Assembly: GCF_002929745.1 (NCBI RefSeq)
Contig: NZ_PJIQ01000001.1
Coordinates: forward strand, 1-64,000
Length of the DNA stretch: 64,000 nucleotides
Reading direction: 5' to 3'
DNA from: Arthrobacter sp. B1805
Lineage (GTDB): Bacteria; Actinomycetota; Actinomycetes; Actinomycetales; Micrococcaceae
Part shown: positions 1 to 64,000 of the stretch, piece after piece
Layout of the letters: each line of letters begins with the position of its first letter
Position numbering within the stretch: the stretch's first letter is position 1
Notes under the pieces: generated by a model
The model's database searches: none
The model's input: only the letters and a program-made list of their open reading frames with translations
Told to the model about the DNA's origin: nothing
Made by a program: the position numbers and the translations under genes

Positions 1-1
1 T

Positions 2-82
2 CAGACATCTCCACTAAGCCCGGAGGTTCTCCCCTTTCACAAGACCGGAAACGCCACCAACCTCATGGCCGGGTACACCTAG
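2..82 (+). CDS. Possible 3' end of a gene entering from the left edge
   Basis: Frame 2 is open from the window edge to a TAG at 80-82 and would encode about 26 residues ending FHKTGNATNLMAGYT. A GC-rich hairpin starts at the last base of the stop codon, as expected at the end of a transcription unit. The fragment is too short to assign to a family. The hairpin is the main reason to believe a gene ends here; it could still be a chance open frame. Confidence 0.3.
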   Translation, partial: QTSPLSPEVLPFHKTGNATNLMAGYT

Positions 83-105
83 CGGGCCTGGTGGTTCCGG
101 CCCGC
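82..105. terminator. Hairpin after the left-edge stop codon
   Basis: GCGGGCC at 82-88 pairs with GGCCCGC at 99-105 around a 10-nt loop. No T-run follows, which is usual for high-GC actinobacteria. It could terminate the rightward gene ending at 82 and the leftward gene ending at 203. Confidence 0.4.
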
Positions 106-110
106 CCCGC

Positions 111-166
111 GCTTGTCGTCCCCCGCTCGTCGTCCCCCGCTCGTCGTCCCCCGCTCGTCGTCCCCC
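111..166. repeat. Four tandem copies of a 14-bp unit
   Basis: The unit GCTCGTCGTCCCCC is repeated head to tail at 111-124 (one mismatch), 125-138, 139-152 and 153-166. It lies between the left-edge hairpin and the 3' end of the leftward gene ending at 203. Function is unknown; it may simply be a minisatellite. Confidence 0.85.
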
Positions 167-202
167 TCTCTGCAAGCAATGCGACAGGCACGGGCCGCGC
201 GG

Positions 203-760
203 CTACCCGGCTGGTCGCGCCACCGTGCCGCGGGTGATCTCGATGCTCGCGCCCGGGATGTACGTTGCACACTCCTCCGAGTCGGCGCGGAAGGAATAGG
301 TGTGGTGGAAACCATCCGGGAACTGCACCTCGACGTCGCACAGCTTGTGGTGGCTCGACTCGACGACCTGCGCCGGGCCGCTGTAGGCACGGGCATCAGC
401 GGACAGGAACCACCCGACGACGACGGCGAGGAGGCCGAGGGCGGCGGCCAGCAGGACACTCCACCCGAGGATCGAGGATCGAGGAAGCGATGGTGGAGAT
501 GCCGCGACTGCCGCCTCTCGGCCGCGTGCTGGAGTTGCTGCGCGGCGTCCGTTCACCTTCCTGCCGACGGGGGCCTGTCGGGCGGGTGACGGCGCTGCTC
601 GCGACTGGTCGCCTTGGTTCAGCCCGGTAGTCGAACCTACCACCGGCGACGTGATGACGATTCCTGGTTCACCCGGCGGGGCGATTGGTACTCGACGGAG
701 GAGCCAGTAGCCTCGGTGCATCGGGTGCGCTCGCAGCCGTGGAGGTCCATCGGAGGGCAC
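203..760 (-). CDS. Hypothetical single-pass membrane protein
   Basis: The frame of up to 185 residues has a clear hydrophobic segment at about residues 97-118 (ILGWSVLLAAALGLLAVVVG). An extracytoplasmic-looking domain of about 65 residues follows, with two cysteines and the phrase VQFPDGFHHTYSF. The first 95 residues are basic, proline/alanine-rich and partly low-complexity, so the true start is probably downstream of 760, for example a GTG near 640. The C-terminal part resembles small DUF3592-like domains, but I cannot assign it. Nothing nearby suggests a role. Confidence 0.5.
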   Translation of the reverse strand: MPSDGPPRLRAHPMHRGYWLLRRVPIAPPGEPGIVITSPVVGSTTGLNQGDQSRAAPSPARQAPVGRKVNGRRAATPARGREAAVAASPPSLPRSSILGWSVLLAAALGLLAVVVGWFLSADARAYSGPAQVVESSHHKLCDVEVQFPDGFHHTYSFRADSEECATYIPGASIEITRGTVARPAG

Positions 761-843
761 CCCAGGCCGTCCCCTCGTCGGATTCGTGGCCGCCTCGCGT
801 GCAGTAGGAGGGGCGGAGAGCCTGCCCCGAGAAGGAAGCCGCT

Positions 844-1137
844 GTGAACAGATCGTCGTTGCAGAAGAAGACCCTCGTCGCCGGGGTGATCGTCGGCGTC
901 GTCGGGTTCGTACTCCTGCTGTCTCCGTACCCGCTGCTCGACGCCGTCTACCAGGATGCCCGCGTCCCGAACACCCTGTACCACTCCTGGGCGGCCCTCG
1001 TCTCCGCGGTGACCTCGTTCTGCCTGCCGTTCGGCGCCGTCCTGGTCGGAGCCTCCCTCGTCATGCGGCATGCAGAGCATCTCACGCATGGAGCACAGCG
1101 AGCGGACCGTGCAGCGGATGGGAACACGGGCCCGTAG
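844..1137 (+). CDS. Small two-helix membrane protein
   Basis: GTG start at 844 with GAAGGAAG about 6 nt upstream. The product has 97 residues: a basic N-terminus, one membrane helix at residues 10-28 and another at about 50-72, then a polar C-terminal tail. The loop between the helices contains a DAVYQDARVPNTLYHSW stretch. I do not recognise a family. It is a freestanding gene, followed about 110 nt later by the acetyltransferase gene. Confidence 0.65.
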   Translation: MNRSSLQKKTLVAGVIVGVVGFVLLLSPYPLLDAVYQDARVPNTLYHSWAALVSAVTSFCLPFGAVLVGASLVMRHAEHLTHGAQRADRAADGNTGP

Positions 1138-1247
1138 GCGGCGGTCGACTGTGGGGATCCGGGCACACGGAGTTTCGCCACCGGAAACGCTGCCGAAACC
1201 GCTGCTCCGTAGCGTGGTGACGTACACCACTTCCACAGGAGGCCGCC

Positions 1248-1619
1248 ATGCAGACGTTGAGGGTACGACGGGTCCCTTGGACCAACCCGGTCGGCATGGG
1301 GCTGCGTGACGCATTGCGAGCCGAGAACGACCGAGGGCAGCTGCCGGAACTCCGTCCGACCACCGACGACTGCGACTCCATCGCCGTTTTCCTGATCGCC
1401 TACGAGCTCGCGACGGGTCAGCCGGTGGGTTGTGGTGGCCTGCGGCTGCTCGACGACTCGCGCGCCGACGTCGACTACATCTACGTGCTGCCGTACGCGC
1501 GGTGGTCCGGCGTGGCCGCTGCCATCACAGAGGAACTCCTGTCCTGGGCGCGCGCGCACGGCATCGCGACGGTCGGCCCGATGGACGCTGTTGCGCAGCT
1601 GACCACGCTGAGGCTCTAG
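1248..1619 (+). CDS. GNAT-family N-acetyltransferase, short form
   Basis: ATG at 1248 is preceded by AGGAGG with 5-nt spacing. The 123-residue product carries the core of a GNAT fold. A beta-strand with GQPVGCGGLRLLD is followed by the acidic bend DVDYIYVLPYARWSGVAAAITEELLSWARAHGI, which matches the acetyl-CoA-binding strand/helix of the family (strand at about 75-82, P-loop-like region at 83-92). At 123 residues it is shorter than the usual 140-170 and may have lost its last strand. The substrate cannot be predicted. Confidence 0.7.
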   Translation: MQTLRVRRVPWTNPVGMGLRDALRAENDRGQLPELRPTTDDCDSIAVFLIAYELATGQPVGCGGLRLLDDSRADVDYIYVLPYARWSGVAAAITEELLSWARAHGIATVGPMDAVAQLTTLRL

Positions 1620-1756
1620 CCACGCCTGGTGCGCCGGCGCTAAGCCGATTGCCGGCCTGCACGCCCCCGCACAGGGTTCGAGCCCTGAGTCCCATCCCGC
1701 ACGCGGTGGAAGCCTCAGCGACGACGCCGGATGTCCCCCCAGTGCAGACCGACGAC

Positions 1757-1806
1757 GAGGGCACCCGGCGACCCGCCCGCAATGGCGGGGGGCGCCCGGT
1801 GCCCTC
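1757..1806. terminator. Large bidirectional hairpin between GNAT and amt genes
   Basis: GAGGGCACC at 1757-1765 pairs with GGTGCCCTC at 1798-1806, and the stem continues inward with GGCG/CGCC and CCGCC/GGCGG pairing. The position between two convergent stop codons (1619 and 1832) fits a shared transcription terminator. Confidence 0.65.
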
Positions 1807-1831
1807 ATGGCTGCTGCCGGGTGACGTGCGG

Positions 1832-3121
1832 TTACCTGCGGGGAGGAGCCCCCAGGTCCACGGGGTCTTCATCTGTCAGGTAGGCGAACTCGGAATGCGC
1901 GGAGATGTCGATGCCGCGGAGCTCGTCCTCCTGCTCGATACGGAGGCCGACCGTGCGCTGGATGACCTGCGCGATGACCCACGTGACGACGAAGGAGTAG
2001 GCGAGGACGGCCACCGTTGCGAGCGCCTGAACACCCAGCAGGTCGAAACCGCCACCATAGAACAGCCCGGAGGCACCGTTCGGGGCGTCTTCGGTGGCGA
2101 AGAGCCCGATCAGGAGCGTACCCAGGATGCCGCCGATGAGGTGAACCCCGACGACGTCGAGTGAATCGTCGAAGCCCAGGCGGAACTTGAGCTCGATCGC
2201 GAGGGAGCAGACGGCACCTGCGATGGCCCCGATGGCCAGAGCGCCCATGGGGCTGACCGCCCCGCATGCCGGTGTGATGGCCACCAGTGCAGAGATCAAT
2301 CCTGACGCGGCGCCCATGCTGGTGGCCGCGCCGTTGCGGATCCGCTCGACGAGGGCCCAGGCCAGCAACCCGGCGGACGCGGCAACCGCCGTGTTCAGGA
2401 AGACGACCGACGCGGAATGCCCTGCCGAGAGCGCGGACCCTGCGTTGAACCCGAACCAGCCGACCCAGAGGAGGCCGGCGCCGACGAGAACCAGAGGGCG
2501 GCTGTGCGGCTTCGCGTGGTCCGCCTTCGGCCAGCCGTGGCTGCGGCCGAGGACCAGTGACAACGCAAGGGCCGCGATGCCGGCGTTCATGTGCACCGCC
2601 AGTCCGCCCGCGAAGTCGATCGCACCGAGGTTGTTGGCGATCCAGCCGCCCACGACCGAGCCGTCCTCCGAGCTGAAGGCGAAGACCCAGTGGGCGATGG
2701 GGAAGTACACCAGCGTGGCCCAGATCCCCGCGAAGATCATCCAGGCACCGAACTTCATGCGGCCGGCAGCGGCACCTGCGACGAGTGCCGTCGTCACGCA
2801 GGCGAAGAAGAGCTGGAAGGCTGCGAACAGGATCGGAGGGAGGGGGGCGGCAGGGTCCTCGGTGAGCAGTTGGCCCATGCCTGCGTACTCCGCGATGTTC
2901 CCGATCAGCCCTGAGCCGCCCACCGAGTTACCGAATGCCATCGAGTAACCGAAGAGGGCCCACAACACGGCGACCAGGCTCGCCCCGCCGAAGCACATCA
3001 TCATCATGTTGAGGATGCGGCGGGACCCCACCATTCCTCCGTAGAACAGAGCCAGGGCCGGGATCATCAGACAGACGAGCGCGGCGCTGGCGAGAATCCA
3101 AGCGACGTTTCCAGAATCCAT
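1832..3121 (-). CDS. amt: AmtB-type ammonium transporter
   Basis: The 429-residue integral membrane protein begins MDSGNVAWILASAALVCLMI, the standard start of the Amt family, so I start at 3121 and not at the longer 3226 frame. Family features include the ALALFYGG and DFAGGLAVHMNAG segments, with the pore histidine region, and DSLDVVGVHLIGGILGT. The tail RTVGLRIEQEDELRGIDISAHSE is the cytoplasmic segment that interacts with GlnK in the family. Function is uptake of ammonium/methylammonium across the cytoplasmic membrane. No glnK or glnD follows, so it is a monocistronic amt with the hairpin at 1757-1806 downstream. Confidence 0.95.
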   Translation of the reverse strand: MDSGNVAWILASAALVCLMIPALALFYGGMVGSRRILNMMMMCFGGASLVAVLWALFGYSMAFGNSVGGSGLIGNIAEYAGMGQLLTEDPAAPLPPILFAAFQLFFACVTTALVAGAAAGRMKFGAWMIFAGIWATLVYFPIAHWVFAFSSEDGSVVGGWIANNLGAIDFAGGLAVHMNAGIAALALSLVLGRSHGWPKADHAKPHSRPLVLVGAGLLWVGWFGFNAGSALSAGHSASVVFLNTAVAASAGLLAWALVERIRNGAATSMGAASGLISALVAITPACGAVSPMGALAIGAIAGAVCSLAIELKFRLGFDDSLDVVGVHLIGGILGTLLIGLFATEDAPNGASGLFYGGGFDLLGVQALATVAVLAYSFVVTWVIAQVIQRTVGLRIEQEDELRGIDISAHSEFAYLTDEDPVDLGAPPRR

Positions 3122-3264
3122 GGGAAGTCCATTTCCGTGAAAGCGCTTGCACGTGCCGGAGGGAACTGAGCCCGGGATCGCACTGGGGGTGGGTGGGAAC
3201 CGGGAGTGGCACACCGCGCTGAGCAATGGTAGACAGCGGCAGGTTTCAGCCCTCGGCGGTCGCC

Positions 3265-3280
3265 GTTAACTCTGTGTTAC
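3265..3280 (-). promoter_or_regulatory. Possible GlnR-type site upstream of amt
   Basis: Read on the amt strand, the sequence is GTAAC, six bases, TTAAC, close to the GlnR half-site spacing (GTNAC-N6-GAAAC) known from actinobacterial nitrogen genes. It is about 145 bp upstream of the amt start. This is motif matching by eye only. Confidence 0.3.
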
Positions 3281-3294
3281 GCCTCGTTCCGGCT

Positions 3295-3582
3295 CTAGCC
3301 CCCGGCGACCGACTGGATGATCATGACGGTGGCCCCCGATGGAACGAGGGTGCGAAGGCCGTCCAGGCGGCGCACGTCCTCACCGTCCACATAGATGTTC
3401 ACGTAGCGCCGCAATGCCCCGGTCTCCTCGCGGATCCGCTGATCGAGCAGCGGCCGACCGGCACCCAGTCCATCCAGCAGCGCGGAGACGTCACCGTCGT
3501 CGGACACGGTCATGCTGACCTCGCTCCTGCCGTCGACGTATGGGCGCAAGAGGGTCGGGATGAGCACCGTCACCGAGGACAT
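3295..3582 (-). CDS. MoaD/ThiS-type ubiquitin-like protein
   Basis: ATG at 3582 has a strong GGGAGGA site 5 nt upstream; the longer open frame overlaps the upstream gene and is not used. The 95-residue protein has a beta-grasp pattern: SSVTVLIPTLLRPYVDG, a helix around SALLDGL, RRYVNIYVDGEDVR, and ATVMIIQSVAGG. It ends exactly in Gly-Gly, the mark of sulfur-carrier or conjugatable ubiquitin-like proteins (MoaD, ThiS, CysO). The stop of the BNR-repeat gene lies 13 nt upstream, so the two are surely co-transcribed. No E1-like ThiF/MoeB gene or cysteine synthase is near. The partner and role are unknown. Confidence 0.85.
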   Translation of the reverse strand: MSSVTVLIPTLLRPYVDGRSEVSMTVSDDGDVSALLDGLGAGRPLLDQRIREETGALRRYVNIYVDGEDVRRLDGLRTLVPSGATVMIIQSVAGG

Positions 3583-3595
3583 CAGGGTCCTCCCG

Positions 3596-4690
3596 TCAGG
3601 CGGGGACGACGGCGGCGCGCACCGACAGCACGTCCGGCAGGTGACTCGCGACTTCCTGGAAGGTACGACCCTCGTCCGCGCTGGCGTACACCGCACCACC
3701 CCTTGTTCCGAAGTACACCCCTGGAGTCTCTGCCGTGTCGACGCAGGCCGCATCGCGCAGCACGGCGTTGTACTCCGCTGCGGGCAGCCCGGCCGCGCTC
3801 GCCTGCCAGGTCGCGCCGCTGTCGTCCGTCCGGTGCACCTGCAGATGCCCGTCCGGAGGGATGCGCTCGCCGTCGGCCTTGAGCGGGATGACCCACGCCG
3901 TGCCGCTCCGGTGAGGATGAGCCAGCATCACGAAGCCGAAGTCGGCCGGTAGGCCGTCGGCGATCGACTGCCAGGAATCGCCCCGATCACTGCTTGCGTA
4001 GACGCCGTGGTGGTTCTGCGCGAACAGGCGGTCCGGGTCCACGGCGTCCCGGGCGACCTTGTGCACGCACTGACCGAACTCCGGATTCGGATCCGGCATG
4101 AAGTATGCACTGATGCCACGGTTGCGGGGCTGCCACGAGGCGCCGCCGTCGTCGGAACGGTAGACCCCGCCGGTGCTCATCGCGACGTGGACGGTCTCGT
4201 CGGCGGGGCTCGGAAGGACGGTGTGGGCCGCAGCCCCGCCGAAGCCGGCACCCCACTCGCTACGATGGGGATGGTCCCAGAGCGCGCGATTGAGCTCGAA
4301 GGTCTCGCCGTGATCCGTCGACTTCCACACCGAGATGGGCTGGCACCCGGCCCAGACCACCCCGGGACGATTCTCCGCATCCGGCTGGATCTGCCAGACC
4401 CGCTCGAGCGCCGTGCCGTCGTCCGGCCCGAAGCGGATGCTGCCCTCCTGCGGCTCCGCCCAGGTTTTCCCGAGGTCGTCCGAATGGGAGATGCACGGGC
4501 CGAAGTGCCAGGACATCCTGCCGGCGAACAGGCGCGTCCGTCCGCCACGCGTGTCGATGCCCACGCTCGGGATCTCCTCCATGAGGAACTTCGGCTCCGA
4601 TACTGACCAGGTCTTCCGGTCGGTGCTCGAGGCGAGCCACAGCCCCTTCTTGGTACCGATGGCAAGGAGGGTGGTTTCCGTTGCTGACAT
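3596..4690 (-). CDS. BNR/Asp-box repeat beta-propeller protein
   Basis: The start at 4690 (MSATETTLLAIGTKKGLWLA) is chosen because the first blade strand begins there; an in-frame ATG also exists at 4711. The 364-residue protein has at least five Asp-box motifs (S/T-x-D-x-G-x-T/S-W/F): SDDLGKTW, SDDGGASW, SSDRGDSW, TDDSGATW and SADEGRTF. These define a sialidase/sortilin-like propeller. There is no signal peptide, so it is probably cytoplasmic. Annotation pipelines often call such proteins exo-alpha-sialidase, but I see no catalytic sialidase residues. It is the upstream partner of the ubiquitin-like gene. Confidence 0.85.
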   Translation of the reverse strand: MSATETTLLAIGTKKGLWLASSTDRKTWSVSEPKFLMEEIPSVGIDTRGGRTRLFAGRMSWHFGPCISHSDDLGKTWAEPQEGSIRFGPDDGTALERVWQIQPDAENRPGVVWAGCQPISVWKSTDHGETFELNRALWDHPHRSEWGAGFGGAAAHTVLPSPADETVHVAMSTGGVYRSDDGGASWQPRNRGISAYFMPDPNPEFGQCVHKVARDAVDPDRLFAQNHHGVYASSDRGDSWQSIADGLPADFGFVMLAHPHRSGTAWVIPLKADGERIPPDGHLQVHRTDDSGATWQASAAGLPAAEYNAVLRDAACVDTAETPGVYFGTRGGAVYASADEGRTFQEVASHLPDVLSVRAAVVPA

Positions 4691-4903
4691 GGCTGCCCCC
4701 GTTGGCGTCATTCCGGCGCGATACCGGCTCGAGTGGTGTCGATCACTTGGGAGAATGCCACCCGCCCTCCCGTTTGTATAGGCTCCACTACCAGTTCCTG
4801 TCCGCATCGCCGCGAAGGCCGTATTCGTCGACCAGCGACCGGGTTCACCGGGCTGCCAGAACCGCCACCAGTAGTGCAATCGCCGGACGTCGGCGGCCGG
4901 GAG

Positions 4904-5239
4904 CTACCGGCTCTCGTTATAGGCGTCGATGATCGACTGCGTGATACGCCCACGGGAGCTAGGGTTGTACCCGTTCTCCTGGGCCCACTGCCGGATCTCC
5001 TGGGTGTCCTCCCGCTTGCTGCGGGAGGAGCCCGCCTTCGGACTGGAGGACGGCTGCCTGCCGGAACCGGCCCTGCGCCCCTTGTCGACATAATCAGCGA
5101 GGGCGGCGCGCAACGAATCGGCGTTCTGTTGCGTGAGGTCTATTTCATACTGCGTGCCGTCGAGGGAGAAGCGCACTGTTTCCTGCGCTTGTTCACCTGT
5201 GAGGTCGTCGACCAACTGAACCTGTATGCGCTGAGCCAT
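4904..5239 (-). CDS. lsr2: Lsr2 nucleoid-associated protein
   Basis: The 111-residue protein has the two-domain Lsr2 layout. An N-terminal dimerisation domain (AQRIQVQLVDDLTGEQA through YEIDLTQQNADSLRAALADYV) is joined by a Ser/Lys-rich linker to a C-terminal DNA-binding domain. That domain contains IRQWAQENGYNPSSRGRI, whose RGR motif inserts into the AT-rich minor groove. GGAG lies 3 nt before an ATG at 5242 and 6 nt before the next ATG at 5239, so the second is preferred. In actinobacteria Lsr2 silences AT-rich, often horizontally acquired DNA. Confidence 0.95.
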   Translation of the reverse strand: MAQRIQVQLVDDLTGEQAQETVRFSLDGTQYEIDLTQQNADSLRAALADYVDKGRRAGSGRQPSSSPKAGSSRSKREDTQEIRQWAQENGYNPSSRGRITQSIIDAYNESR

Positions 5240-5389
5240 CATGATCTCCTGTGTCGTCCGAACGAACTCATGGACCCCCGGTCACCGACCTTATCCTGCC
5301 GATCTTCTGAAGCGCCGTACCTTTCCGTCACTGTGGAGAATCGCTGCCCTTCCGCTGATCGATGCCCGCCGCGGCCCCGTGGATGGGCA

Positions 5390-6415
5390 TCAGCGCTCGT
5401 CCGCGACCTGTGCGTCACGCTCGTCGATCACGAGGGGTAGCCCGAATGCTTCGAACATGTCCGGGTACAGGAAATTGTGATGCCCGATGATGCGCTCGCC
5501 GTCGGTCTCGATGACCTGGAGGGCGAACGGTTCCCACAGGCCCGGCTCCACGAGGTGGTAGTTCGCAAATCCTCCCGCACCGTTCACCGGCAGGGGAACA
5601 AGGCGCCCGCCCTCGCACACCCTGCCCTCGCCGACGAACCACGCGCGGACGTCGTCAGGGCCCCTGAGCCAGAGGTTGAAGGGTGGCATGGACAGGACGA
5701 CGTCGTCCCGGAGCAACGAGACGAGCGCCGCCATGTCGTAGGCCTCGAAGGCACGCAGGTACTTCGCCAGCAGGTCCTTGTGCGCCGGATCCTCGAGCGG
5801 CATGGATGCGCTGGGCTCGTATCCGGCCATGGTCTTGCGTGCCCGCTGGAGGGCGCTGTTGACGGAGGCCGTGGTGACCTCGAGCAGTGTCGCCACCTCC
5901 GCAGCCGACCATCGGAGCACCTCGCACAGGATCAGCACGCTGCGCTGGAGCGGCGGGAGATGCTGCAGTGCGGCCACGAACGCCAGCCGGATGGTGTCAC
6001 GCGCTTCGGCGACGACGGCGGGATCACCCGAGGTATCGATGACCCTCTCGTCAGGGATCGGCTGCACGAACACGCTCTCCATGAGCGGAGCACCGAGCGC
6101 CGCATCCGCCGTCCGCGTGGACGGGCCGAGGTCCATCGGCCTGGCGCGGCGCTGGGGACTGCGGAGCATGTCCACGCAGACGTTGTGCGCGATGCGGAAG
6201 AGCCAGGTTCGCAGCGAGGACTGACCCGCGAACGATTCCTGCCGGGACCACGCCTTAATCATCGTCTCCTGCACGGCGTCCTCGGCCTCCGATGCCGCCC
6301 CGAGCATCCGGTAGCAGTACCCGGTGAGGTCGCGCCGTGATGCCTCCAAAAGCTGATCGAAGGACCCTGTTCCTGAGTCGGTGACCTGTACATCGTTCGC
6401 TGCGGCGGGCTGCAT
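5390..6415 (-). CDS. ECF sigma factor with C-terminal SnoaL-like domain
   Basis: The product has 341 residues. Region 2 is at about residues 25-90 (LTGYCYRMLGAASEAEDAVQ, then TWLFRIAHNVCVDMLR). Region 4 is at about 145-200 (LQHLPPLQRSVLILCEVLRW, then AAEVATLLEVTTASVNSALQRAR). A SnoaL/NTF2-like domain from about residue 215 contains YLRAFEAYDMAALVSLLRDD. This layout matches the SigG/SigX5-type ECF group, where the extra domain takes the place of a separate anti-sigma factor. The start is supported by homology more than by its weak ribosome site. A DHFR-like gene is divergent, 133 bp away. Confidence 0.9.
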   Translation of the reverse strand: MQPAAANDVQVTDSGTGSFDQLLEASRRDLTGYCYRMLGAASEAEDAVQETMIKAWSRQESFAGQSSLRTWLFRIAHNVCVDMLRSPQRRARPMDLGPSTRTADAALGAPLMESVFVQPIPDERVIDTSGDPAVVAEARDTIRLAFVAALQHLPPLQRSVLILCEVLRWSAAEVATLLEVTTASVNSALQRARKTMAGYEPSASMPLEDPAHKDLLAKYLRAFEAYDMAALVSLLRDDVVLSMPPFNLWLRGPDDVRAWFVGEGRVCEGGRLVPLPVNGAGGFANYHLVEPGLWEPFALQVIETDGERIIGHHNFLYPDMFEAFGLPLVIDERDAQVADER

Positions 6416-6548
6416 GCATCGAGCGTAGCGACCGTGGCCGCCGCGCGGGAGGAGTGAGCAGCCTCAAAAGCCGCCGGTATCGATGAAAACCCGTCCCCGA
6501 TACCGTCTACTGGTGGGACAGCAAACCACCGATCGTCGGGAGCACTCG

Positions 6549-7097
6549 ATGCGCAGACTCACAGCAGGCCTCTTCTCCTCCGTGGACGGAGTGGTCGAAT
6601 CCCCCCATCTGTGGCAGCTGGACAGCTTCGACGCCGAACTCGGCGCTGGGATGGGCGCGATGATCAGGAGGGTGGATACGGTCCTGCTCGGACGGCACGG
6701 CTATATGGAGTGGGCGCAGTACTGGCCGGCAGCCGAACCCACCGACCCGTTCGGGTCCTTCATCAATCCCGTCCGGAAGTTCGTGGCGTCGCGCACCCTC
6801 GAGGGAGATCTCGGCTGGACCAATGCGTCACTCATGGATGCGCCGCTCGAAGAATTCGTGGAGACCCTCAAGCAGACCGACGGCGGGGATATCGCCGTCT
6901 GCGCCAGCATCTCCCTGGTCCGGCAACTCATGTTCGCCGGGTTGCTCGACTCACTCACCCTGATGATCCATCCCGTCGTCGCCGGCGCGGGTCGTCACCT
7001 CTTCGAAGGGACGGACCCGATGACCAGTCTCGAACTGCAGGAGGTCAGCACCACCAGCAAGGGCAACGTCCTGGCCTCCTACGGTCTTCGCCGGTAG
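6549..7097 (+). CDS. DHFR/RibD C-terminal-domain reductase
   Basis: ATG at 6549 with GGGAG 7 nt upstream. The 182-residue protein has the RibD_C/dihydrofolate-reductase fold: a start MRRLTAGLFSSVDGVVESP, then DTVLLGRHGYMEWAQYWP, the nucleotide-binding GGDIAVCASISLVRQLM, and the C-terminal HPVVAGAGRHLFEG. Such proteins are NADPH-dependent reductases of unknown substrate, common near SigX5-type sigma factors. It may belong to the regulon of the divergent sigma gene, but no promoter match was established. Confidence 0.85.
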   Translation: MRRLTAGLFSSVDGVVESPHLWQLDSFDAELGAGMGAMIRRVDTVLLGRHGYMEWAQYWPAAEPTDPFGSFINPVRKFVASRTLEGDLGWTNASLMDAPLEEFVETLKQTDGGDIAVCASISLVRQLMFAGLLDSLTLMIHPVVAGAGRHLFEGTDPMTSLELQEVSTTSKGNVLASYGLRR

Positions 7098-7153
7098 TGG
7101 GAGGGGGAGCGGGGGAAGGGTGAGGCCGTAGCCTGAGCCCTAGACTGCTGATC

Positions 7154-8041
7154 ATGACCGTCCTCATCGATCCACCGTCCTGGCCGGCACATGGAACGGT
7201 CTTCTCCCATCTGGTCTCGACGTCGTCGCTCGAGGAACTGCACGGATTTGCCGATGATGCGGGCGTCCCGCGCCGTGCCTTCGACGAGGACCACTACGAT
7301 GTCCCTGCCCATCGCTACCAGGAGCTCGTGGAGCGTGGCGCCCTGGAGGTCAGCGGTACGGAACTCGTGCGCTCGCTCATCGCGAGTGGACTGCGGGTTC
7401 CGGCGAGGCGACGGGCGCCGAAGCTCCGCATCGCCCTCCTGTCGCGCTGGGAGGCCCTCCTGCCCGGCGACCCCGAGTTGGGGCGGGATCTGCTGGACCG
7501 TTGGAGTGAGCCGCACCGCAGGTACCACACCACCTCCCATCTCCTGGGAGTCCTCGAAGCGCTCGACCAGCTGCTGGAACCGGCCGACGCCGCCGTGCGG
7601 GAGGCCGTCCTGCTCGCCGCCTGGTTCCATGACGCCGTGTACGAGGGTGCAGCGGGGGACGACGAGCGCGCCTCGGCGGCCCTCGCCGTCGAACGGCTGG
7701 GGCTCCGGACGAGCGGGGCGACGGCGCGAGAGGTCGAGCGGCTCGTCCTCCTGACCGTGCATCACGATCCGGAGCCGGGTGACCGCGCCGGTGAACTCCT
7801 CTGCGACGCCGACCTCGCGGTGCTCGGCGGTCGGGCGGAGGACTACGCGCGGTACGTCTCGGCCGTGAGGGAGGAATACAGCCACATCCCCGACGAAGCA
7901 TTCCGGCTCGGCCGACGGGCCGTGCTGGAAAGGCTGATGGCACTCGACCCGCTGTACAGGACGGCGCGAGCCGAAGCCCTGTGGAGCGCTAACGCACGGA
8001 GGAACCTGACCGGGGAGCTGGGGTCGCTCGGCCAGGCCTGA
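7154..8041 (+). CDS. DUF4031-HD phosphohydrolase fusion
   Basis: The 295-residue product joins two domains. Residues 1-90 are DUF4031 (MTVLIDPPSWPAHGTVFSHL, then FDEDHYDVPAHRY, SLIASGLRV). Residues 100-290 are a predicted metal-dependent HD-type domain: YHTTSHLLGVLEAL, AAWFHDAVYEG, then VHHDP and LLCDADLAVLG supply the His/Asp metal ligands. No ribosome site is obvious; CTAGACTG about 10 nt before the ATG suggests a very short leader. The substrate is unknown. The downstream hairpin separates it from the zinc locus. Confidence 0.85.
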   Translation: MTVLIDPPSWPAHGTVFSHLVSTSSLEELHGFADDAGVPRRAFDEDHYDVPAHRYQELVERGALEVSGTELVRSLIASGLRVPARRRAPKLRIALLSRWEALLPGDPELGRDLLDRWSEPHRRYHTTSHLLGVLEALDQLLEPADAAVREAVLLAAWFHDAVYEGAAGDDERASAALAVERLGLRTSGATAREVERLVLLTVHHDPEPGDRAGELLCDADLAVLGGRAEDYARYVSAVREEYSHIPDEAFRLGRRAVLERLMALDPLYRTARAEALWSANARRNLTGELGSLGQA

Positions 8042-8050
8042 ACAGCAGCA

Positions 8051-8080
8051 GGGGCCGGCGCCATCGACGGCGCCGGCCCC
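8051..8080. terminator. Bidirectional terminator hairpin
   Basis: A perfect 12-bp stem, GGGGCCGGCGCC (8051-8062) with GGCGCCGGCCCC (8069-8080), encloses a 6-nt loop. It lies between the convergent stop codons at 8041 and 8099. No U-tract is present. Confidence 0.85.
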
Positions 8081-8098
8081 TGGCTGATCACGTCGGGA

Positions 8099-9361
8099 TC
8101 AGCCCTCGACGACCGCGATCTCGTTCGGCGTACCGGGCAGTTCCTCGGACGAGGTGATCTTCCCCGTCGCGAGGTCGACCGCGTGGAGCTTCTTCGTGGC
8201 GGGTTCCGTGACGTACGCCGTGCCACCGACGACCTTGAGGGCCGGGTGCGGATCCTGCCACTCGACAGGGCCTTCCCAGGCGTCGATGACTGGCAGGGAG
8301 TCGGTGATCTCGCCGGTCTCGGGGTCCAAGGAGTGCAGGGCTCCGTCGGAGGCGAGGATGAGCACCTCGTCGTTCGGTCCGCGGGCCACGTCGCGGAAGG
8401 TGTACTCGACTCCCTCGGGCAGATCGATGACCTTCATGGTCTTCGTCTCGGTGTCGATGAGCGTGAGCTGGTGCAGGAGGTAGCCCTCGAGGTCGGGGTC
8501 CGACTTGTAGTCGCCGGCGATGATGGGGCTGGTCTCGCTGACGTACGCGTTGCCCATGCGGCCGAACTTGTCGGGGGCGTCGATCTTGGTGATCTCGCCG
8601 TTGTCGTAGACGAGTGCGCCGTCGCTGCAGCCGAAGACGACGACCTCGTTCTTCGCCGTGCCTTCACCGTGGACGGAGGGGCACTGGTCGCTGGTGGCGA
8701 CCTCGTTGCCGTCGGCGTCGAGAACCTTGATGCCGGAGCGGCTCTCGGAATTGCCGACGGTGGTCAGGAAGGTGCCGTCTTCAAGGACGATCGAGACGCC
8801 GTGGTGGGCCTCCTCGCCCTCGATGGTCTCGGTTGCCGGAAGGCTTTCGGGATCCTCGAGGAGATCATCGGTCGTGTAAATGGTGGTGTCGCTGGTGCCG
8901 TCTGCGTAGAGGATGGTCTTGTCGCCGTGCTGCACCACGTGGCCAGCGGTGTCGGCCTCGAACATCAGGTCCGTGAGCTTCGGTTCCGCCTGCTGGGAGC
9001 CGGAGGAATCGGTCCACGTGCCGAGGTCCAGGACCTGGAAACCCTCGGGCACGGTGACGAGAGCGTGACGCCCGTCGCCTGCGGGATTGAGGCGCGTGAA
9101 GCCCTCGATGGGCATGTCTCCCTCAAGCTCCATCGTGGTGCCGTCGAGGACGAGGATCCCGCCATCGTAGGTCAGGGCAACACGGGGCGTCTGCTTGCCG
9201 GCCGCAGCAGCTGACGTGCTGGTGTCCGGCGCAGCGGAGCCTTCGGCTGCCGGTTCGGAGGAGGAGCCGCAGGCCGTCATGAGCAGGGCGGAGGTGGCGA
9301 CCGTGGCGGCAAGGGCAAGGCGCCGTGGGCGTTTCGTCAGAGGAATCGCTGTCATCATCAT
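8099..9361 (-). CDS. aztD: AztD-like zinc chaperone lipoprotein, paralogue 1
   Basis: The 420-residue lipoprotein (lipobox LMTAC, Cys31) has a beta-propeller body. It belongs to the AztD family, periplasmic/extracellular zinc chaperones that pass zinc to AztC. It keeps GHVVQHGD (His141, His145), EAHHGVSIVL (His186/187), CPSVHGEG (Cys227, His231) and FGCSDGAL (Cys245). At about residues 113-125, where paralogue 2 has an acidic histidine loop, it reads GTWTDSSGSQQ with no histidine. Three ATGs occur at 9361, 9358 and 9355; the AGAAAG site fits the third best. It is last in the aztBDCD operon and ends at the 8051-8080 hairpin. Confidence 0.85.
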   Translation of the reverse strand: MMMTAIPLTKRPRRLALAATVATSALLMTACGSSSEPAAEGSAAPDTSTSAAAAGKQTPRVALTYDGGILVLDGTTMELEGDMPIEGFTRLNPAGDGRHALVTVPEGFQVLDLGTWTDSSGSQQAEPKLTDLMFEADTAGHVVQHGDKTILYADGTSDTTIYTTDDLLEDPESLPATETIEGEEAHHGVSIVLEDGTFLTTVGNSESRSGIKVLDADGNEVATSDQCPSVHGEGTAKNEVVVFGCSDGALVYDNGEITKIDAPDKFGRMGNAYVSETSPIIAGDYKSDPDLEGYLLHQLTLIDTETKTMKVIDLPEGVEYTFRDVARGPNDEVLILASDGALHSLDPETGEITDSLPVIDAWEGPVEWQDPHPALKVVGGTAYVTEPATKKLHAVDLATGKITSSEELPGTPNEIAVVEG

Positions 9362-9381
9362 TCTTTCTGTGTTCTGGACCC

Positions 9382-10302
9382 TCAAGGAGAGAGCCCGGTG
9401 GCGATGCGTTCGGTATTGGTGCGCATCATGGCGAGGTACGTGTCCGCACCCTCGCCCGGGTTCGTAAGGGATTCGGTGAAGAGCTCGACGACGTCGACGT
9501 CGATGTTCGCGCCGTCCGCGAGGACCTGGACGAGCCGGTCCGGCTGGGAGGACTCGGCGAAGATCGTGCTGACGTTCGCCTCCTCGATGGCCGCGACGAG
9601 GTCGCGGAGATCTGAGGCACTGGGGGAGGCAAGGGTAGTGCCGCCCGGAATGACGGCGCCGATGATGCGGAAGTCATACCGGTCGGCGAGGTAGCCGAAC
9701 ACGTGGTGGTTGGTCACCAGGTTCCGCCGGTCGGCAGGGATGGCTCCGAAGGCGTCTGCCATGGACGCATCGAGGCCGGTCAGTTCACCCCGGTAGGCGT
9801 CCGCCGACGCGTCGATGGTGTCGGCATCGATTCCGTCGATGGTCCGCACCCGCTGCTGCAGTTCGTCCACCACGTCGACCATGAGCCCCGGATCCGTCCA
9901 GAAGTGGGGGTCGGGTACTCCGGCGGACTCGCCGTCGTCGTATTCGAGGGGCTCGATCGTGTCGCCCGCGACGAGCACGGGGACATCGGCCGATTGCGCA
10001 CTGTCGATGTGTTGCTGCAGTCCCTCCTCGAGTCCGAGGCCGTTGGTGACGATGAGGTCGGCCTGCCGCATCATCGCGCCGTCCTGCGCCGAGATCTCGA
10101 AGGAGTGCGGGTCCGCGTTTGCTTGCATGAGAACCCGCACGTCAGCTTCCTCCCCGACAACATTCGAGACGACGTCGCCAAGAATGTTCGTGGTCACCAC
10201 GATGACCGGCTCGTCCGACCCTGCGGCGGCACATCCCGAAGTCCCGAGGAGAGTCGTGGCAGCCAGGATGAGGGCCAGATACTGCCGGCGCGTCCTGTTC
10301 AT
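9382..10302 (-). CDS. aztC: AztC zinc-binding protein of ABC transporter
   Basis: The 306-residue cluster A-I solute-binding protein has a lipobox (LLGTSGC, Cys24). Candidate zinc ligands are in ANADPHSFE, VPDPHFWTDP and VTNHHVFGYL, plus a C-terminal acidic residue in GEGADTYLAMM. The long His-rich loop of ZnuA proteins is absent, as in AztC proteins that rely on AztD for loading. Its ATG overlaps the end of the upstream aztD-like gene by 4 nt (ATGA), indicating coupled translation. Confidence 0.93.
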   Translation of the reverse strand: MNRTRRQYLALILAATTLLGTSGCAAAGSDEPVIVVTTNILGDVVSNVVGEEADVRVLMQANADPHSFEISAQDGAMMRQADLIVTNGLGLEEGLQQHIDSAQSADVPVLVAGDTIEPLEYDDGESAGVPDPHFWTDPGLMVDVVDELQQRVRTIDGIDADTIDASADAYRGELTGLDASMADAFGAIPADRRNLVTNHHVFGYLADRYDFRIIGAVIPGGTTLASPSASDLRDLVAAIEEANVSTIFAESSQPDRLVQVLADGANIDVDVVELFTESLTNPGEGADTYLAMMRTNTERIATGLSP

Positions 10303-11582
10303 CGGCCGACCTCGACCATGTGCGCCGGGACGGTGTCGGTGTCGAAGGTGCGGGCGATACGGGCGTTGTCGGCGAAGTCGATCTCGAACAGGGTTCGCTC
10401 CGCGGGGGCGTTGAGGTATGCGCGCTGCTGGTCAGTAGTCAGCTCGACCCCGGCCAGGAGCGCAGGGTTAGCCAGGGTCTGTGGCAGGAGTGGTTCGGTA
10501 GCGGCGATTGTTGCACCGGTTTCGGCGATCAGGACGAGGACACGGCCGTTGTCGGCAAGGGCGACAACATGCCCTTCTCGGTCATCGACGGCCGAGACCT
10601 GCAGCAAGGGGACGTCGGTGGGAATGAACTGCCAGGAACGCTCCCGGGTATCGAGCAGCCATGCACCCTGGTTTCCGGCGACGGCGGCGACGGTAGGGCG
10701 GCCTTCGCGGGCCCGGAACTCCGTGGCTTTCGGAGAGCTCATTTCCGCCGGGTACGGAATGCGTTCGTAGACGACCTCGTCGGCTTCGAGCGTCGCCAGG
10801 AGCGCGCCGTCGTCGCAGCCGATGACGGTGCCGACCGATGTCGTGATGCTGCCCTGGGCGTCCGCGCAGTCGGCGGTCGCCCCGTCGATGGCTTGGCCGT
10901 CCTTGTCGTACGCCTGCACGGACGCCGCCGTCCCCGCGCTGTCCGGTTCGGTAAGGAGGGTGACGTCCGAGAGGGGGACGAGGACCCCGGGGTGCGGGTC
11001 CGTGGACAGATCGGCGCGGACACGGATCTCGCCCTTGGCGAGAGCGTCGTTGTCGAGCACGGTCGCCTTGCCGCTGTCGGGGAAGTAGACGCCGGTGGCC
11101 GACGAGCCGGCGGTGACGATGGCTTCGCCTTCACCCTTGATGGTGCCGATGGTCTTGGGCTCACCGCTGTAGTAGTGGAAGTGGTCCTCGTGGTCCCAGG
11201 TCCACATGCCGCTGTCGACGATCGTCATGGTGCCGGTGGTCGCGGACGAGGCGAAGAGGTACCGCCCGTCCGTGGAGGTGGCGCTGACCTGCGGCACGTC
11301 GCCGACCGAGGTGGTTGTTTCGTCGGCCAGGTTCAGCAGATCGATTCGGCCGTCGGTGTCCACGCTCATCAGGTGAAGCTGTGGCTCGGCGACCTCGGTG
11401 GATCCTTCGAGAGTTCCGTGGCCGTCCCCGATCTGGGCGGGAGCGGAACTGGACGCGGCTGACGGATTGCCCGTCGCGTCCGTCGCGGACTCGGACTGAC
11501 TGGCCGAATCGGCGGTGGAGCAGGAGGTGAGGGACAGGGCGAGCAGGGGGAAGCAGAGCAGGAGGGTTTTAGGCGTTCGCAC
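10299..11582 (-). CDS. aztD: AztD-like zinc chaperone lipoprotein, paralogue 2
   Basis: A GTG at 11582 (VRTPKTLLLC) with AGAAAG upstream starts the lipoprotein signal (LSLTSC, Cys21); the longer frame runs into aztB and is rejected. The 427-residue propeller has the same length and blade order as paralogue 1. It has the loop WTWDHEDHFHYY (about residues 127-138), rich in His/Asp and a likely zinc pick-up or transfer site. It has lost the other site: GHVVQH is GEAIVT, CPSVHG is CADAQG and HHG is HPG. It overlaps aztB by 14 nt upstream and aztC by 4 nt downstream. Confidence 0.82.
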   Translation of the reverse strand: MRTPKTLLLCFPLLALSLTSCSTADSASQSESATDATGNPSAASSSAPAQIGDGHGTLEGSTEVAEPQLHLMSVDTDGRIDLLNLADETTTSVGDVPQVSATSTDGRYLFASSATTGTMTIVDSGMWTWDHEDHFHYYSGEPKTIGTIKGEGEAIVTAGSSATGVYFPDSGKATVLDNDALAKGEIRVRADLSTDPHPGVLVPLSDVTLLTEPDSAGTAASVQAYDKDGQAIDGATADCADAQGSITTSVGTVIGCDDGALLATLEADEVVYERIPYPAEMSSPKATEFRAREGRPTVAAVAGNQGAWLLDTRERSWQFIPTDVPLLQVSAVDDREGHVVALADNGRVLVLIAETGATIAATEPLLPQTLANPALLAGVELTTDQQRAYLNAPAERTLFEIDFADNARIARTFDTDTVPAHMVEVGR

Positions 11583-12480
11583 GAAGGGCTTTCTGTGATG
11601 GACGTACCGGCACAGGACCGGCGGAACGATCGACGTTCTGTGAAGAACGGTCAAAAGAGGTGGTGCGTCGACGGGTGATACCGCGGATGCTGCTCGACAT
11701 GGCTGCGCACGCGATGGCGGCAAGGGCTATCGACGCGCCGGCCGCCGAGCCGTAGTGCCAGGACGCGAGCAGCCCGAGAAGCACTGACAGCGCGCCGATC
11801 AGGGCTGCGAGTGCCATGGTGCTCGGGATGCGGGAGGTCCAGGGGGCGGCTGCGACAGCCGGGGCGAGGAGCAGCCCGATGACCAGCAGCGCGCCTACCG
11901 CCTGATAGGAAGCGACGACGGCGAGCGTCACGAGTCCCACGAGGAGCACCTGGGCCACGCGTGGCCTCAACCCCATGACCTGGGCGATCCGGCGGTCGAA
12001 CACGAGCGCAACGAAGGCCCGGTGGAACGTCGCGGCGACGAGGATCGTCAGGAGGAGTGCTCCTGCCAGCAGCCAGACGCCGGCGGACTCGATGGCGAGG
12101 ACGTCGCCGAACAGGATCGCGGTCGCATCCGTGGCGAAGCTGCGTGAGTGCGAGATGATGATGACGCCGGCGGCCAGCATGCCGACGAAGAAGAGACCGA
12201 TGCTCGTGTCGTGTGACAGCCGGCCCCTCCGTGCCAGGAAGCTGACCCCGAGGCTCATGACGATCGCGCTCGCCGCCGCTCCGAGGATGACGGGTACGCC
12301 TGCGAGAGTCGCGAGGGCGACGCCCGGCAGCATGCCGTGGGCCATGGCCTCACCGAGGAAGGCCATGCCGCGAATGACGACCCAGGTTCCCACGACGGCG
12401 CAGATGGCAGCGCACAGCGATCCTCCGATGAGGGCGCGCAGCATGAAATCTGCGGAGAAGGGTTCGAAGAGCAGGGTCAC
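11569..12480 (-). CDS. aztB: AztB zinc ABC transporter permease
   Basis: The 303-residue ABC-3 family permease has about eight membrane helices and the family motif RGMAFLGEAMAHGMLPGVALA near residues 37-57. The helix series ASYQAVGALLVIGLLLAPAVAA is the ABC-3 core. The C-terminus is a polar tail (RRRTTSFDRSSQNVDRSAG). The start is a GTG at 12480, close to a possible -10 element, so translation may be leaderless. It is the first gene of the leftward operon, divergent from aztA. Confidence 0.93.
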   Translation of the reverse strand: MTLLFEPFSADFMLRALIGGSLCAAICAVVGTWVVIRGMAFLGEAMAHGMLPGVALATLAGVPVILGAAASAIVMSLGVSFLARRGRLSHDTSIGLFFVGMLAAGVIIISHSRSFATDATAILFGDVLAIESAGVWLLAGALLLTILVAATFHRAFVALVFDRRIAQVMGLRPRVAQVLLVGLVTLAVVASYQAVGALLVIGLLLAPAVAAAPWTSRIPSTMALAALIGALSVLLGLLASWHYGSAAGASIALAAIACAAMSSSIRGITRRRTTSFDRSSQNVDRSAGPVPVRPSQKALRANA

Positions 12481-12499
12481 GAGGCAACCCTAGACGTAA

Positions 12500-12533
12500 T
12501 TGAGTCTCATTCTCAACATGCTAGATTCGGACC
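12500..12533. promoter_or_regulatory. Zur-like operator and divergent aztA/aztB promoters
   Basis: TGAGTCTCATTCTCA (12501-12515) is an imperfect palindrome with TTGAG/CTCAA arms. On the minus strand it matches 11 of 15 positions of the actinobacterial Zur box TGAAAATGATTTTCA, by my alignment. For aztA, TTGAGT (12500-12505) and TAGATT (12522-12527) are 16 nt apart, and the -10 ends 6 nt before the ATG, predicting a leaderless mRNA. On the other strand TTGAGA and TAGGGT serve aztB. A repressor here would cover both -35 elements. Confidence 0.65.
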
Positions 12534-13217
12534 ATGCTCCTCGCCCGATCACACCCCGTCCTGCCACCAGCAGGGGCAGCGTGCCCGCTCGTCCTCGACG
12601 ATGTGTGGTTCGACCACGACGGCGTCGAGGCACTCCGGGGCGTCTCGCTGACGGTCGATGCCGGTGCCGTCACTGCCGTGGCAGGGGCGAACGGCTCCGG
12701 CAAATCGACGCTGCTGGCCCTGCTCGCCGGGCTGCTCGTTCCGCGCAGGGGCACCGTCGTCCTTCCTCGGAGGCGCAGCACCGCACTGGTGGTGCAGCGC
12801 AGCGAGGTGCCGGACCGAATGCCGCTCACGGTCCGTGATGCTGTGGCGATGGGCCGCTGGGCGCAGGCCGGTCTGTTGAGGCGCCTGCGTCCGGAGGACC
12901 GGCGGATCATCGACGAGTGCATCGGGCTCGTCGGGCTCGACGGTCATCAGGGGCGCCCGCTGGGGGCGCTCTCGGGCGGACAGCGGCAGCGTGCGTTCCT
13001 TGCGCAGGGGCTCGCCCAGCGTGCCGATGTCCTCCTCCTCGACGAACCCACGACAGGACTCGACGCGGCTACGCGGTCCGTGGTCGCCGACGTCCTGGTG
13101 GCCGAGAGGGCCCGCGGGGCGACCGTCGTCTGCGTATCGCACGACGACGTCGCCCTGGGTGTCGCCGACCACCTCATCGTGCTCGACTCCGGGCGCGTGG
13201 TCCCGGGCGCTCCCTAG
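12534..13217 (+). CDS. aztA: AztA zinc ABC transporter ATPase
   Basis: The 227-residue ATPase has Walker A GANGSGKST (about residues 52-60), a Q-loop near VVQRSEVPD, the signature LSGGQRQR (about 145-152), Walker B VLLLDEP and the switch His in VSHDD. It pairs with AztB and AztC encoded divergently. The N-terminus is short and the ATG lies 6 nt behind a -10-like TAGATT with no ribosome site, consistent with leaderless translation. Confidence 0.95.
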   Translation: MLLARSHPVLPPAGAACPLVLDDVWFDHDGVEALRGVSLTVDAGAVTAVAGANGSGKSTLLALLAGLLVPRRGTVVLPRRRSTALVVQRSEVPDRMPLTVRDAVAMGRWAQAGLLRRLRPEDRRIIDECIGLVGLDGHQGRPLGALSGGQRQRAFLAQGLAQRADVLLLDEPTTGLDAATRSVVADVLVAERARGATVVCVSHDDVALGVADHLIVLDSGRVVPGAP

Positions 13218-13469
13218 GCGCTACGCCTTGACGGTGCGGCGTGCAGTGCCGTGCCCTGGTCGTAGGGTGCAGGCGCATGGAGCGCCTTCACCGGGTCGAC
13301 AGCCTGTTCACCCGACCTTCATCCGATGGTTCCCGGACGATCCCGGATGGCCACGTTTCCGGCCTAGATTCGGGGCTGGTGCTGGTGGAGCCTCGCTTCC
13401 GCGTTCGCATCACAACCCGTCCGGGCGACGAAGCGTTCCCGGTTCTCGCCGGATCGGTGGAGGAGACGA

Positions 13470-13784
13470 ATGCCGCTGTCGGAAGAAGAGCGCCGCGCAT
13501 GGGCCCAGCTCGAGCGCTCACTGGTCGGCGGCGTCTCCCGTGGTCCCACCCCCCTTGTGCAGGGCCCGTGGACCCTCACAGTTCCGTCGGAGACCTACCG
13601 GTACCTCATGCCGAGACTTGTCGTCGTCATCGGCATCGTCGTCGTCCTGATCGGAGTGCTCCTCGGTGTACCCCTCGTCGTCATGACCGGAATCGCGGTG
13701 CTGGGCATCTGCTGTGCTCGCGCACGCCGTGCCCGAACCGCGGGCGCAGCCGTGCGCGGACGCCGCCCCCGCGTGACGTCCTGA
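13470..13784 (+). CDS. DUF3040-family membrane protein
   Basis: ATG at 13470 with GGAGGAGA immediately upstream. The 104-residue product begins MPLSEEERRAWAQLERSL, the DUF3040 signature, and has two adjacent membrane helices at about residues 49-82 (LVVVIGIVVVLIGVLLGVPL). A basic tail follows. DUF3040 proteins are actinobacterial and of unknown function. It stands alone between the zinc and GlcNAc loci. Confidence 0.8.
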   Translation: MPLSEEERRAWAQLERSLVGGVSRGPTPLVQGPWTLTVPSETYRYLMPRLVVVIGIVVVLIGVLLGVPLVVMTGIAVLGICCARARRARTAGAAVRGRRPRVTS

Positions 13785-13892
13785 GCTCACCCGTTGCCTG
13801 CCCCGCCACGGGTGATGGTGCCGGAAGCGCCGATCCCGCGTAGCACGAGCGATCGCGACGTCGGGAGTGGCCGTCGTGAGGTGCAGTGACGG

Positions 13893-14630
13893 CTACTGCG
13901 GTCCCAGATGCATGGAGATCTGGTACCGGTCCGAGCGATAGGTGGAGATGGAGTACTCGATCGCCGTTCCGGGTTCGCCCTGCCCGCTGAAGGAACGCCG
14001 GTGGAACAGCAGGACCGGCGCGCCCGGCTCGATGTCGAGCAACCTCGCGACGGGCTCGGGCGCCGCCGCGGCCTGGACGGTCTGCTCCACGCGCTCCACC
14101 GGGTAACCACTCGCGGACAACACCCTGTACAGCGAGCCGGTGAGGTCGTGGGAAAGGAGATCCGGCAGGAGTGCAGGTGGCAGCCAGGACTCGTCGACGC
14201 TGACGGGTGCACCGTTCGCCAGTCGAAGCCGTGCCACGAGGTGGGCACGGTCGCCGGCTGCCAGCCCGAGGTGCTCGGCCGCCTCGCGGGGAGGGACGTC
14301 CCCACTGGCCGTGATGACCCGCGTGCTCGGCTCGAGGCCGGCGGCGCGCATGTCCTCGTTGAATGAGGCGAGGTGGAGGGTCGAACGCACCATCCCGTGG
14401 GATACGAAGGTGCCCTTGCCCTTGATGCGTACCAGCGCGCCGTCCTGCACCAGGTCGGCGATGGCGCGGCGGACGGTGATCCGGGAGACGCCGAACTCCT
14501 CCTCGAGCTGGCGCTCGCCGAGCAGGGCGTCTCCGGGCCGGAGGCCTCTCGCTACGAGTTCCTGGATCTTGCGGCGAACCCAGACATGCTTCAGTTCGCC
14601 ACTGCTCGCGCCAGGGGATCCGGCAGCCAC
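13893..14630 (-). CDS. GntR/HutC-family regulator of GlcNAc genes (DasR-like)
   Basis: The 245-residue protein has an N-terminal winged helix-turn-helix (about residues 14-78; LLGERQLEEEFGVSRITVRR and IKGKGTFVSHG) and a C-terminal UTRA effector domain containing SVDESWLPPALLPDLL. Such regulators bind glucosamine-6-phosphate-type effectors. The GTG start at 14630 is 2 nt past the EIIA stop, so it is the third gene of the leftward EIIB-EIIA-regulator operon. It would bind the palindrome at 15462-15475 and so control its own operon and the divergent one. Confidence 0.88.
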   Translation of the reverse strand: MAAGSPGASSGELKHVWVRRKIQELVARGLRPGDALLGERQLEEEFGVSRITVRRAIADLVQDGALVRIKGKGTFVSHGMVRSTLHLASFNEDMRAAGLEPSTRVITASGDVPPREAAEHLGLAAGDRAHLVARLRLANGAPVSVDESWLPPALLPDLLSHDLTGSLYRVLSASGYPVERVEQTVQAAAAPEPVARLLDIEPGAPVLLFHRRSFSGQGEPGTAIEYSISTYRSDRYQISMHLGPQ

Positions 14631-14632
14631 AC

Positions 14633-15127
14633 CTAGGCTCCCGCGGCCGGAGCCGGGAGGGTGAACAGCAGCGACCCGGCGTCCACCGCCGTACCGGCGA
14701 CGCTCGAGCCGATCGCGCCGGCCTTGGTGTCGAGGACGACGACGGGACAGCAGGGATCGAGGCCCTTCGACCTGATGAACGCGAGGTCCAAGCTGACCAT
14801 GGGGGCCCCGGTCGAGACGACGTCTCCTTTGGCCGCGTGCACGGTGAAGCCCTCGCCCTTGAGGTGCACGGTGTCGATGCCCACGTGCACCAGGACTGCC
14901 GGCCCGGTCGCGTGCTGCACGATGAACGCATGCGGCATGACCTTCACGACGCGTCCGTCCAAGGGTGCGACGGCGGTGAGGACCATGGCGTCGTCGTGCG
15001 GCACGACGGCGACGCCGTCACCGACGAGTGCCGACGCGAACACGGGGTCGGGCACGTCCTCCAGGGCAATCACGCGGCCGGGCAGGGGCGAGGTCACCTG
15101 CAGGAGGCCTGCCTCGGCTGGGCTCAC
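14633..15127 (-). CDS. PTS EIIA component, glucose/GlcNAc type
   Basis: The 164-residue protein matches the Crr-type EIIA fold: VTSPLPGRVIALEDVPDPVFASALVGDGVAV at the N-terminus, then VLVHVGIDTVHLKGEGF, which contains the phosphorylated active-site histidine (HVGIDTV). It accepts phosphate from HPr and passes it to EIIB. Its ATG overlaps the EIIB stop by 4 nt. Confidence 0.95.
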   Translation of the reverse strand: MSPAEAGLLQVTSPLPGRVIALEDVPDPVFASALVGDGVAVVPHDDAMVLTAVAPLDGRVVKVMPHAFIVQHATGPAVLVHVGIDTVHLKGEGFTVHAAKGDVVSTGAPMVSLDLAFIRSKGLDPCCPVVVLDTKAGAIGSSVAGTAVDAGSLLFTLPAPAAGA

Positions 15128-15354
15128 ATCAGATCCTGGATGTCCTCGGCGAGGTTCTCCGCCTCCGGCCCGACGACGACCTGCACCACGGTTCCGGCCA
15201 CCATGACGCCATGGGCCCCGGCCGCCTTCAGTGCCGCCTGGTCAACGAGTGATGCATCCACCACTTCTGTGCGGAGGCGCGTGATGCAGCCCTCGATCTC
15301 ATCGACGTTCGCTGCTCCACCGAGTGCGGCGAGGATGGTTTCGGCCTTCGACAT
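15124..15354 (-). CDS. PTS EIIB component, GlcNAc type
   Basis: The 76-residue freestanding EIIB domain has its phosphorylated cysteine in VDEIEGCITRLRTEV. A good AGAAGGAG ribosome site precedes the ATG at 15354. As in streptomycete GlcNAc systems, EIIB is separate from EIIC, which is divergently encoded here. It heads the operon EIIB-EIIA-GntR regulator. Confidence 0.95.
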   Translation of the reverse strand: MSKAETILAALGGAANVDEIEGCITRLRTEVVDASLVDQAALKAAGAHGVMVAGTVVQVVVGPEAENLAEDIQDLM

Positions 15355-15461
15355 GTCTGCTCCTTCTGGTCAGGGTCACGGTGGCTGCTCGTTCGTCACC
15401 ATCGCAGTTCGCTGCTCCTGTTGACAGATCCGCGCCCGAGGCTTCACAGTGATCACACTCA

Positions 15462-15475
15462 CTGGTTATAACCAG
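15462..15475. promoter_or_regulatory. DasR-type (dre) operator between divergent nag operons
   Basis: CTGGTTATAACCAG is a perfect 14-bp palindrome; with one extra base, ACTGGTTATAACCAGC resembles the DasR site ACTGGTCTAGACCAGT. It contains TATAAC on both strands, a possible -10 for each direction. For the rightward EIIC gene, TTCACA (15443-15448) is a possible -35 at 18-nt spacing. Regulator binding would block both promoters. Confidence 0.7.
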
Positions 15476-15577
15476 CTGCAGCAGACTCTACTGACTCCGC
15501 CGCACCGTCACAAGTACGCCCCCGGACACGGCCCCAGCACCATCCGGCCTTCCACCAGCCCCGAAACGAGGACCACG

Positions 15578-16843
<1,266 letters not shown>

Positions 16844-16874
16844 CGGCGACCGACGGAACCAGGAAGGACCACGC

Positions 16875-17651
16875 GTGCAGATCATCCTCTGCGAATCGGC
16901 GGAGCAGGTAGGGCGGCGGGCCGCCGACATCATCGAGGCCCGGGTGCGGCAGGGCCCCGCCGTCCTCGGCCTCGCGACCGGCGGCTCACCGGCGTCGACC
17001 TACGCGGAACTCATCCGCCGGCACCGGGAGGAGGGGCTGCGGTTCGGCGACGTCACGGCCTTCACGCTCGACGAGTACGCAGGACTCCCGGCCGATCACC
17101 CGCAGTCCTACCACTCGACGATCCGCCGTGAATTCGTGGACCACGTCGACCTCGACCTCGCGAAGCTGCACACGCCGAGGGGCGACGCCGAGGACCTCGT
17201 GGCCGAGGCCGCGCGCTACGACCTCGCGATCGTCGGAGCGGGGGGCATCGACGTACAGCTCCTCGGCATCGGGGCCAACGGACACATCGGCTTCAATGAG
17301 CCGACGTCGTCGCTGCGCTCCAGGACGCGCGTGAAGACGCTCGCCGTGGCCACGCGTACCGCCAATGCGCGGTTCTTCGAGGGCGACGACGAGGAGGTGC
17401 CGAAGCTGTGCCTCACGCAGGGCCTCGGCACCATCGGCGAGTCCCGGCAGGCCGTACTCGTTGCACTCGGCAGTGCGAAGGCAGCCGCTGTGCAGGCGAT
17501 GGTGGAAGGACCCGTGAGCGCGTTCTGTCCGGGCTCCGTGCTGCAGCTGCACCCCCGGGCCACCATCGTCCTGGACCCCGGAGCTGCCTCGCAGTTGACG
17601 ATGCTGGAGTACTACCGCGATGCCCAGGCCCTGAACGACGGGCTGCAGTGA
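16875..17651 (+). CDS. nagB: Glucosamine-6-phosphate deaminase NagB
   Basis: A GTG at 16875 (VQIILCES) has AGGAAGG about 7 nt upstream. The 258-residue protein shows NagB motifs GLATGGSPASTYAEL, FTLDEYAGLPADHPQSYHS and LGIGANGHIGFNEP (with the active-site His). It converts GlcN6P to fructose-6-phosphate and ammonium. nagA is not in the window. The stop overlaps the next start by 4 nt. Confidence 0.95.
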   Translation: MQIILCESAEQVGRRAADIIEARVRQGPAVLGLATGGSPASTYAELIRRHREEGLRFGDVTAFTLDEYAGLPADHPQSYHSTIRREFVDHVDLDLAKLHTPRGDAEDLVAEAARYDLAIVGAGGIDVQLLGIGANGHIGFNEPTSSLRSRTRVKTLAVATRTANARFFEGDDEEVPKLCLTQGLGTIGESRQAVLVALGSAKAAAVQAMVEGPVSAFCPGSVLQLHPRATIVLDPGAASQLTMLEYYRDAQALNDGLQ

Positions 17652-18535
17652 CAGCTCCCGCGTACAGCTGGTTCCAGCCGCAATCCCTCTCCGTACCCGG
17701 CGCCCTCGTGAACGAGGACGCGGTAGCGGTGTCGGCGTCGTCGCTCATCATGATCGACGGCGCCACCGGCCTGGCCGCCGGACGGCGGACGGGATGGCCG
17801 AGCGACGCGCAGTGGCTCGCGCACTCACTGGCCCCTCTCCTGGCGGACCGGCTCGACGGTGATATCTCGATCGCGGACGCGCTGGGACAGTGCCTCGACG
17901 AGCTGCGCATCGAGTACGGGGACGATGACGACGGGGGCCTCGGTCCGTCCGCATCCGTGCTGATCGCCCGCATCACCGGATCGGAACTCGAGGTCTATTC
18001 GCTCGGGGATTGCCTCGCGCTCGTCGGCATGGCCGACGGATCAGTGGCGTCGATACGGGACGGTGCGGTGGGAGAGCTCGACGCCGCCGTCCTCAGCCGC
18101 CTGCAGGAGCTCCGCCGAGGCACCGATCTGGCGATCGACCAGGCGCGCGCGTTGGTCCAGGACCTTCTCGTCGGCAACCGGAAACTGCGGAACCGGCCCG
18201 AGGGCTACTGGATCGCTGACCTGAGCGCTGCCGGCGTCGGGCACGCGCTGACGCGTACCCTCCCGGCGGCACAGGTCCGCGACGTCGCGCTGATGACGGA
18301 CGGCTATGCAGCAGCCCTCGACGTCGCCCGGCTCGTCGGTACGGCCGGCGAATTGCTCCAGGAACTCCGTCGGAGCGGTCCGGTGCCACTGATGGGCGCT
18401 CTGGTGGCCCGGCTGTCCGACGACCCCAGCTGCACGGCATTCCCCCGACTCAAGCCGATGGATGATAGCTCGGTGGTCATCGCTCGTCTCCTGGGAAACA
18501 CAGATGCCCTCGATGAGGCGACACGTCTCCCCTGA
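17648..18535 (+). CDS. PP2C-like (PPM) phosphatase family protein
   Basis: The GTG at 17648 overlaps the nagB stop (GTGA), so the gene is translationally coupled to nagB. The 295-residue product has the order of PPM motifs: MIDGATGLAAG (metal-binding Asp-Gly), LEVYSLGDCLALVG and RDVALMTDGYAAALD. The N-terminal SVPGALVNEDAVAVS resembles the PPM RxxNED start without the Arg. It may be a true Ser/Thr phosphatase or a divergent one. Its coupling to GlcNAc catabolism is unusual. Confidence 0.75.
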   Translation: MTAPAYSWFQPQSLSVPGALVNEDAVAVSASSLIMIDGATGLAAGRRTGWPSDAQWLAHSLAPLLADRLDGDISIADALGQCLDELRIEYGDDDDGGLGPSASVLIARITGSELEVYSLGDCLALVGMADGSVASIRDGAVGELDAAVLSRLQELRRGTDLAIDQARALVQDLLVGNRKLRNRPEGYWIADLSAAGVGHALTRTLPAAQVRDVALMTDGYAAALDVARLVGTAGELLQELRRSGPVPLMGALVARLSDDPSCTAFPRLKPMDDSSVVIARLLGNTDALDEATRLP

Positions 18536-18703
18536 TCGGTGCGTCAGTGCCAGAATGGTCGGAACGAGGGTGCACGGCGAAGCCGGTGATCCTCCAGACA
18601 GTCAGGAAGCCGGCCGCTGGAGGTACCTTGTTGCGCTGCCCACCGGGCGGTGGCTACCGAGCGGCTTCCCGCCCACGTCCGGGCCGCCCGAAGGAAATTC
18701 CAG

Positions 18704-19120
18704 ATGCAAGGCTTGCACACCCACACCGCGATGACGCACGCGAACCTCTCCCCGACGATCGTCCACGACCACTTCCTGAACATGGGAGGGGTGATCGGGC
18801 ACCTCGAACTCGACGCTTACCTCCACGGCATGCTGACCCTGCCCGACGACGACTCCGACTTAGTGGCGCAGGCGGTGAACGAACTGCTCGACGACGGCGC
18901 CAGGAACGGAGACGTACCCTGCTGCCGCGCTCCCTATAGCGCCATGTGCTCCGACGAGCCGCACAGCCCCATCGCGGTGCGTGCGTGCACGGCTAGCGGT
19001 CGTGGCCGCGTCCTGCAGGCACCCGGCGGAACGGATGGACCTACCGGGACTGCAGGGCGTCGAGTGCCACGGCCATCGCCGCTGCTACCCGCCCATCGAT
19101 CCGTGCGCCGGGAACGGTGA
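18704..19120 (+). CDS. Small actinobacterial helical domain protein with abnormal tail
   Basis: From ATG 18704 (AGGA about 8 nt upstream) the product starts MQGLHTHTAMTHANLSPTIV; an alternative ATG is at 18731. The segment FLNMGGVIGHLELDAYLHGM followed by LPDDDSDLVAQAVNELLDDG matches, position for position, the start of the protein at 39720. After about residue 80 the sequence becomes Arg/Gly/Pro-rich and runs 80 nt into the convergent gene ending at 19041. This suggests a lost stop codon or frameshift. Function unknown. Confidence 0.45.
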   Translation: MQGLHTHTAMTHANLSPTIVHDHFLNMGGVIGHLELDAYLHGMLTLPDDDSDLVAQAVNELLDDGARNGDVPCCRAPYSAMCSDEPHSPIAVRACTASGRGRVLQAPGGTDGPTGTAGRRVPRPSPLLPAHRSVRRER

Positions 19121-19634
19121 CGAGGTACCTGTCCCGCAGCGACTGCCCACGCTCCGACGTCAGCACGACCTCTCCCGCCTGGTCGACGAAGTCGAAGTGG
19201 AAGCGGAACGGCGAGGGGATGGCTTCGAGAACCGGGAGCATCTCCCAGAGCCGCCGGCCGAGAGCCACGCCCATGCTCCGCTCGCTGCCCTTCGCCCGGA
19301 CGCCCGGAGCATCGAGATGCCACGTCGATCGCAGCAGCGAGGCGCCGAAATCCTTGCGGAAGCTTCCGATCGGCTGGCCGGCGGCGTCCAGGACGTCGTA
19401 CGTCGCTCCGATGTCGAGCCGTTGCCGAGCCGTGAAGGAGAACAGGGCAGTCGCCCTCGACTCGTCGCTGTAGAACGTCACGTGTTCCCTGAAGGCGGTG
19501 CGCTTCTGCTGGGCGAAGGCCAGAAGACCGCCGGGCCTGCCGTCGTCGCCCGCAGTTCGTATCTCGTAACGGTTCACCATCAGGGTGATCTTCTGCGTCA
19601 CCGTGAAGCGCTCGACGCCCTGTGCCAGATCCAT
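19041..19634 (-). CDS. LURP-one/tubby C-terminal-like domain protein
   Basis: The start is placed at 19634 (MDLAQGVERFTVTQKITLMV) with AGGAC upstream; the longer frame has a composition unlike protein. The 197-residue product has repeated beta-strands such as LMVNRYEIR, LLAFAQQKR, TYDVLDAAGQPIGSFRKDFG and FDFVDQAGEVVLTSERG. This is the LURP-one/scramblase-like pattern (a 12-stranded barrel). No signal or membrane segment. The role is unknown in bacteria. Confidence 0.65.
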   Translation of the reverse strand: MDLAQGVERFTVTQKITLMVNRYEIRTAGDDGRPGGLLAFAQQKRTAFREHVTFYSDESRATALFSFTARQRLDIGATYDVLDAAGQPIGSFRKDFGASLLRSTWHLDAPGVRAKGSERSMGVALGRRLWEMLPVLEAIPSPFRFHFDFVDQAGEVVLTSERGQSLRDRYLVTVPGARIDGRVAAAMAVALDALQSR

Positions 19635-19799
19635 GCTGTCCTGTCCCTCGTGTTCAGGCCGGCCTGATGCCCGGCCTGCTCCACCGAGCGTATCCAGCGG
19701 CCGGCCGGGGCACATCGCCCGCAGGAGTGATGCGCCTTCAGCCGATGTGATGACGGGGACGACTGCCGCTCGCTGTAGTGCCGCCCTCGGTCAAGTGCC

Positions 19800-19930
19800 G
19801 GGGCCGAAGTGCCCTCACCGCGCTCGGCGGTACTACGGAGCACGCAGAACTCGTTGCCCTCCGGGTCCTGCAGCACAACCCAGCCGGTACCGTCAGCGGC
19901 CCTCCGATAGTCCCGCTGGTTGCTACCTAT
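19800..19930 (-). pseudogene. Remnant of a VOC/glyoxalase-like gene (C-terminal end)
   Basis: On the minus strand this reads DYRRAADGTGWVVLQDPEGN followed by EFCVLRSTAER, the typical last strand of VOC-family proteins. The N-terminal domain is absent: upstream sequence is unrelated plasmid-like DNA. The fragment therefore marks a breakpoint. Confidence 0.6.
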
Positions 19931-20199
19931 CGCATCACCGCGTGGCTTTCAGCACTTCCTCGACGACTACGAGCCTGGGGAGTTGCCTCCTCAACGTGCT
20001 CCTCGGAGCCACCGACGGTCCAGCACAACAGAACATCGACGCCGGCGTCGGCAACGACTTCCACGCCGATGTGCAGATGCTGCTGGGCATGGAAGACACA
20101 GGCACTTCCAGCGCCACGTCCTTGATGGGCGATCAGATGCTCATCAACGTCGGCGGTCTGCTCGCGGTGCTGGTGCAGATCATGCCGATCCACGAGCCG

Positions 20200-20539
20200 T
20201 CAGGACTCCACCGACGACATCCTCTCCGTCGCGAACTTCGCCGCGATGCCCAAAGGCCGGGCCACCATGCTCGGCTCCGGCTCACGAGCCGTCCTGCTCC
20301 GCATTGTCCCGATCAGTGAACACCACTACGCGGATAAGGTTGCGGCAGCAGAAGCCGTTCACACTGTCACCCGAGTCGCCTCTGCATCCGCTGCAGCGTC
20401 ACCTCCCGTGGCAGAGAGCAGCGCTGAAGTTCCTGCCAGCCCTGCTGTCGCGGCCGGCGGTAACCGCTGGTCGGCCATGGTGAAGGAGAAGGGGAGTGGA
20501 TCTACACGCACTCTTCGGACCCGACTACTCTGCCGATGA
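20200..20539 (+). pseudogene. Remnant of a conjugative coupling protein (TraG/VirD4-like) C-terminus
   Basis: In frame from about 20200 the sequence reads STDDILSVANFAAMPKGRAT then MLGSGSRAVLLRIVP and HHYADKVAAAEAVHT. It resembles the C-terminal end of actinobacterial plasmid coupling ATPases, where the phrase on low-complexity promoter/ring contacts is MPKGRAxxLxSGxRAVLL. The Walker motifs that should lie upstream are missing; 19930-20200 has only disrupted frames. The following DUF4913 gene is the usual neighbour on such plasmids. Confidence 0.45.
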
Positions 20540-20954
20540 TGTGTTCCCCGGCGAGGAGCCCGAGCCCGATAGCGTGCATGAGAGTCAGGGGACCGCGCAG
20601 CCCCCACCGGAGATGGTCTTCAACAACCTCGAAGAGTTCGTCACTCAGTTCCTCGTGCACCAGTTTCAGCGGCCCGTTGCGTCCTACGGCCGCGCCGAGT
20701 TCACCTGGTGCGCCGGCTGGTGGCGGCACGAGGAAGCCGTCAACCGGCTCAACGCCCTCTGGCGTGCATGGGAAGCGCTGCGCGTGGACCCGACGACAGG
20801 ACTCGCAAACTGGTGGAACAGCTACGCCGATCCCACTATGGCCGTCCTATTCTCCTCAACTGGGCCCTTCCAGGGCTGCACGCCATCGGAGCACAAACCA
20901 GCGAACAAACCGCTACCAATCGTTTCAGCCCCGGAAGGTCTGAACTCGGCATGA
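20496..20954 (+). CDS. DUF4913-family protein, plasmid/ICE type
   Basis: The GTG at 20496 has a strong GGAGAAGGGGA just upstream. The 152-residue protein has an acidic N-terminus and then the DUF4913 core: VFNNLEEFVTQFLVHQFQ, FTWCAGWWRHEEAVNRLNAL, WRAWEALRVDPTTGLANWW and DPTMAVLFSSTGPF. DUF4913 genes typically follow the coupling-protein gene in actinobacterial conjugative plasmids and integrated elements. It looks intact although its surroundings are decayed. Molecular function unknown. Confidence 0.75.
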   Translation: MDLHALFGPDYSADDVFPGEEPEPDSVHESQGTAQPPPEMVFNNLEEFVTQFLVHQFQRPVASYGRAEFTWCAGWWRHEEAVNRLNALWRAWEALRVDPTTGLANWWNSYADPTMAVLFSSTGPFQGCTPSEHKPANKPLPIVSAPEGLNSA

Positions 20955-21056
20955 CCTCACTCTCCATGAGCGTGCGTCATCCCACGACCTCGCTAACCTA
21001 AAGATTTGATGGTGGGGAGCAGCGGAAGATCCTCGGGGAGCAAACGGAGTGTTCGG

Positions 21057-21260
21057 AACAGGAGGGAGTTCCTCGTTGTTTCCGGCCGGGCTGCTGCCGA
21101 CCAGTGGGATGACGTTGAGCTGGAGCTGGAGCCACGCTAGTGCTACTTGCTGCCAATTCACACCGTGCCTGCGAGCCACTGGCTTGCAACTGGCTCCCTC
21201 GTTGTCCTTTGTCCTGCTGGAGCCTCCTAACTGCATGTAAGCCAGATAAACCATGCCCAG
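21057..21260 (-). pseudogene. Remnant of an aldo/keto reductase gene
   Basis: The minus strand reads MVYLAYMQLGGSS then VARRHGVNWQQVALAWLQLQ and NVIPLVGSS. This matches the C-terminal half of aldo/keto reductases (YxPLGG, RGVSxxQVALAW, VIPIPGSS). Neither the N-terminal barrel with the catalytic Asp-Tyr-Lys-His nor a proper C-terminus is present. The region from 20955 to 21382 otherwise holds no gene. Confidence 0.6.
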
Positions 21261-21382
21261 TGAGACACAGCCAGAAATCAGAACCGGCAGGTGCAATACG
21301 ATCAGCGCTTCCCATGCTCTCTCAGGGGCTTTAGTCTGCCTACCACCGAAGCTTCTGTCGGGTTGCTTGGTGTGACCCAAAA

Positions 21383-21796
21383 TCATCCGTTGGTCAGGAT
21401 TGATTGCAGGGTCGTGTTGAGGAAGGTCGCCTCGAGGGATGAGAGGCCATACCGGCGATGATCAAGAGTGGATTCCACCGCCGGGCGAGCGGAAGAGAGC
21501 AGCGCTCGGCCGTGGTGTGTCAGCTCGAACGGTTGGCGATTACCTCGGCCGCGTGCAGGGGATCGCGCGATGAGGTGTCGGTCCTCCAGTCCCCTAAGAA
21601 GGGACGCTGTGCTCCGGGGGCGCTCGAAGGTGGTACGGGCAAGATCAGCCTGTGTCAGGGACGGGGCTTCACCAAGGTGGGCGAGGACGGTGAATTGGGC
21701 GGGCGTCAGTTCGTAGTCTGCGAGGACATCGGCGAGGGCTCGCTCCAGTTTTCGCGAAGCTCGAATCAGGCTCCACATCGCGGCTCCATCGTTCAT
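21383..21796 (-). CDS. MarR-family regulator, last gene of polyol operon
   Basis: The 137-residue winged-helix protein begins MNDGAAMWSLIRASRKLERA. It contains YELTPAQFTVLAHLGEAPSLTQADLARTTF, a recognition helix around RPRSTASLLRGLEDRHLI, and a wing with RGRGNRQPFELTHHGRALL. Its ATG lies 2 nt past the stop of the mannitol dehydrogenase gene, so it is translated as part of the operon. It could sense a polyol or a phenolic ligand, but nothing indicates which. The longer frame upstream is a shadow. Confidence 0.8.
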   Translation of the reverse strand: MNDGAAMWSLIRASRKLERALADVLADYELTPAQFTVLAHLGEAPSLTQADLARTTFERPRSTASLLRGLEDRHLIARSPARGRGNRQPFELTHHGRALLSSARPAVESTLDHRRYGLSSLEATFLNTTLQSILTNG

Positions 21797-21798
21797 TG

Positions 21799-23265
21799 TC
21801 AGCCCATTTCGGCCACCAGTACCGCGGCGCCGGGGCCGTGCAGTGTTCCGAGGGCTTCGAGGTAGGCGTCGACGAAGGCGGGCTGGTCGGCCAGATCGAG
21901 GAAGAGGTCGCGCTGCTGGAGGAAAGCGAGTGGATCGGTCCGTGTGCGTCCCGCGGCGTCTAGCACCTGGATTTTGAGCCGGTCGACGACGTCGATGGGT
22001 GCCCCGGCTTCGTCGGTGCCTTCTGCGTAGCGGGTCCAGGTCGCGATGATGGCAGCCCCGTAGCGGACGCTTCGTCCGGCGGCCAGGTTCTCGCGGATGA
22101 CCGGGACCAGCCACTTCGGGATGCGGTCCGAGCTCTCGGCACACAACCGGGCGACGGTGTCGCGGACGGCCGCGTTGGAGAACCGTGAGATGAGTTTCTG
22201 GCGGTAGGCGTCGAGGTCCACCCCGGGTACGGGCCGTAGGGTCGGAACTGCCTCCTCCATGTAGGCGAGGAGGTAGCGGGCGAACGTGGGGTTTCGGCAG
22301 ACGTCGTGGACGAGGCGGTAGCCGGCGAGGTAACCGGGATAGCAGAGAGCCTGGTGGCTTGCGTTAAGCAGGCGCAGCTTCATGAGCTCATAGGGTTCGA
22401 CGTCGTCGACGAGCTGCACGCCCGCGTCCTCGAAGGCGGGCCGGCCTTGAGCGAAGTGGTCCTCGAGGACCCACTGTTCGAAGTCCTCGCACACCACCGG
22501 CCAGGCGTCCTCGACCCCGAAGGCGTCCTTAACATGGGTCCGGTCCTGGTCCGTGGTCGCGGGCGTGATGCGGTCGACCATGGAATTCGGGAAGGTGACG
22601 TTGTCCGCGACCCACCGTGCGAGGTTCGTGTCCCGGCCTTCGGCGAAGGCGGTGAAGACGGTACGGGCCGTGTCACCGTTGCCCTGGATGTTGTCACACG
22701 ACATCACGGTCAGCCCGGGCAGTCCGCGTTCCCGGCGTCGTGCGAGGGCCTCGGTGACGAGGCCGAAGACCGATGCCGGCACCGCGCCCGGTGCGAGGTC
22801 GGCGCGCAAGGCGGGGTGATCGATGTCGACGTCCCCGGTCACGGGGTCGATGCAGTATCCACCCTCGGTGATGGTCATGGAGACAATGCGGACCCCGGGA
22901 GCTGCGATGGCTTCGATGACGGCATCGGGGTCATCGGGCGCAAAGAGGTAATCGACGATCGAGCCGATAACACGGGCGTTCTGCGTGCCGTCAGGTGCTT
23001 TCTCGACGAGCGTGTAGAGGCCGTCCTGGCTGTCCATAACCTGTTGCATGACCCGGTCGTGGGGGAGGACCCCGACGCCGCAGATCGCCCAGTCGTGGGC
23101 CTGGCCCTGGGACATGAGCCGCTCGAGGTACATGGCCTGGTGGGCGCGGTGGAACCCTCCCACACCGAAATGCACGATGCCCACCGTGAGCGCCGAGCGG
23201 TCGTATGTAGGCACCGATAGGCCTGAAGGGAGGGAGGACAGTGTTGCGGCTGAGAGCTGGGTCAT
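21799..23265 (-). CDS. Mannitol 2-dehydrogenase-family polyol dehydrogenase
   Basis: The 488-residue protein is a long-chain polyol-specific dehydrogenase. The N-terminal nucleotide-binding strand is VGIVHFGVGGFHRAHQAMYL (residues 28-47). The catalytic motif K-x-x-x-x-N-x-x-H appears as KLRLLNASHQ at about residues 293-302. It oxidises mannitol (or arabitol/sorbitol) to the 2-keto sugar with NAD. It lies downstream of the kinase genes in the polyol operon. Confidence 0.92.
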   Translation of the reverse strand: MTQLSAATLSSLPSGLSVPTYDRSALTVGIVHFGVGGFHRAHQAMYLERLMSQGQAHDWAICGVGVLPHDRVMQQVMDSQDGLYTLVEKAPDGTQNARVIGSIVDYLFAPDDPDAVIEAIAAPGVRIVSMTITEGGYCIDPVTGDVDIDHPALRADLAPGAVPASVFGLVTEALARRRERGLPGLTVMSCDNIQGNGDTARTVFTAFAEGRDTNLARWVADNVTFPNSMVDRITPATTDQDRTHVKDAFGVEDAWPVVCEDFEQWVLEDHFAQGRPAFEDAGVQLVDDVEPYELMKLRLLNASHQALCYPGYLAGYRLVHDVCRNPTFARYLLAYMEEAVPTLRPVPGVDLDAYRQKLISRFSNAAVRDTVARLCAESSDRIPKWLVPVIRENLAAGRSVRYGAAIIATWTRYAEGTDEAGAPIDVVDRLKIQVLDAAGRTRTDPLAFLQQRDLFLDLADQPAFVDAYLEALGTLHGPGAAVLVAEMG

Positions 23266-23295
23266 TGCGCGCCTTTGCGTAGTAATCAGGAGTAG

Positions 23296-24018
23296 TCAGG
23301 AATGGGGCTGGGTGGGTTCGGTGTGCTGCCAGTCGGACAGGTCGAGGACGCGGTCTGCGCAGTGCCGGGTGGCGGCGACGAGCTCGGCGTTCGGTTCGTC
23401 CACGCGGCGCACCCATTCCTCGGCGGCCGCGGGTTCTTTGCCGAACAGGATGTGCCGGTCGACGAGCCGGCGACGGCGTATCTCCGGGTCCGCGTCGATG
23501 AACCAGACCTCGTCGAGCTGCTGCCGCGCTTCTCGCCACCCGGGTCCGTCGAGAAGAAGGTAATTTCCTTCAGTGATCAGCAGCGAGGCTGACGGTGGGA
23601 CGGGCAGCGCGTTGGCCAGCGGTTGCTCGAGATCCCGCTGGAACTCCGGTGCATAGACGACATGGTTGGACCTGTCCCTGAGGCGGGACAGGAGGGCCGC
23701 ATAGCCGTGGGCGTCGAATGTCTCCGGTGCCCCCTTGCGATCGAGCAACCCGAGTCGGGTGAGCGCCTGATCCGCGAGATGGAAGCCATCCATGGGTACC
23801 TGCGCGAAGGCTTTCGGACTCAGCGCCCGAAGTGCGGTGGCAATGGTCGACTTGCCCGCACCGGGTGCTCCGACGATGCCCAGCATGGTGCGACGGCCGG
23901 CTTCGGATTGGGGAAGCAGGCGGTGGAGCTCACCGGCGTTCCTGACCGAAATCACGGGTTTCATGACATCCTCGACTCCGGCTCCGACTTCGCGGGGATC
24001 GTTCGCTACCTGGATCAT
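23296..24018 (-). CDS. P-loop kinase, uridine kinase/fructose kinase-like
   Basis: The 240-residue kinase has Walker A GAPGAGKST (about residues 49-57) and the PRK/Udk-like segments VPMDGFHLAD, LLITEGNYLLLDGPGWR and DRHILFGKEP. Families of this type phosphorylate fructose, pantothenate or nucleosides. The polyol operon context suggests a sugar such as fructose or xylulose. Its ATG overlaps the stop of the PfkB-type kinase gene by 4 nt. Confidence 0.82.
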   Translation of the reverse strand: MIQVANDPREVGAGVEDVMKPVISVRNAGELHRLLPQSEAGRRTMLGIVGAPGAGKSTIATALRALSPKAFAQVPMDGFHLADQALTRLGLLDRKGAPETFDAHGYAALLSRLRDRSNHVVYAPEFQRDLEQPLANALPVPPSASLLITEGNYLLLDGPGWREARQQLDEVWFIDADPEIRRRRLVDRHILFGKEPAAAEEWVRRVDEPNAELVAATRHCADRVLDLSDWQHTEPTQPHS

Positions 24019-24977
24019 GCCAGTCGTTTCCAGGGGACGCCCTCGAAGGCTGCTACCTCGGACAGGGATGGTGGGTTGGCGCCGGCTCGTGAGCAGGTGA
24101 TTGCTGCCGCTGTAGCTGCGAACGACAGGAGCTGCTGCAGGGTCACGTGATCAAGGGCTGCGATCCGTGCTCGGTCGTCCGCCCCGAGCACACCGCACCA
24201 CCGCAATCCGGCCAGGAGCGCGGCCATGAAGGAGTCTCCTGCCCCGACAGTGTCGACGACGTCAACGGGTGCCGCCTCTTCACTCGCCTGCACGGATGCG
24301 GTGGCCGCGAGGGACCCCTGTCCACCGCAGGTGATGACCACGAGGGCGGCCCCAAGGGCCAACCACGCATCCATCACGTCCTTCAGTTCCGTTCCCGGAT
24401 AGAGCCACGCCAGGTCCTCGTCGCTTGCCTTCACGATGTCGGTGAGGGCCACGAAACGTTCCACCGTGCGGCGTGCCTCATCACGATCCGGTGTGATCGT
24501 TGGCCTGCAGTTCGGATCGAAACTGATGGTGCTGGTGTTCCGGACCTGTTCGAGGAGGTCCAGGACGTCGTGGCACCCAGGCTCCAGGACGGTCGCTATC
24601 GATCCCGTGTGGAAGTGCGCTGCTGCCATGGAGCGTGCAGTGTCAACCGACGTGGCGATGTCCCAGGAAATATCGAAGGAGTAGGTGGCGGCTCCGTCGG
24701 TGCCTATGCGCGCACCAGCGGTGCTGGTGCGCGTGCCCCCAGCCTTCACCACATCGACCCCATTGCTCAGGAGGTGCTGCTCGATAGCCTGACCGTGGTG
24801 ATCGTCGCCGAACGCGGTGACCAGGGTCGTGGGCAGGCCGAGCCGAGCCGTCCCGACGGCTACGTTCATGGGGCTTCCGCCGGGATGTTCGACCGTGGCC
24901 CGCCGAGCGTCATCGTGAACGACGTCGACGAGGGATTCGCCGATGACCACCATGCCGGGCGCCGGGATCGGTTCCAT
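24015..24977 (-). CDS. PfkB-family carbohydrate kinase
   Basis: The start at 24977 (MEPIPAPGMVVIGESLVDVV) overlaps the preceding dehydrogenase stop by 1 nt (TGATG). The 320-residue kinase has the PfkB signatures EHPGGSPMNVAVGTARLG near the N-terminus and DVVDTVGAGDSFMAALLAGL near the C-terminus, with the catalytic Asp in GAGDS. It resembles fructokinases/ribokinases and would phosphorylate the ketose made by the operon's dehydrogenases. Confidence 0.93.
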   Translation of the reverse strand: MEPIPAPGMVVIGESLVDVVHDDARRATVEHPGGSPMNVAVGTARLGLPTTLVTAFGDDHHGQAIEQHLLSNGVDVVKAGGTRTSTAGARIGTDGAATYSFDISWDIATSVDTARSMAAAHFHTGSIATVLEPGCHDVLDLLEQVRNTSTISFDPNCRPTITPDRDEARRTVERFVALTDIVKASDEDLAWLYPGTELKDVMDAWLALGAALVVITCGGQGSLAATASVQASEEAAPVDVVDTVGAGDSFMAALLAGLRWCGVLGADDRARIAALDHVTLQQLLSFAATAAAITCSRAGANPPSLSEVAAFEGVPWKRLA

Positions 24978-26026
24978 CAGCGGCCGGGGTAAACGACGGC
25001 TTTGAGTTGGCCGGGTTGCTTGCCGGCCTGGAGGGCGGCTTCTGCCTCGGACAGGCCGAAGCGCCCGGTGACCAGGACGTCGAGGTCCACTTTGCCGTCC
25101 GCGACGAGCTGGATGCCCAGCGGCCACGTGTTGGCGTACCGGAAGACGCCGGAGAGCCAGATCTCCCGGTTCTGGATGAAGGACACGGGCAGTTCGACGT
25201 CGTCCGCGCCGAGCCCGACGAGGATGACACGCCCGGCCGGACGTACCGCGAGGATGCCGGAGCGGACGGCCTGCGGTGCACCGGAGGCGTCGATGAAGGC
25301 ATCGACGTTGAGCCCCTCCACTGAATCGGTGCGTGCGTCGAGGGCGTGTGTCGCGCCGTGCTCGAGAGCGAAGGCGAGGCGGTCGGGGGAGATGTCGCTG
25401 ATGTAGACCTCGGTGGCACCGAAGGCCCGGGCGGTCTGCGCGGCGATGATGCCGATGGGTCCGGCTCCAGCGATGAGGACGCGGCTGCCCGGGCCGATCT
25501 CGGCCCGCTGGCAGGCCCAGATGCCCACCGAGAGCGGCTCGATGAGAGCCGCGGCCTCATCACTTACGCTGTCCGGGATGGGGAAGGCGAAGTCTGCCTG
25601 GATGGCGACGTACTCGGTGAACGCTCCGTCGATGGGCGGGGTGGCATAGAACTCGATACTCGGGCAGAGGTTGTAGCGGCCGTGCTTGCACTGGTCGCAG
25701 ACCCGGCAGGGGCGTTGCGGCTCCACGGCGACGCGCTGGCCCACCCGGGAGGAGTCGACACCGGCACCGACGGCGACGATGCGTCCGGAGAGTTCGTGGC
25801 CGAGGATCAGGGGGTGATCGACCACGTACGGGCCGATTCGCCCGTGCTCGTAGTAGTGGACGTCGCTGCCGCAGACGCCGACCGCGGCGACCTGCACGAG
25901 GACCTGATCGTCATCGACGGTGGGTACTGCGAGGTTTTCGAGGGCGACGTCGCCCTGCTTCTTGAGGAGGGAAGCGCGCATGGTCTTGGGGACCTCGACG
26001 GCTGTTCGTTCGGCTGTTGCAGTCAT
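24977..26026 (-). CDS. Zinc-dependent polyol (sorbitol/xylitol-like) dehydrogenase
   Basis: The 349-residue medium-chain dehydrogenase has catalytic-zinc residues in GVCGSDVHYYEHG and LGHELSG. The structural-zinc cysteines CRVCDQCKHGRYNLC lie near residues 108-122. The NAD-binding GAGPIGIIAAQTARAFGA lies around residue 180. It resembles sorbitol/xylitol dehydrogenases that oxidise polyols to ketoses. A second, unrelated polyol dehydrogenase is encoded downstream. Confidence 0.92.
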   Translation of the reverse strand: MTATAERTAVEVPKTMRASLLKKQGDVALENLAVPTVDDDQVLVQVAAVGVCGSDVHYYEHGRIGPYVVDHPLILGHELSGRIVAVGAGVDSSRVGQRVAVEPQRPCRVCDQCKHGRYNLCPSIEFYATPPIDGAFTEYVAIQADFAFPIPDSVSDEAAALIEPLSVGIWACQRAEIGPGSRVLIAGAGPIGIIAAQTARAFGATEVYISDISPDRLAFALEHGATHALDARTDSVEGLNVDAFIDASGAPQAVRSGILAVRPAGRVILVGLGADDVELPVSFIQNREIWLSGVFRYANTWPLGIQLVADGKVDLDVLVTGRFGLSEAEAALQAGKQPGQLKAVVYPGR

Positions 26027-26054
26027 GGCTGGATCCTTTTGGGGAGGGGAGGTT

Positions 26055-26957
26055 CTACTTCACGGCGCCGAGCGACAGGCCCTGGACGAGCTTGTCCTGG
26101 GCGGCGAAGCCGGCGATGAGGACGGGGAGGGAGATGACCACGGCTGCGGTGCAGACCTTGGCGAGGAACAGGCCCTGGCTGGAGACGAAGCTGGTGAGGA
26201 ACACCGGTGCTGTTCCGGCAACGACGCCGGTCAGGACCCGGGCCAGCAGGAGCTCGTTCCAGCTGAAGATGAAGCAGATCAGCGCCGTGGCCGCGATGCC
26301 GGGCATCGCGACGGGGGCGACGACCTTGCGCAGGGTCAGGATGAGCCCGGCGCCGTCGATCTGGGCTGCCTCGAGCATCTCCGCAGGCACTTCGGCGAGG
26401 AAGGACCGCATCATCCACACGGCGATGGGCAGGTTCATCGACGTATAGAGGAGGATCAGGAACCAGATGTTGTCCAGTGTCCCGGCGTTGCGTGCGAACA
26501 GGAACAGCGGGAGCAGTGCGGCGACGATCGGCAGCATCTTCGTGGAGAGGAAGAAGAACATGACGTCCGTCCACTTCTCGATCGGCTTGATGGACAGCGC
26601 GTACGCGGCAGGGATGGCCAGGGCCAGCACCAGGATGGTGGAGAGGATCGAGGCCGTCGCCGAGTTGATCAGAGGGGGCCACGGGTCCAGCCCGGAGGCT
26701 CCACTGAAGAGGTTCCGATAGGAATCCAGTGTGAGGTTCGCTGCGATCGACGGCGGGTTGGTTGCGGCGTCGTTTTCGGAGTGGAAGGACGTCAGGACCA
26801 TCCAGAACACGGGGATCGCGAAGATGAGCGCGGCGGCCCATGCGGCGAGGCCGGCGGCGGTGCTGTTGCGGGTAGGGTCCAGGCGGGACTTCCCCGTCCG
26901 GCCCAGGAAGCGGGGGCCGGCCTTCTGTTTGTGGGGGGCCGGGGTGAGGGTAGTCAT
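26055..26957 (-). CDS. Polyol ABC transporter permease (MalG type)
   Basis: The 300-residue permease has six predicted helices and the EAA loop EMLEAAQIDGAGLILTLRKV at about residues 198-217. It resembles the inner subunit of sorbitol/mannitol importers (SmoG/MtlG). The ATG overlaps the upstream permease stop by 4 nt. No cognate ATPase is encoded in the operon, so a shared MsiK-like ATPase elsewhere is likely. Confidence 0.92.
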   Translation of the reverse strand: MTTLTPAPHKQKAGPRFLGRTGKSRLDPTRNSTAAGLAAWAAALIFAIPVFWMVLTSFHSENDAATNPPSIAANLTLDSYRNLFSGASGLDPWPPLINSATASILSTILVLALAIPAAYALSIKPIEKWTDVMFFFLSTKMLPIVAALLPLFLFARNAGTLDNIWFLILLYTSMNLPIAVWMMRSFLAEVPAEMLEAAQIDGAGLILTLRKVVAPVAMPGIAATALICFIFSWNELLLARVLTGVVAGTAPVFLTSFVSSQGLFLAKVCTAAVVISLPVLIAGFAAQDKLVQGLSLGAVK

Positions 26958-27928
26958 CGGGCTTCCTCCTTCTGGAAGAGTGTGAAGACGGTGCGGAGGG
27001 CGAACGTGGCGATGATGATGGTCCCTATCACCACGACTACGCCTGTTGCCGAGGCCAGCCCGTAATCATTGGCCGTGTAGAACGTCTGGTAAATGGAGAA
27101 CGGCAGGTTCGCCGTCCCGAGTCCTCCGGATGTGAGTGTGAAGACGGCGTCGAAGTTCTGGACGATGTAGATGGTGCCGAGCAGGCCGCCCAACTCCAGG
27201 TACTGACGCAGGTGCGGCAGGGTGAGGTAGCGGAAGATCTGCCACCGGGAGGCGCCGTCGATCTGTGCTGCCTCGATGACGTCCAGGGGACGGGACTGCA
27301 GCCCGGCGAGCAGGATCAGCATCATGAACGGCGTCCACTGCCAGATCAGGGAGGCCTCAACGGCGAACAGGGGTGCCTGGGACAGGAGCTCGGGCTGCGG
27401 CGGATTGTCGCTGCCGAACAGGGACCAGACCCAGGTGAGCGTGCCGTTGACGAGTCCGTAGGACGGGTTCAGCAGTGCATGCTTCCAGATCAGGGCCGCG
27501 GCGACCGGCACGATGAGGAAAGGCGCGATGAGCATGGTGCGGACGATGCCGCGGCCGATGAACTTCTTGTCCAGCAGCAGGGCCAGACCGAGCCCTAGGA
27601 GCAGGCTGACCAGCACCACCGTGACGGTAAGGACGATCGTGGTAATGATCGACGCTCGCAGATCCGTATCAGTCAGGACGCTGATGTAGTTGTCGAAGCC
27701 GGCGAAGCCCGTGTCATTGGGCCGGAGGCTGTTCCAGTTCATGAACGAGATGACCAGCGTCGCGACGAAGGGCAGCTGGGTGACGACGATCAGGAATATC
27801 AGTGCCGGGAGCAGTGGGGCGCGGCGGGCCCACCGGGTGGCACGGGCACGTGCGTTGGCTTGCGGATCTGATGTGGAGGGATGACGAGATGGACGTTGAC
27901 GCTGCGGGGTTGCGGTAGCTGAGCTCAT
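26954..27928 (-). CDS. Polyol ABC transporter permease (MalF type)
   Basis: ATG at 27928 with AGGAGATCCCT just upstream; a longer frame from 27955 lacks a site. The 324-residue protein has a basic N-terminus, six helices and the EAA loop RPLDVIEAAQIDGASRWQIF. It pairs with the MalG-type permease downstream and the binding protein upstream. Confidence 0.92.
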   Translation of the reverse strand: MSSATATPQRQRPSRHPSTSDPQANARARATRWARRAPLLPALIFLIVVTQLPFVATLVISFMNWNSLRPNDTGFAGFDNYISVLTDTDLRASIITTIVLTVTVVLVSLLLGLGLALLLDKKFIGRGIVRTMLIAPFLIVPVAAALIWKHALLNPSYGLVNGTLTWVWSLFGSDNPPQPELLSQAPLFAVEASLIWQWTPFMMLILLAGLQSRPLDVIEAAQIDGASRWQIFRYLTLPHLRQYLELGGLLGTIYIVQNFDAVFTLTSGGLGTANLPFSIYQTFYTANDYGLASATGVVVVIGTIIIATFALRTVFTLFQKEEAR

Positions 27929-27997
27929 AGGGATCTCCTGCCGAACGGTGCCCATGCCCTCACGAGGACATGGGCACCATCCGTGCGGTAGGTGTGG

Positions 27998-29353
27998 CTA
28001 CTTGTAGTTTTCGCCGATGGCTTCGGCGGTTTCCTGCCCCTTGGCAAGAGCTTCCTCGACCGTCTGTTGCCCGGCGATCACCGCGCTGATGTCCTGCGAC
28101 ACCGTTGTCCCGAGGTCGGCGAATTCTGGGAATCCGGCGAACTGGATGCCGATGTAGGGGCGCTCCTGCAGGCCCGGATTCTTGGGATCGGCGTTCTCGA
28201 TTGCGAAGCGCTCTGCCTCGTAGAACGGAGCAGATGCCTGGTACTCCGGGTTCTCGTACGTGGAAATGCGCTTGCCCGAGGGGACCTTCGCCCAGCCGAG
28301 TTCCTCGGCCACCAGTTCCTCGTACTCCTGCGAGCTCGCCCAGGAGATGAACTCCCATGCAGCGTCCTGCTTCTGGGATGCGGCCTGGATTCCCCACGAC
28401 CAGGTCCAGAGCCAGCCCGAGGACTCCGTTTCCTTGACTGGGGCGGCCGCGTAGCCGATCTTGCCGGCGACCGGTGATCCTTCGGCCTCGAGGCTGCCCG
28501 CGGCGGAGGTGGCGTCGTACCACATGGCCGTCTGGCTCTGCGTCATGTTGTTCAGGCACTCGGTGAAGCCGGCTTGCGCAGCTCCGGCCTCGCCGTGCTC
28601 CTTCACCAGGTCAGTGTAGAACGTGACGGCTTCGGTGAACTCGGGGGAGTCGACCTGGGCGTTCCAGTCCTTGTCGAACCAGGTCCCGCCGAAGGTGTTG
28701 ACCACAGTGGTCAGCGGTGCGAAGACCTGGCCCCAGCCCGGTTGTCCACGCAGGCAGATGCCCTTCATGTCCTCCTTGGCCTCGTCCACCTGCGCGGCGA
28801 GGTCCGCGACCTGGTCCCAGGTGGGGTTCTCGGGCATGGTCAAGCCGAGCTCCTCGAACACATCCGTGCGGTACATGAGGAAGGAGGACTCACCGTAGAA
28901 CGGCTCACCGTAAAGCTTGCCGTCCTCACCGGTCAGGGACTCGGTATACGCCGGGAGGATGTCGTCCTGGTTGAAGTCCTCGTCTGCTTCGACGAACTCG
29001 TCGAGGGGGGCAAGCCACCCGTTCGCGGAGTAGAACGGGATCTCGTAGTTGGACAGGGACGCGACGTCGTACTGTCCCGCCTGGGCGGAGAACTCCTGGC
29101 TGATGTTCGCCCGGACGTCGTTCTCTGGGAGTGAGGTGAAGTTCACGGTGATGCCCGACTCCGCGGTGAAGTTCTCCGCGGTGAGGCGCTGCAGGTCCTC
29201 CATCTGCGGGTTGTTGACCATGAGCACGTTGATGCTCTGTGCCTCGCCGGATTCGGTTCCGCCGCCCCCGCCGGCACCCGAGCAGGCGGTGAGGGTGAGG
29301 GCCAGGCAGGCCAGCCCGGCGGTGAGGGTTGCCTGTGCAGGTGGGATTCGCAT
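27998..29353 (-). CDS. Polyol ABC transporter substrate-binding lipoprotein
   Basis: ATG at 29353 with AAAGGAG 5 nt upstream. The 451-residue protein has a lipoprotein signal (LALTLTACSG, Cys24) and a Gly-rich linker, then a family-1 solute-binding fold: VNFTSLPENDVRANISQEFSAQ, YGEPFYGESSFLMYRTDVFE and WLWTWSWGIQAAS. It should capture sugar alcohols outside the membrane. It is first in the operon, so control sits in the 29354-29621 region. Confidence 0.93.
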   Translation of the reverse strand: MRIPPAQATLTAGLACLALTLTACSGAGGGGGTESGEAQSINVLMVNNPQMEDLQRLTAENFTAESGITVNFTSLPENDVRANISQEFSAQAGQYDVASLSNYEIPFYSANGWLAPLDEFVEADEDFNQDDILPAYTESLTGEDGKLYGEPFYGESSFLMYRTDVFEELGLTMPENPTWDQVADLAAQVDEAKEDMKGICLRGQPGWGQVFAPLTTVVNTFGGTWFDKDWNAQVDSPEFTEAVTFYTDLVKEHGEAGAAQAGFTECLNNMTQSQTAMWYDATSAAGSLEAEGSPVAGKIGYAAAPVKETESSGWLWTWSWGIQAASQKQDAAWEFISWASSQEYEELVAEELGWAKVPSGKRISTYENPEYQASAPFYEAERFAIENADPKNPGLQERPYIGIQFAGFPEFADLGTTVSQDISAVIAGQQTVEEALAKGQETAEAIGENYK

Positions 29354-29487
29354 AAGGACTCCTTTGTTCTTACTGATCAAGGCGCGCCGGATCGACGCAG
29401 GTGCGTTCTGAGTGGGTGGAGGCGGTACAACCGGTGGAAGTGGGTACCTGCTCCTGTCCTATAAAGGTAGGGGTGTGACAGGGTGCA

Positions 29488-29505
29488 CAACTAGCGCTCT
29501 AGTTG
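29488..29505. promoter_or_regulatory. Inverted repeat in polyol/AraC divergent region
   Basis: CAACTAG (29488-29494) and CTAGTTG (29499-29505) are perfect 7-nt arms around a 4-nt spacer. It lies between the divergent binding-protein and AraC genes, where an AraC-type or MarR-type protein would act. A TTTATAGG element (minus strand, about 29460) may be the -10 of the operon. Confidence 0.5.
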
Positions 29506-29621
29506 CCTTCGACTGATACTTATTTTCCAAGCTCATGAGATTTAGAGCCCTGAGTAATGCTGTGCGGGGTCTAGAGGGCACCTTCGGCGGAGAACTTTTA
29601 TGTACTTGAAGGAGGCGTGTG

Positions 29622-30536
29622 ATGGCCCAGGACGGATCGGACGCCGCTGTCCGGCTTGCTGAACGACTGACAGGTCTTCGTGCGAATCGGGAGGTGATTC
29701 CCCACGATCCCAAGCATTCCGTGCGATGGCACGAACACGACTATCCAAGCCCTATCGCCCGGTGGAACTACCACCCCGAGTACGAAATCCACCTGATCCG
29801 CAAGGGCACTGGTCGGTTCATCGTCGGCGACTACCTCGGCACGTTCGAGGCCGGACAGGTCACGCTCATCGGATCGGGCCTCCCACACGACTGGGTCAGT
29901 GACCTCGAGCCCGGGGAAGTCATCGAAAAGCGCGATGCCGTCCTCCAATTCGATGGCGAATGGTTGCTCCGATGTGCCGAACTGATGCCAGAGCTTCTAG
30001 AGACAGAAGACGTATTGCAGCAATCAGCACGAGGCCTCCACTTCACCGGTGAGACTGCGCGCGAGGCCGCCGCTGCCATTGAGGCGGTCGGAACAACCAC
30101 CGGGATGGAACGCTTGAACCACGTCCTGCGAATCCTCACGATCTTCGCCAGATCCCCCGAGACCGATCGGCGCTTCCTAGCCCGGGACTGGTTTGAACCC
30201 CAACTCGACGGTGAAGCAGCTGCGGTGGTGGACATCGCCCTGGAGTACATTTTCGCCAACCACTCGGGCCCGGTGCGGATGGCCGACGTAGCGGAACTGG
30301 TGGGCATGACCGAGCCCACCTTCTCCAAGTACTTCCGGAAGTCGACCGGTCAAAACTTCAGCGAGATGGTGCGCAAGCTCCGCCTGGCCCATGCGTGCCG
30401 CCTGCTGGACCAGACAAACATCCCGGTGTCATCCATCTGCTACGAGGTGGGGTTCTCGAACCTCTCAAATTTCAATCGGCACTTTCAGGCCGAGATGGGC
30501 ATGAGCCCGCGCGCATACCGCGCACGGACTAGCTAG
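29622..30536 (+). CDS. AraC-family transcriptional regulator
   Basis: ATG at 29622 is 6 nt after GGAGG. The 304-residue protein has an N-terminal cupin-like sensing half (WHEHDYPSPIARWNYHPEYE, GTFEAGQVTLIGSGLPHDW). The C-terminal double helix-turn-helix contains MADVAELVGMTEPTFSKYFR and SSICYEVGFSNLSNFNRHFQ. The divergent placement next to the polyol ABC operon makes it the likely activator, responding to a sugar alcohol. Confidence 0.93.
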   Translation: MAQDGSDAAVRLAERLTGLRANREVIPHDPKHSVRWHEHDYPSPIARWNYHPEYEIHLIRKGTGRFIVGDYLGTFEAGQVTLIGSGLPHDWVSDLEPGEVIEKRDAVLQFDGEWLLRCAELMPELLETEDVLQQSARGLHFTGETAREAAAAIEAVGTTTGMERLNHVLRILTIFARSPETDRRFLARDWFEPQLDGEAAAVVDIALEYIFANHSGPVRMADVAELVGMTEPTFSKYFRKSTGQNFSEMVRKLRLAHACRLLDQTNIPVSSICYEVGFSNLSNFNRHFQAEMGMSPRAYRARTS

Positions 30537-30569
30537 AACGAACTCTTTGCCCTCGTCGGGATCGTGGTG

Positions 30570-31433
<864 letters not shown>

Positions 31434-31439
31434 CTATTG

Positions 31440-31454
31440 ATGCACATGGCGCAT
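31440..31454. promoter_or_regulatory. LysR-type T-N11-A palindrome
   Basis: ATGCACATGGCGCAT has inverted ends ATGC/GCAT and the T-N11-A spacing of LysR-family operators. It lies 16 bp upstream of the lysR start. A second partial copy, TGGCGCATGCAT, follows at about 31463-31474. Confidence 0.5.
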
Positions 31455-31510
31455 GAGTGGTGTGGCGCATGCATTGTGGGGAAGTGACGGGTGCAGTGCA
31501 CACTCCGAGC

Positions 31511-32479
31511 ATGACCAAAGCAGCACAAGCCGACAGGGGTCGGAGCGCCGGCATCGTCATCTCAATCATCAGCGCGTCCTCGAACCAGTTGGGCGCGGCC
31601 ACGGGATCTTTGGCGTTCCCGGTCGTCGGGCCGGTCGGAGTGGTCGCCGTCCGCCAGCTCGTGGCTGCCGCTGTCCTATTGCCGCTCGTCCGGCCTCAGG
31701 TCCGGTCGATGACCCGAGCTCAGTGGTGGCCGGTCCTACTCCTGGCCGTGGTCTTCGGCACCATGAACCTCACCCTGTACTCGGCGGTCGAGCGTGTCGG
31801 GCTCGGACTCGCAGTCACTTTGGAGTTCCTTGGTCCCCTTGCTGTTGCCCTGTTCAGCTCCCGCACCAGAACCAGCGCGGCCGGCGCCGTCATCGCAGGT
31901 GCCGGTGTGGTAGCCATAGCCCGTCCTGAACCGACCACGGATTATCTCGGGATCGGGCTCGGCATCATCGCAGCCTGCAGCTGGGCGGCGTACATCCTGC
32001 TCAATAGGACCATCGGAGCCCGTGTACCGGGAGTTCAGGGCACTGCGACGGCAACGGGGGTGTCCGCCATGCTGTTCCTGCCGATCGCCGTCCTGATCTT
32101 CATCACCAAGCAACCGGGTACTTTTACACTGCTGTGCGCGGTAGCCGCGGGGGTACTTGCTTCCGTAGTGCCGTTCGTCGCTGATTTGCTGGCACTTCGT
32201 CGGGTTCCGGCCGGCCTCTTCGGGATTCTGATGAGCCTAAACCCTGTCCTGGCCGCGCTGATCGGCGTCGCCCTCCTCCACGAAGCACTCGGAGCGATCG
32301 AATGGGCGGGTATCGCTTTGATTGTCACCGCCAACGCGATAGCGCTGCTCTATTCTCGTGACCGCTCCGCCTCAAGGCAGCACGATGCTGACGCGTCGGC
32401 TCTTCCACAGGTGGACGGCTTTGAGCTTTCTCCTTCGGGCTCCACCCGCCCACAGGTGGATGACCCAACACACTCATAA
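31511..32479 (+). CDS. EamA-family (RhtA-like) exporter
   Basis: The start at 31511 (MTKAAQADRG) follows a CACACT element by 6 nt and has no ribosome site, so it may be leaderless. The 322-residue protein has two EamA repeats with about ten helices: ISASSNQLGAATGSLAFPVV at the start and VPAGLFGILMSLNPVLAALIG in the second repeat. A 40-residue polar tail follows. Proteins of this group export amino acids or related metabolites. The divergent LysR gene probably regulates it. Confidence 0.9.
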   Translation: MTKAAQADRGRSAGIVISIISASSNQLGAATGSLAFPVVGPVGVVAVRQLVAAAVLLPLVRPQVRSMTRAQWWPVLLLAVVFGTMNLTLYSAVERVGLGLAVTLEFLGPLAVALFSSRTRTSAAGAVIAGAGVVAIARPEPTTDYLGIGLGIIAACSWAAYILLNRTIGARVPGVQGTATATGVSAMLFLPIAVLIFITKQPGTFTLLCAVAAGVLASVVPFVADLLALRRVPAGLFGILMSLNPVLAALIGVALLHEALGAIEWAGIALIVTANAIALLYSRDRSASRQHDADASALPQVDGFELSPSGSTRPQVDDPTHS

Positions 32480-32676
32480 CCGTGACTGTTCTGACGTAGC
32501 ATTTGTGCAGCCATGATCGCGATCAGACACCTTTCGAAGTGAGCTTCCCTCTGGGAAGCAGCCGCTGCAGGGCATCATTCACCCGGGCCGGCGGTCAGGG
32601 TGCAACTCATGGCGCTATGTGAGCCGGGGCAACTCGTTAGATCGTGACACAACCACGGAGTCGGGGGAGTGATCAG

Positions 32677-33120
32677 TCAGTTCTTGAGCAGCTTCATGGT
32701 CTGGTGCGAATCGACCCGGAATACTGCGGGGAGTGCTGTGAGCTTCTGCATCTGGAACTGCTCGTACTCCTCGATGCCGCTCACCACGATCCGCAGGAAG
32801 TAATCCGGGTTACCGAATACCTTCCGCGCTTCCACCACCTCATCGAAAGCCACGACCGCCCGCTCGAACTCAGCGATCGTCTGCGTATCGGTGCTCCTGA
32901 CCTCGACTGCGGCCGTGACTTCGAGACGACGGCCCAACTTCCCGTGGTCAATGACTGCCTGGTAACCGGCGATTACTCCGTCAGCTTCCAGACGGCGCAC
33001 CCGACGTAGACACGGCGCAGGAGTCAGCCCAACCCGCTGGGCCAACTCAAGGTTGCTGACACGACCATCCAACTGCAACTGCTCAAGAATTGCGTGATCC
33101 AGCAAATCTATCTCTCTCAT
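32677..33120 (-). CDS. Lrp/AsnC-family regulator
   Basis: The 147-residue protein has an N-terminal helix-turn-helix (LDHAILEQLQLDGRVSNLELAQRVGLTPAPCLRRV) and a C-terminal RAM ligand-binding domain (VVAFDEVVEARKVFGNPDYFLRIV). It is divergent from azlCD, a branched-chain amino acid exporter. The pair matches the BkdR/AzlB-type arrangement in which an Lrp protein senses leucine-like amino acids and controls export. Confidence 0.93.
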   Translation of the reverse strand: MREIDLLDHAILEQLQLDGRVSNLELAQRVGLTPAPCLRRVRRLEADGVIAGYQAVIDHGKLGRRLEVTAAVEVRSTDTQTIAEFERAVVAFDEVVEARKVFGNPDYFLRIVVSGIEEYEQFQMQKLTALPAVFRVDSHQTMKLLKN

Positions 33121-33191
33121 ATTGCCAACTATCCGCTACTGGCGCGGAAACCAGCAACCATAGTTCACTCAATTCTTCCTACGATTGCTAG

Positions 33192-33920
33192 ATGAATGCA
33201 GCAGCGGTCAGCCTCCACGGATCGAGCGCTTCAAGCGTCCCGAGGGAAGCTCTTACGGGTGTCCGGACCGCGCTGCCGGCCGGTATCGCGATGTTCCCGT
33301 TGGGAATGGCGCTGGGTGTGCTTATCTCTCAGTCCGCCCTGCCCTGGTGGACGGCGCCGTTGTTCACCGGCGTGATCTTCGCAGGTTCGCTCGAGTTCCT
33401 GCTCGTTGGCATGGTGGTCGCGGCCGCACCACTCACCTCGGTCGCACTGACGGCACTTCTGGTGAACTTCCGGCACGTCTTCTACGCGCTCTCATTCCCC
33501 CTCGGACAGATCCGCTCCCGCAGCCTCCGGGTCCTGAGCACGTACATCCTGTGCGATGAGGCGTGGGCATTGACCGCTCACCCTGAAGCGCGTCAGTGGA
33601 CCGGTGCGCGCATCCTCGGCATCCAGGCGGTTTTCTACCTGAACTGGGTATTCAGCGCCACGATCGGTGTGCTCGCCGGGTCCCTCATCCCTCCCGGCGT
33701 GGTGGGGCTGGACTTCGCCATCACTGCGTTCTTCCTCGTGCTGGGCATCGACGCCTACCGTGTGCGCCGTTCGGTACCGATTCCGCTGGTAGCGCTTGCC
33801 TGTGCACTGTTCTTCGTGATCTTCACCGGTGACGCGATGATCCTGCCCGCGATGGGGACATTCGTCGGCCTGCTCCTTGTCTCCTACGGGGCCAAGCGCT
33901 GGAGGTGGCGCCGTGGATGA
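33192..33920 (+). CDS. azlC: AzlC branched-chain amino acid exporter large subunit
   Basis: The 242-residue membrane protein has the AzlC fold: ALPAGIAMFPLGMALGVLIS, FTGVIFAGSLEFLLVGMVVA and LLVNFRHVFYALSF, with about seven helices. A TACGAT element ends 6 nt before the ATG and no ribosome site is seen, suggesting a leaderless mRNA. It forms a two-gene operon with azlD, divergent from the Lrp gene. Confidence 0.93.
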   Translation: MNAAAVSLHGSSASSVPREALTGVRTALPAGIAMFPLGMALGVLISQSALPWWTAPLFTGVIFAGSLEFLLVGMVVAAAPLTSVALTALLVNFRHVFYALSFPLGQIRSRSLRVLSTYILCDEAWALTAHPEARQWTGARILGIQAVFYLNWVFSATIGVLAGSLIPPGVVGLDFAITAFFLVLGIDAYRVRRSVPIPLVALACALFFVIFTGDAMILPAMGTFVGLLLVSYGAKRWRWRRG

Positions 33921-34248
33921 CACCCAATACCTTCTGGCCGTGACCCTTGTAGCCGCCATCGTGACGTGGGCGCTACGCGCCCTCCCGTTCGCGATCCTCG
34001 CACCGTTGCGCAGCAGCGAGCTCCTGCCCTACGTCGCCGAACGCATCCCGATCGGCGTGATGGTGATCCTCACCGTCTACACACTCCGGCACATCAACGT
34101 CATCGAATCGGCAAGCATCGTTCCCGCAACGCTCGGGGTGCTCGTCACGTCAGGGCTGCACCTCTGGAAAGCGAACATGCTGCTGAGCATCGCAGGCGGC
34201 ACCGCCACCTACGTACTGCTGGTCTCCACCGTCTTCAGCACTGCCTGA
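33913..34248 (+). CDS. azlD: AzlD branched-chain amino acid exporter small subunit
   Basis: The GTG at 33913 (VDDTQYLLAV) lies inside the last codons of azlC and has GGAGGT 7 nt upstream. The 111-residue protein has three to four helices and the family segment TWALRALPFAILAPLRSSEL. It works with AzlC in export of branched-chain amino acids. Its 3' end overlaps the convergent hydrolase gene by 14 nt. Confidence 0.92.
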   Translation: MDDTQYLLAVTLVAAIVTWALRALPFAILAPLRSSELLPYVAERIPIGVMVILTVYTLRHINVIESASIVPATLGVLVTSGLHLWKANMLLSIAGGTATYVLLVSTVFSTA

Positions 34249-35119
34249 CACCCTGCCGCAGCGTCTGCGCAACAACCCATCGAGCATTCCTTGTCGTCGC
34301 TCTATTCTGAACGGGCGGTGCTCTCCATCCTTTCGGATCGAATGGGTGACATTGGAGGAAGTTGATCACCCTGTCGGTGGCGTCGGGCTCCTCGAGGTAA
34401 TACCCATGCCGCGCCGCAGTCAGTAACGCGAGCTCAGCATCAGGAATGGCTGCAGCCATCCGCTCCGCATTGCCCGGTGGTGTCATCTCATCATTAGTGC
34501 CGTGAAGGACCAGTGTTGGTGCGGCAATTCGAGGTAACTGGTCCCAGGCATCGTGGTTGCGGCTGGCCGCAAGGTGTAGCCGCCGGGCGTGACGGGACGC
34601 GCTCGGGGTGAAAAACGCAGCAGCATCATCCCGAGGCTTCCCGTCGCGGAAGAACAGCGAAGCGAGCCGGACCTGATCACCGCTGCCAAGGTCAGCCGTC
34701 GCGCCGACGGACCGGGGGACACCGCGTGCATCTCCTGCAGTCGTGGCCCCCAATACGAGGGCGCCTACCCGTTCTAGGAAACGCAGAGCCACCCATTGGG
34801 CGACTCTTCCTCCCATGGAATGTCCATACACATGGGCCCGATCGATACCAGCTGCGTCCAACACAGCAACAGCATCCGCAGCGAACGACTCGGTCGAATA
34901 GCCGTCATCGGATCCCATCGAACTTTCCCCCGTACCCCGATGATCGAACGAGACCACCCGGAAGCAATCACTGAACGCTGGAACAACGGCATCCCACGAC
35001 GTTGAATCCACGGCCTGACCGGTTACTAGCAGTAACGGGTCACCAGTCCCGCTGACCCGCCATGCGATCCGCGCCCCATCACGAGCTCGAGCGAACTGAA
35101 GCGGAGGCCTCGACGTCAT
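34235..35119 (-). CDS. Alpha/beta hydrolase
   Basis: The 294-residue hydrolase has the nucleophile elbow VYGHSMGGR (about residues 99-107), an oxyanion region LLVTGQAVDSTSW, an acid-residue loop VLHGTNDEMTPP and a C-terminal catalytic His in ARHGYYLEEPD. ATGs occur at 35140 and 35119; the second is chosen because the domain starts there. The substrate is unknown. It may be an esterase, peroxidase-like or lactonase-type enzyme. Confidence 0.88.
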   Translation of the reverse strand: MTSRPPLQFARARDGARIAWRVSGTGDPLLLVTGQAVDSTSWDAVVPAFSDCFRVVSFDHRGTGESSMGSDDGYSTESFAADAVAVLDAAGIDRAHVYGHSMGGRVAQWVALRFLERVGALVLGATTAGDARGVPRSVGATADLGSGDQVRLASLFFRDGKPRDDAAAFFTPSASRHARRLHLAASRNHDAWDQLPRIAAPTLVLHGTNDEMTPPGNAERMAAAIPDAELALLTAARHGYYLEEPDATDRVINFLQCHPFDPKGWRAPPVQNRATTRNARWVVAQTLRQGVRQC

Positions 35120-35405
35120 GGCAACATTGTCCCGCCACAACGGTTCACCCTAGGCAAGGCGCTCAAGCCGGCACAGGGCCGACGGCGTGGAAAGTAACGC
35201 TTCAACACAGCAGCATTGAGGGCGAGTAGGTCCCCTCTCGTACCCTTTTTCGATCGCCGATAATTGATCCTACGTCAACCTATATTGACGCCTACAGGTG
35301 CTTCCCATCGTCCGATCATGTCCTCTGTGAGCTAGGTGACTGGTGCGTTCTGCGCATGATGGTGTGGGCTGAGGGTCAGTTGCGAGTATGTCGCGGGCCC
35401 GCGCT

Positions 35406-35804
35406 TCATGCCTCCGGTGACTTGTGCACCTCATCGAACTCGTCGAAGCGGCGGCGCGCCTGCTCGATCAGTGGCATCTGCTCTGCTGCCCACTCGAGAA
35501 TTGCTTCGACCGGCGGTCGGAGGGTCTTTCCCAGCAGCGTGATGCTGTACTCCACCGCCACTGGACGGGTGCTGAGGACAGCGCGATCGATGATGCCGTT
35601 GCGCTCGAGCCGCCTGAGCGTTGCGGTGAGTGACTTCTGTGTGACCGCGGGGATGACGCGCCGCAGTTCGCTGAAACGCATCGGTCGTTCGCATAGCTCG
35701 TTCAGGACCAGGAGGGACCACTTGTCGAGCACCTGGTCGAGTAGCTCACGGTGGGGTACATCGATCTCGAAGCGGTCCGACGGTGGACTGCTGGTAGTTC
35801 TCAT
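35406..35804 (-). CDS. HxlR-family transcriptional regulator
   Basis: The 132-residue winged-helix protein has the HxlR core LLDQVLDKWSLLVLNELCER then MRFSELRRVIPAVTQKSLTATLRRLERNGII. The upstream cysteine of classical HxlR sensors is absent, so a ligand or redox signal cannot be assigned. It is divergent from the RidA-family gene, with a perfect palindrome between them. Confidence 0.9.
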   Translation of the reverse strand: MRTTSSPPSDRFEIDVPHRELLDQVLDKWSLLVLNELCERPMRFSELRRVIPAVTQKSLTATLRRLERNGIIDRAVLSTRPVAVEYSITLLGKTLRPPVEAILEWAAEQMPLIEQARRRFDEFDEVHKSPEA

Positions 35805-35840
35805 GACACCCAGTTTCGTTGAAGTGACCACCTCCCACAA

Positions 35841-35857
35841 GGTATCTCTGAGATACC
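35841..35857. promoter_or_regulatory. Palindromic operator between hxlR and ridA-like genes
   Basis: GGTATCTCTGAGATACC is a perfect palindrome with 8-nt arms around one central T. It lies 36 bp upstream of the regulator start and 34 bp upstream of the RidA-like start. TATCTC/GAGATA half-sites are typical of HxlR-family targets. Confidence 0.75.
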
Positions 35858-35890
35858 AGCAATCCTCCAGTCCAGACCAAGGAGCTTCCG

Positions 35891-36301
35891 ATGACTGTTC
35901 GCCTTTCCTCGCCCGAGACCCTGATGCAGCCCGTCCCGTACCATCACGTCGCCGTCGGTGCCGGGAACCGCCACGTGCATGTGTCCGGCCAGATCGCCAG
36001 AGAAGCCGACGGCACTCCGGTGGCCACCGGTGACCTGGCAGGCCAGGTGGCCCAGGCCCTGCGGAACACGCACGCGGGCCTTATGAGCGCTGGTGCCAGT
36101 TTCGGTGATGTCGTTCGCCTCACCTTCTATGTGACCGCCTGGAGCCCCGACAAGATCGAGGCCTTCATGGCGGGCGTCAATGCGGTAGCCGAGGACATCG
36201 GCCTGCCGCTGCCGATGCCACCAGCGTCACTTATTGGTGTCGAATATCTATTCGAACGGGACGTACTGGTCGAAGTTGAGGCAACAGCCGTCCTCGACTG
36301 A
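35891..36301 (+). CDS. RidA-family protein
   Basis: ATG at 35891 with AAGGAG 5 nt upstream. The 136-residue YjgF/RidA-fold protein has VHVSGQIAREADG, LRNTHAGLMSAGASFGDVVRLTFYVT and PPASLIGVEYLFERDVLVEVEATAV. The arginine that deaminates enamines/imines in RidA lies in the last block (xxRxxxLVEVEA), here E-R-D-V. It probably removes reactive enamines or carries out a related hydrolysis. Divergent regulation by HxlR suggests an inducible role. Confidence 0.9.
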   Translation: MTVRLSSPETLMQPVPYHHVAVGAGNRHVHVSGQIAREADGTPVATGDLAGQVAQALRNTHAGLMSAGASFGDVVRLTFYVTAWSPDKIEAFMAGVNAVAEDIGLPLPMPPASLIGVEYLFERDVLVEVEATAVLD

Positions 36302-36561
36302 CGCCGACCCGACGACTCCCCTCGGCAACTGGTGCGCCTTCTATCGACGCACACCTGCTCAGCCTGACAACACGCTGCGCGGTCGCGGAGCCTTGACCGC
36401 CCACCGTGTTGTCGGGCTCGACGACGAGATCGAGGGTGCTGTATGCGCCCGACGCCCGAGTGACTTTTGGATGTGCTGCGAATTCCTCCGGCTACTTCAA
36501 GGGGTGTTAGCAGTTGGATGTCGGCGCCCCTCAGTCGTCAGTTGTCGATCAGGAGTGAGCT

Positions 36562-37167
36562 GTGGTCATGATTGAGCGCGTGAAGACCCTCATCGTGACC
36601 GCTCACCCTGATCCCGATTCCCTGACACATCACATTGCGCGCCTACTCGAGCAGATGCTGCTGCCCGGAACGGTCGAGCTCGTCGACCTAGCAGCAGAAG
36701 GCTTCGATCCGAGATTCTCTCTCGCCGATCGGCACACATACCGAGTCGGAGGTGATTTCGCCCGCGACGTTTCCGCCGAGCAGCAAAGGCTCGACGGGGT
36801 CGCGCACCTCGTACTGATCTTCCCCGTCTTCTGGTGGTCGATGCCGGCCCTGCTCAAGGGGTGGATAGACCGCGTCTTCGTCAACGGTTGGGCATTCGAC
36901 GTCGCCGCTGAGGGCGGCATGAAACGCAACCTCGTGAACCTCACGACACACCTGATACCCGTTGCTGGCGATGATGCCGGCGTGTACGACCGGCATGGGT
37001 ACGAGCAGGCGCTCCGGACCCAGATAGAACACGGCATCATCGACTACTGCGGCAGTCGACGCGGTCTCACGATGTTCGTGTACGAGTCCGAGTCCGAGGA
37101 TGCCCCGGCCCGAGAGCACGCGGTCCTTAGTGCCGTTACAGCAGTCAGGCAGTTCATCGCCAAGTAG
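36562..37167 (+). CDS. Flavodoxin-fold NAD(P)H oxidoreductase (KefF/MdaB-like)
   Basis: The GTG at 36562 is 7 nt after GGAG; an ATG at 36568 is a possible alternative. The 201-residue protein has the flavodoxin-2 fold: LIVTAHPDPDSLTHHIARLL with the FMN phosphate loop, LVLIFPVFWWSMPALLKGWI (about residues 77-96) and DRVFVNGWAFDV. It likely reduces quinones or other electrophiles with FMN/FAD. The 260 bp upstream holds no other gene. Confidence 0.9.
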   Translation: MVMIERVKTLIVTAHPDPDSLTHHIARLLEQMLLPGTVELVDLAAEGFDPRFSLADRHTYRVGGDFARDVSAEQQRLDGVAHLVLIFPVFWWSMPALLKGWIDRVFVNGWAFDVAAEGGMKRNLVNLTTHLIPVAGDDAGVYDRHGYEQALRTQIEHGIIDYCGSRRGLTMFVYESESEDAPAREHAVLSAVTAVRQFIAK

Positions 37168-37411
37168 GGACTTGTCATCCGGGACCGGCGAAACAGTGCT
37201 GGAAGTCGACGGCAAGGACTACGGCGTTGCAACGGCCGCCTGCCATGAGTTCCGGCACAGCAGCAGCCCGTTGACATCGACGCGGGCATTACCACCCATG
37301 GCGGATACTGCGTGTCGCGTGCCACTCGCGCAGGTCCTGGTTCGAGAGTCGCCCGAGTAGCGCAATGTTATGACTCCAGTTCAATTGTCCAGACAGCGAT
37401 AGCCTGACGGA

Positions 37412-38182
37412 ATGGAACGCGTTGCGGTGATCTCCGACCTCCACGGGAATGCCACCGCGTTCCTGGCCGTCCTCGAGGATCTGCGTCGCAGGGGTATCAC
37501 CACGGTGTACAACCTGGGCGACGTGGCCGGAAAAGGCCCCCGCGGTTCGGAGTGCGTGCGCTTGAGCCGTCTGCACTGCACGGTCACGGTGCGGGGCAAC
37601 TGGGATGACTTCCTCCCCAGCGAGACGCCGGAGTGGCGGGACGACGCCGGCTGGTGGTGGCACAACGAGCTGACTCCGGAGGACCGTTCCTGGCTGCAGT
37701 CGCTTCCGCTGTCCCACGACATCATCCTCAGCGGACGGCGTGTCCGCATGTTCCACGCATCGGCGAAGAGCGTCTACCACCGCGTCCATGCCCGCCACGA
37801 TGACCGCGCATTCGAAGGCATGTTCGCGGCGACGGACCTGACAGGCGACGGCCCGCAGCCGGACGTCGTCTGCTACGGCGACATCCACGACGCGTTCGTG
37901 TCCACCTATCGCAGCCGGACGCTGATCAACGTGGGAAGCGTGGGCAACCCCCTGGACGAACCGCAGGCGTCCTACGTCATTATCGAGGGGGAGCCCGACG
38001 GCGAACGGAGGGATCCGTTCGGGATCCAGTTCGTGAGGGTGGCGTACGACATCGAGGCGGAGATCGCCGTCGCCCGGTCGCTGGGAATGCCTGCCCTGCA
38101 GCCCTACGCCATCGAGTTGCGAACGGCGGTCTACCGAGGCCAGCACGCTGCCCTCGGCCTCCTCGATGGTGCTTCGTCGTAG
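37412..38182 (+). CDS. Calcineurin-like metallophosphoesterase
   Basis: The 256-residue protein has the metal-ligand series of the YfcE/MJ0936 class: SDLHGN (residues 8-13), NLGDVAGKGPRG, VRGNWDDFL and, near the C-terminus, YGDIHDAF and NVGSVGNP. It hydrolyses phosphoesters of unknown identity. It stands alone, with about 200 bp of gene-free DNA on each side. Confidence 0.9.
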   Translation: MERVAVISDLHGNATAFLAVLEDLRRRGITTVYNLGDVAGKGPRGSECVRLSRLHCTVTVRGNWDDFLPSETPEWRDDAGWWWHNELTPEDRSWLQSLPLSHDIILSGRRVRMFHASAKSVYHRVHARHDDRAFEGMFAATDLTGDGPQPDVVCYGDIHDAFVSTYRSRTLINVGSVGNPLDEPQASYVIIEGEPDGERRDPFGIQFVRVAYDIEAEIAVARSLGMPALQPYAIELRTAVYRGQHAALGLLDGASS

Positions 38183-38385
38183 CAGTCGGTCGGGAGCCGG
38201 CTGCTACGACCCCTGGCCGACGGCCCATGTCCGTGCGAGCACATCGATGTATTCAACGTCAGTCCACTAACGGGTCCGGGACGGAGGTTGCGTCCTTCCA
38301 ATGTGCGTCGCGCTACCCGGCGCGCGGGGTGAACGGCGTGCGCGGACCGCGGGTTGACTTCGCGGGTCGCGGCGGCAGGGTCCGT

Positions 38386-38766
38386 CTACTGCAAGAACAG
38401 GCAGAAGGGGTGGCCCGCCGGGTCGAGACAGACGCGCACGTCGTCCTGAGGTTGGAAGTCCGCAAGGTCGGCGCCCAGGGACAGGGCGAATTCGACCGCT
38501 GCCCCGAGATCGTCGACCGCGAGATCGAGGTGCATCATCATCTGCTGGTGGTCGGGTTCTTCGGGCCAGGTCGGCCGCGTGTAGTGATCCTCTGTCTGGA
38601 AGGACAGGCCCGCCCCGCCGTCGGGGGCCCCGAGGACGACCCACCCGGGCTCTTCTGTCCTCGTGTTCCACCCGAGGAGCCGCTGGTAGAACGCAGCCAG
38701 TTCCTGGGCATCAGGCGCACCGAGCACGGTAGATGACAACGAAAGGGCGGGACGTTCTCCGGCCAT
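38386..38766 (-). CDS. VOC (glyoxalase/bleomycin-resistance-like) protein
   Basis: ATG at 38766 with GAGAGGAAAG upstream; the longer frame is not used. The 126-residue protein has two VOC half-domains: SLSSTVLGAPDAQELAAFYQ and LLGWNT, then HLDLAVDDLGAAVEFALSLG and a closing CLDPAGHPFCLFLQ. One metal-type His (HLDLAV) and a final strand are seen. It may be a resistance or lyase-like enzyme; no substrate is suggested. Confidence 0.88.
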   Translation of the reverse strand: MAGERPALSLSSTVLGAPDAQELAAFYQRLLGWNTRTEEPGWVVLGAPDGGAGLSFQTEDHYTRPTWPEEPDHQQMMMHLDLAVDDLGAAVEFALSLGADLADFQPQDDVRVCLDPAGHPFCLFLQ

Positions 38767-38953
38767 GTGCTTTCCTCTCGGTGTGACGGCATGGGTGGGT
38801 CTATTCAAGGCGCACCGAACGTCCACCACAAGGGCCCTGCCGCCCGTCCGATTGGGTAATATCATCTAGGTCGTTTAGCAGCAGGCGGCCACTCACCATC
38901 CCCTTGCCCGCATCACGCGTCTTCGGCATCGGGTTGATGCAAAGGCTTATCCG

Positions 38954-39691
38954 TTGCTTGATCATGGAAACGACAAGAGCCCGGCGGTTCCGGGCTTGCT
39001 CCAGGACTTCGTCCTCGACAGTCAGGACGTCGAGGAGTTCCTGACGAAACTGGTGACGATCGCCGGTCACACCCTGTCCGCCGAACACGACGAGGTCCTG
39101 TGCGGCGTGACGCTCCTGCGGGCGCGCACGAAGACCACGGTCGCGAGTAACGGACCGGATGCCCAGAAGATGGACGAGGTCCAGTACGAGTACAACGACG
39201 GACCCTGCCTGCGGGCGGCCCGCCTGGGGACTGTGCATTACGTCAGCGACTTCGATGCCGAGGAGCGCTTCCCGGAGTACAGCCGTGCGATCGCGGACCA
39301 CGGCGTCAAATCAGCCCTCGGAGTTCCCATTCCGCTGGAGGGAGAAGCGACGGCCGCGCTGAACTTCTACTCGCCCCTCGTGGACGCGTTCAGCGAGGAT
39401 GCCATCGAGGCCGCGCAGCGCTTCGCCGAGGAAGTGTCCGCGTCACTCCGGCTCGCGGTGAGGATCGCGAAACTGACCGAATCGAGCGAGGACATGAGGG
39501 CCGCGATGGAGAGCAGGACCACCATCGACCTCGCCGTCGGCGTGATCATGGGCCAGAACCGGTGCTCCCAGGACGAGGCCATGTCGATCCTCAAGACCGC
39601 GTCGAGCGCGCGGAACATCAAGCTCCGTGACGTTGCGGCCTCCGTGGTGCAGTCGCTGGGCCAAGGACCTGCGAAAACGCACTTCGAGTAG
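38954..39691 (+). CDS. GAF-ANTAR RNA-binding antiterminator regulator, copy 1
   Basis: The start is taken as a TTG at 38954 with AAAGG about 8 nt upstream. The 245-residue protein has an N-terminal GAF domain (about residues 15-165: LLQDFVLDSQDVEEFLTKL, DGPCLRAAR, LGVPIPLEGE, LNFYSP). A C-terminal ANTAR domain follows (about 170-235: MESRTTIDLAVGVIMGQNRC, DEAMSILKTASSARNIKLRD). ANTAR domains bind paired RNA hairpins and prevent termination. It is 44% or more similar by eye to the copy at 57507. Confidence 0.93.
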   Translation: MLDHGNDKSPAVPGLLQDFVLDSQDVEEFLTKLVTIAGHTLSAEHDEVLCGVTLLRARTKTTVASNGPDAQKMDEVQYEYNDGPCLRAARLGTVHYVSDFDAEERFPEYSRAIADHGVKSALGVPIPLEGEATAALNFYSPLVDAFSEDAIEAAQRFAEEVSASLRLAVRIAKLTESSEDMRAAMESRTTIDLAVGVIMGQNRCSQDEAMSILKTASSARNIKLRDVAASVVQSLGQGPAKTHFE

Positions 39692-39719
39692 GACCCGCTC
39701 CAGGGAATCAGGAGGAGCC

Positions 39720-40085
39720 ATGGACGAGCTAGGCCTGCGGGACCGTATCGCCGGGACAATGCGCCAAGTTGATCTGTCCCTCGCTGAGGTATGGATCGAG
39801 TACTTCGCGATCGGCGGTTCCCTGTCGGAGCTGGAGATCGACGCCTATCTTCGCGGACAGGCGGAGCTGCCAGTGCTCGAGGGCGAACTCCTTGAGCCGT
39901 ACATCCGGTTCTACGCCGGCTATCCGCTGCGCGGACCCGGCGGATGGAACGTCGGCACGCTCTGCGTCATGTCCACCTCGCCCCGAACGTTCGTCGATTC
40001 CGACCTCAGGGACCTCGAGTCGCTGGCACAGGAGATGCAGCACGAGGTGTATCCGGGCTGGAAGGCGTGGAGCCTGCTCCCATAG
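39720..40085 (+). CDS. Chimeric short protein: helical N-domain plus C-terminal half of a GAF domain
   Basis: ATG at 39720 with GGAGGAG upstream, 28 nt past the GAF-ANTAR stop, so the two are likely co-transcribed. Of 121 residues, the first 55 form a helical unit with LSLAEVWIEYFAIGGSLSEL then EIDAYLRGQAELP, matching the protein at 18704. From about residue 60 it switches to RFYAGYPLRGPGGWNVGTLC followed by LRDLESLAQEM, the last strands and helix of a GAF domain. The first half of a GAF domain is missing. Function unknown; perhaps a partner of the upstream regulator. Confidence 0.8.
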   Translation: MDELGLRDRIAGTMRQVDLSLAEVWIEYFAIGGSLSELEIDAYLRGQAELPVLEGELLEPYIRFYAGYPLRGPGGWNVGTLCVMSTSPRTFVDSDLRDLESLAQEMQHEVYPGWKAWSLLP

Positions 40086-40161
40086 ACGACGGCCTACGGC
40101 GATCGACGCGCCGTCAGGTGGCTACGAGCGTCGAACGGGCCTACTGATTGCGGCCGATCGA

Positions 40162-41283
40162 TCAGCCGCGCGCGGCGGGGCGGTCAGTGAGCCGGACGTC
40201 CACGCTTTCCGTGTCGGAGCCCCTCCTGGTCATGACGGAGACCGTCTCGCCAGGCTCCCGCTGGCGCAACGCGGCGAGCAGGTCTTCCGGCGCCGACAGT
40301 TCCTCGTCCCCGATCCTCGTGATGATGTCGCCCGGCCGGATCCCGGCGGCATCGGCGGGCCCGCCCTCCGAGACGGACAGCACCACGACGCCGGTGGTGT
40401 CACGGAGGTTCAGCTGCTCGGCGATCTGCGGCGTGATGGCGCCGGGGCCCACACCCATGAAGGCATGTTCCGCCGTGCCGTCCTCCCGCAGCTCCTCGGC
40501 AATCTCGGTCGCCGTGGGAGCCGGGATGGCGAAACCGAGTGCGACGGCGCCCTGCGAGGGCGGAATGTACGCCTCGCTGATGCCGATGATCTCGCCTCGA
40601 CCGTTCACGACGGCGCCGCCCGAATTACCCGGGCTGATCGCCGCGTCGGTCTGGATCAGATCGACGAGCGACTGACTCGTCGACGCCGAGCCGGGAATCT
40701 CCCGGTGCAGGCCGGAGATGATGCCCGACGTCGCGGTGTTCTCGAAACCGAGCGGTGACCCGATGACGACGGCGAGCTCGCCGATACGCGGAAGACCGGA
40801 CTGGAAGGTCGCCGCGGGAAGATCGGTCCGGTCCGCCTGCACGAGTGCGAGATCGGACACCGCGTCCACCGCCTCCACCGTCCCCGACACCCGTTGTCCG
40901 TCGGCGAAGGCGACTTCGACGTCGTCGTTCCCGCGCACAACGTGTTCGTTGGTAAGGATCAACCCGTCCTCGGTGTAGATGACGCCGCTGCCGAGGCCGC
41001 CCTCGGTGAAGATGGTGACCACGGAGGGCTGCACCGCTTCGACGATGTCCGGAATGCTCATGTCGCCCGACTGGGAGCCGGATTCCCCTGATGCCCCCTG
41101 CGAGGACCGACTCGACGGCTTCGACGACGGCTCCGACGAGGCCGTGCTCCCGTCGCCGCCCTGCACCTGGGCGGGTGCGCTCGATCCCGCATCGCTCGTG
41201 CCGGTGTCCGTGCACCCCGTGACGGCGAGGAGGAGGACACCGATTAGTGCGGCAGGTGTCGCGATCCGGGCTTTCGGCATCAT
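40162..41283 (-). CDS. HtrA/DegP-type trypsin-like protease with PDZ domain
   Basis: ATG at 41283 follows AGGAGGACCC. The 373-residue lipoprotein (LLLAVTGC, Cys24) has a Ser-rich linker to residue 75. The protease domain has the triad His114 (LTNEHVV), Asp144 (VSDLALVQ) and Ser221 (SPGNSGGAV). The PDZ domain (about 290-370) contains GVVVLSVSEGGPADAAGIRP. It should degrade or refold misfolded proteins at the outer face of the membrane. Confidence 0.93.
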   Translation of the reverse strand: MMPKARIATPAALIGVLLLAVTGCTDTGTSDAGSSAPAQVQGGDGSTASSEPSSKPSSRSSQGASGESGSQSGDMSIPDIVEAVQPSVVTIFTEGGLGSGVIYTEDGLILTNEHVVRGNDDVEVAFADGQRVSGTVEAVDAVSDLALVQADRTDLPAATFQSGLPRIGELAVVIGSPLGFENTATSGIISGLHREIPGSASTSQSLVDLIQTDAAISPGNSGGAVVNGRGEIIGISEAYIPPSQGAVALGFAIPAPTATEIAEELREDGTAEHAFMGVGPGAITPQIAEQLNLRDTTGVVVLSVSEGGPADAAGIRPGDIITRIGDEELSAPEDLLAALRQREPGETVSVMTRRGSDTESVDVRLTDRPAARG

Positions 41284-41480
41284 GATCGGGTCCTCCTGGG
41301 CGGGGTGGTCATCGGGAAGCATCGTGACCGTAGGACCAGGGGTGCGTGCAGTCACTGTACTGACCGTACGAAGCACGGAGACGTCAGGACAAGGAGGAGC
41401 AGCGGACCGATCAGGGCTGGACACGAGCGGTAAGCGACGTATCCACGACGCCACCGCGGACGCCGTGGAGTATCAGGAGG

Positions 41481-41828
41481 TCACTCCGTGTCGCGCTCCG
41501 GACGGCGCAGCGGGTGCTCTCGCCACGAGTCCTGATCGGAAGGACCAGGCCCGTACCCGGGCCGCATCAGAGGCTCGTCCGGGTCGTCCTCGGGATTGCG
41601 CTTCCGGGGCGCTCCCCGACGGTGCGTGAGCCAGTAGCCCCAGGCGATACACGCTGCCGCGGCCAGGATGATGAGCAGACCGATCGCCAGTAGCAGCGGC
41701 GCCTCGGCGGGCGCCGGGGTACCCGTCGATTCCGCCCTGGCGAAGTCAGACACGGCCTGGGGGACGAAGAGGGTGCTGATGAACAGCAGGACCAGTCCTG
41801 CAAGGTACTGCCTGACGCCGAGTTTCAT
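41481..41828 (-). CDS. Small two-helix membrane protein
   Basis: ATG at 41828 with AGGGGAG 3 nt upstream. The 115-residue protein has two membrane helices (residues 6-26 and about 41-65) and a long charged tail with PRKRNPEDDPDEPLMRPGYG. No family recognised. It is divergent from the MATE gene (starts 75 bp apart). Confidence 0.7.
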   Translation of the reverse strand: MKLGVRQYLAGLVLLFISTLFVPQAVSDFARAESTGTPAPAEAPLLLAIGLLIILAAAACIAWGYWLTHRRGAPRKRNPEDDPDEPLMRPGYGPGPSDQDSWREHPLRRPERDTE

Positions 41829-41903
41829 ATCTCCCCTGGGGCCTTGCGCTTGTCGGATCTTTTCCAGCTTAGGCCCCGCCGCCGACGCGCCTACGCTGGA
41901 CGG

Positions 41904-43256
41904 GTGCACGAGACACTGCCTACCAACCGCCAGCTCAGCCGCAGCATCCTGCGACTCGCCGTCCCCGCCCTGGGAGCCCTTGTCGCCGAGCCACTGTTCC
42001 TCCTGGCCGATTCGGCGATCGTCGGGCACCTCGGGGTCGATGAGCTCGCGGGCGTCGGCCTCGCCTCCACCGTCCTGCAGACCGCCGTCGGGCTGATGGT
42101 CTTCCTCGCCTATTCGACCACTCCGGCAGTTGCTCGCCTGCTCGGTGCGGGGCGGCTGCCCCATGCCCTCGCGGCCGGCCGGGACGGCATCGGGCTAGCC
42201 GTCGTGCTCGGCTTCCTCCTGTCCGTGGTCGGCTGGGCTACGGCGCCCCGTCTGGCCACCATCATGGGCGCAGAGGGTCAGGTGCATGCTTTCGCCGTCG
42301 ATTACCTGCGCTGGTCCATGCCCGGTCTAACCGCGATGTTGATGGTGCTCGCGGCCACCGGAGTATTGCGCGGCCTGCAGGACACCCGGACCCCGCTGAT
42401 CGTCGCGGGCGCCGGATTCGGTGCCAACATCGTCCTCAACTACCTGCTCGTCTACGGAGCCGGAATGTCGGTGGCGGGGTCTGCACTCGGAACAAGTCTC
42501 GCGCAGTGGGGCATGGCGGCCGTGTATCTCGTGATGATCGTTCGTGCTTCCCGGCGTCAGCACGTTTCCCTGACACCGTCATTCCGGGGCATCCGGAGGA
42601 CGGCGAGCGTAGGGTCCTGGCTCATGCTGCGCACTCTGTCGCTCCGCGTGGCGATCCTCGCCACCGTTTTCGTGGCGACGGCGCAGGGTCCACTGGGTCT
42701 TGCCTCGCACCAGCTGGTCATGACCGTCTTCACCTTCCTCGCCTTCGCGCTGGATGCGCTCGCCATCGCGGCCCAGGCCCTCATCGGCAAGGAGTTGGGA
42801 TCGGGCAATCGCCCGCTGGCACGCGCCCTGACCCGGCGGATGGTCATCTGGGGTGTGGGTTTCGGCGTCCTCACCGGATGCCTGTTGGCCGCCGTGGCAC
42901 CGGTCGTCGGCTGGGTCTTCACGACGGATCCGGACGTGCAGGCGGCGTTCGCCGCCGGCCTGTGGGTGCTCGCCGCGTCGCAGCCGGTATGCGGCTTCGT
43001 GTTCGTGCTCGACGGCGTCCTGATCGGCGCGGGTGACGCCCGGTACCTGGCGATCGCCGGCGTCGTGAATCTCGTCGCGTACCTGCCGTTGCTGGCCCTG
43101 GTCGGTCGGGCGGAACTGACCGGCGGCGAGGGCATCGTCTGGCTGTGGGTCGCGTTCGGGATCGGTTACATGGTGGCGCGGGCTGTGACCCTGGGATGGC
43201 GCGTCCGCGACGACCGCTGGATGGTGACGGGAGCGACGCGGGGCCACGCGGGGTGA
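41904..43256 (+). CDS. MATE-family efflux transporter (DinF-like)
   Basis: A GTG at 41904 lies 6 nt after TACGCT, a probable -10, with no ribosome site, so the mRNA is probably leaderless. The 450-residue protein has 12 helices and MATE signatures VPALGALVAEPLFLLADSAI and ATGVLRGLQDTRTPL. It extrudes cationic or other toxic compounds using an ion gradient. The longer in-frame start at 41844 is not supported. Confidence 0.92.
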   Translation: MHETLPTNRQLSRSILRLAVPALGALVAEPLFLLADSAIVGHLGVDELAGVGLASTVLQTAVGLMVFLAYSTTPAVARLLGAGRLPHALAAGRDGIGLAVVLGFLLSVVGWATAPRLATIMGAEGQVHAFAVDYLRWSMPGLTAMLMVLAATGVLRGLQDTRTPLIVAGAGFGANIVLNYLLVYGAGMSVAGSALGTSLAQWGMAAVYLVMIVRASRRQHVSLTPSFRGIRRTASVGSWLMLRTLSLRVAILATVFVATAQGPLGLASHQLVMTVFTFLAFALDALAIAAQALIGKELGSGNRPLARALTRRMVIWGVGFGVLTGCLLAAVAPVVGWVFTTDPDVQAAFAAGLWVLAASQPVCGFVFVLDGVLIGAGDARYLAIAGVVNLVAYLPLLALVGRAELTGGEGIVWLWVAFGIGYMVARAVTLGWRVRDDRWMVTGATRGHAG

Positions 43257-43872
43257 TTCGACGGACTCCCCTCTGATGGCGTCACCGACGCGGTAGCACC
43301 GTGAGGGACCGCGTATCACCGGGCTCGTGGCACGACGTGCAGAGGCGGATTCTCGGCTGCGCGTTTCTCGTACCGCCGGAAGGTAGGCAGAATGCGCAAG
43401 ATTTCCGCAAGATGGGACTTCGCGAGCCCTAAAGAATTAAGATTGACCCCCAAGATAGCCAATAGAGCCGTTCGGGCGTACGTTGAAGCTCAACAAACCA
43501 ATCCGGGTCTGGGGTCCAGTTAATTGATGAGAAGCCTGAGGGCTTCGGCCTTGTCCACGACGATGTGGCACGGCGCTCCAATGCTGATAAATCAGGTCTC
43601 ATCCTGCTGCAGTTGCGCGGCACGCGCCCAGCAGCAAGTGATTCCGCGTTGATTCTACTGCTCGATATTTCTGTCGGGCAGTCGCGCATGGCTTTGTGCA
43701 ATCAACAGTCCTAGAGGTCCCGCCGCTCTCCGGGCAATGCATCCTGGTTGCCCGATGGAGACATCGCTCCATTGCAAGAACAAAGACCATGTTCAGCAAT
43801 TCCGATCCTGGGACCGAGGCGAGCTGCCGCACAGTTTTTCTGACTGATCGACTCTTATTGAGGAATTACATC
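43257..43872. other. 616-bp gene-free leader region upstream of repeat protein
   Basis: No supported gene lies here. From about 43390 to 43870 the DNA is clearly lower in GC than its surroundings (runs such as CTAAAGAATTAAGATTG and ATTGAGGAATTAC). One hairpin, GAAGCC-TGAG-GGCTTC, lies at 43531-43546. The length and composition fit a long 5' leader or AT-rich regulatory region of the repeat protein gene. I could not fold it or match a riboswitch family. Confidence 0.5.
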
Positions 43873-45363
43873 ATGGCCCTCCATCGCCAACCCACTAGGG
43901 CGAGGAACAGTTTTCCTCCCTTGCGCAAGTATTCAACGTTCTTAGCAGCCCTCGCCGTGGCATTCTCGATGGTTCTGTCCGGAGGAACACTCGGCGCCGT
44001 CTCGTCCGCTTCTGCCGCTTCCGCCATCGCCCAATGCAACGGAATCGCGAATGTCGGCGGTCAGGGCGTCACCTGTACCGTCACCGTTGCCAATACGCTC
44101 GATCTCGAGACCGGGATCGGAAGCTCGGTGGTGACCACCGAAGCCTGTGTGGGGGCCGCCAACACGGCGTTGACGTGTACAACGACGACCGTCCCCTCTA
44201 ATGATCTCGTGACGTCAGTGAACCAGTGCAACGGTTCGGGCAACGGCGGCGGTGGAGTCGTCGAATGCCGCGTCACCGTGGTCAACACCATTACGGGTAC
44301 TGCGACCGCGATGCCAGGCACCGTCAACCAGTGCAATGGATCCGGCGAGGACGGCGGGACCGAGCCGACGATTGTCTGTAGCCCTATCGGCTCGACCACG
44401 AACGCCACCGTCACCCAATGCAACGTCTCCGGTAACGGTGGCGGAGGAACCGAGCGCGTGCGATGCACAGTCGGATCGAACAGCGTTGCAACTGCGCTTC
44501 CCGTGACGATCGATCAATGCAATGGCTCAGGTAACGGAGGCGGAGCTTACGTCACCTGCACGAGCTCGATCGAGACGCGCATCGTCGCAGCTCCTCCTGT
44601 AGTTGTTCCGCCGGTCGAGCCGCCTGTGGTCGTTCCGCCGGTCGAGCCGCCTGTGGTTGTTCCGCCGGTCGAGCCGCCTGTGGTTGTTCCGCCGGTCGTG
44701 CCGCCTGTGGTTGTGCCGCCGGTCGTGCCGCCTGTGGTTGTGCCGCCGGTCGTGCCGCCTGTGGTTGTGCCGCCGGTCGAGCCGCCTGTGGTCGTGCCGC
44801 CGGTCGAGCCGCCTGTGGTCGTGCCGCCGGTCGAGCCGCCTGTGGTTGTGCCGCCGGTCGTCCCGCCTGTGGTTGTTCCGCCGGTCGTCCCGCCGGTCGT
44901 GCCGCCGGTCGTCCCGCCGGTCGTGCCGCCGGTGGTTGTGCCGCCGGTCGTCCCGCCGGTCGTGCCGCCTGTGGTTGTTCCGCCGGTCGTGCCGCCTGTG
45001 GTTGTTCCGCCGGTCGTGCCGCCTGTCGTGCCTCCTGTGGTTGTTCCGCCGGTCGTCCCGCCGGTCGTGCCTCCCGTAATTGTTCCGCCGGTCGAACGGC
45101 AGCCGGTTCTCACCCCGCAGAAGGACCGACGGCCTATCGCGCCGGAGACCAGGATCGGTCCCCGCGCAAGTTCAACACCTGTAGGGAAGAACGCCGGGCT
45201 GAATATCCAGACGGCGGCGGGCATCGCGACGGTCACCGATCTCCCGAGAGGGCCGGTGGCGCCCGGTTCCCAGCCGTCTCCTGGTCATCAACATGCCCCT
45301 TCCTCCGGTTCCTCGGTCGAAGCTGCGGCTCTTATGGTCCGGAGGAGTCGCTTCACCCTGTAG
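43873..45363 (+). CDS. Secreted Cys-repeat and Pro-rich stalk protein
   Basis: ATG at 43873 with TTGAGGA 9 nt upstream; upstream in-frame ATGs fall in the leader. The 496-residue protein has a signal peptide (SFPPLRKYSTFLAALAVAFS...SASAA, cleavage near residue 50). About six repeats of the form QCNGSGNGGG...CxV follow (residues about 55-240), with cysteines in pairs. A Val-Pro-Pro stalk of about 165 residues (9-residue units VVPPVxPPV) comes next, then a 90-residue polar tail. No LPXTG motif and no C-terminal helix. It resembles adhesin-like cell-surface proteins. Followed by hairpins and a sortase gene. Confidence 0.82.
   Translation: MALHRQPTRARNSFPPLRKYSTFLAALAVAFSMVLSGGTLGAVSSASAASAIAQCNGIANVGGQGVTCTVTVANTLDLETGIGSSVVTTEACVGAANTALTCTTTTVPSNDLVTSVNQCNGSGNGGGGVVECRVTVVNTITGTATAMPGTVNQCNGSGEDGGTEPTIVCSPIGSTTNATVTQCNVSGNGGGGTERVRCTVGSNSVATALPVTIDQCNGSGNGGGAYVTCTSSIETRIVAAPPVVVPPVEPPVVVPPVEPPVVVPPVEPPVVVPPVVPPVVVPPVVPPVVVPPVVPPVVVPPVEPPVVVPPVEPPVVVPPVEPPVVVPPVVPPVVVPPVVPPVVPPVVPPVVPPVVVPPVVPPVVPPVVVPPVVPPVVVPPVVPPVVPPVVVPPVVPPVVPPVIVPPVERQPVLTPQKDRRPIAPETRIGPRASSTPVGKNAGLNIQTAAGIATVTDLPRGPVAPGSQPSPGHQHAPSSGSSVEAAALMVRRSRFTL
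44602..45095 (+). repeat. 27-bp tandem repeat encoding the VVPPVxPPV stalk
   Basis: About 18 imperfect copies of a 27-bp unit beginning GTTGTGCCGCCGGTCGTGCC, each coding for nine residues (Val-Val-Pro-Pro-Val-Val/Glu-Pro-Pro-Val). Some copies are shortened to 12-15 bp. Such arrays expand and contract by replication slippage and would vary the stalk length. Confidence 0.9.
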
Positions 45364-45374
45364 GCCCCGCCAGG

Positions 45375-45404
45375 CCGGCGGACGTCCGATAGGGCGTCCG
45401 CCGG
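45375..45404 (+). terminator. Hairpin after the repeat protein gene
   Basis: CCGGCGGACG (45375-45384) pairs with CGTCCGCCGG (45395-45404), 12 nt past the stop codon. Confidence 0.75.
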
Positions 45405-45414
45405 AAGACCAACC

Positions 45415-45449
45415 TGCAGTGCCAGCCCCGATGCGTGGCTGGCACTGCA
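45415..45449 (+). terminator. Second hairpin after the repeat protein gene
   Basis: TGCAGTGCCAGCC (45415-45427) pairs perfectly with GGCTGGCACTGCA (45437-45449) around a 9-nt loop. Two strong hairpins in a row suggest that little transcription continues into the sortase gene unless it has its own promoter at about 45450-45490. Confidence 0.75.
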
Positions 45450-45496
45450 CCTATCAGGGCAGTTCTCGAAAGTAGTACCACCGGAAGGCACAGGTT

Positions 45497-46309
45497 GTGC
45501 GCCACACCCTAGATCCCCTGCCCAAGCACTCCGCTGCGTCTGCTTCACGGCGGCGGCAGAAGCTCTGGCTGCTGCTGGTGGGGGCGGTGATTGCGATGTC
45601 GGCAGCGGTTCTCGTCGTGGTTGTGCACTTCGGGCCGGAGGGCGGAGTGGATGTGCCGCAGGGGCGCGACTCCTTCGGGGCCCCCGCCCCGATCGTGGGA
45701 ACGATAGTGGACGAGCCCCCGGCGCCTGCTGGGCTACCGTCGGATCCGTCGAACCTACCTGCCCCAGCGACATCACCTGCGGCTGCTGCCGGTGACCGTG
45801 CCGCTTCCGCACCAGGCGGAGGTGATCCGTCGACGGCGTCGGAATCCGGTACTGCCGCCATGCCGGCGGCGGCAGCTCCCACCAGTCTCGCGGTCGAGAC
45901 CGCCGGCATCGATATCGCGGTCCTGCCGCTGACGCCCAGTGCCGCTGAAACGGCCGGCCAGTCGATCGTTCCGCCATTCACCGATGACGGCTACTGGCTT
46001 ACTCCGTATGGCACGCCGGGCGCAGGATCCACCAACACGACCTACATAGCCGGCCACAGTTGGGAGGGCCGGGAGGCACCTTTCGACAGACTCAGCACAT
46101 CGACCGCCGTGGGGGACACCGTTGCCCTCACCACGGCTACCGGCACCATCGAGTACGTCATCGACTCGGTCACCACCTACGAGAAGGACACTCTCAGCAC
46201 GAGCGGTATATGGAACATCGTCCCGAACAGACTGATCATCATCAGCTGCTACACCCAGGACCCCTTGGGAAAGAACATCGTCGTCAGCGCATTCCCCGTT
46301 GAGGACTGA
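45497..46309 (+). CDS. Class F/E-like sortase
   Basis: The GTG at 45497 has GGAAGG about 9 nt upstream. The 270-residue protein has an N-terminal membrane anchor (residues 22-44) and a long Ala/Pro/Ser linker (50-130). The sortase barrel has catalytic His187 (YIAGHSWEG) and Cys251 (LIIISCYTQ). The Arg expected about 6-8 residues after the Cys is not evident; the position reads DPLGKN with Lys259. It may anchor a surface protein to the wall, possibly the repeat protein upstream. Confidence 0.88.
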   Translation: MRHTLDPLPKHSAASASRRRQKLWLLLVGAVIAMSAAVLVVVVHFGPEGGVDVPQGRDSFGAPAPIVGTIVDEPPAPAGLPSDPSNLPAPATSPAAAAGDRAASAPGGGDPSTASESGTAAMPAAAAPTSLAVETAGIDIAVLPLTPSAAETAGQSIVPPFTDDGYWLTPYGTPGAGSTNTTYIAGHSWEGREAPFDRLSTSTAVGDTVALTTATGTIEYVIDSVTTYEKDTLSTSGIWNIVPNRLIIISCYTQDPLGKNIVVSAFPVED

Positions 46310-46327
46310 ACCACTTCAGCAGACGCA

Positions 46328-46346
46328 GGGCGGATCTGGGCCGCCC
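46328..46346. terminator. Short hairpin between sortase and lipoprotein genes
   Basis: GGGCGG (46328-46333) pairs with CCGCCC (46341-46346) in the 49-bp gap between the convergent stop codons. Confidence 0.4.
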
Positions 46347-46358
46347 ACCTGTGAGCCG

Positions 46359-46808
46359 CTACATCAAGGGCTCGCAGAGAGCTATGACCTCCTTGCTGGC
46401 GGACTTGAAGCGGTCCGGGTTCAGGCTGAACCTCCTGCCGTTCTCATAGGCGGCCTCGAGGTCGTGGAACGGTTCCTGCATCACCGTCAGGAGGTTCCGG
46501 AACCGCGCAGAGGAGGTGTCGGCAACGCCTTCCAGGGTCCCTGCAAGGCGTGCTGCTTCCGTGGCCGTCGCAGCGTTCATCTCGGACACGTTGGTGAGGA
46601 ACTCGGCGGAATCGGAGATCAGACCGCCGTCGGCGCCGATGAGGGTCTGGCATGTCGCTGCGTCAGCTTCCTCGACGGCAGTCCTGGGTGCAGCCGACGT
46701 CGGGCTGGCAACCTCGGACTGGTTCCCGCCCTCGACCGCGCCGTCGGAGGAAGTGGTCGTGCAACCCGTGAGGAGGAGCGCGCAGGCGACGAAACTCAAT
46801 TTCTTCAT
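46359..46808 (-). CDS. Small lipoprotein of unknown function
   Basis: The 149-residue protein has a lipoprotein signal (MKKLSFVACALLLTGCTT, Cys16) and a Ser/Ala-rich linker, then a mostly helical domain with cysteines at ATCQTLIG and ALCEPLM. These may form a disulfide. No family recognised. It is convergent with the sortase gene. Confidence 0.75.
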   Translation of the reverse strand: MKKLSFVACALLLTGCTTTSSDGAVEGGNQSEVASPTSAAPRTAVEEADAATCQTLIGADGGLISDSAEFLTNVSEMNAATATEAARLAGTLEGVADTSSARFRNLLTVMQEPFHDLEAAYENGRRFSLNPDRFKSASKEVIALCEPLM

Positions 46809-47056
46809 CTTCTGTCCCGGCTAGATATGAAGAGACCTACCACCACCGTCGCTTCCCCTGATGCGTGACGGCTGTCACTCACCATCCTACCCATCACCCG
46901 TGCGGGGCGAACAGGAGCCCGGGTGATGGGCCGCACGCGACAGGAGCGTTCCCGAGGAGCTACCGCAAGAGCCTGTCGCAGCACACCCCCGATCCCCGAG
47001 GACTAGACTGGACTCGCCGGAAACCGCCCGGCCACTTTCAGTCAGGGAGGTCATTG

Positions 47057-47668
47057 ATGGCTGCCGCATCGCCCGCCGCCGGAACTGGTTCCGACCCCAC
47101 CGAGCTACAGCTGTGGAAGCCGTTCCTGGTCCGCGCCGTGGCCAGTGCCGTATTCGGTCTGCTGACGATCTTTTGGCGTGAGCCGTCCACGCTCGTGATG
47201 TCCCTCGCCGGAGGTCTGTACCTCCTGCTGGTCGGCAGCGCGTATCTCTGGACGCACCGAATGGCGCACTGGGGTTCGAGTTCGAAACTGCTGACAGACA
47301 TCGGCGGTGGCCTCCTGCTCGGCGCGGGTGTCGCAAGTCTCGTGTTCATCGACGACCGCAGCTTCGCGTTCGCCGGCGCAGTCGCACTGATCGTCGCGGG
47401 CCTGGCGGAACTGGTGCGCGGGCTCGCCGTTCACGGTCATCCGGCCGCGCGTGATCTTGTCATCGTCGGAGTGGTCGGCACAGCCACCGGTGCCATCCTT
47501 CCCTTCGTGGAGCAGCTCGGCGCGCATGCGCTGCTCGGCGTGACCGGGGGAGGAGCGCTGGTCACCGCCGTCGTGCTCGGTATCGCAGCCCTGAGCTACC
47601 GGCACGATTCCGCGCTCGGCGCATTGCCCTCTTCCGGCGTCCGCAGCGAGCCGGACCCCGTAAACTAG
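47057..47668 (+). CDS. DUF308-like membrane protein
   Basis: ATG at 47057 with GGGAGGT about 5 nt upstream. The 203-residue protein has six hydrophobic segments and begins a membrane domain with LVRAVASAVFGLLTIFWREP, as in DUF308/HdeD-like proteins. The helices pair as repeats (VMSLAGGLYLLLVGSAYLW, DIGGGLLLGAGVASLVFIDD). The usual annotation as an acyl-CoA synthetase is not supported by sequence. Followed 46 bp later by another small membrane protein. Confidence 0.78.
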   Translation: MAAASPAAGTGSDPTELQLWKPFLVRAVASAVFGLLTIFWREPSTLVMSLAGGLYLLLVGSAYLWTHRMAHWGSSSKLLTDIGGGLLLGAGVASLVFIDDRSFAFAGAVALIVAGLAELVRGLAVHGHPAARDLVIVGVVGTATGAILPFVEQLGAHALLGVTGGGALVTAVVLGIAALSYRHDSALGALPSSGVRSEPDPVN

Positions 47669-47714
47669 GTGCTCTACGTTCCGTAGAAATATCGCATCAC
47701 TGGAAGGAGTGCCC

Positions 47715-48092
47715 GTGGCCAAGCGCCGACCGGGGAAACCCACACAGGGACGATTCCGCCACGGCATCAAGGCTCCACTAGTCTTCTCCGCTGTCCTCGC
47801 GGCAGTGGCGGGAGTAGCCACGTCCATCTTCGCCACCGGAGGCGGTGCCAGGGAGCTGCGCGTCGATCTCGGACTGACTGCCGCGGGGATCGCCTTCATC
47901 GCATCCCTCGTGATCTGCGCGATGCTGATGATGGCTGAAACGCCGAACGCGGAACATCTCAGCAAGGGTTCCGGCATCAATCGCTCGTCCGCCAGGCCGG
48001 ACGTCCAGGAATGGCCTTCTCAGCCTGAGCGGGATGCGGAGCCCGACGACGAACCCCGCTACGGGCAGCGCCTGCCGAAACAGGACACCTAG
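47715..48092 (+). CDS. Small two-helix membrane protein with polar tail
   Basis: The GTG at 47715 has GGAAGGAG 5 nt upstream. The 125-residue product has a basic N-terminus (AKRRPGKPTQGRFRHGIKAP), two membrane helices (about residues 23-41 and 52-74) and a charged tail. No family recognised. It precedes the AAA ATPase gene by 41 nt, but that gene appears to have its own leaderless promoter. Confidence 0.75.
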   Translation: MAKRRPGKPTQGRFRHGIKAPLVFSAVLAAVAGVATSIFATGGGARELRVDLGLTAAGIAFIASLVICAMLMMAETPNAEHLSKGSGINRSSARPDVQEWPSQPERDAEPDDEPRYGQRLPKQDT

Positions 48093-48132
48093 ACCGCTGA
48101 AGACCACTTGACGCCCCTGCTAGCCTCCCCTC

Positions 48133-49641
48133 ATGGGGGAAGAACTAGCAGAATTCGTCAGTAACTTCGGCACGATGGTCCGTCTCGCACAGGAAGCGCA
48201 GCAGGGTTCTGCGGCCGGACGCGAACTCGCCGATACCCTCTCCGCGCATCTGGGTGCCGCCGCCGGCACGGTGCCCATCGTCGTCGAAGAGGTTCCGGCC
48301 CACCGCTTCATCGATGCGGACATCGTCCTCGAGGGCATTACGGGCCAGGACGCGCGGCTTGTCGGCATCGGCGGCGGCGACCAGCGCCACCACATGTCCC
48401 TCAGCGATATGCTGCAGCACTCCCAGGTGTACCCGAGCTTCCCGCTCTCGCAGCCGGACTATGCAAACCTGCCGATCGGGCCCGATGAGCAGCGCCAGAC
48501 AGTCGCGCTCGGTCTTCGGCTGTTCCGGCGCGACGGCGTTCCCGTCGCGCTCCTGCAGCGCTCCGCGGAGCCTCGCTACGGGCGGCTGACCGCATCGGTC
48601 GAGGTCCTGTGCACGGAGGCCGAGGTCACCTCTGCCTTCCTCGCCGACTTCCGGCGGCGCATGCAGAGCGAGAGCGTCCTGAAGGGCCAGATCCTGTCCT
48701 ACAGCACGGACTCCTTCGGGCCGAGCAGTGCGGGCGTGACCTTCCACCATCGGCCGAGCATCACTGCTGCGGACGTCATCCTGCCCGAGGGCCTGCTGGA
48801 CAGGGTCGAGAAGCATGCCCTCGGCATCGCGGCACACCGCGAAGCGCTCGTCGCCGCCGGCCAACACCTCAAGCGCGGCATCCTCCTGTACGGTCCGCCG
48901 GGCACGGGCAAGACCCACACAGTGCGCTTCCTGCTGAGTGCGAGCGAGGGCACGACGGCGATCCTGCTGTCCGGCGGCACCCTCGCGCATGTGAGTGAGG
49001 CGGCTCGCATGGCACGGGCCCTCCAACCATCGATCGTCGTGCTCGAGGACTGCGATCTCATCGCGGAGGACCGCAGCTTCGGGCACGGCCCGCAGCCCCT
49101 GCTGTTCGAGGTGCTCGATGCGATGGACGGGCTCGACGACGACGCCGACGTCACCTTCGTCCTCACCACGAACCGCGTCGACATGCTCGAGCGGGCGCTT
49201 GCACAGCGCCCCGGTCGAGTGGACTTGGCGGTGGAAGTGCCGCTTCCTGCGGAGGCCGAGCGCGCAGCGCTCCTTCGGCTCTACGCAGGCAGCCTCTCGT
49301 TCAGCAGGGAGACGGTCGGAACGGTCGCCCGCCGGACCGAGGGCACCACGGCGTCCTTCACGCGCGAACTCGTGCGCCGGGCCACGCTCGCCGCCGCCCT
49401 GGAGCAGGTGCCGGTCGCGGATGAGCACCTGCTTGCCGCGGTGGACGAATTGATGTCGGACGGCGCCTCCCTGACCAGGAGCCTGCTCGGCAGCAACGGC
49501 CCGGACCAGGACGTTCGTGCTGGAGGCACCGCGATATCGCCCGGCTATGGTCCGATCGCGACGACCTACGGCCACGCGTCCCCCTACGGATCCACCCTGA
49601 CGCTGTCATTCGACGAGCAGGAGCCCGACGACCAACGCTAG
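48133..49641 (+). CDS. AAA-family ATPase (Cdc48/FtsH-like fold)
   Basis: ATG at 48133 lies 6 nt after TAGCCT, a probable -10, with no ribosome site. The 502-residue protein has a 220-residue N-terminal domain of unknown type. The AAA module has Walker A GPPGTGKTHT (about 254-263), a Walker B that reads IVVLEDCD and not the usual DE, sensor-like LTTNRVDMLERALAQRPGRVD (the SRH-like Arg finger block), and a helical lid. The tail after about residue 450 is Gly/Tyr-rich. It is a standalone ATPase with unknown partners. Confidence 0.88.
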   Translation: MGEELAEFVSNFGTMVRLAQEAQQGSAAGRELADTLSAHLGAAAGTVPIVVEEVPAHRFIDADIVLEGITGQDARLVGIGGGDQRHHMSLSDMLQHSQVYPSFPLSQPDYANLPIGPDEQRQTVALGLRLFRRDGVPVALLQRSAEPRYGRLTASVEVLCTEAEVTSAFLADFRRRMQSESVLKGQILSYSTDSFGPSSAGVTFHHRPSITAADVILPEGLLDRVEKHALGIAAHREALVAAGQHLKRGILLYGPPGTGKTHTVRFLLSASEGTTAILLSGGTLAHVSEAARMARALQPSIVVLEDCDLIAEDRSFGHGPQPLLFEVLDAMDGLDDDADVTFVLTTNRVDMLERALAQRPGRVDLAVEVPLPAEAERAALLRLYAGSLSFSRETVGTVARRTEGTTASFTRELVRRATLAAALEQVPVADEHLLAAVDELMSDGASLTRSLLGSNGPDQDVRAGGTAISPGYGPIATTYGHASPYGSTLTLSFDEQEPDDQR

Positions 49642-49676
49642 TGCTGCCTCGCTCGGTCCTGGGCGATGCCACCGCG

Positions 49677-50222
49677 TCAAACGCCCATGGCTTTCCGCGC
49701 GCGGTATGCCTTCACGTGGGTGCGGTTCGCGCAATTGCCCGTGTCGCAGAATCTCTTCGACCGGTTGCGGCTGAGGTCCAGCACAACGCCGTCGCAGTCC
49801 TCCGCTGCGCAGGACCGCAGGCGGTCGAGCTCATGTCCACGGATGACGTCGGCAAGGGCCATGGCCGCCTCCGTCGCCATCCGCTCCTCCAGTGGCGCTT
49901 CCGGTGCGGTGGCGTGCAGGTGCCAGTCCCACTCATCGTGGCGCACGAGCTGGGGAAGGGCGTTGGCCCTGCGCAGGATCGCATTGACGAGCGCCACGGC
50001 GTCGTCCTCCTCCGCGAACCAGATCACCTCCAGTTCGGATCGCAGCGCCCGGACCGACTCCAGTTCCGACTCCGTGTGCGTGCGGGAGCCGGAGAACCGC
50101 TGCTCCGTCAGGAATCGGTCGAGGCCGTCGAGCGTGTCGAGCGGATCGACGTCCTCCTTAGCGGTGTTGATCAGGGCAGCCGCAGACGAGAGCGCCACCT
50201 CTGTGTCATAGGTAAAAGACAT
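49677..50222 (-). CDS. CGNR zinc-finger regulator (ABATE/CGNR)
   Basis: The start at 50222 (MSFTYDTEVALSSA) has GGAG 6 nt upstream; an earlier ATG at 50237 is less likely. The 181-residue protein has an N-terminal ABATE domain (VALSSAAALINTAKED onward) and a C-terminal CGNR finger: CAAEDCDGVVLDLSRNRSKR followed by FCDTGNCANRTHVKAYRAR. The finger motif reads CANR. Proteins of this family act as transcription regulators and often sit next to a transporter; here the EamA gene is divergent. Confidence 0.88.
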   Translation of the reverse strand: MSFTYDTEVALSSAAALINTAKEDVDPLDTLDGLDRFLTEQRFSGSRTHTESELESVRALRSELEVIWFAEEDDAVALVNAILRRANALPQLVRHDEWDWHLHATAPEAPLEERMATEAAMALADVIRGHELDRLRSCAAEDCDGVVLDLSRNRSKRFCDTGNCANRTHVKAYRARKAMGV

Positions 50223-50269
50223 GTTGACTCCTGACATCCTGCACCACTAGTGTCACGACCATAACCACT

Positions 50270-50283
50270 TGTCACCCCTGACA
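50270..50283. promoter_or_regulatory. Inverted repeat between CGNR and EamA genes
   Basis: TGTCA-CCCC-TGACA is an inverted repeat in the 89-bp region between the two starts. Further TGTCAC (50251) and TGACAT (50232) half-sites lie nearby. It is a candidate CGNR-regulator site. Confidence 0.4.
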
Positions 50284-50311
50284 CCAATCATCGACCCCGA
50301 AGGGAGCGGAC

Positions 50312-51292
50312 GTGACCCTGCGACCCGCCACCGGCTTCTGGATTGCACTCCTCTCCGCTGCGACGTTCGGCGTCTCCGGACCCTTCGCCAAGTCGCTCCT
50401 CGAGATCGGTTGGAGCCCCGGCGCGGCCGTCGGGCTCCGCATCGGAGGGGCCGCCGTCGTGCTGCTGATCCCGGTCCTGATCGCTCTGCGTGGCCGATGG
50501 TCCACGATGCGCGGCAATGCGCTTACCGTCACGATCTACGGCACGACGGCGATCGCTCTGTGCCAGCTGTTCTACTTCAACGCGGTGCAGCGCATGTCCG
50601 TCGGAGTGTCGCTGCTGCTCGAGTACCTGGCACCCGTGCTGATCGTGGGCTTCCTCTGGCTGCGCTCACGGAAGGCGCCGAACCTGCTCACGATCATCGG
50701 GTCGGTCACCGCGATCCTCGGACTCCTGCTCGTCCTGGACCTCGCAGGGGACGCCCGGCTGGATCCGGTCGGCGTGCTGTTCGGCCTCGGCGCGGCCGTC
50801 TGCCTCGTGGTGTTCTTCCTGATGTCGGCGAAGGTCGACGAGTCGCTCCCGCCCCTCGTGATGGCGGGCGGCGGGATGGTGGTCGGAGCACTCACCATCT
50901 TGGTGCTCGGCCTGGTGAACATCATGCCGTTCCGGTTCGTCTTCGCCGATGTCTCGCTGGCAGGACGGACCTACAGCTGGATCGTGCCCGTCGCGGTCCT
51001 CGTCCTGGTGGCGACGGTGGCCGCCTACGTGACGGGCATCCTGGCTGCGCAGCGACTCGGGTCCAAGGTGGCGAGCTTCGTCGCGCTGACCGAGGTGATG
51101 TTCGCGGTCCTGGCCGCCTGGCTGATCCTCGGTGAGCTGCCCGGCGTCGTACAGCTGCTGGGCGGCCTGCTCATCGTCGCCGGCGTGGTATGCGTTCGGT
51201 TGGACGAGGTCCGCTCCGCGAACGACGACGACGCCGTGTCTCCGGCGGCCCTCGGTGGATCGAACCCCGTGGAGCCGGTTCCGCGCGCCTGA
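50312..51292 (+). CDS. EamA-family transporter
   Basis: The GTG at 50312 has GAAGGGAG about 7 nt upstream. The 326-residue protein has ten helices in two EamA repeats: SAATFGVSGPFAKSLLEIGW and VQRMSVGVSLLLEYLAPVLI, then RLGSKVASFVALTEVMFAVL. The tail is polar. It resembles YddG/RhaT-like metabolite exporters. The divergent CGNR gene may control it. Confidence 0.92.
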   Translation: MTLRPATGFWIALLSAATFGVSGPFAKSLLEIGWSPGAAVGLRIGGAAVVLLIPVLIALRGRWSTMRGNALTVTIYGTTAIALCQLFYFNAVQRMSVGVSLLLEYLAPVLIVGFLWLRSRKAPNLLTIIGSVTAILGLLLVLDLAGDARLDPVGVLFGLGAAVCLVVFFLMSAKVDESLPPLVMAGGGMVVGALTILVLGLVNIMPFRFVFADVSLAGRTYSWIVPVAVLVLVATVAAYVTGILAAQRLGSKVASFVALTEVMFAVLAAWLILGELPGVVQLLGGLLIVAGVVCVRLDEVRSANDDDAVSPAALGGSNPVEPVPRA

Positions 51293-51348
51293 CCCACACG
51301 GGCCACCACCCCTGTAGCCGGCCGACCGATGTCAGTACACTGGGGCGC

Positions 51349-52830
51349 ATGACCGGGCAGGATCCGGCCCCTCCCGGGGCCGCTGCGGGTCCGCGCGGCA
51401 GCGCGGGCCGGTCCGAGAGCGCCGCTGCCCTTGAGCCCGGTGACGACGGCGGTCCGTGCGAGGAGTCGGCTGCCATCGACCCGGTCCTGCGCAGCCCGGC
51501 GGAGAGGTCCCGCACCTTCCGCGGCATCCTGGTGAACACCGGCGTCGCGAACATCACCACGAGTTATCTGTGGTTCGCACTGACGTTCTGGGCGTACCTC
51601 CAGACCCGCAACGTCATCGCCACAGGAGTGATCGGCGGCGCATACATGCTGCTCATCGCCCTCTCCAGCATCAGCTTCGGGACCTTCGTCGACCGCTACC
51701 GCAAGCTGGCCGTGATGCGCTTCGCCGGCGGCTTCACACTGGTGATGTTCGTGCTGTCCGGGGTCATGTACCTGCTGACACCTGCCTCCGTCCTGCTGGA
51801 CCTGCGACAGCCGTGGTTCTGGGTCTTCACCCTGATCATCCTGATCGGCGCGGTGGTGGAGAACATGCGCAACATCGCCCTGTCCACGACGGTCACCATC
51901 CTCATCGAGCCGGACCGACGCGCCAACGCCAACGGTCTGGTGGGCATGGTGCAGGGATTGATGTTCATCATCACGTCGGTGCTCTCCGGCCTGTCGGTCG
52001 GGCTGCTCGGCATGGGCTGGACGATCGTCGTCGCGATCGCGCTGACGGCCCTGGCATTCGCGCATCTGCTCACGCTGCGCATGCCCGAAGAGGTGCGGGT
52101 GGCCACCACGGACGCGCACGGCGGGTTCGACCTGCGTGGCTCCTTCGCTGCGGTGCTGGCGATCTCGGGGTTGTTCGCGCTGATCCTCTTCTCCACGTTC
52201 AACAACTTCGTGGGTGGCGTCTACATGGCGTTGATGGATCCCTACGGTCTGGAACTGTTCTCCGTGGAGATGTGGGGAACCTACTTCGCGCTGGGTGCCA
52301 CGGGGTTCATCGTGGGCGGCTCCCTGATCGGCAAGTTCGGGCTGGGGTCGAATCCGCTGCGCACCATGCTCATCGCCGTGATCCTGATGGGAGTCGTGGG
52401 TGCGGTGTTCACCGTGCGCGAGTGGGCCTGGCTGTATGTCGCCGGGATCTGGCTCTATCTGGTCCTGGTGCCATTCGTCGAGGCCGCCGAGCAGACGGTG
52501 ATCCAGCGGGTGGTACCGCTGCACCGGCAGGGGCGCGTGTTCGGCTTCGCGATGGCGTTCGAGTCCGCGGCCGCGCCGATCACCGCGTTCCTCATCGCGC
52601 CGATGGCCCAGTTCTGGATCATCCCCTACGCGCGGTCCACGGACGGCGCAGCCCATCTGGCGCCACTGCTGGGCGAGGGCACGTCCCGCGGCATCGCCCT
52701 GGTGTTCCTGGTCGCCGGCATCATCATCATCGGGGCCGCGGCGCTGGCTTTCATCACCCCGGTCTATCGCAGGGTCTCGGCGTCGTACGCCCAGACGGCT
52801 GCGGAGGCCGGGACGACGGCGACTCCGTAG
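51349..52830 (+). CDS. MFS transporter
   Basis: ATG at 51349 lies 7 nt after TACACT, a good -10, with no ribosome site, so the mRNA is probably leaderless. The 493-residue protein has a 60-residue Pro/Ala/Gly-rich cytoplasmic start and then 12 helices with the MFS pattern GTFVDRYRKLAVMRFAGGFT after helix 2. It resembles macrolide-type exporters (MefA/MdfA-like), but the substrate is not determinable. The gene ends 17 bp from the convergent copA. Confidence 0.92.
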   Translation: MTGQDPAPPGAAAGPRGSAGRSESAAALEPGDDGGPCEESAAIDPVLRSPAERSRTFRGILVNTGVANITTSYLWFALTFWAYLQTRNVIATGVIGGAYMLLIALSSISFGTFVDRYRKLAVMRFAGGFTLVMFVLSGVMYLLTPASVLLDLRQPWFWVFTLIILIGAVVENMRNIALSTTVTILIEPDRRANANGLVGMVQGLMFIITSVLSGLSVGLLGMGWTIVVAIALTALAFAHLLTLRMPEEVRVATTDAHGGFDLRGSFAAVLAISGLFALILFSTFNNFVGGVYMALMDPYGLELFSVEMWGTYFALGATGFIVGGSLIGKFGLGSNPLRTMLIAVILMGVVGAVFTVREWAWLYVAGIWLYLVLVPFVEAAEQTVIQRVVPLHRQGRVFGFAMAFESAAAPITAFLIAPMAQFWIIPYARSTDGAAHLAPLLGEGTSRGIALVFLVAGIIIIGAAALAFITPVYRRVSASYAQTAAEAGTTATP

Positions 52831-52847
52831 TCTCGTCCCCCCGGGAA

Positions 52848-55106
52848 CTACCTGCCGAAGCTGCGGAGCCTGAGCGAGTTGGCGACGACGAGCACCGAAC
52901 TCGCCGCCATGGCAGCTCCGGCCAGCATCGGATTGAGCAGGCCGAATGCGGCTATCGGTATCCCCACGGCGTTGTAGAAGAAGGCCCAGAAGAGGTTGAC
53001 CTTGATGGTGCCGAGGGTGCGGCGTGAGAGTTCGATGGCCTGGGCCACCTGCTCCAGGCTGTTCCCCATCACCGTCAGGTCCGCGGCTTCGATCGCCACG
53101 TCGGTGCCGGACCCCATCGCGATACCGAGGTCCGCCTGGGCCAACGCCGCCGCGTCGTTGACGCCGTCGCCCGCCATGGCGACGGTTGCCCCTGCCGCCT
53201 GCAGTTGGCGGACCGCGTCGACCTTGCCCTCCGGAGTCACGCCGGCGCGGACGTCGGCCGGGTCGATGCCCACGGTCGCGGCTACCTGCAGCGCGACGGC
53301 GCGGTTGTCCCCGGTGAGCAGCACGGGGCGTAGCCCCAGCGCGCGAAGGCGCTCGATGGCGGCGGTCGAGCCGTCCTTGACGGTGTCGGACAGCGTGATG
53401 AAACCCACGATCACGCCGTCGACTGCGACCCAGACCGCGGTCGCCCCCGCTTTCTCGGCCGCAGTGAAGGATTCGACCTGCGGGGCCGTGGCGCGGACCG
53501 CGTTCCGCTCCAGCCAGGAGGCCCGCCCGGCCACGACGACGGCGCCGTCCACCTCTCCCCGGACACCGCCGCCCGGAGCGCTCGAGAAACCGCTCACGTC
53601 GGGGAGCTCGCCCTGACCGGCGGCCCGCTTGGCGATGGCCTGGGCGATCGGATGCTCGCTGGCCGCCTCGACGGCGCCCGCGAGGCGCAGCACCTCCGCT
53701 GCGGGAAGGTCGGACAGCACGACGACGTCGTCGACCGCCATGGTGCCGGTCGTGACCGTCCCGGTCTTGTCCAGGACGATCGTGTCCACGGTCCGGGTGT
53801 CCTCGAGGACCTGCGGTCCGCGGATGAGGATGCCGAGCTGGGCGCCCCGGCCGGTACCGGTCAGCAACGCGGTAGGCGTGGCGAGGCCGAGGGCGCACGG
53901 GCAGGCGATCACCAGGACGGTGACGGCGGCCGTGAAGGCGGCGTCGAGGTCGCCGGCCAGCACGAGCCACAGGATGAAGGTGATGATCGCGAGAACGAGG
54001 ACCACGGGCACGAAGACGGCACTGATGCGGTCGGCGAGCCGGGCGATCCGGGCCTTGCCGCCCTGGGCCTGGCTGACCAGGCGGCCCATCGACGACAGGA
54101 CCGTGTCGGAACCGACGCGGGTCGCCCGCACCACGAGCCGGCCGGAGGTGTTGATGGTCGCGCCCGTGACGGGGTCACCCACGGACACCTCGACCGGGAG
54201 GCTCTCGCCGGTCAGCAGTGCGGCGTCGACGGCGCTGCTGCCTTCGAGGACGATGCCGTCGGTCGCGATCTTCGCACCGGGCCGGACGACGAACTCGTCG
54301 CCGGGGATCAGGGCGTCGGCAGGCAGGGTGACCTCGACGCGCCGGCCGTTCACGGTGCGGAGCACGTTGGCTTCCTTCGCTCCGAGGCTCAGCAGCGACT
54401 TCAGGGCGTTGCCGGCCCGTTGTTTCGCGGACGCCTCGAGGAAGCGGCCGAGCAGCAGGAAGGTCACGACGACGGCGGCCACCTCGAAGTAGAGGGAGTG
54501 CTCCGTCATGTCCATGCCTGCCATTCCGGCATGCTGTGTCAGGGCCGGATCCGCGATGAGCTGCCAGGCCGAGAACAGGAAGGCCGCCGTGACGCCGATC
54601 GAGACGAGGGTGTCCATGGTGGAGGACAGATGCCGCGCGTTGATGGCCGCGGCCCGGTGGAACGGCCAGGCCGACCACGTGACGACGGGCAGGGACAGCG
54701 CGAGGACCACCCAGCCCCAGTTCGCGAACTGGAGGGCGGGCACCATCGAGATCAGCAGCACCGGCACGGACAGGATGGCGGCGAGGAGCAGCCGGACTCC
54801 GAGCAGGGAGGGCGTGTGGTCGTGTTCGCCTTCTGCCGGATGCCCTGCATGCTCGGGGTGCACCACGTATGCCCCGTACCCCGTCGCGACGACGGTGTCG
54901 ACCAGATCCTGATCGGTGATGGACGCGGGAACCCGCACGACGGCGCTCTCCAGTGGCAGGTTGACGCTCGCCTCGACGCCGTCGAGCTTGCCGAGCTTCC
55001 GTTCGACGCGGCCCACGCACGAGGCACACGTCATGCCCTGGATCGACAGCTGGACGACGCGTTGCTCCTGCTCGATGCCCTGTGCCGGCACCTGCTGTGT
55101 GGTCAT
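52848..55106 (-). CDS. copA: Copper-exporting P1B-type ATPase CopA
   Basis: The start at 55106 ([10 protein letters not shown]) has GAGGTCC upstream; a 58-residue longer frame overlaps copZ. The 752-residue ATPase has one N-terminal metal-binding domain (GMTCASC, Cys27 and Cys30), a His-rich loop [15 protein letters not shown], the membrane metal site CPC ([12 protein letters not shown]) and the phosphorylation motif DKTGT (Asp446). HP in SEHPIA and the hinge [14 protein letters not shown] are also present. It exports Cu(I) from the cytoplasm. Last gene of the csoR-copZ-copA operon. Confidence 0.95.
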
Positions 55107-55107
55107 G

Positions 55108-55332
55108 TCAGGACCTCGCGGGAACCACGGTGTAGCCGGCCTCGGTGACGGCGTCACCGATCGCTGCGGGGTCCAGCGGCGCGGAGGACGAGATGGTGGC
55201 GGTGGAGGTGCCGCCCTTGACGAGGTCGACGTCGACGGAATCGACACCGGGCAGCCCGGACAGCTCATCGGTGACGGCACTGACGCAGTGGCCGCACGTC
55301 ATGCCGGCGATGGTGATCGTGGTGGTGGTCAT
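55108..55332 (-). CDS. copZ: CopZ copper chaperone
   Basis: The 74-residue heavy-metal-associated domain has MTCGHC (Cys13, Cys16) and the fold pattern [23 protein letters not shown] at 55332 has GAGGA 7-8 nt upstream. It carries Cu(I) to CopA, whose start lies 1 nt after the copZ stop. Confidence 0.95.
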
Positions 55333-55371
55333 GATGATTTCCTCAGGGTGTGGTTGTTCTGGGGATCCGGG

Positions 55372-55704
55372 TCAGCGGAGCAGGCGACCGATGGCCGCCG
55401 TCGCTTCCTGGACCTTCGTCTGCACTGCCTCGGTGTCGCCCGAAGCACTGGACTCCTGGGCGGCTCCGACGACGCAGTGCGCTATGTGCTCTTCGAGGAG
55501 TCCCATCGACACGGCGTGGAGTGCCTTGTTGACGGCTGCGACCTGCGTGAGGATGTCGATGCAGTACTTGTCCTCGTCGACCATGCGGGCGATGCCGCGC
55601 ACCTGGCCCTCGATGCGGCGCAGGCGCTTGAGGTAGGCCTCCTTGTCGGCGGTGTAGCCGTGCGGTGCGCTGTTCTCCGGGTGGTCGTGTGCTGTGGTGA
55701 TCAT
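55372..55704 (-). CDS. csoR: CsoR copper-sensing repressor
   Basis: The 110-residue DUF156 protein has the CsoR copper ligands Cys in KYCIDIL, His in KALHAVSM and Cys in IAHCVVG. It begins MITTAHDHPENSAPHGYTAD, and the DNA-contact helix is KEAYLKRLRRIEGQVRGIAR. ATG at 55704 has GAGGAG 7 nt upstream. It represses the csoR-copZ-copA operon until Cu(I) binds. The palindrome at 55733-55747 is its likely site. Confidence 0.95.
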   Translation of the reverse strand: MITTAHDHPENSAPHGYTADKEAYLKRLRRIEGQVRGIARMVDEDKYCIDILTQVAAVNKALHAVSMGLLEEHIAHCVVGAAQESSASGDTEAVQTKVQEATAAIGRLLR

Positions 55705-55732
55705 GATGTGGCTCCTCGCATGACATTCACTA

Positions 55733-55747
55733 TACCCCCCGGGGGTA
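55733..55747. promoter_or_regulatory. CsoR operator (TACCCCC-C-GGGGGTA palindrome)
   Basis: TACCCCCCGGGGGTA is a perfect palindrome 29 bp upstream of the csoR start, matching the G/C-tract operator type of CsoR repressors. It lies in the 135-bp region between the divergent csoR and DUF305 genes, so either or both may respond to copper. Confidence 0.8.
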
Positions 55748-55839
55748 CCGTTGGCCAGACCGTCGGTGGTCCTCCGAGCAAACATCCAGCGCAATGACGT
55801 AGGTTGGCTCATCGGTACACTTCCACTCCAAGGACCTCC

Positions 55840-56502
55840 ATGACCCTCTCCCTGCCCGGTTGGCAGAAGCGAGTCCTCCTGATCCTCGCCGGGATCGCGG
55901 TACTCGCGCTCTTCGCGCTCGCGTTCACAGCCGGACGCGTCTCGGCCGGCCCTTCCTACCCCGCCTCCAACAGCGCCGACGCCGGATTTGCCCGCGACAT
56001 GCAGGTCCACCACAACCAGGCCGTCGAGATGTCCATGATCGTGCGCGACAACGTCGAGGACGGGACGCTGCGCGCGATCGCCTACGACATAGCCCTCACC
56101 CAGCAGCAGCAGGCCGGCCAGATGTACGCATGGCTCGAGGAGTGGGGGCTGCCGCAGAGCAGTGCCGAGCCGCGCATGGAATGGATGGCGTCCGGTGCGG
56201 GCGACCATGATGGGATGGACATGGGAGCGGGGAGCGGAGCCGGCTCCATGCTCACCCCCGAAGGGCTGATGCCCGGGATGGCGACCGAAGGGCAGCTCGA
56301 CGAACTGCGTGCCGCCCGGGGCGAGGACGCCGAGCGTCTCTACCTGAATCTCATGATCAGCCACCACGAGGCCGGCGTGGAGATGGCCGAGGCAGGTGCG
56401 AAGCTTGCGGACACGGAGCAGGTCCGAACACTGGCCGCCAAGATCCAGTCGGGCCAGCAGGCCGAGATCACGCTCATGCAGACCATGCTCGACGCCCTGT
56501 AG
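55840..56502 (+). CDS. DUF305-family secreted or membrane-anchored protein
   Basis: ATG at 55840 with AGGA 5 nt upstream. The 220-residue protein has a membrane segment (residues 12-33) and two DUF305 repeats: DAGFARDMQVHHNQAVEMSM and LNLMISHHEAGVEMAEAG. Both carry the HH...M metal-like motifs. A Met/His stretch (DHDGMDMG) lies between them. DUF305 proteins often accompany copper resistance genes, and this one is divergent from the csoR operon. Confidence 0.9.
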   Translation: MTLSLPGWQKRVLLILAGIAVLALFALAFTAGRVSAGPSYPASNSADAGFARDMQVHHNQAVEMSMIVRDNVEDGTLRAIAYDIALTQQQQAGQMYAWLEEWGLPQSSAEPRMEWMASGAGDHDGMDMGAGSGAGSMLTPEGLMPGMATEGQLDELRAARGEDAERLYLNLMISHHEAGVEMAEAGAKLADTEQVRTLAAKIQSGQQAEITLMQTMLDAL

Positions 56503-56629
56503 GGCGCACTCCAGCCCACCGTTCCGGCGACCGGTTGAAGGACCGAGGGCACCCACCGGTACATTTGTTTCCGGCGCACCCCGAATCGCGGCGACCGCCG
56601 CAGCCACTCCAGCACTGAAGGACACCTCG

Positions 56630-57283
56630 TTGAACAAGAAACGGTCACAGGAGAACCAGGACCGCCAAGCGCGCCTGGCTGCCATCCAAGCCCAGCAACG
56701 GGCCGGCGAGCGCAAGCGCAATGCCCTGATCTTCGGCGGCATCGGTGCCGTCATCCTGGCGATCATCATCGCGGTGACCCTCGTGATCGTGAACCAGGTG
56801 CAGGTGAACCGGGATCGCGAAGCCGCCGCGGCCGAGCCGATCCAGGACGTCCAGGAGTTCCCCGACGTCACGTTCAACCACGTGGAGGCTCCGGTGCAGT
56901 ACGAGCAGTCGCCGCCCGTGGGTGGGGACCACAATCCTGTCTGGACCAACTGTGGCGTCTACACGGAACCCATCCCGAACGAGAACTCCGTCCACTCGAT
57001 GGAGCACGGTGCCGTCTGGGTGACGTACAACCCCGACATCGGCCAGGCCGAGATCGATAAACTGACCGACCTGGTCGGGAGCCGCTCCTACGTGCTCCTC
57101 AGCCCCTTCCCGGGCCTCGACTCGCCCGTCGCTGCCAGCGCGTGGGGCCTGCAGCTGAAGGTCGACTCCGCCGACGACGAGAGACTCACCACCTTCCTCG
57201 ACAAGTACATCCAGGGTGAGCAGACCCGCGAGCCCGGTGCTGCGTGCTCCGGCGGACTCACGCCGGCCGGTCGCGCCTCCTAG
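56630..57283 (+). CDS. DUF3105-family membrane-anchored protein
   Basis: A TTG at 56630 with GAAGGA about 7 nt upstream; longer frames reach back into DUF305. The 217-residue protein has a basic start, a membrane helix at about residues 32-55 and a DUF3105 domain: HVEAPVQYEQSPPVGGDHNP, NCGVYTEPIPNENSVHSMEHG and AVWVTYNPD. DUF3105 is commonly paired with DUF305 in actinobacteria; the conserved His/Cys/Met suggests metal handling. Confidence 0.88.
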   Translation: MNKKRSQENQDRQARLAAIQAQQRAGERKRNALIFGGIGAVILAIIIAVTLVIVNQVQVNRDREAAAAEPIQDVQEFPDVTFNHVEAPVQYEQSPPVGGDHNPVWTNCGVYTEPIPNENSVHSMEHGAVWVTYNPDIGQAEIDKLTDLVGSRSYVLLSPFPGLDSPVAASAWGLQLKVDSADDERLTTFLDKYIQGEQTREPGAACSGGLTPAGRAS

Positions 57284-57506
57284 ACCCCCGCACCGCGTCG
57301 AACGGCGCGATGGGCCCTCCGGCCTGTCGCGCCGTCGTCGTTCCTGCTGCACTGCGCCTCGTCGCGCAGTCCGCCGCGGCCCGTCACGCTAGGCGCAGTC
57401 CGCTGCTTTCCGCGCAGTACGCCGCTTTCCGGGCCGGGCGCCGGGCCGGTAACGTGGGACCACGGGCCGCTCGTTGCGGCCCTCTACGAGCAGAAGGTGG
57501 ATAGCT

Positions 57507-58247
57507 GTGGCTGACAGCCAGATTCTCGGTGAAGTGTCCCTTCCGGGGATGCTGCAGGACATGGTCCTGGACAGCGCGGACGTGAACGAGTTCCTCGAAG
57601 GATTGGCCAAGGTGGCTGCCAGTGAGCTCTCCACCGAGGGCCGGGCAGTGTTGAGCGGCATCACACTCCTTCGGCCGCGGTCGAAGGCGACGGTGGCGAG
57701 CAGCTCGGAGCAGGCGCAGCGGATGGACGAGGTGCAGTACCAGTTCGACGACGGCCCCTGCCTGCGTGCAGCACGTGAGGGCCAGGTCTACACGGTGTCG
57801 GACTTCCGCACCGAGTCGCGCTTTGGCAACTACACGAGGGCCATCTCTGAGCACGGCATCCGCTCCGCGCTCGGCGTTCCCATCCCGCTCGACGGGCTCG
57901 CGGCCTCCGGGCTGAACCTCTACTCGACGGAACCCGATGCATTCGACGACGCGGCGATCGCCGAAGCCGTCGAGCTCGCCAGGGAGGCATCGAAGTCGCT
58001 GCGGATGGCCGTGCGGATCGCCCACCTCGCCGACACCGCCTCGAACCTCAAGGCCGCGATGGACTCGCGCACCACCATCGACGTCGCTGCCGGCATCATC
58101 ATGGGGCAAAACCGGTGCAGTCATGAGACGGCGATGACCATCCTCAAGGCGGCTTCGAGTGGGCGCAACAAGAAGCTCGCGGACGTCGCTGCGGCAGTGG
58201 TGACGTCGATAGGCCAGCAGGTTCCCCAGACGCACTTCGACGCCTGA
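57507..58247 (+). CDS. GAF-ANTAR RNA-binding antiterminator regulator, copy 2
   Basis: The GTG at 57507 has AAGGTGG upstream. The 246-residue protein has the same domain order as the copy at 38954: a GAF domain (GMLQDMVLDSADVNEFLEGL, DDGPCLRAAREGQ, LGVPIPLDGLAASGLNLYST) and an ANTAR domain (MDSRTTIDVAAGIIMGQNRC, HETAMTILKAASSGRNKKL). It ends THFDA versus THFE. The D-threonine aldolase-like gene starts 8 nt later and may be co-transcribed. Confidence 0.93.
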   Translation: MADSQILGEVSLPGMLQDMVLDSADVNEFLEGLAKVAASELSTEGRAVLSGITLLRPRSKATVASSSEQAQRMDEVQYQFDDGPCLRAAREGQVYTVSDFRTESRFGNYTRAISEHGIRSALGVPIPLDGLAASGLNLYSTEPDAFDDAAIAEAVELAREASKSLRMAVRIAHLADTASNLKAAMDSRTTIDVAAGIIMGQNRCSHETAMTILKAASSGRNKKLADVAAAVVTSIGQQVPQTHFDA

Positions 58248-58255
58248 GCGGGCTC

Positions 58256-59353
58256 GTGGTTCCGATCCTGACCGGTGCGTCCACGCCGGCCGTGGTCGTC
58301 GACGCCGATATCCTCGGGCGCAACATCGCTGCCATGGCCCGCTCGGTGCAGGAGCGCGGACTAGTTCTGCGGCCGCACGCCAAGACCCACAAGATCATCG
58401 AGATCGCCCACCACCAGATCGCAGCGGGCGCCATCGGCCTGACGGTTGCGACCGTTGGCGAGGCCGAGGTATTCGCCGCCGCCGGAGTCACCGATATCTT
58501 CATCGCCTATCCGCTCTGGGTCGACGAGCGTGCCGCCGGGAGGCTGCTGACGCTCGCCGACCATGCGCACATGACGGTGGGCGTGGAGTCGGCCGAGGGG
58601 GCGCTGCGGCTGGCGCGCAGCCTCGGCGCGTCGGCGTCGCGCGTCGAGGTGCGGATCGAGGTGGACAGCGGTCACCACCGCAGCGGAGTTCCACCGCACG
58701 AAGTGCTCGAGGTGGCAGCAGCGGCGTCTGCCGCCGGCCTCGCCGTCGTCGGCATCTTCACCTTCCCCGGGCACAGCTACGGACCGGGAGCCGCGGAAGC
58801 CGCCGTCGCTGACGAGGCCAGAGCCCTGTCCGTTGCTGTCTCTGCCCTCGAGGACGCGGGCTTCCGTGACCTCGAGGTGAGCGGTGGCTCGACGCCGTCG
58901 GCTCGTCTCTCCTCCGGTAGCACCCTCACCGAGCTCCGCCCGGGAGTGTACGTCTTCGGTGATGCGCAGCAGTGGGAGCTCGGCCACTGCCTCCCGGAGG
59001 ACATCGCGCTGACGGTCGAGGGCACGGTCGTGAGTCATCGGTGCGGCGCGCCGGGGCAGCCCGGGCGCTTCATCGTCGACGCGGGCAGCAAGGTCCTCGG
59101 CAGCGACCGCGCGCCCTGGGCGACCGGCTACGGGCGCCTCCTCGATCATCCCGAGGCGCGCATCGTGGCGTTGTCCGAGCACCACGCCACCGTCGAATGG
59201 CCGTGCGGTGCCCTTCCGCCACTCGGTGCACGGCTGCGGGTCGTCCCCAACCACGTTTGTCTGGCGGTCAACCTCGTCGATGAGGTGCAGGTGGTGCGCG
59301 ACGGCGTCCTGAGGGAGCGCTGGACCGTCGCCGCGCGCGGAAGGAACAGCTAG
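58256..59353 (+). CDS. D-threonine aldolase-like (DSD1-family) PLP enzyme
   Basis: The GTG at 58256 is 8 nt after the GAF-ANTAR stop. The 365-residue protein has an alanine racemase-type barrel with the PLP lysine in RPHAKTHK (about residue 45). The C-terminal beta-domain has the metal-binding pair in VPNHVCLAVNL. This is the fold-type III D-threonine aldolase/D-serine dehydratase family. It would cleave or dehydrate D-hydroxy amino acids. Substrate unknown. Confidence 0.88.
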   Translation: MVPILTGASTPAVVVDADILGRNIAAMARSVQERGLVLRPHAKTHKIIEIAHHQIAAGAIGLTVATVGEAEVFAAAGVTDIFIAYPLWVDERAAGRLLTLADHAHMTVGVESAEGALRLARSLGASASRVEVRIEVDSGHHRSGVPPHEVLEVAAAASAAGLAVVGIFTFPGHSYGPGAAEAAVADEARALSVAVSALEDAGFRDLEVSGGSTPSARLSSGSTLTELRPGVYVFGDAQQWELGHCLPEDIALTVEGTVVSHRCGAPGQPGRFIVDAGSKVLGSDRAPWATGYGRLLDHPEARIVALSEHHATVEWPCGALPPLGARLRVVPNHVCLAVNLVDEVQVVRDGVLRERWTVAARGRNS

Positions 59354-60963
59354 ACGTCGACCGCGGCACCGATCGGCTCGAGCACGACGTCGGGGTAGTC
59401 CTTCTTGAAGTGCCCGACCTTCCACTTGTCACCGAAGACGGCCACGATCTCGCCGTCCGACCGGAACAGGATCTCGCCGCCACGGAAGGTCTCCGGCACG
59501 CCCTGGCTCTCTGGGGCCACGCGCATCGCGAGGGTGTAGGACAGGTGGTCGAGCGAGGTGGGCGCGTTGAACTCGGTGCCCAGCCGCTCGGCGGCGACCT
59601 CGAACTGCAGGGCTCCGACGGCGGCGAGGACGGGCGCCTGGTCGCCACGCAGATCGGAGCGGAGGACCTGCACCACGCCCTCGTGCTCGAGCTGCTCGAT
59701 GCCCCGGCGGAACTGCTTGTACCGGCCCGGATCCTTGGCACGCGCGACGGCGAACAGTTCGGGTGAGAAGCGCGGGATGTCGGGGAACTGCACGGGCTGC
59801 TCGGCGAAGAGGCTGTCGCCCACACGGAGGCTCGTCGCGTTCACCAGCCCGACGACGTCGCCCGGCCAGGCGGTGTCCACCACCTCGCGGCTCCGGCCGA
59901 GGACGCGGTGCGCGTACTTCGTGGCGAAGGGCTTGCCGGTGCGCTGGTTCGTGATGACCATGCCGCGCTCGAAGGTGCCGGAGCAGATGCGCAGGTACGC
60001 GATGTGGTCGCGGTGCGCGCTGTCCTGGCCCGCCTGCACCTTGAAGACGAACCCGGACATGGGCGCCTCGATGGGCCTCGGCTCGTCCTCCTTCGAGGGC
60101 CGGGGGGACGGCGAGGGGGCCACGTCCACGAGGATGTCGAGGAGCTGCGAGACACCGAAGTTCTTTGCCGCCGCCGCGAAGAGGACCGGCGTCTGGCGTG
60201 CGGCCTCGAACTCTTCCCGGTCGAAGGAGCCGTTGGAGGAGATGACGAGGCCGGACTCCTCGCGGGCGTCAAGCCAGGCACCGGCGTCCCGCGGGTCCAA
60301 CGCGTCGATGTCGACGATCGTCTCCTCCGCAGCCTGCGCCCCGGCCTCCACGGCCTCGAGCGAGATGGCGCGCTCTGCCCGGAGGTCGATCAGGCCCTGG
60401 AAGTGGCCGGCGATACCGGCGGGCCATGTGAGCGGCACCGGTGTCATGCCGGTGCGCTCTCCGACGTCATCGATCAGGCCGAGCGCGTCGAGGCCGGGCC
60501 GGTCCCACTTGTTGATGACGGTGATGATCGGGATATTGCGCTGCTTGCAGACGGCCAGGAGCTTCACGGTCTGCGGCTCGAAGCCTTTCGCGGCATCGAT
60601 CAGCATGACGGCCGAGTCGACGGCGGCGAGGACGCGATAGGTGTCCTCGGAGAAGTCGGCGTGCCCAGGGGTGTCGACGACGTTCAGGATGGTGTCCCGG
60701 TAGGTCAGCTGGAGGGCCGCGGAGCTGATCGAGATGCCGCGTTCCTGCTCTATGCCCATCCAGTCCGAGACGGTCGCGTGCCGGCTCGACTTGCCGTGGG
60801 TGACCCCGGCGTCCTGGATGGCCCGTGCAAGGAGGGCGAGGGCTTCGGTCAGCGTCGACTTTCCGGCGTCGGGGTGCGATATGACGGCGAAGGTACGACG
60901 ACGCCCGGCCTCACGGCGGACGGCATCTGCGTCGAGGACGGGGGATTCGGTAAGCAGGGCCAC
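59350..60963 (-). CDS. prfC: Peptide chain release factor 3
   Basis: The GTG at 60963 (VALLTESPVLDADAVRREAG) follows TATGAT (60980-60985) closely, implying a very short leader. The 537-residue GTPase has SHPDAGKSTLTE (G1), the switch HATVSDWMGIEQERGISISS, VDTPGHADF (G3), NKWD (G4) and the RF3 C-terminal domain FVFKVQAGQDSAHRDHIAYL. It recycles RF1/RF2 after termination. It overlaps the convergent aldolase gene by 4 nt. Confidence 0.95.
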   Translation of the reverse strand: MALLTESPVLDADAVRREAGRRRTFAVISHPDAGKSTLTEALALLARAIQDAGVTHGKSSRHATVSDWMGIEQERGISISSAALQLTYRDTILNVVDTPGHADFSEDTYRVLAAVDSAVMLIDAAKGFEPQTVKLLAVCKQRNIPIITVINKWDRPGLDALGLIDDVGERTGMTPVPLTWPAGIAGHFQGLIDLRAERAISLEAVEAGAQAAEETIVDIDALDPRDAGAWLDAREESGLVISSNGSFDREEFEAARQTPVLFAAAAKNFGVSQLLDILVDVAPSPSPRPSKEDEPRPIEAPMSGFVFKVQAGQDSAHRDHIAYLRICSGTFERGMVITNQRTGKPFATKYAHRVLGRSREVVDTAWPGDVVGLVNATSLRVGDSLFAEQPVQFPDIPRFSPELFAVARAKDPGRYKQFRRGIEQLEHEGVVQVLRSDLRGDQAPVLAAVGALQFEVAAERLGTEFNAPTSLDHLSYTLAMRVAPESQGVPETFRGGEILFRSDGEIVAVFGDKWKVGHFKKDYPDVVLEPIGAAVDV

Positions 60964-61089
60964 ACCACCATTGTCCCCGATCATAGGGACCAGCACTCCG
61001 GGGGAGGCACGTGTTCGCTGTGCGCGTGGACGTGGGCGATTGCCCTAGGAGGCAGATCACAGCAGGTGGGCACCGGGAGGACGAGGCGC

Positions 61090-62355
61090 ATGACCGGTCA
61101 GGCATCCGTTCGACGGATGGGGCGGGGCTCTGATCACGCGGAACTGCTGTCGCAGTACGGGCTCGGCGTGGCCCTGGGTGAGGTGGCGCCCGCCGGTTCC
61201 ACGCCGCAGCCGGCCGCAGCGGCCGCAGCGGCCGCCGCGCCCGCCGCGCTGCAGAACCTGGTAGCCTTCGCGGTGCAGCTCTGCAACGCGAAGTACGGTG
61301 CGACCAACGTCATCACCGAAGACGAATTCCACCAGATCGCGGCGCTGGGGCTCGAACCACTCATGTGCGCGCGCGACGATTCCCTGTGCGGGCAGGTCTT
61401 CCAGTACGGGCACACCGTGGTGGTGCCGGACTGCAGGGAGGACCCCCGATTCCGTTCGAACCCCTTCGTCGACGGCCGCTTCGGTGAGGTCCGCTTCTAC
61501 GCGACCACTCCACTGCTCACGAGGGATGGTGTGCCCCTCGGCACCCTCTGCATCTTCGACGAGGTGCCCGGGAACCTCACCGAGCAGCAGGTCACCGGGC
61601 TCGAGACACTCGCGGCGCAGGTCGTCGACGTCCTCGACCTCCAGTTGCGCACCCGGCAGCTGGACGCCACGGTGTCCGAGCTGCGGCGCAGCAATGAGCT
61701 CCTGGGCGAATTTGCAGGACGCATCAGCCACGACCTGCAAGGGCCCCTGACCAATGTCGTCGGCCTCGCCGAACTCGCGGAGGACGAGCCTGCGCTCCAG
61801 GAGGGCCCCGCGGGCACCTACTTCAAGCGCATCGGCGCGAGCGCCCTGCGCATGTCGTCGATGGTGGAGAACCTGCTCGGGTACTCCCGTGTGGGCGGGG
61901 CAGCGCACCCCCGAGTCGTCTCGCTCGCCGAAGTGGTCGGGGCCGCCGTCGACGATCTGGGTCACTCCGTCGACGGCGTTCGGATCACGGTGGATGACTT
62001 CGAGGGGAAGGCCGACCGCGAACAGCTCCGTGTCCTGATCCAGAACCTCCTCACGAACGCCGTCGCCTATGCGCGGCCCGGAGTGCCGCCGGAGGTGCGC
62101 ATCACCGGAACGGGCACACCGGAATCCTGGCGGTTGGACGTGGCGGACAACGGCAAGGGGATTCCGCCCGAGGACTACGATCGCGTGCTCGAGCCGCTGG
62201 TCCGCCTCGAGCGTGAGGGGGACCCTGCGGGTACCGGTATCGGCCTGGCGACGTGCGTCCGGATCGCCCAGGCGCACGGCGGGCGCCTCACGTTCGATCA
62301 GACGCCCGGGGGCGGGCTGACAGTGCGGGTCTGGTTCGGCTCACGCCCGAGCTGA
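61090..62355 (+). CDS. Soluble GAF histidine kinase
   Basis: ATG at 61090 with GGGAGGACGAGG upstream; the frame extends upstream antisense to prfC, which is not coding. The 421-residue protein has no membrane segment. It starts with an Ala tract (residues 38-52), then a GAF domain (about 60-185; DSLCGQVFQYGHTVVVPDCR, GVPLGTLCIFDEV). A HisKA domain follows with RISHDLQGPLTNVVG (His216), then an ATPase domain with N-box LIQNLLTNAVAYARPG, DVADNGKGIPPEDY and PAGTGIGLATC. No response regulator gene is nearby. Confidence 0.92.
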   Translation: MTGQASVRRMGRGSDHAELLSQYGLGVALGEVAPAGSTPQPAAAAAAAAAPAALQNLVAFAVQLCNAKYGATNVITEDEFHQIAALGLEPLMCARDDSLCGQVFQYGHTVVVPDCREDPRFRSNPFVDGRFGEVRFYATTPLLTRDGVPLGTLCIFDEVPGNLTEQQVTGLETLAAQVVDVLDLQLRTRQLDATVSELRRSNELLGEFAGRISHDLQGPLTNVVGLAELAEDEPALQEGPAGTYFKRIGASALRMSSMVENLLGYSRVGGAAHPRVVSLAEVVGAAVDDLGHSVDGVRITVDDFEGKADREQLRVLIQNLLTNAVAYARPGVPPEVRITGTGTPESWRLDVADNGKGIPPEDYDRVLEPLVRLEREGDPAGTGIGLATCVRIAQAHGGRLTFDQTPGGGLTVRVWFGSRPS

Positions 62356-62496
62356 GGGGAGCCGCTGATGCGGTCCTCGCGCCGAGCTGGGGGGTGCGGG
62401 TGCAGGACCTCGGCGAGCGCTTCACGCCGCAACGGAACTCGGCATCAGCTGCGCCACCATCCGGTAACGCCTCTCGAAGCGGGAGGCCGATCCGCG

Positions 62497-64000
62497 TTAC
62501 TGAGCGCTGCCACCGCTGCCACGACCGCCACGACCGTCACGACCGCCACCACGCAGGCTCCACGCCGCCAGTACCGATGCGCCGATCATGAGCAGCGCAG
62601 CGATGCCCGACGTGACCGTGACACCACTGTCGAATGCATGGAACGCCGAATCCCGCAGGAGCGAAGCGCCGGTCGCGTCAAGCTGTGCGGCGACCTCGAC
62701 GGCCCCGCCGAGCGTTTCAGTCGACCTCCCGGCCTGTTCTGTGTCGAGGCCTGGGGGAAGCACGAGGTTCCGATGATAGGACGCCAGGAGGATGCTGCCG
62801 AGTACGGCGGTCCCGAGCACGGAGCCCACTTCGTACGCGGTCTCCGACACGGCCGATGCCGCCCCTGCCTTCGCCGCAGGCACCGTCGACAGGATCAGGT
62901 CGTTGGATACCGTTTCGGAGGCGCCGACCCCGACGCCAAGAATGACGAAGGCCACCATCAGGAACCCTGCGGACCCGCCCTCGCCCAAAAAGGCGATCAT
63001 CGAGTAGGCGATTGCCGAGAAGAGCAGTGACACCGAGACGACGGCGTGTGGCGGTAGCCTGCGGGCCAGTGGAACGACGGCGAGCCCCGCGATGATCGTC
63101 ATGAGGAGCCCCGGGAGGAGCACGAGGCCGGCGTCGAGCGGGGAGTAGCCGAGTACCAGCTGCAGGTGCTGCGACACGAAGAACAGGAAGCCGACGAGCG
63201 AGAAGATCGCCAGCAGGTTCACCAGGACAGCGCCGCTGAAGGCCCGGACGGTGAACAACCTGACGTCGAGCATGGGGTCATCGCGTCGGAGCTGACGGAC
63301 GACGAAGACGACGCCGGCGGCAAGGCCGATGAACGCAGCCGTCACCGAGACCAGCAGCGGTCCACCCTTCGCCAGGTTCTTGATGGCGTAGACGACCGGG
63401 AGCATGGTCGCGATGGACAGGACGATACTGGCGTAGTCGACGCGTCCGGGATGCGAGTCCCTGGACTCGGGCACGACTGCGGGAGTCAGGGCCAGCATGA
63501 GGACCAGGACGGGCACCGCCAGGAGGAACACGGATCCCCACCAGAAGTGCTCGAGCAGGACGCCACCGAGGAGTGGTCCGAGGGCGGCTCCTGCAGAGAA
63601 ACCTGCTGCCCAGACCGCGATCGCGACCCGGCGCTGGTTGCGATCGGTGAAGATGTTGCGGATCAGCGAAAGCGTCGAGGGCATGAGCATGGCGCCGAAG
63701 ACGCCGAGACCCACGCGAGCGGCCACCAGGGAGGCTGCAGTGGGGGCGAAGGCGGCGACCACGGAGAAGGCCGCGAAACCGGCCGCGCCGATCATGAGCA
63801 GACGGCGTCGACCGAAGCGGTCACCGAGACTCCCCATGGCGACGAGCAGGCCGGCGAGGACGAGGGGGTAGCTGTCGACGATCCAGAGCAGTGTGGTACC
63901 GCTCGTCGCGAAGTGCCGGGAAATCTCCGGCAGGGCGAAGCTCAGCACCGTGTTGTCGACGGAGACGAGCAGCACCGGCAGCATCAGCACGGCGAGGGCG
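62497..64000 (-). CDS. MFS multidrug exporter (EmrB/QacA, DHA2), 5' end cut by window
   Basis: The frame stays open to the right edge and reads ALAVLMLPVLLVSVDNTVLS from the edge, so the start lies outside the window. Fourteen helices are expected; DHA2 motifs include GSLGDRFGRRRLLMIGAAGF (motif A) and AGFSAGAALGPLLGGVLLEH (motif C-like). The tail is GGGRDGRGGRGSGGSAQ. Likely substrates are drugs or dyes. Opposite strand to the histidine kinase gene. Confidence 0.92.
   Translation of the reverse strand, partial: ALAVLMLPVLLVSVDNTVLSFALPEISRHFATSGTTLLWIVDSYPLVLAGLLVAMGSLGDRFGRRRLLMIGAAGFAAFSVVAAFAPTAASLVAARVGLGVFGAMLMPSTLSLIRNIFTDRNQRRVAIAVWAAGFSAGAALGPLLGGVLLEHFWWGSVFLLAVPVLVLMLALTPAVVPESRDSHPGRVDYASIVLSIATMLPVVYAIKNLAKGGPLLVSVTAAFIGLAAGVVFVVRQLRRDDPMLDVRLFTVRAFSGAVLVNLLAIFSLVGFLFFVSQHLQLVLGYSPLDAGLVLLPGLLMTIIAGLAVVPLARRLPPHAVVSVSLLFSAIAYSMIAFLGEGGSAGFLMVAFVILGVGVGASETVSNDLILSTVPAAKAGAASAVSETAYEVGSVLGTAVLGSILLASYHRNLVLPPGLDTEQAGRSTETLGGAVEVAAQLDATGASLLRDSAFHAFDSGVTVTSGIAALLMIGASVLAAWSLRGGGRDGRGGRGSGGSAQ

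Follow-up and report, generated by a model that had tools for sequence, protein, structure and literature searches.

The closest described proteins are the AztD zinc chaperones of Paracoccus denitrificans and Citrobacter koseri. In Paracoccus numbering, site 1 of AztD consists of His124, His167 and His218, and site 2 of His99, His102, Asp104 and the C-terminal His408 (PMC6689063). Site 2 is the only site of the Paracoccus protein that hands zinc to AztC, whereas site 1 binds labile zinc tightly and donates it neither to AztC nor to site 2 of another molecule (PMC6689063). No transfer was seen when a zinc-loaded mutant containing only site 1 was combined with an apo mutant containing only site 2 and with AztC (PMC6689063). 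For the authors of the structures, the role of site 1 was still an open question (PMC6689063).

The window, a stretch of 64,000 nucleotides from Arthrobacter sp. B1805, contains aztA, aztB and aztC next to aztD, as in the AztABCD operon, and all three score above their NCBIfam cut-offs. The gene for the zinc solute-binding protein AztC (9382..10302, minus strand; 380.2 bits, cut-off 350) is flanked by two genes for AztD-type lipoproteins, here called D2 and D1, in the order D2-aztC-D1. D2 (10299..11582, minus strand) encodes 427 amino acids from a GTG at 11582, in a frame that is open to 11723, and D1 (8099..9385, minus strand) encodes 428 amino acids from a TTG at 9385, with a possible ATG start near 9361, in agreement with the positions and nearly equal lengths given in the preliminary description. 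Upstream of D2 lies the permease gene aztB (11569..12480, minus strand; 341.7 bits, cut-off 280), and the ATPase gene aztA is divergent (12534..13217, plus strand; 232.6 bits, cut-off 220). D1 passes the NCBIfam model for AztD, NF038015, with 449.8 bits (cut-off 400), while D2 scores only 65.5 bits. The nine top PDB matches of the AlphaFold2 model of D1 (pLDDT 90.1) are AztD chains (6n01/6cmk/6ck1; query TM 0.72-0.77), as are those of D2 (pLDDT 92.7; query-normalised TM 0.76-0.79), and these Foldseek matches place both proteins at the family level only.

The reference ligands were located by alignment against the two solved AztDs, and site states were called in 80 actinobacterial loci and the window, a set selected through AztC without regard to the sites. 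All three site-1 histidines are present in D1 (H149, H195 and H239). His149 is located in the motif GHVVQH (8927..8944, minus strand), His195 is the second histidine of HHG (8798..8806, minus strand), and CPSVHG (8666..8683, minus strand) contains both His239 and Cys235 of the conserved cysteine pair; each of the three motifs holds its ligand in 81/81 loci. The alignments reveal no site-2 histidine in D1 of the window, and a complete site 2 is absent from all 81 D1 rows, with one stray histidine each in L012 and L068. The three motifs, which the preliminary description had listed as kept by D1 with no histidine at the other place, thus correspond to published zinc ligands. A stretch reading H(G/E)DHW is present in 7/138 site-1-only D1 proteins and absent from D1 of the window; in the three proteins where it was located (L172, L173 and L178), it falls between the second and third site-1 ligands.

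D2 shows the reverse pattern. Its hairpin WTWDHEDHFHYY (11169..11204, minus strand) carries the predicted site-2 ligands His178, His181 and His183 in 78/78 complete rows, and these residues align with positions 99, 102 and 104 of the Paracoccus protein, with a histidine in place of Asp104 as in the actinobacterial single-copy AztD. None of the three site-1 columns contains a histidine in D2 of the window when aligned with the solved AztDs. D2 has GEAIVT, DPHPG and CADAQG where D1 has GHVVQH, HHG and CPSVHG, so that the motif contrast drawn from the letters alone is borne out by the alignment, and the sole histidine left in these places, H244 of DPHPG, aligns with the non-ligand His166. Nor have the missing motifs merely shifted. 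Among 129 site-2-only D2 proteins, a histidine within four residues of the first, second or third site-1 column was found in 6, 66 and 3 proteins, respectively; five have one near at least two columns, and none near all three. Both cysteine columns corresponding to the Cys214-Cys231 disulfide are conserved in D1 (138/138) and D2 (129/129).

Glu110 in the N-terminal strand of D2 (11394..11396, minus strand) is a candidate for an additional site-2 ligand. Glutamic acid occupies this column in 128/129 site-2-only proteins and in 93/102 both-site proteins from outside the alphaproteobacteria, but only in 13/138 site-1-only proteins and in 1/5 alphaproteobacterial ones, and its loss accompanies the loss of site 2. 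A C-terminal E-x-G-R motif of D2 was also considered as a contact to zinc or AztC and was set aside. It overlaps the likely ribosome site and start of aztC (GAG codon in 118/138, ATGA overlap in 90/138) and is absent from L284 and from the 16 compared D2 proteins that occur in genomes where no aztC was found, which makes a constraint at the DNA level the simpler explanation.

The division of sites is widespread. The 265 aligned AztD-like proteins comprise 101 site-1-only, 98 site-2-only and 64 both-site proteins, one broken single protein (L179) and one truncated protein, and a single stray histidine of the other site occurs in 3 of the 101 and 3 of the 98. At the level of loci, 122 have the split arrangement D2-aztC-D1, another one has an extra D1 (L247), and in seven further pairs the halves are located in separate short loci. 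Among the examined loci where D1 and D2 are both completely visible next to aztC, all but six are split. Five of the six belong to one genus and have both copies intact; in the sixth, D1 is split and D2 is intact. The AztD job appears, judging by the ligand columns, to be divided in many actinobacteria between two cell-surface proteins with one zinc site each.

Site loss goes with D1-D2 pairing. Among 211 D1-type proteins, 130/135 with a D2 neighbor in view are site-1-only, and 72/76 without such a neighbor keep both sites; for two of the four exceptions (L090 and L092), D2 is found elsewhere in the same genome place (L110 and L113). Of the 79 single D1-type loci with no AztC in view, 76 have both sites, two are site-1-only and one is broken. 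A phylogenetic independent-pairs test of site loss against pairing, in which too few pairs were informative, gave p = 1. The claim that only duplicated loci are split holds as a tendency but not as a rule: apart from the six intact or half-intact pairs, L213 and L268 are site-1-only in genomes where no D2 or AztC orthologue was found, and L261 and L270 are site-2-only and lie away from any azt operon. In a distant homologue (L273), neither site is complete. It is very improbable that these patterns reflect mere degeneration, in which each AztD lost a dispensable site by drift irrespective of pairing. Such drift would fit the broken or missing D2 or D1 genes at L073, L240 and L265, but in none of the examined pairs is the same site gone from both proteins, and the site that is kept does not vary across the AztC-chosen set (site-1 histidines of D1, 81/81; hairpin histidines and aspartate of D2, 78/78, with 3/81 D2 rows incomplete).

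Two sites per protein are found in both solved AztDs and in nearly every stand-alone AztD examined, so that the ancestral form, too, was probably a two-site protein, as the idea in the preliminary description requires. Its subfunctionalisation, read as that of a fresh duplicate, is not upheld. D1 and D2 are only about 20% identical and fall in separate groups of the trees, which rules out a recent tandem duplication and marks them as two ancient lineages. D2 groups with single-copy both-site AztDs located beside aztC (L104-L107). D1 is joined by stand-alone AztDs that have both sites, in a clade with a weakly supported backbone. In these trees, site 1 was lost once in D2 and site 2 repeatedly in D1. 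The state of site 2 changed several times within the D1 clade, which drift could also produce, and parsimony counts there do not distinguish gain from loss. A single loss of site 2 for all of D1 is disfavored (p-AU 0.008), a result that is suggestive only because the tested group was named after the tree had been seen and includes L213 and L268.

A Zur-box-like palindrome, TGAGTCTCATTCTCA, is located between aztA and aztB (12501..12515) and matches 11/15 positions of TGAAAATGATTTTCA, which we take to be the consensus of the Streptomyces type; no match to a Zur box of the C. glutamicum type was found in the window. Boxes scoring at least 11 were found around the divergent starts in 64/75 loci, compared to 1/75 base-shuffled regions. 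The pair also occurs without its transporter. In 17 genomes of the genus Microbacterium, a split D2-D1 gene pair is preceded, just before D2, by a Zur-like box (17/17, with 11-13 of 15 positions against 7-10 in shuffles), and no AztC orthologue was found in these genomes, the best matches reaching 38.7-120.1 bits compared to 358.2 in the control genome G1066. Judging from the boxes, D1 and D2 are very likely under Zur control. That a split, Zur-boxed pair is kept without AztC argues further against degeneration, and suggests that D1 and D2 probably work together as one unit and not only through AztC.

We lean toward a scheme in which the single two-site AztD was replaced in most Actinomycetes azt operons by a D1/D2 pair that acts as a unit, with D2 as donor and D1 as reservoir. 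D2, with its exposed hairpin site 2, would most likely donate zinc to AztC, and its gene is located directly upstream of aztC, the place of AztD in single-copy relatives. D1, with its tight pore site, would bind zinc and not donate it to AztC, by analogy to the Paracoccus mutant that lacks site 2, and would most likely capture or buffer zinc for D2; both are surface lipoproteins and probably act as one unit. The sequences themselves show the split and how widely it occurs, the order of branching, the retention of pairs and the boxes; zinc binding by D1 and D2, their roles as reservoir and donor, and any contact between them are what we infer. The relay suggested in the preliminary description is unproven, and the Paracoccus mutants with corresponding site contents passed no zinc from site 1 to site 2. 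The properties of Paracoccus site 1, with its tight, labile zinc that goes neither to AztC nor to another site 2, would also suit an independent division of labor in which D2 feeds AztC while D1 stores zinc or feeds other exported zinc enzymes, with no transfer between them. The genomes of L213 and L268, which keep a site-1-only protein, point the same way, but the 17 pairs kept without AztC do not, and we consider this possible though doubtful.

Another reading is a hetero-complex in which the hairpin of D2 inserts into the pore of D1, so that a single composite zinc site arises from the two half-sites. It would suit both the persistence of pairs without AztC and the way the sites are divided, with only the pore site in D1 and only the hairpin in D2. 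In a crystal of the Citrobacter AztD, the site-2 hairpin of one chain is inserted in the pore of the next, forming a hybrid two-zinc site (PMC6689063). However, the authors regard this site as most likely an artefact of the crystal, and in solution AztD is monomeric (PMC6689063), so such a hetero-complex is rather unlikely. We likewise give little credence to a zinc device for which both proteins are obligatory and whose site, shared or used for hand-over, would arise where the D2 hairpin enters the pore of D1; in some Microbacterium it would serve, without AztABC, as a free-standing, Zur-controlled surface scavenger or reservoir.

No description of the D1/D2 pair was found in the open literature searched, and a Streptomyces record labels D2 as a “hypothetical protein”; the gene so called in Streptomyces azt operons is a conserved AztD relative. 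The natural separation of the two sites into two proteins, each of which is amenable to purification and to deletion, opens the role of AztD site 1 to direct testing.

D1 and D2 share the propeller fold and the ligand sets with the AztD proteins of P. denitrificans (6ck1) and C. koseri (6cmk and 6n01), along with the aztA, aztB and aztC partners, the conserved cysteine pair and, very likely, Zur control. While the latter combine both sites in one protein, D1 and D2 have one each. Site 2 is His-His-His in nearly all actinobacterial proteins but His-His-Asp in Paracoccus and Citrobacter, and D2 lacks an equivalent of the C-terminal His408. Transfer from AztD to AztC in Paracoccus requires a loop of AztC and its three histidines (PMC7463823). 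Unlike its Paracoccus counterpart, AztC of the window has a D-loop segment that lacks histidine altogether. Among 81 split loci, 47 have a loop without histidine, 32 a loop with a single one and 2 a loop with two. Histidines are also few in the loop at single-copy actinobacterial loci, compared to at least four in the alphaproteobacterial L123 and L122. The donor step can therefore not be quite the same.

The stand-alone AztDs of Actinomycetes (most of L127-L156) belong to the same sequence clade as D1 but keep both sites with no D2 beside them, and some are located next to a ZnuA-like solute-binding protein. In Corynebacterium glutamicum, Cg0040 is described as putatively secreted and belongs to the cg0040-cg0043 unit, which is regulated by Zur; its gene lies next to a zinc ABC transporter (PMC2823685). 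The C. glutamicum genome, included as a control, has a match to the AztD model, and Cg0040 is presumably AztD, a word absent from the available passages of the Corynebacterium literature. In their site content, D1 and D2 resemble the Paracoccus mutants that lack site 2 and site 1, respectively. The mutants showed no zinc transfer from site 1 to site 2, whereas D1 and D2 are natural, ancient and paired.

D1 (8099-9385) and D2 (10299-11582), the two AztD-type propeller lipoproteins encoded on the minus strand of the window, each contain only one of the two zinc sites found in the single AztD of Paracoccus and Citrobacter. According to the AztD structure paper (PMC6689063), the pore site (site 1) is formed by His124, His167 and His218, and the hairpin site (site 2) by His99, His102, Asp104 and the C-terminal His408, each with a conservation of 95% or more in the authors' homologue set except His408 (68.1%). 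In alignments with both solved AztDs and a close relative of the Paracoccus protein (locus L123), His149, His195 and His239 of D1 align on site 1, and His178, His181 and His183 of D2 align on site 2. The same alignments contain no site-2 His in D1 and no site-1 His in D2, which only has H244, at the position of the non-ligand His166. The preliminary description was thus correct in stating that each paralogue lacks the metal site of the other.

AlphaFold modelling with 47-row alignments gave high confidence for both proteins (pLDDT 90.1 for D1 and 92.7 for D2), and the nine best PDB matches to each are AztD chains. The hairpin strands of the D2 model span residues 99-103 and 108-112, with the three histidines at model residues 104, 107 and 109, while Glu110 (model residue 36) is placed on the N-terminal strand, which agrees with the published make-up of site 2. 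The column of Glu110 contains a glutamic acid in 128 of the 129 site-2-only proteins, in 93 of the 102 non-alphaproteobacterial proteins with both sites and in 13 of 138 site-1-only D1 proteins; it is not kept in the alphaproteobacterial proteins (1/5). The loss of Glu110 together with the hairpin supports a genuine loss of the entire site 2 in D1. Seven of the 138 site-1-only D1 proteins (L172, L173, L178, L018, L038, L074 and L080) contain an H(G/E)DHW stretch, located between the second and third site-1 ligands in the first three, which is possibly a new metal site.

D2 and D1 flank aztC (9382-10302, minus strand); aztB (11569-12480) is also on the minus strand, and aztA (12534-13217) is divergent from it. 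AztA, AztB, AztC and D1 all score above the cut-offs of their NCBIfam models, while D2 scores 65.5 bits against the AztD cut-off of 400. The AztD family search of the window genome recovered D1 and D2 only, and a search with D1 identified no further AztD, the remaining matches having E-values of 0.1 or worse. A plasmid record of Streptomyces clavuligerus labels the protein at the D2 position "hypothetical protein" and D1 "zinc metallochaperone AztD". A Zur-box-like palindrome is located at 12501-12515 between aztA and aztB, and this intergenic region contains a box with at least 11 of 15 matches to the Streptomyces-type consensus at 64 of 75 loci, compared with 1 of 75 shuffled sequences.

The best 80 matches in an AztC search of named genomes, which are close relatives by design, all have a D2-type gene before aztC and a D1-type gene after it, with partial D2 genes at three loci (L017, L030 and L073). 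With the window included, the site-1 histidines are conserved in 81 of 81 D1 proteins and the hairpin His/Asp residues in all 78 complete D2 rows. The Arthrobacter-type azt operon on a contig titled Vibrio cholerae 35D (L011) encodes an AztC 80% identical to that of the window, and this record is probably mislabelled or contaminated.

In wider samples of genomes drawn evenly by phylum, order and class, the AztD family model matched in 20 of 396 genomes (phylum), and a mixed profile in 154 of 297 (order) and 103 of 394 (class). Loci were taken from about 70 of the 154 genomes and from 91 of the 103, the other 12 of the class sample being 11 weak matches and genome G453. Counting only loci that share no AztD sequence, 122 have the split arrangement D2-aztC-D1; in a few of them D2 has a single stray His in a site-1 column, and in one (L240) D2 is broken in two frames. 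Five pairs from one genus (L157-L161) have both sites in both copies, one pair (L224) combines an intact D2 with a site-1-only D1, and four loci (L104-L107) have a single-copy both-site AztD beside aztC. There are also 17 split pairs without aztC and 79 single D1-type loci with no AztC in view, of which 76 have both sites, the other three being the site-1-only L213 and L268 and the broken L179. Seven more split pairs have their halves in separate short loci (genomes G246, G334, G050, G107, G343, G257 and G074). Beyond the 122, one more split locus has an extra D1 (L247), a second site-1-only copy that adjoins aztA in a genome with a full split operon. The distant homologue L273 lacks a complete version of either site, the contig of L264 ends before its D1, and at L265 AztC is shortened and D1 is absent. 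A protein annotated as hypothetical on a plasmid of the haloarchaeon Haloterrigena (L119) is an AztD with both sites that belongs to the actinobacterial D1 clade and has a His-rich, acidic tail. The AztD frame on pSymB of Sinorhizobium meliloti 2011 is interrupted (L121, 4712-4714), giving consecutive in-frame ORFs of 286 and 114 aa.

The expectation that the split is limited to duplicated loci holds as a tendency: 130 of the 135 paired D1-type rows are site-1-only, and 72 of the 76 unpaired rows have both sites. Two of the four unpaired exceptions do have a D2, at a different locus of the set (L110 and L113). It does not hold strictly, given L213 and L268, the unsplit pairs L157-L161, the half-split pair L224, and L261 and L270, which are site-2-only without azt neighbours. 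An independent-pairs test of pairing against site loss had too few informative pairs (p = 1). Neither a D2 nor an AztC orthologue was found in the genomes of L268, which lies on a short contig (3.6 kb), and L213; the best AztC matches there reach 96 and 103 bits. These two genomes belong to one family, and each has a both-site AztD elsewhere (L272 and L269). The AztD-like proteins of L261 and L270 have a site 2 of the His-His-Asp type and lack a complete site 1; in G844, the genome of L270, a normal split operon is present as well.

In a maximum-likelihood tree built from 97 rows after removal of the ligand columns, the site-2-only D2 proteins form one clade (support 100/97), whose successive neighbours are D2 of the unsplit genus (100/94), D2 of L224 (100/98) and the both-site AztDs of the single-copy aztC loci (97/93). 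D1 falls in a separate deep clade, with weakly supported inner branches, together with stand-alone both-site AztDs and one haloarchaeal AztD. Parsimony requires two changes at site 1 and five at site 2, and holding all 25 site-1-only rows together, a grouping defined after the tree had been seen, was rejected (p-AU 0.008), a suggestive result. D1 of the unsplit genus groups with the stand-alone AztD of the same genus (L190), so the D1 place may have been refilled recently there, and this genus does not necessarily represent the primitive state.

Orphan pairs, in which D2 and D1 occur without aztA, aztB and aztC, were found in a genus with a match in 94 of its 198 genomes. The genus is Microbacterium, as two of its loci are identical to loci recorded under that name. 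In 16 of 20 further loci, chosen mostly for scores resembling genome G645 and thus not giving a frequency, D1 directly follows D2 and the 11 kb covered contain none of aztA, aztB and aztC; the other four loci have the full operon. The 17 orphan pairs including G645 (9003-11507 of L284, and L305-L320) are all split alike, and each has a Zur-like box directly 5' of D2 (11-13 of 15 matches; shuffles 7-10). No AztC orthologue was identified in the 17 genomes, where the best matches reach 38.7 to 120.1 bits versus 358.2 in the control genome G1066, and a few neighbouring ORFs compared at G645, L305, L310, L313 and L320 include no common partner. The retention of the pair without the transporter argues for a mutual dependence of D1 and D2 instead of a dependence of each on AztC alone.

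The C-terminal Gly-Arg of D2 is invariant in the 81 loci (best 80 and window) and gone in the orphan pairs. At 10299-10310 of the window, the sequence encoding the D2 C-terminus (E-V-G-R) overlaps both the probable ribosome site of aztC and its ATGA start. This overlap may explain the conservation of E-V-G-R at the DNA level, and the loss in the orphan pairs is as expected if Gly-Arg served the aztC start.

As judged from the papers listed for AztD, the four open-literature works that treat the zinc protein at length concern Paracoccus or Citrobacter. The terms "paralog" and "two copies" are absent from the structure paper (PMC6689063), and our search of the open literature, which covers passages of PMC6103462 and few subscription papers, found no account of an operon with two AztDs. 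The structure paper reports that Paracoccus AztC receives zinc from site 2 only, and that zinc did not pass from a site-1-only to a site-2-only mutant (PMC6689063). By analogy, D2 would be the zinc donor to AztC and D1 a pore-binding partner. Paracoccus AztC needs a His-rich loop for transfer from AztD, according to PMC7463823 and PMC7731109. A D-loop of this kind is absent from AztC of the window and from other actinobacterial AztC proteins, including those of the single-copy loci L104-L107. The relay between the paralogues suggested in the preliminary description is therefore not claimed, because of this absence and the negative Paracoccus result. In the Citrobacter AztD crystal, the site-2 hairpin is inserted in the pore of the neighbouring chain, most likely an artefact according to the authors (PMC6689063); this hairpin-in-pore geometry is the one that a D2-D1 complex would use.
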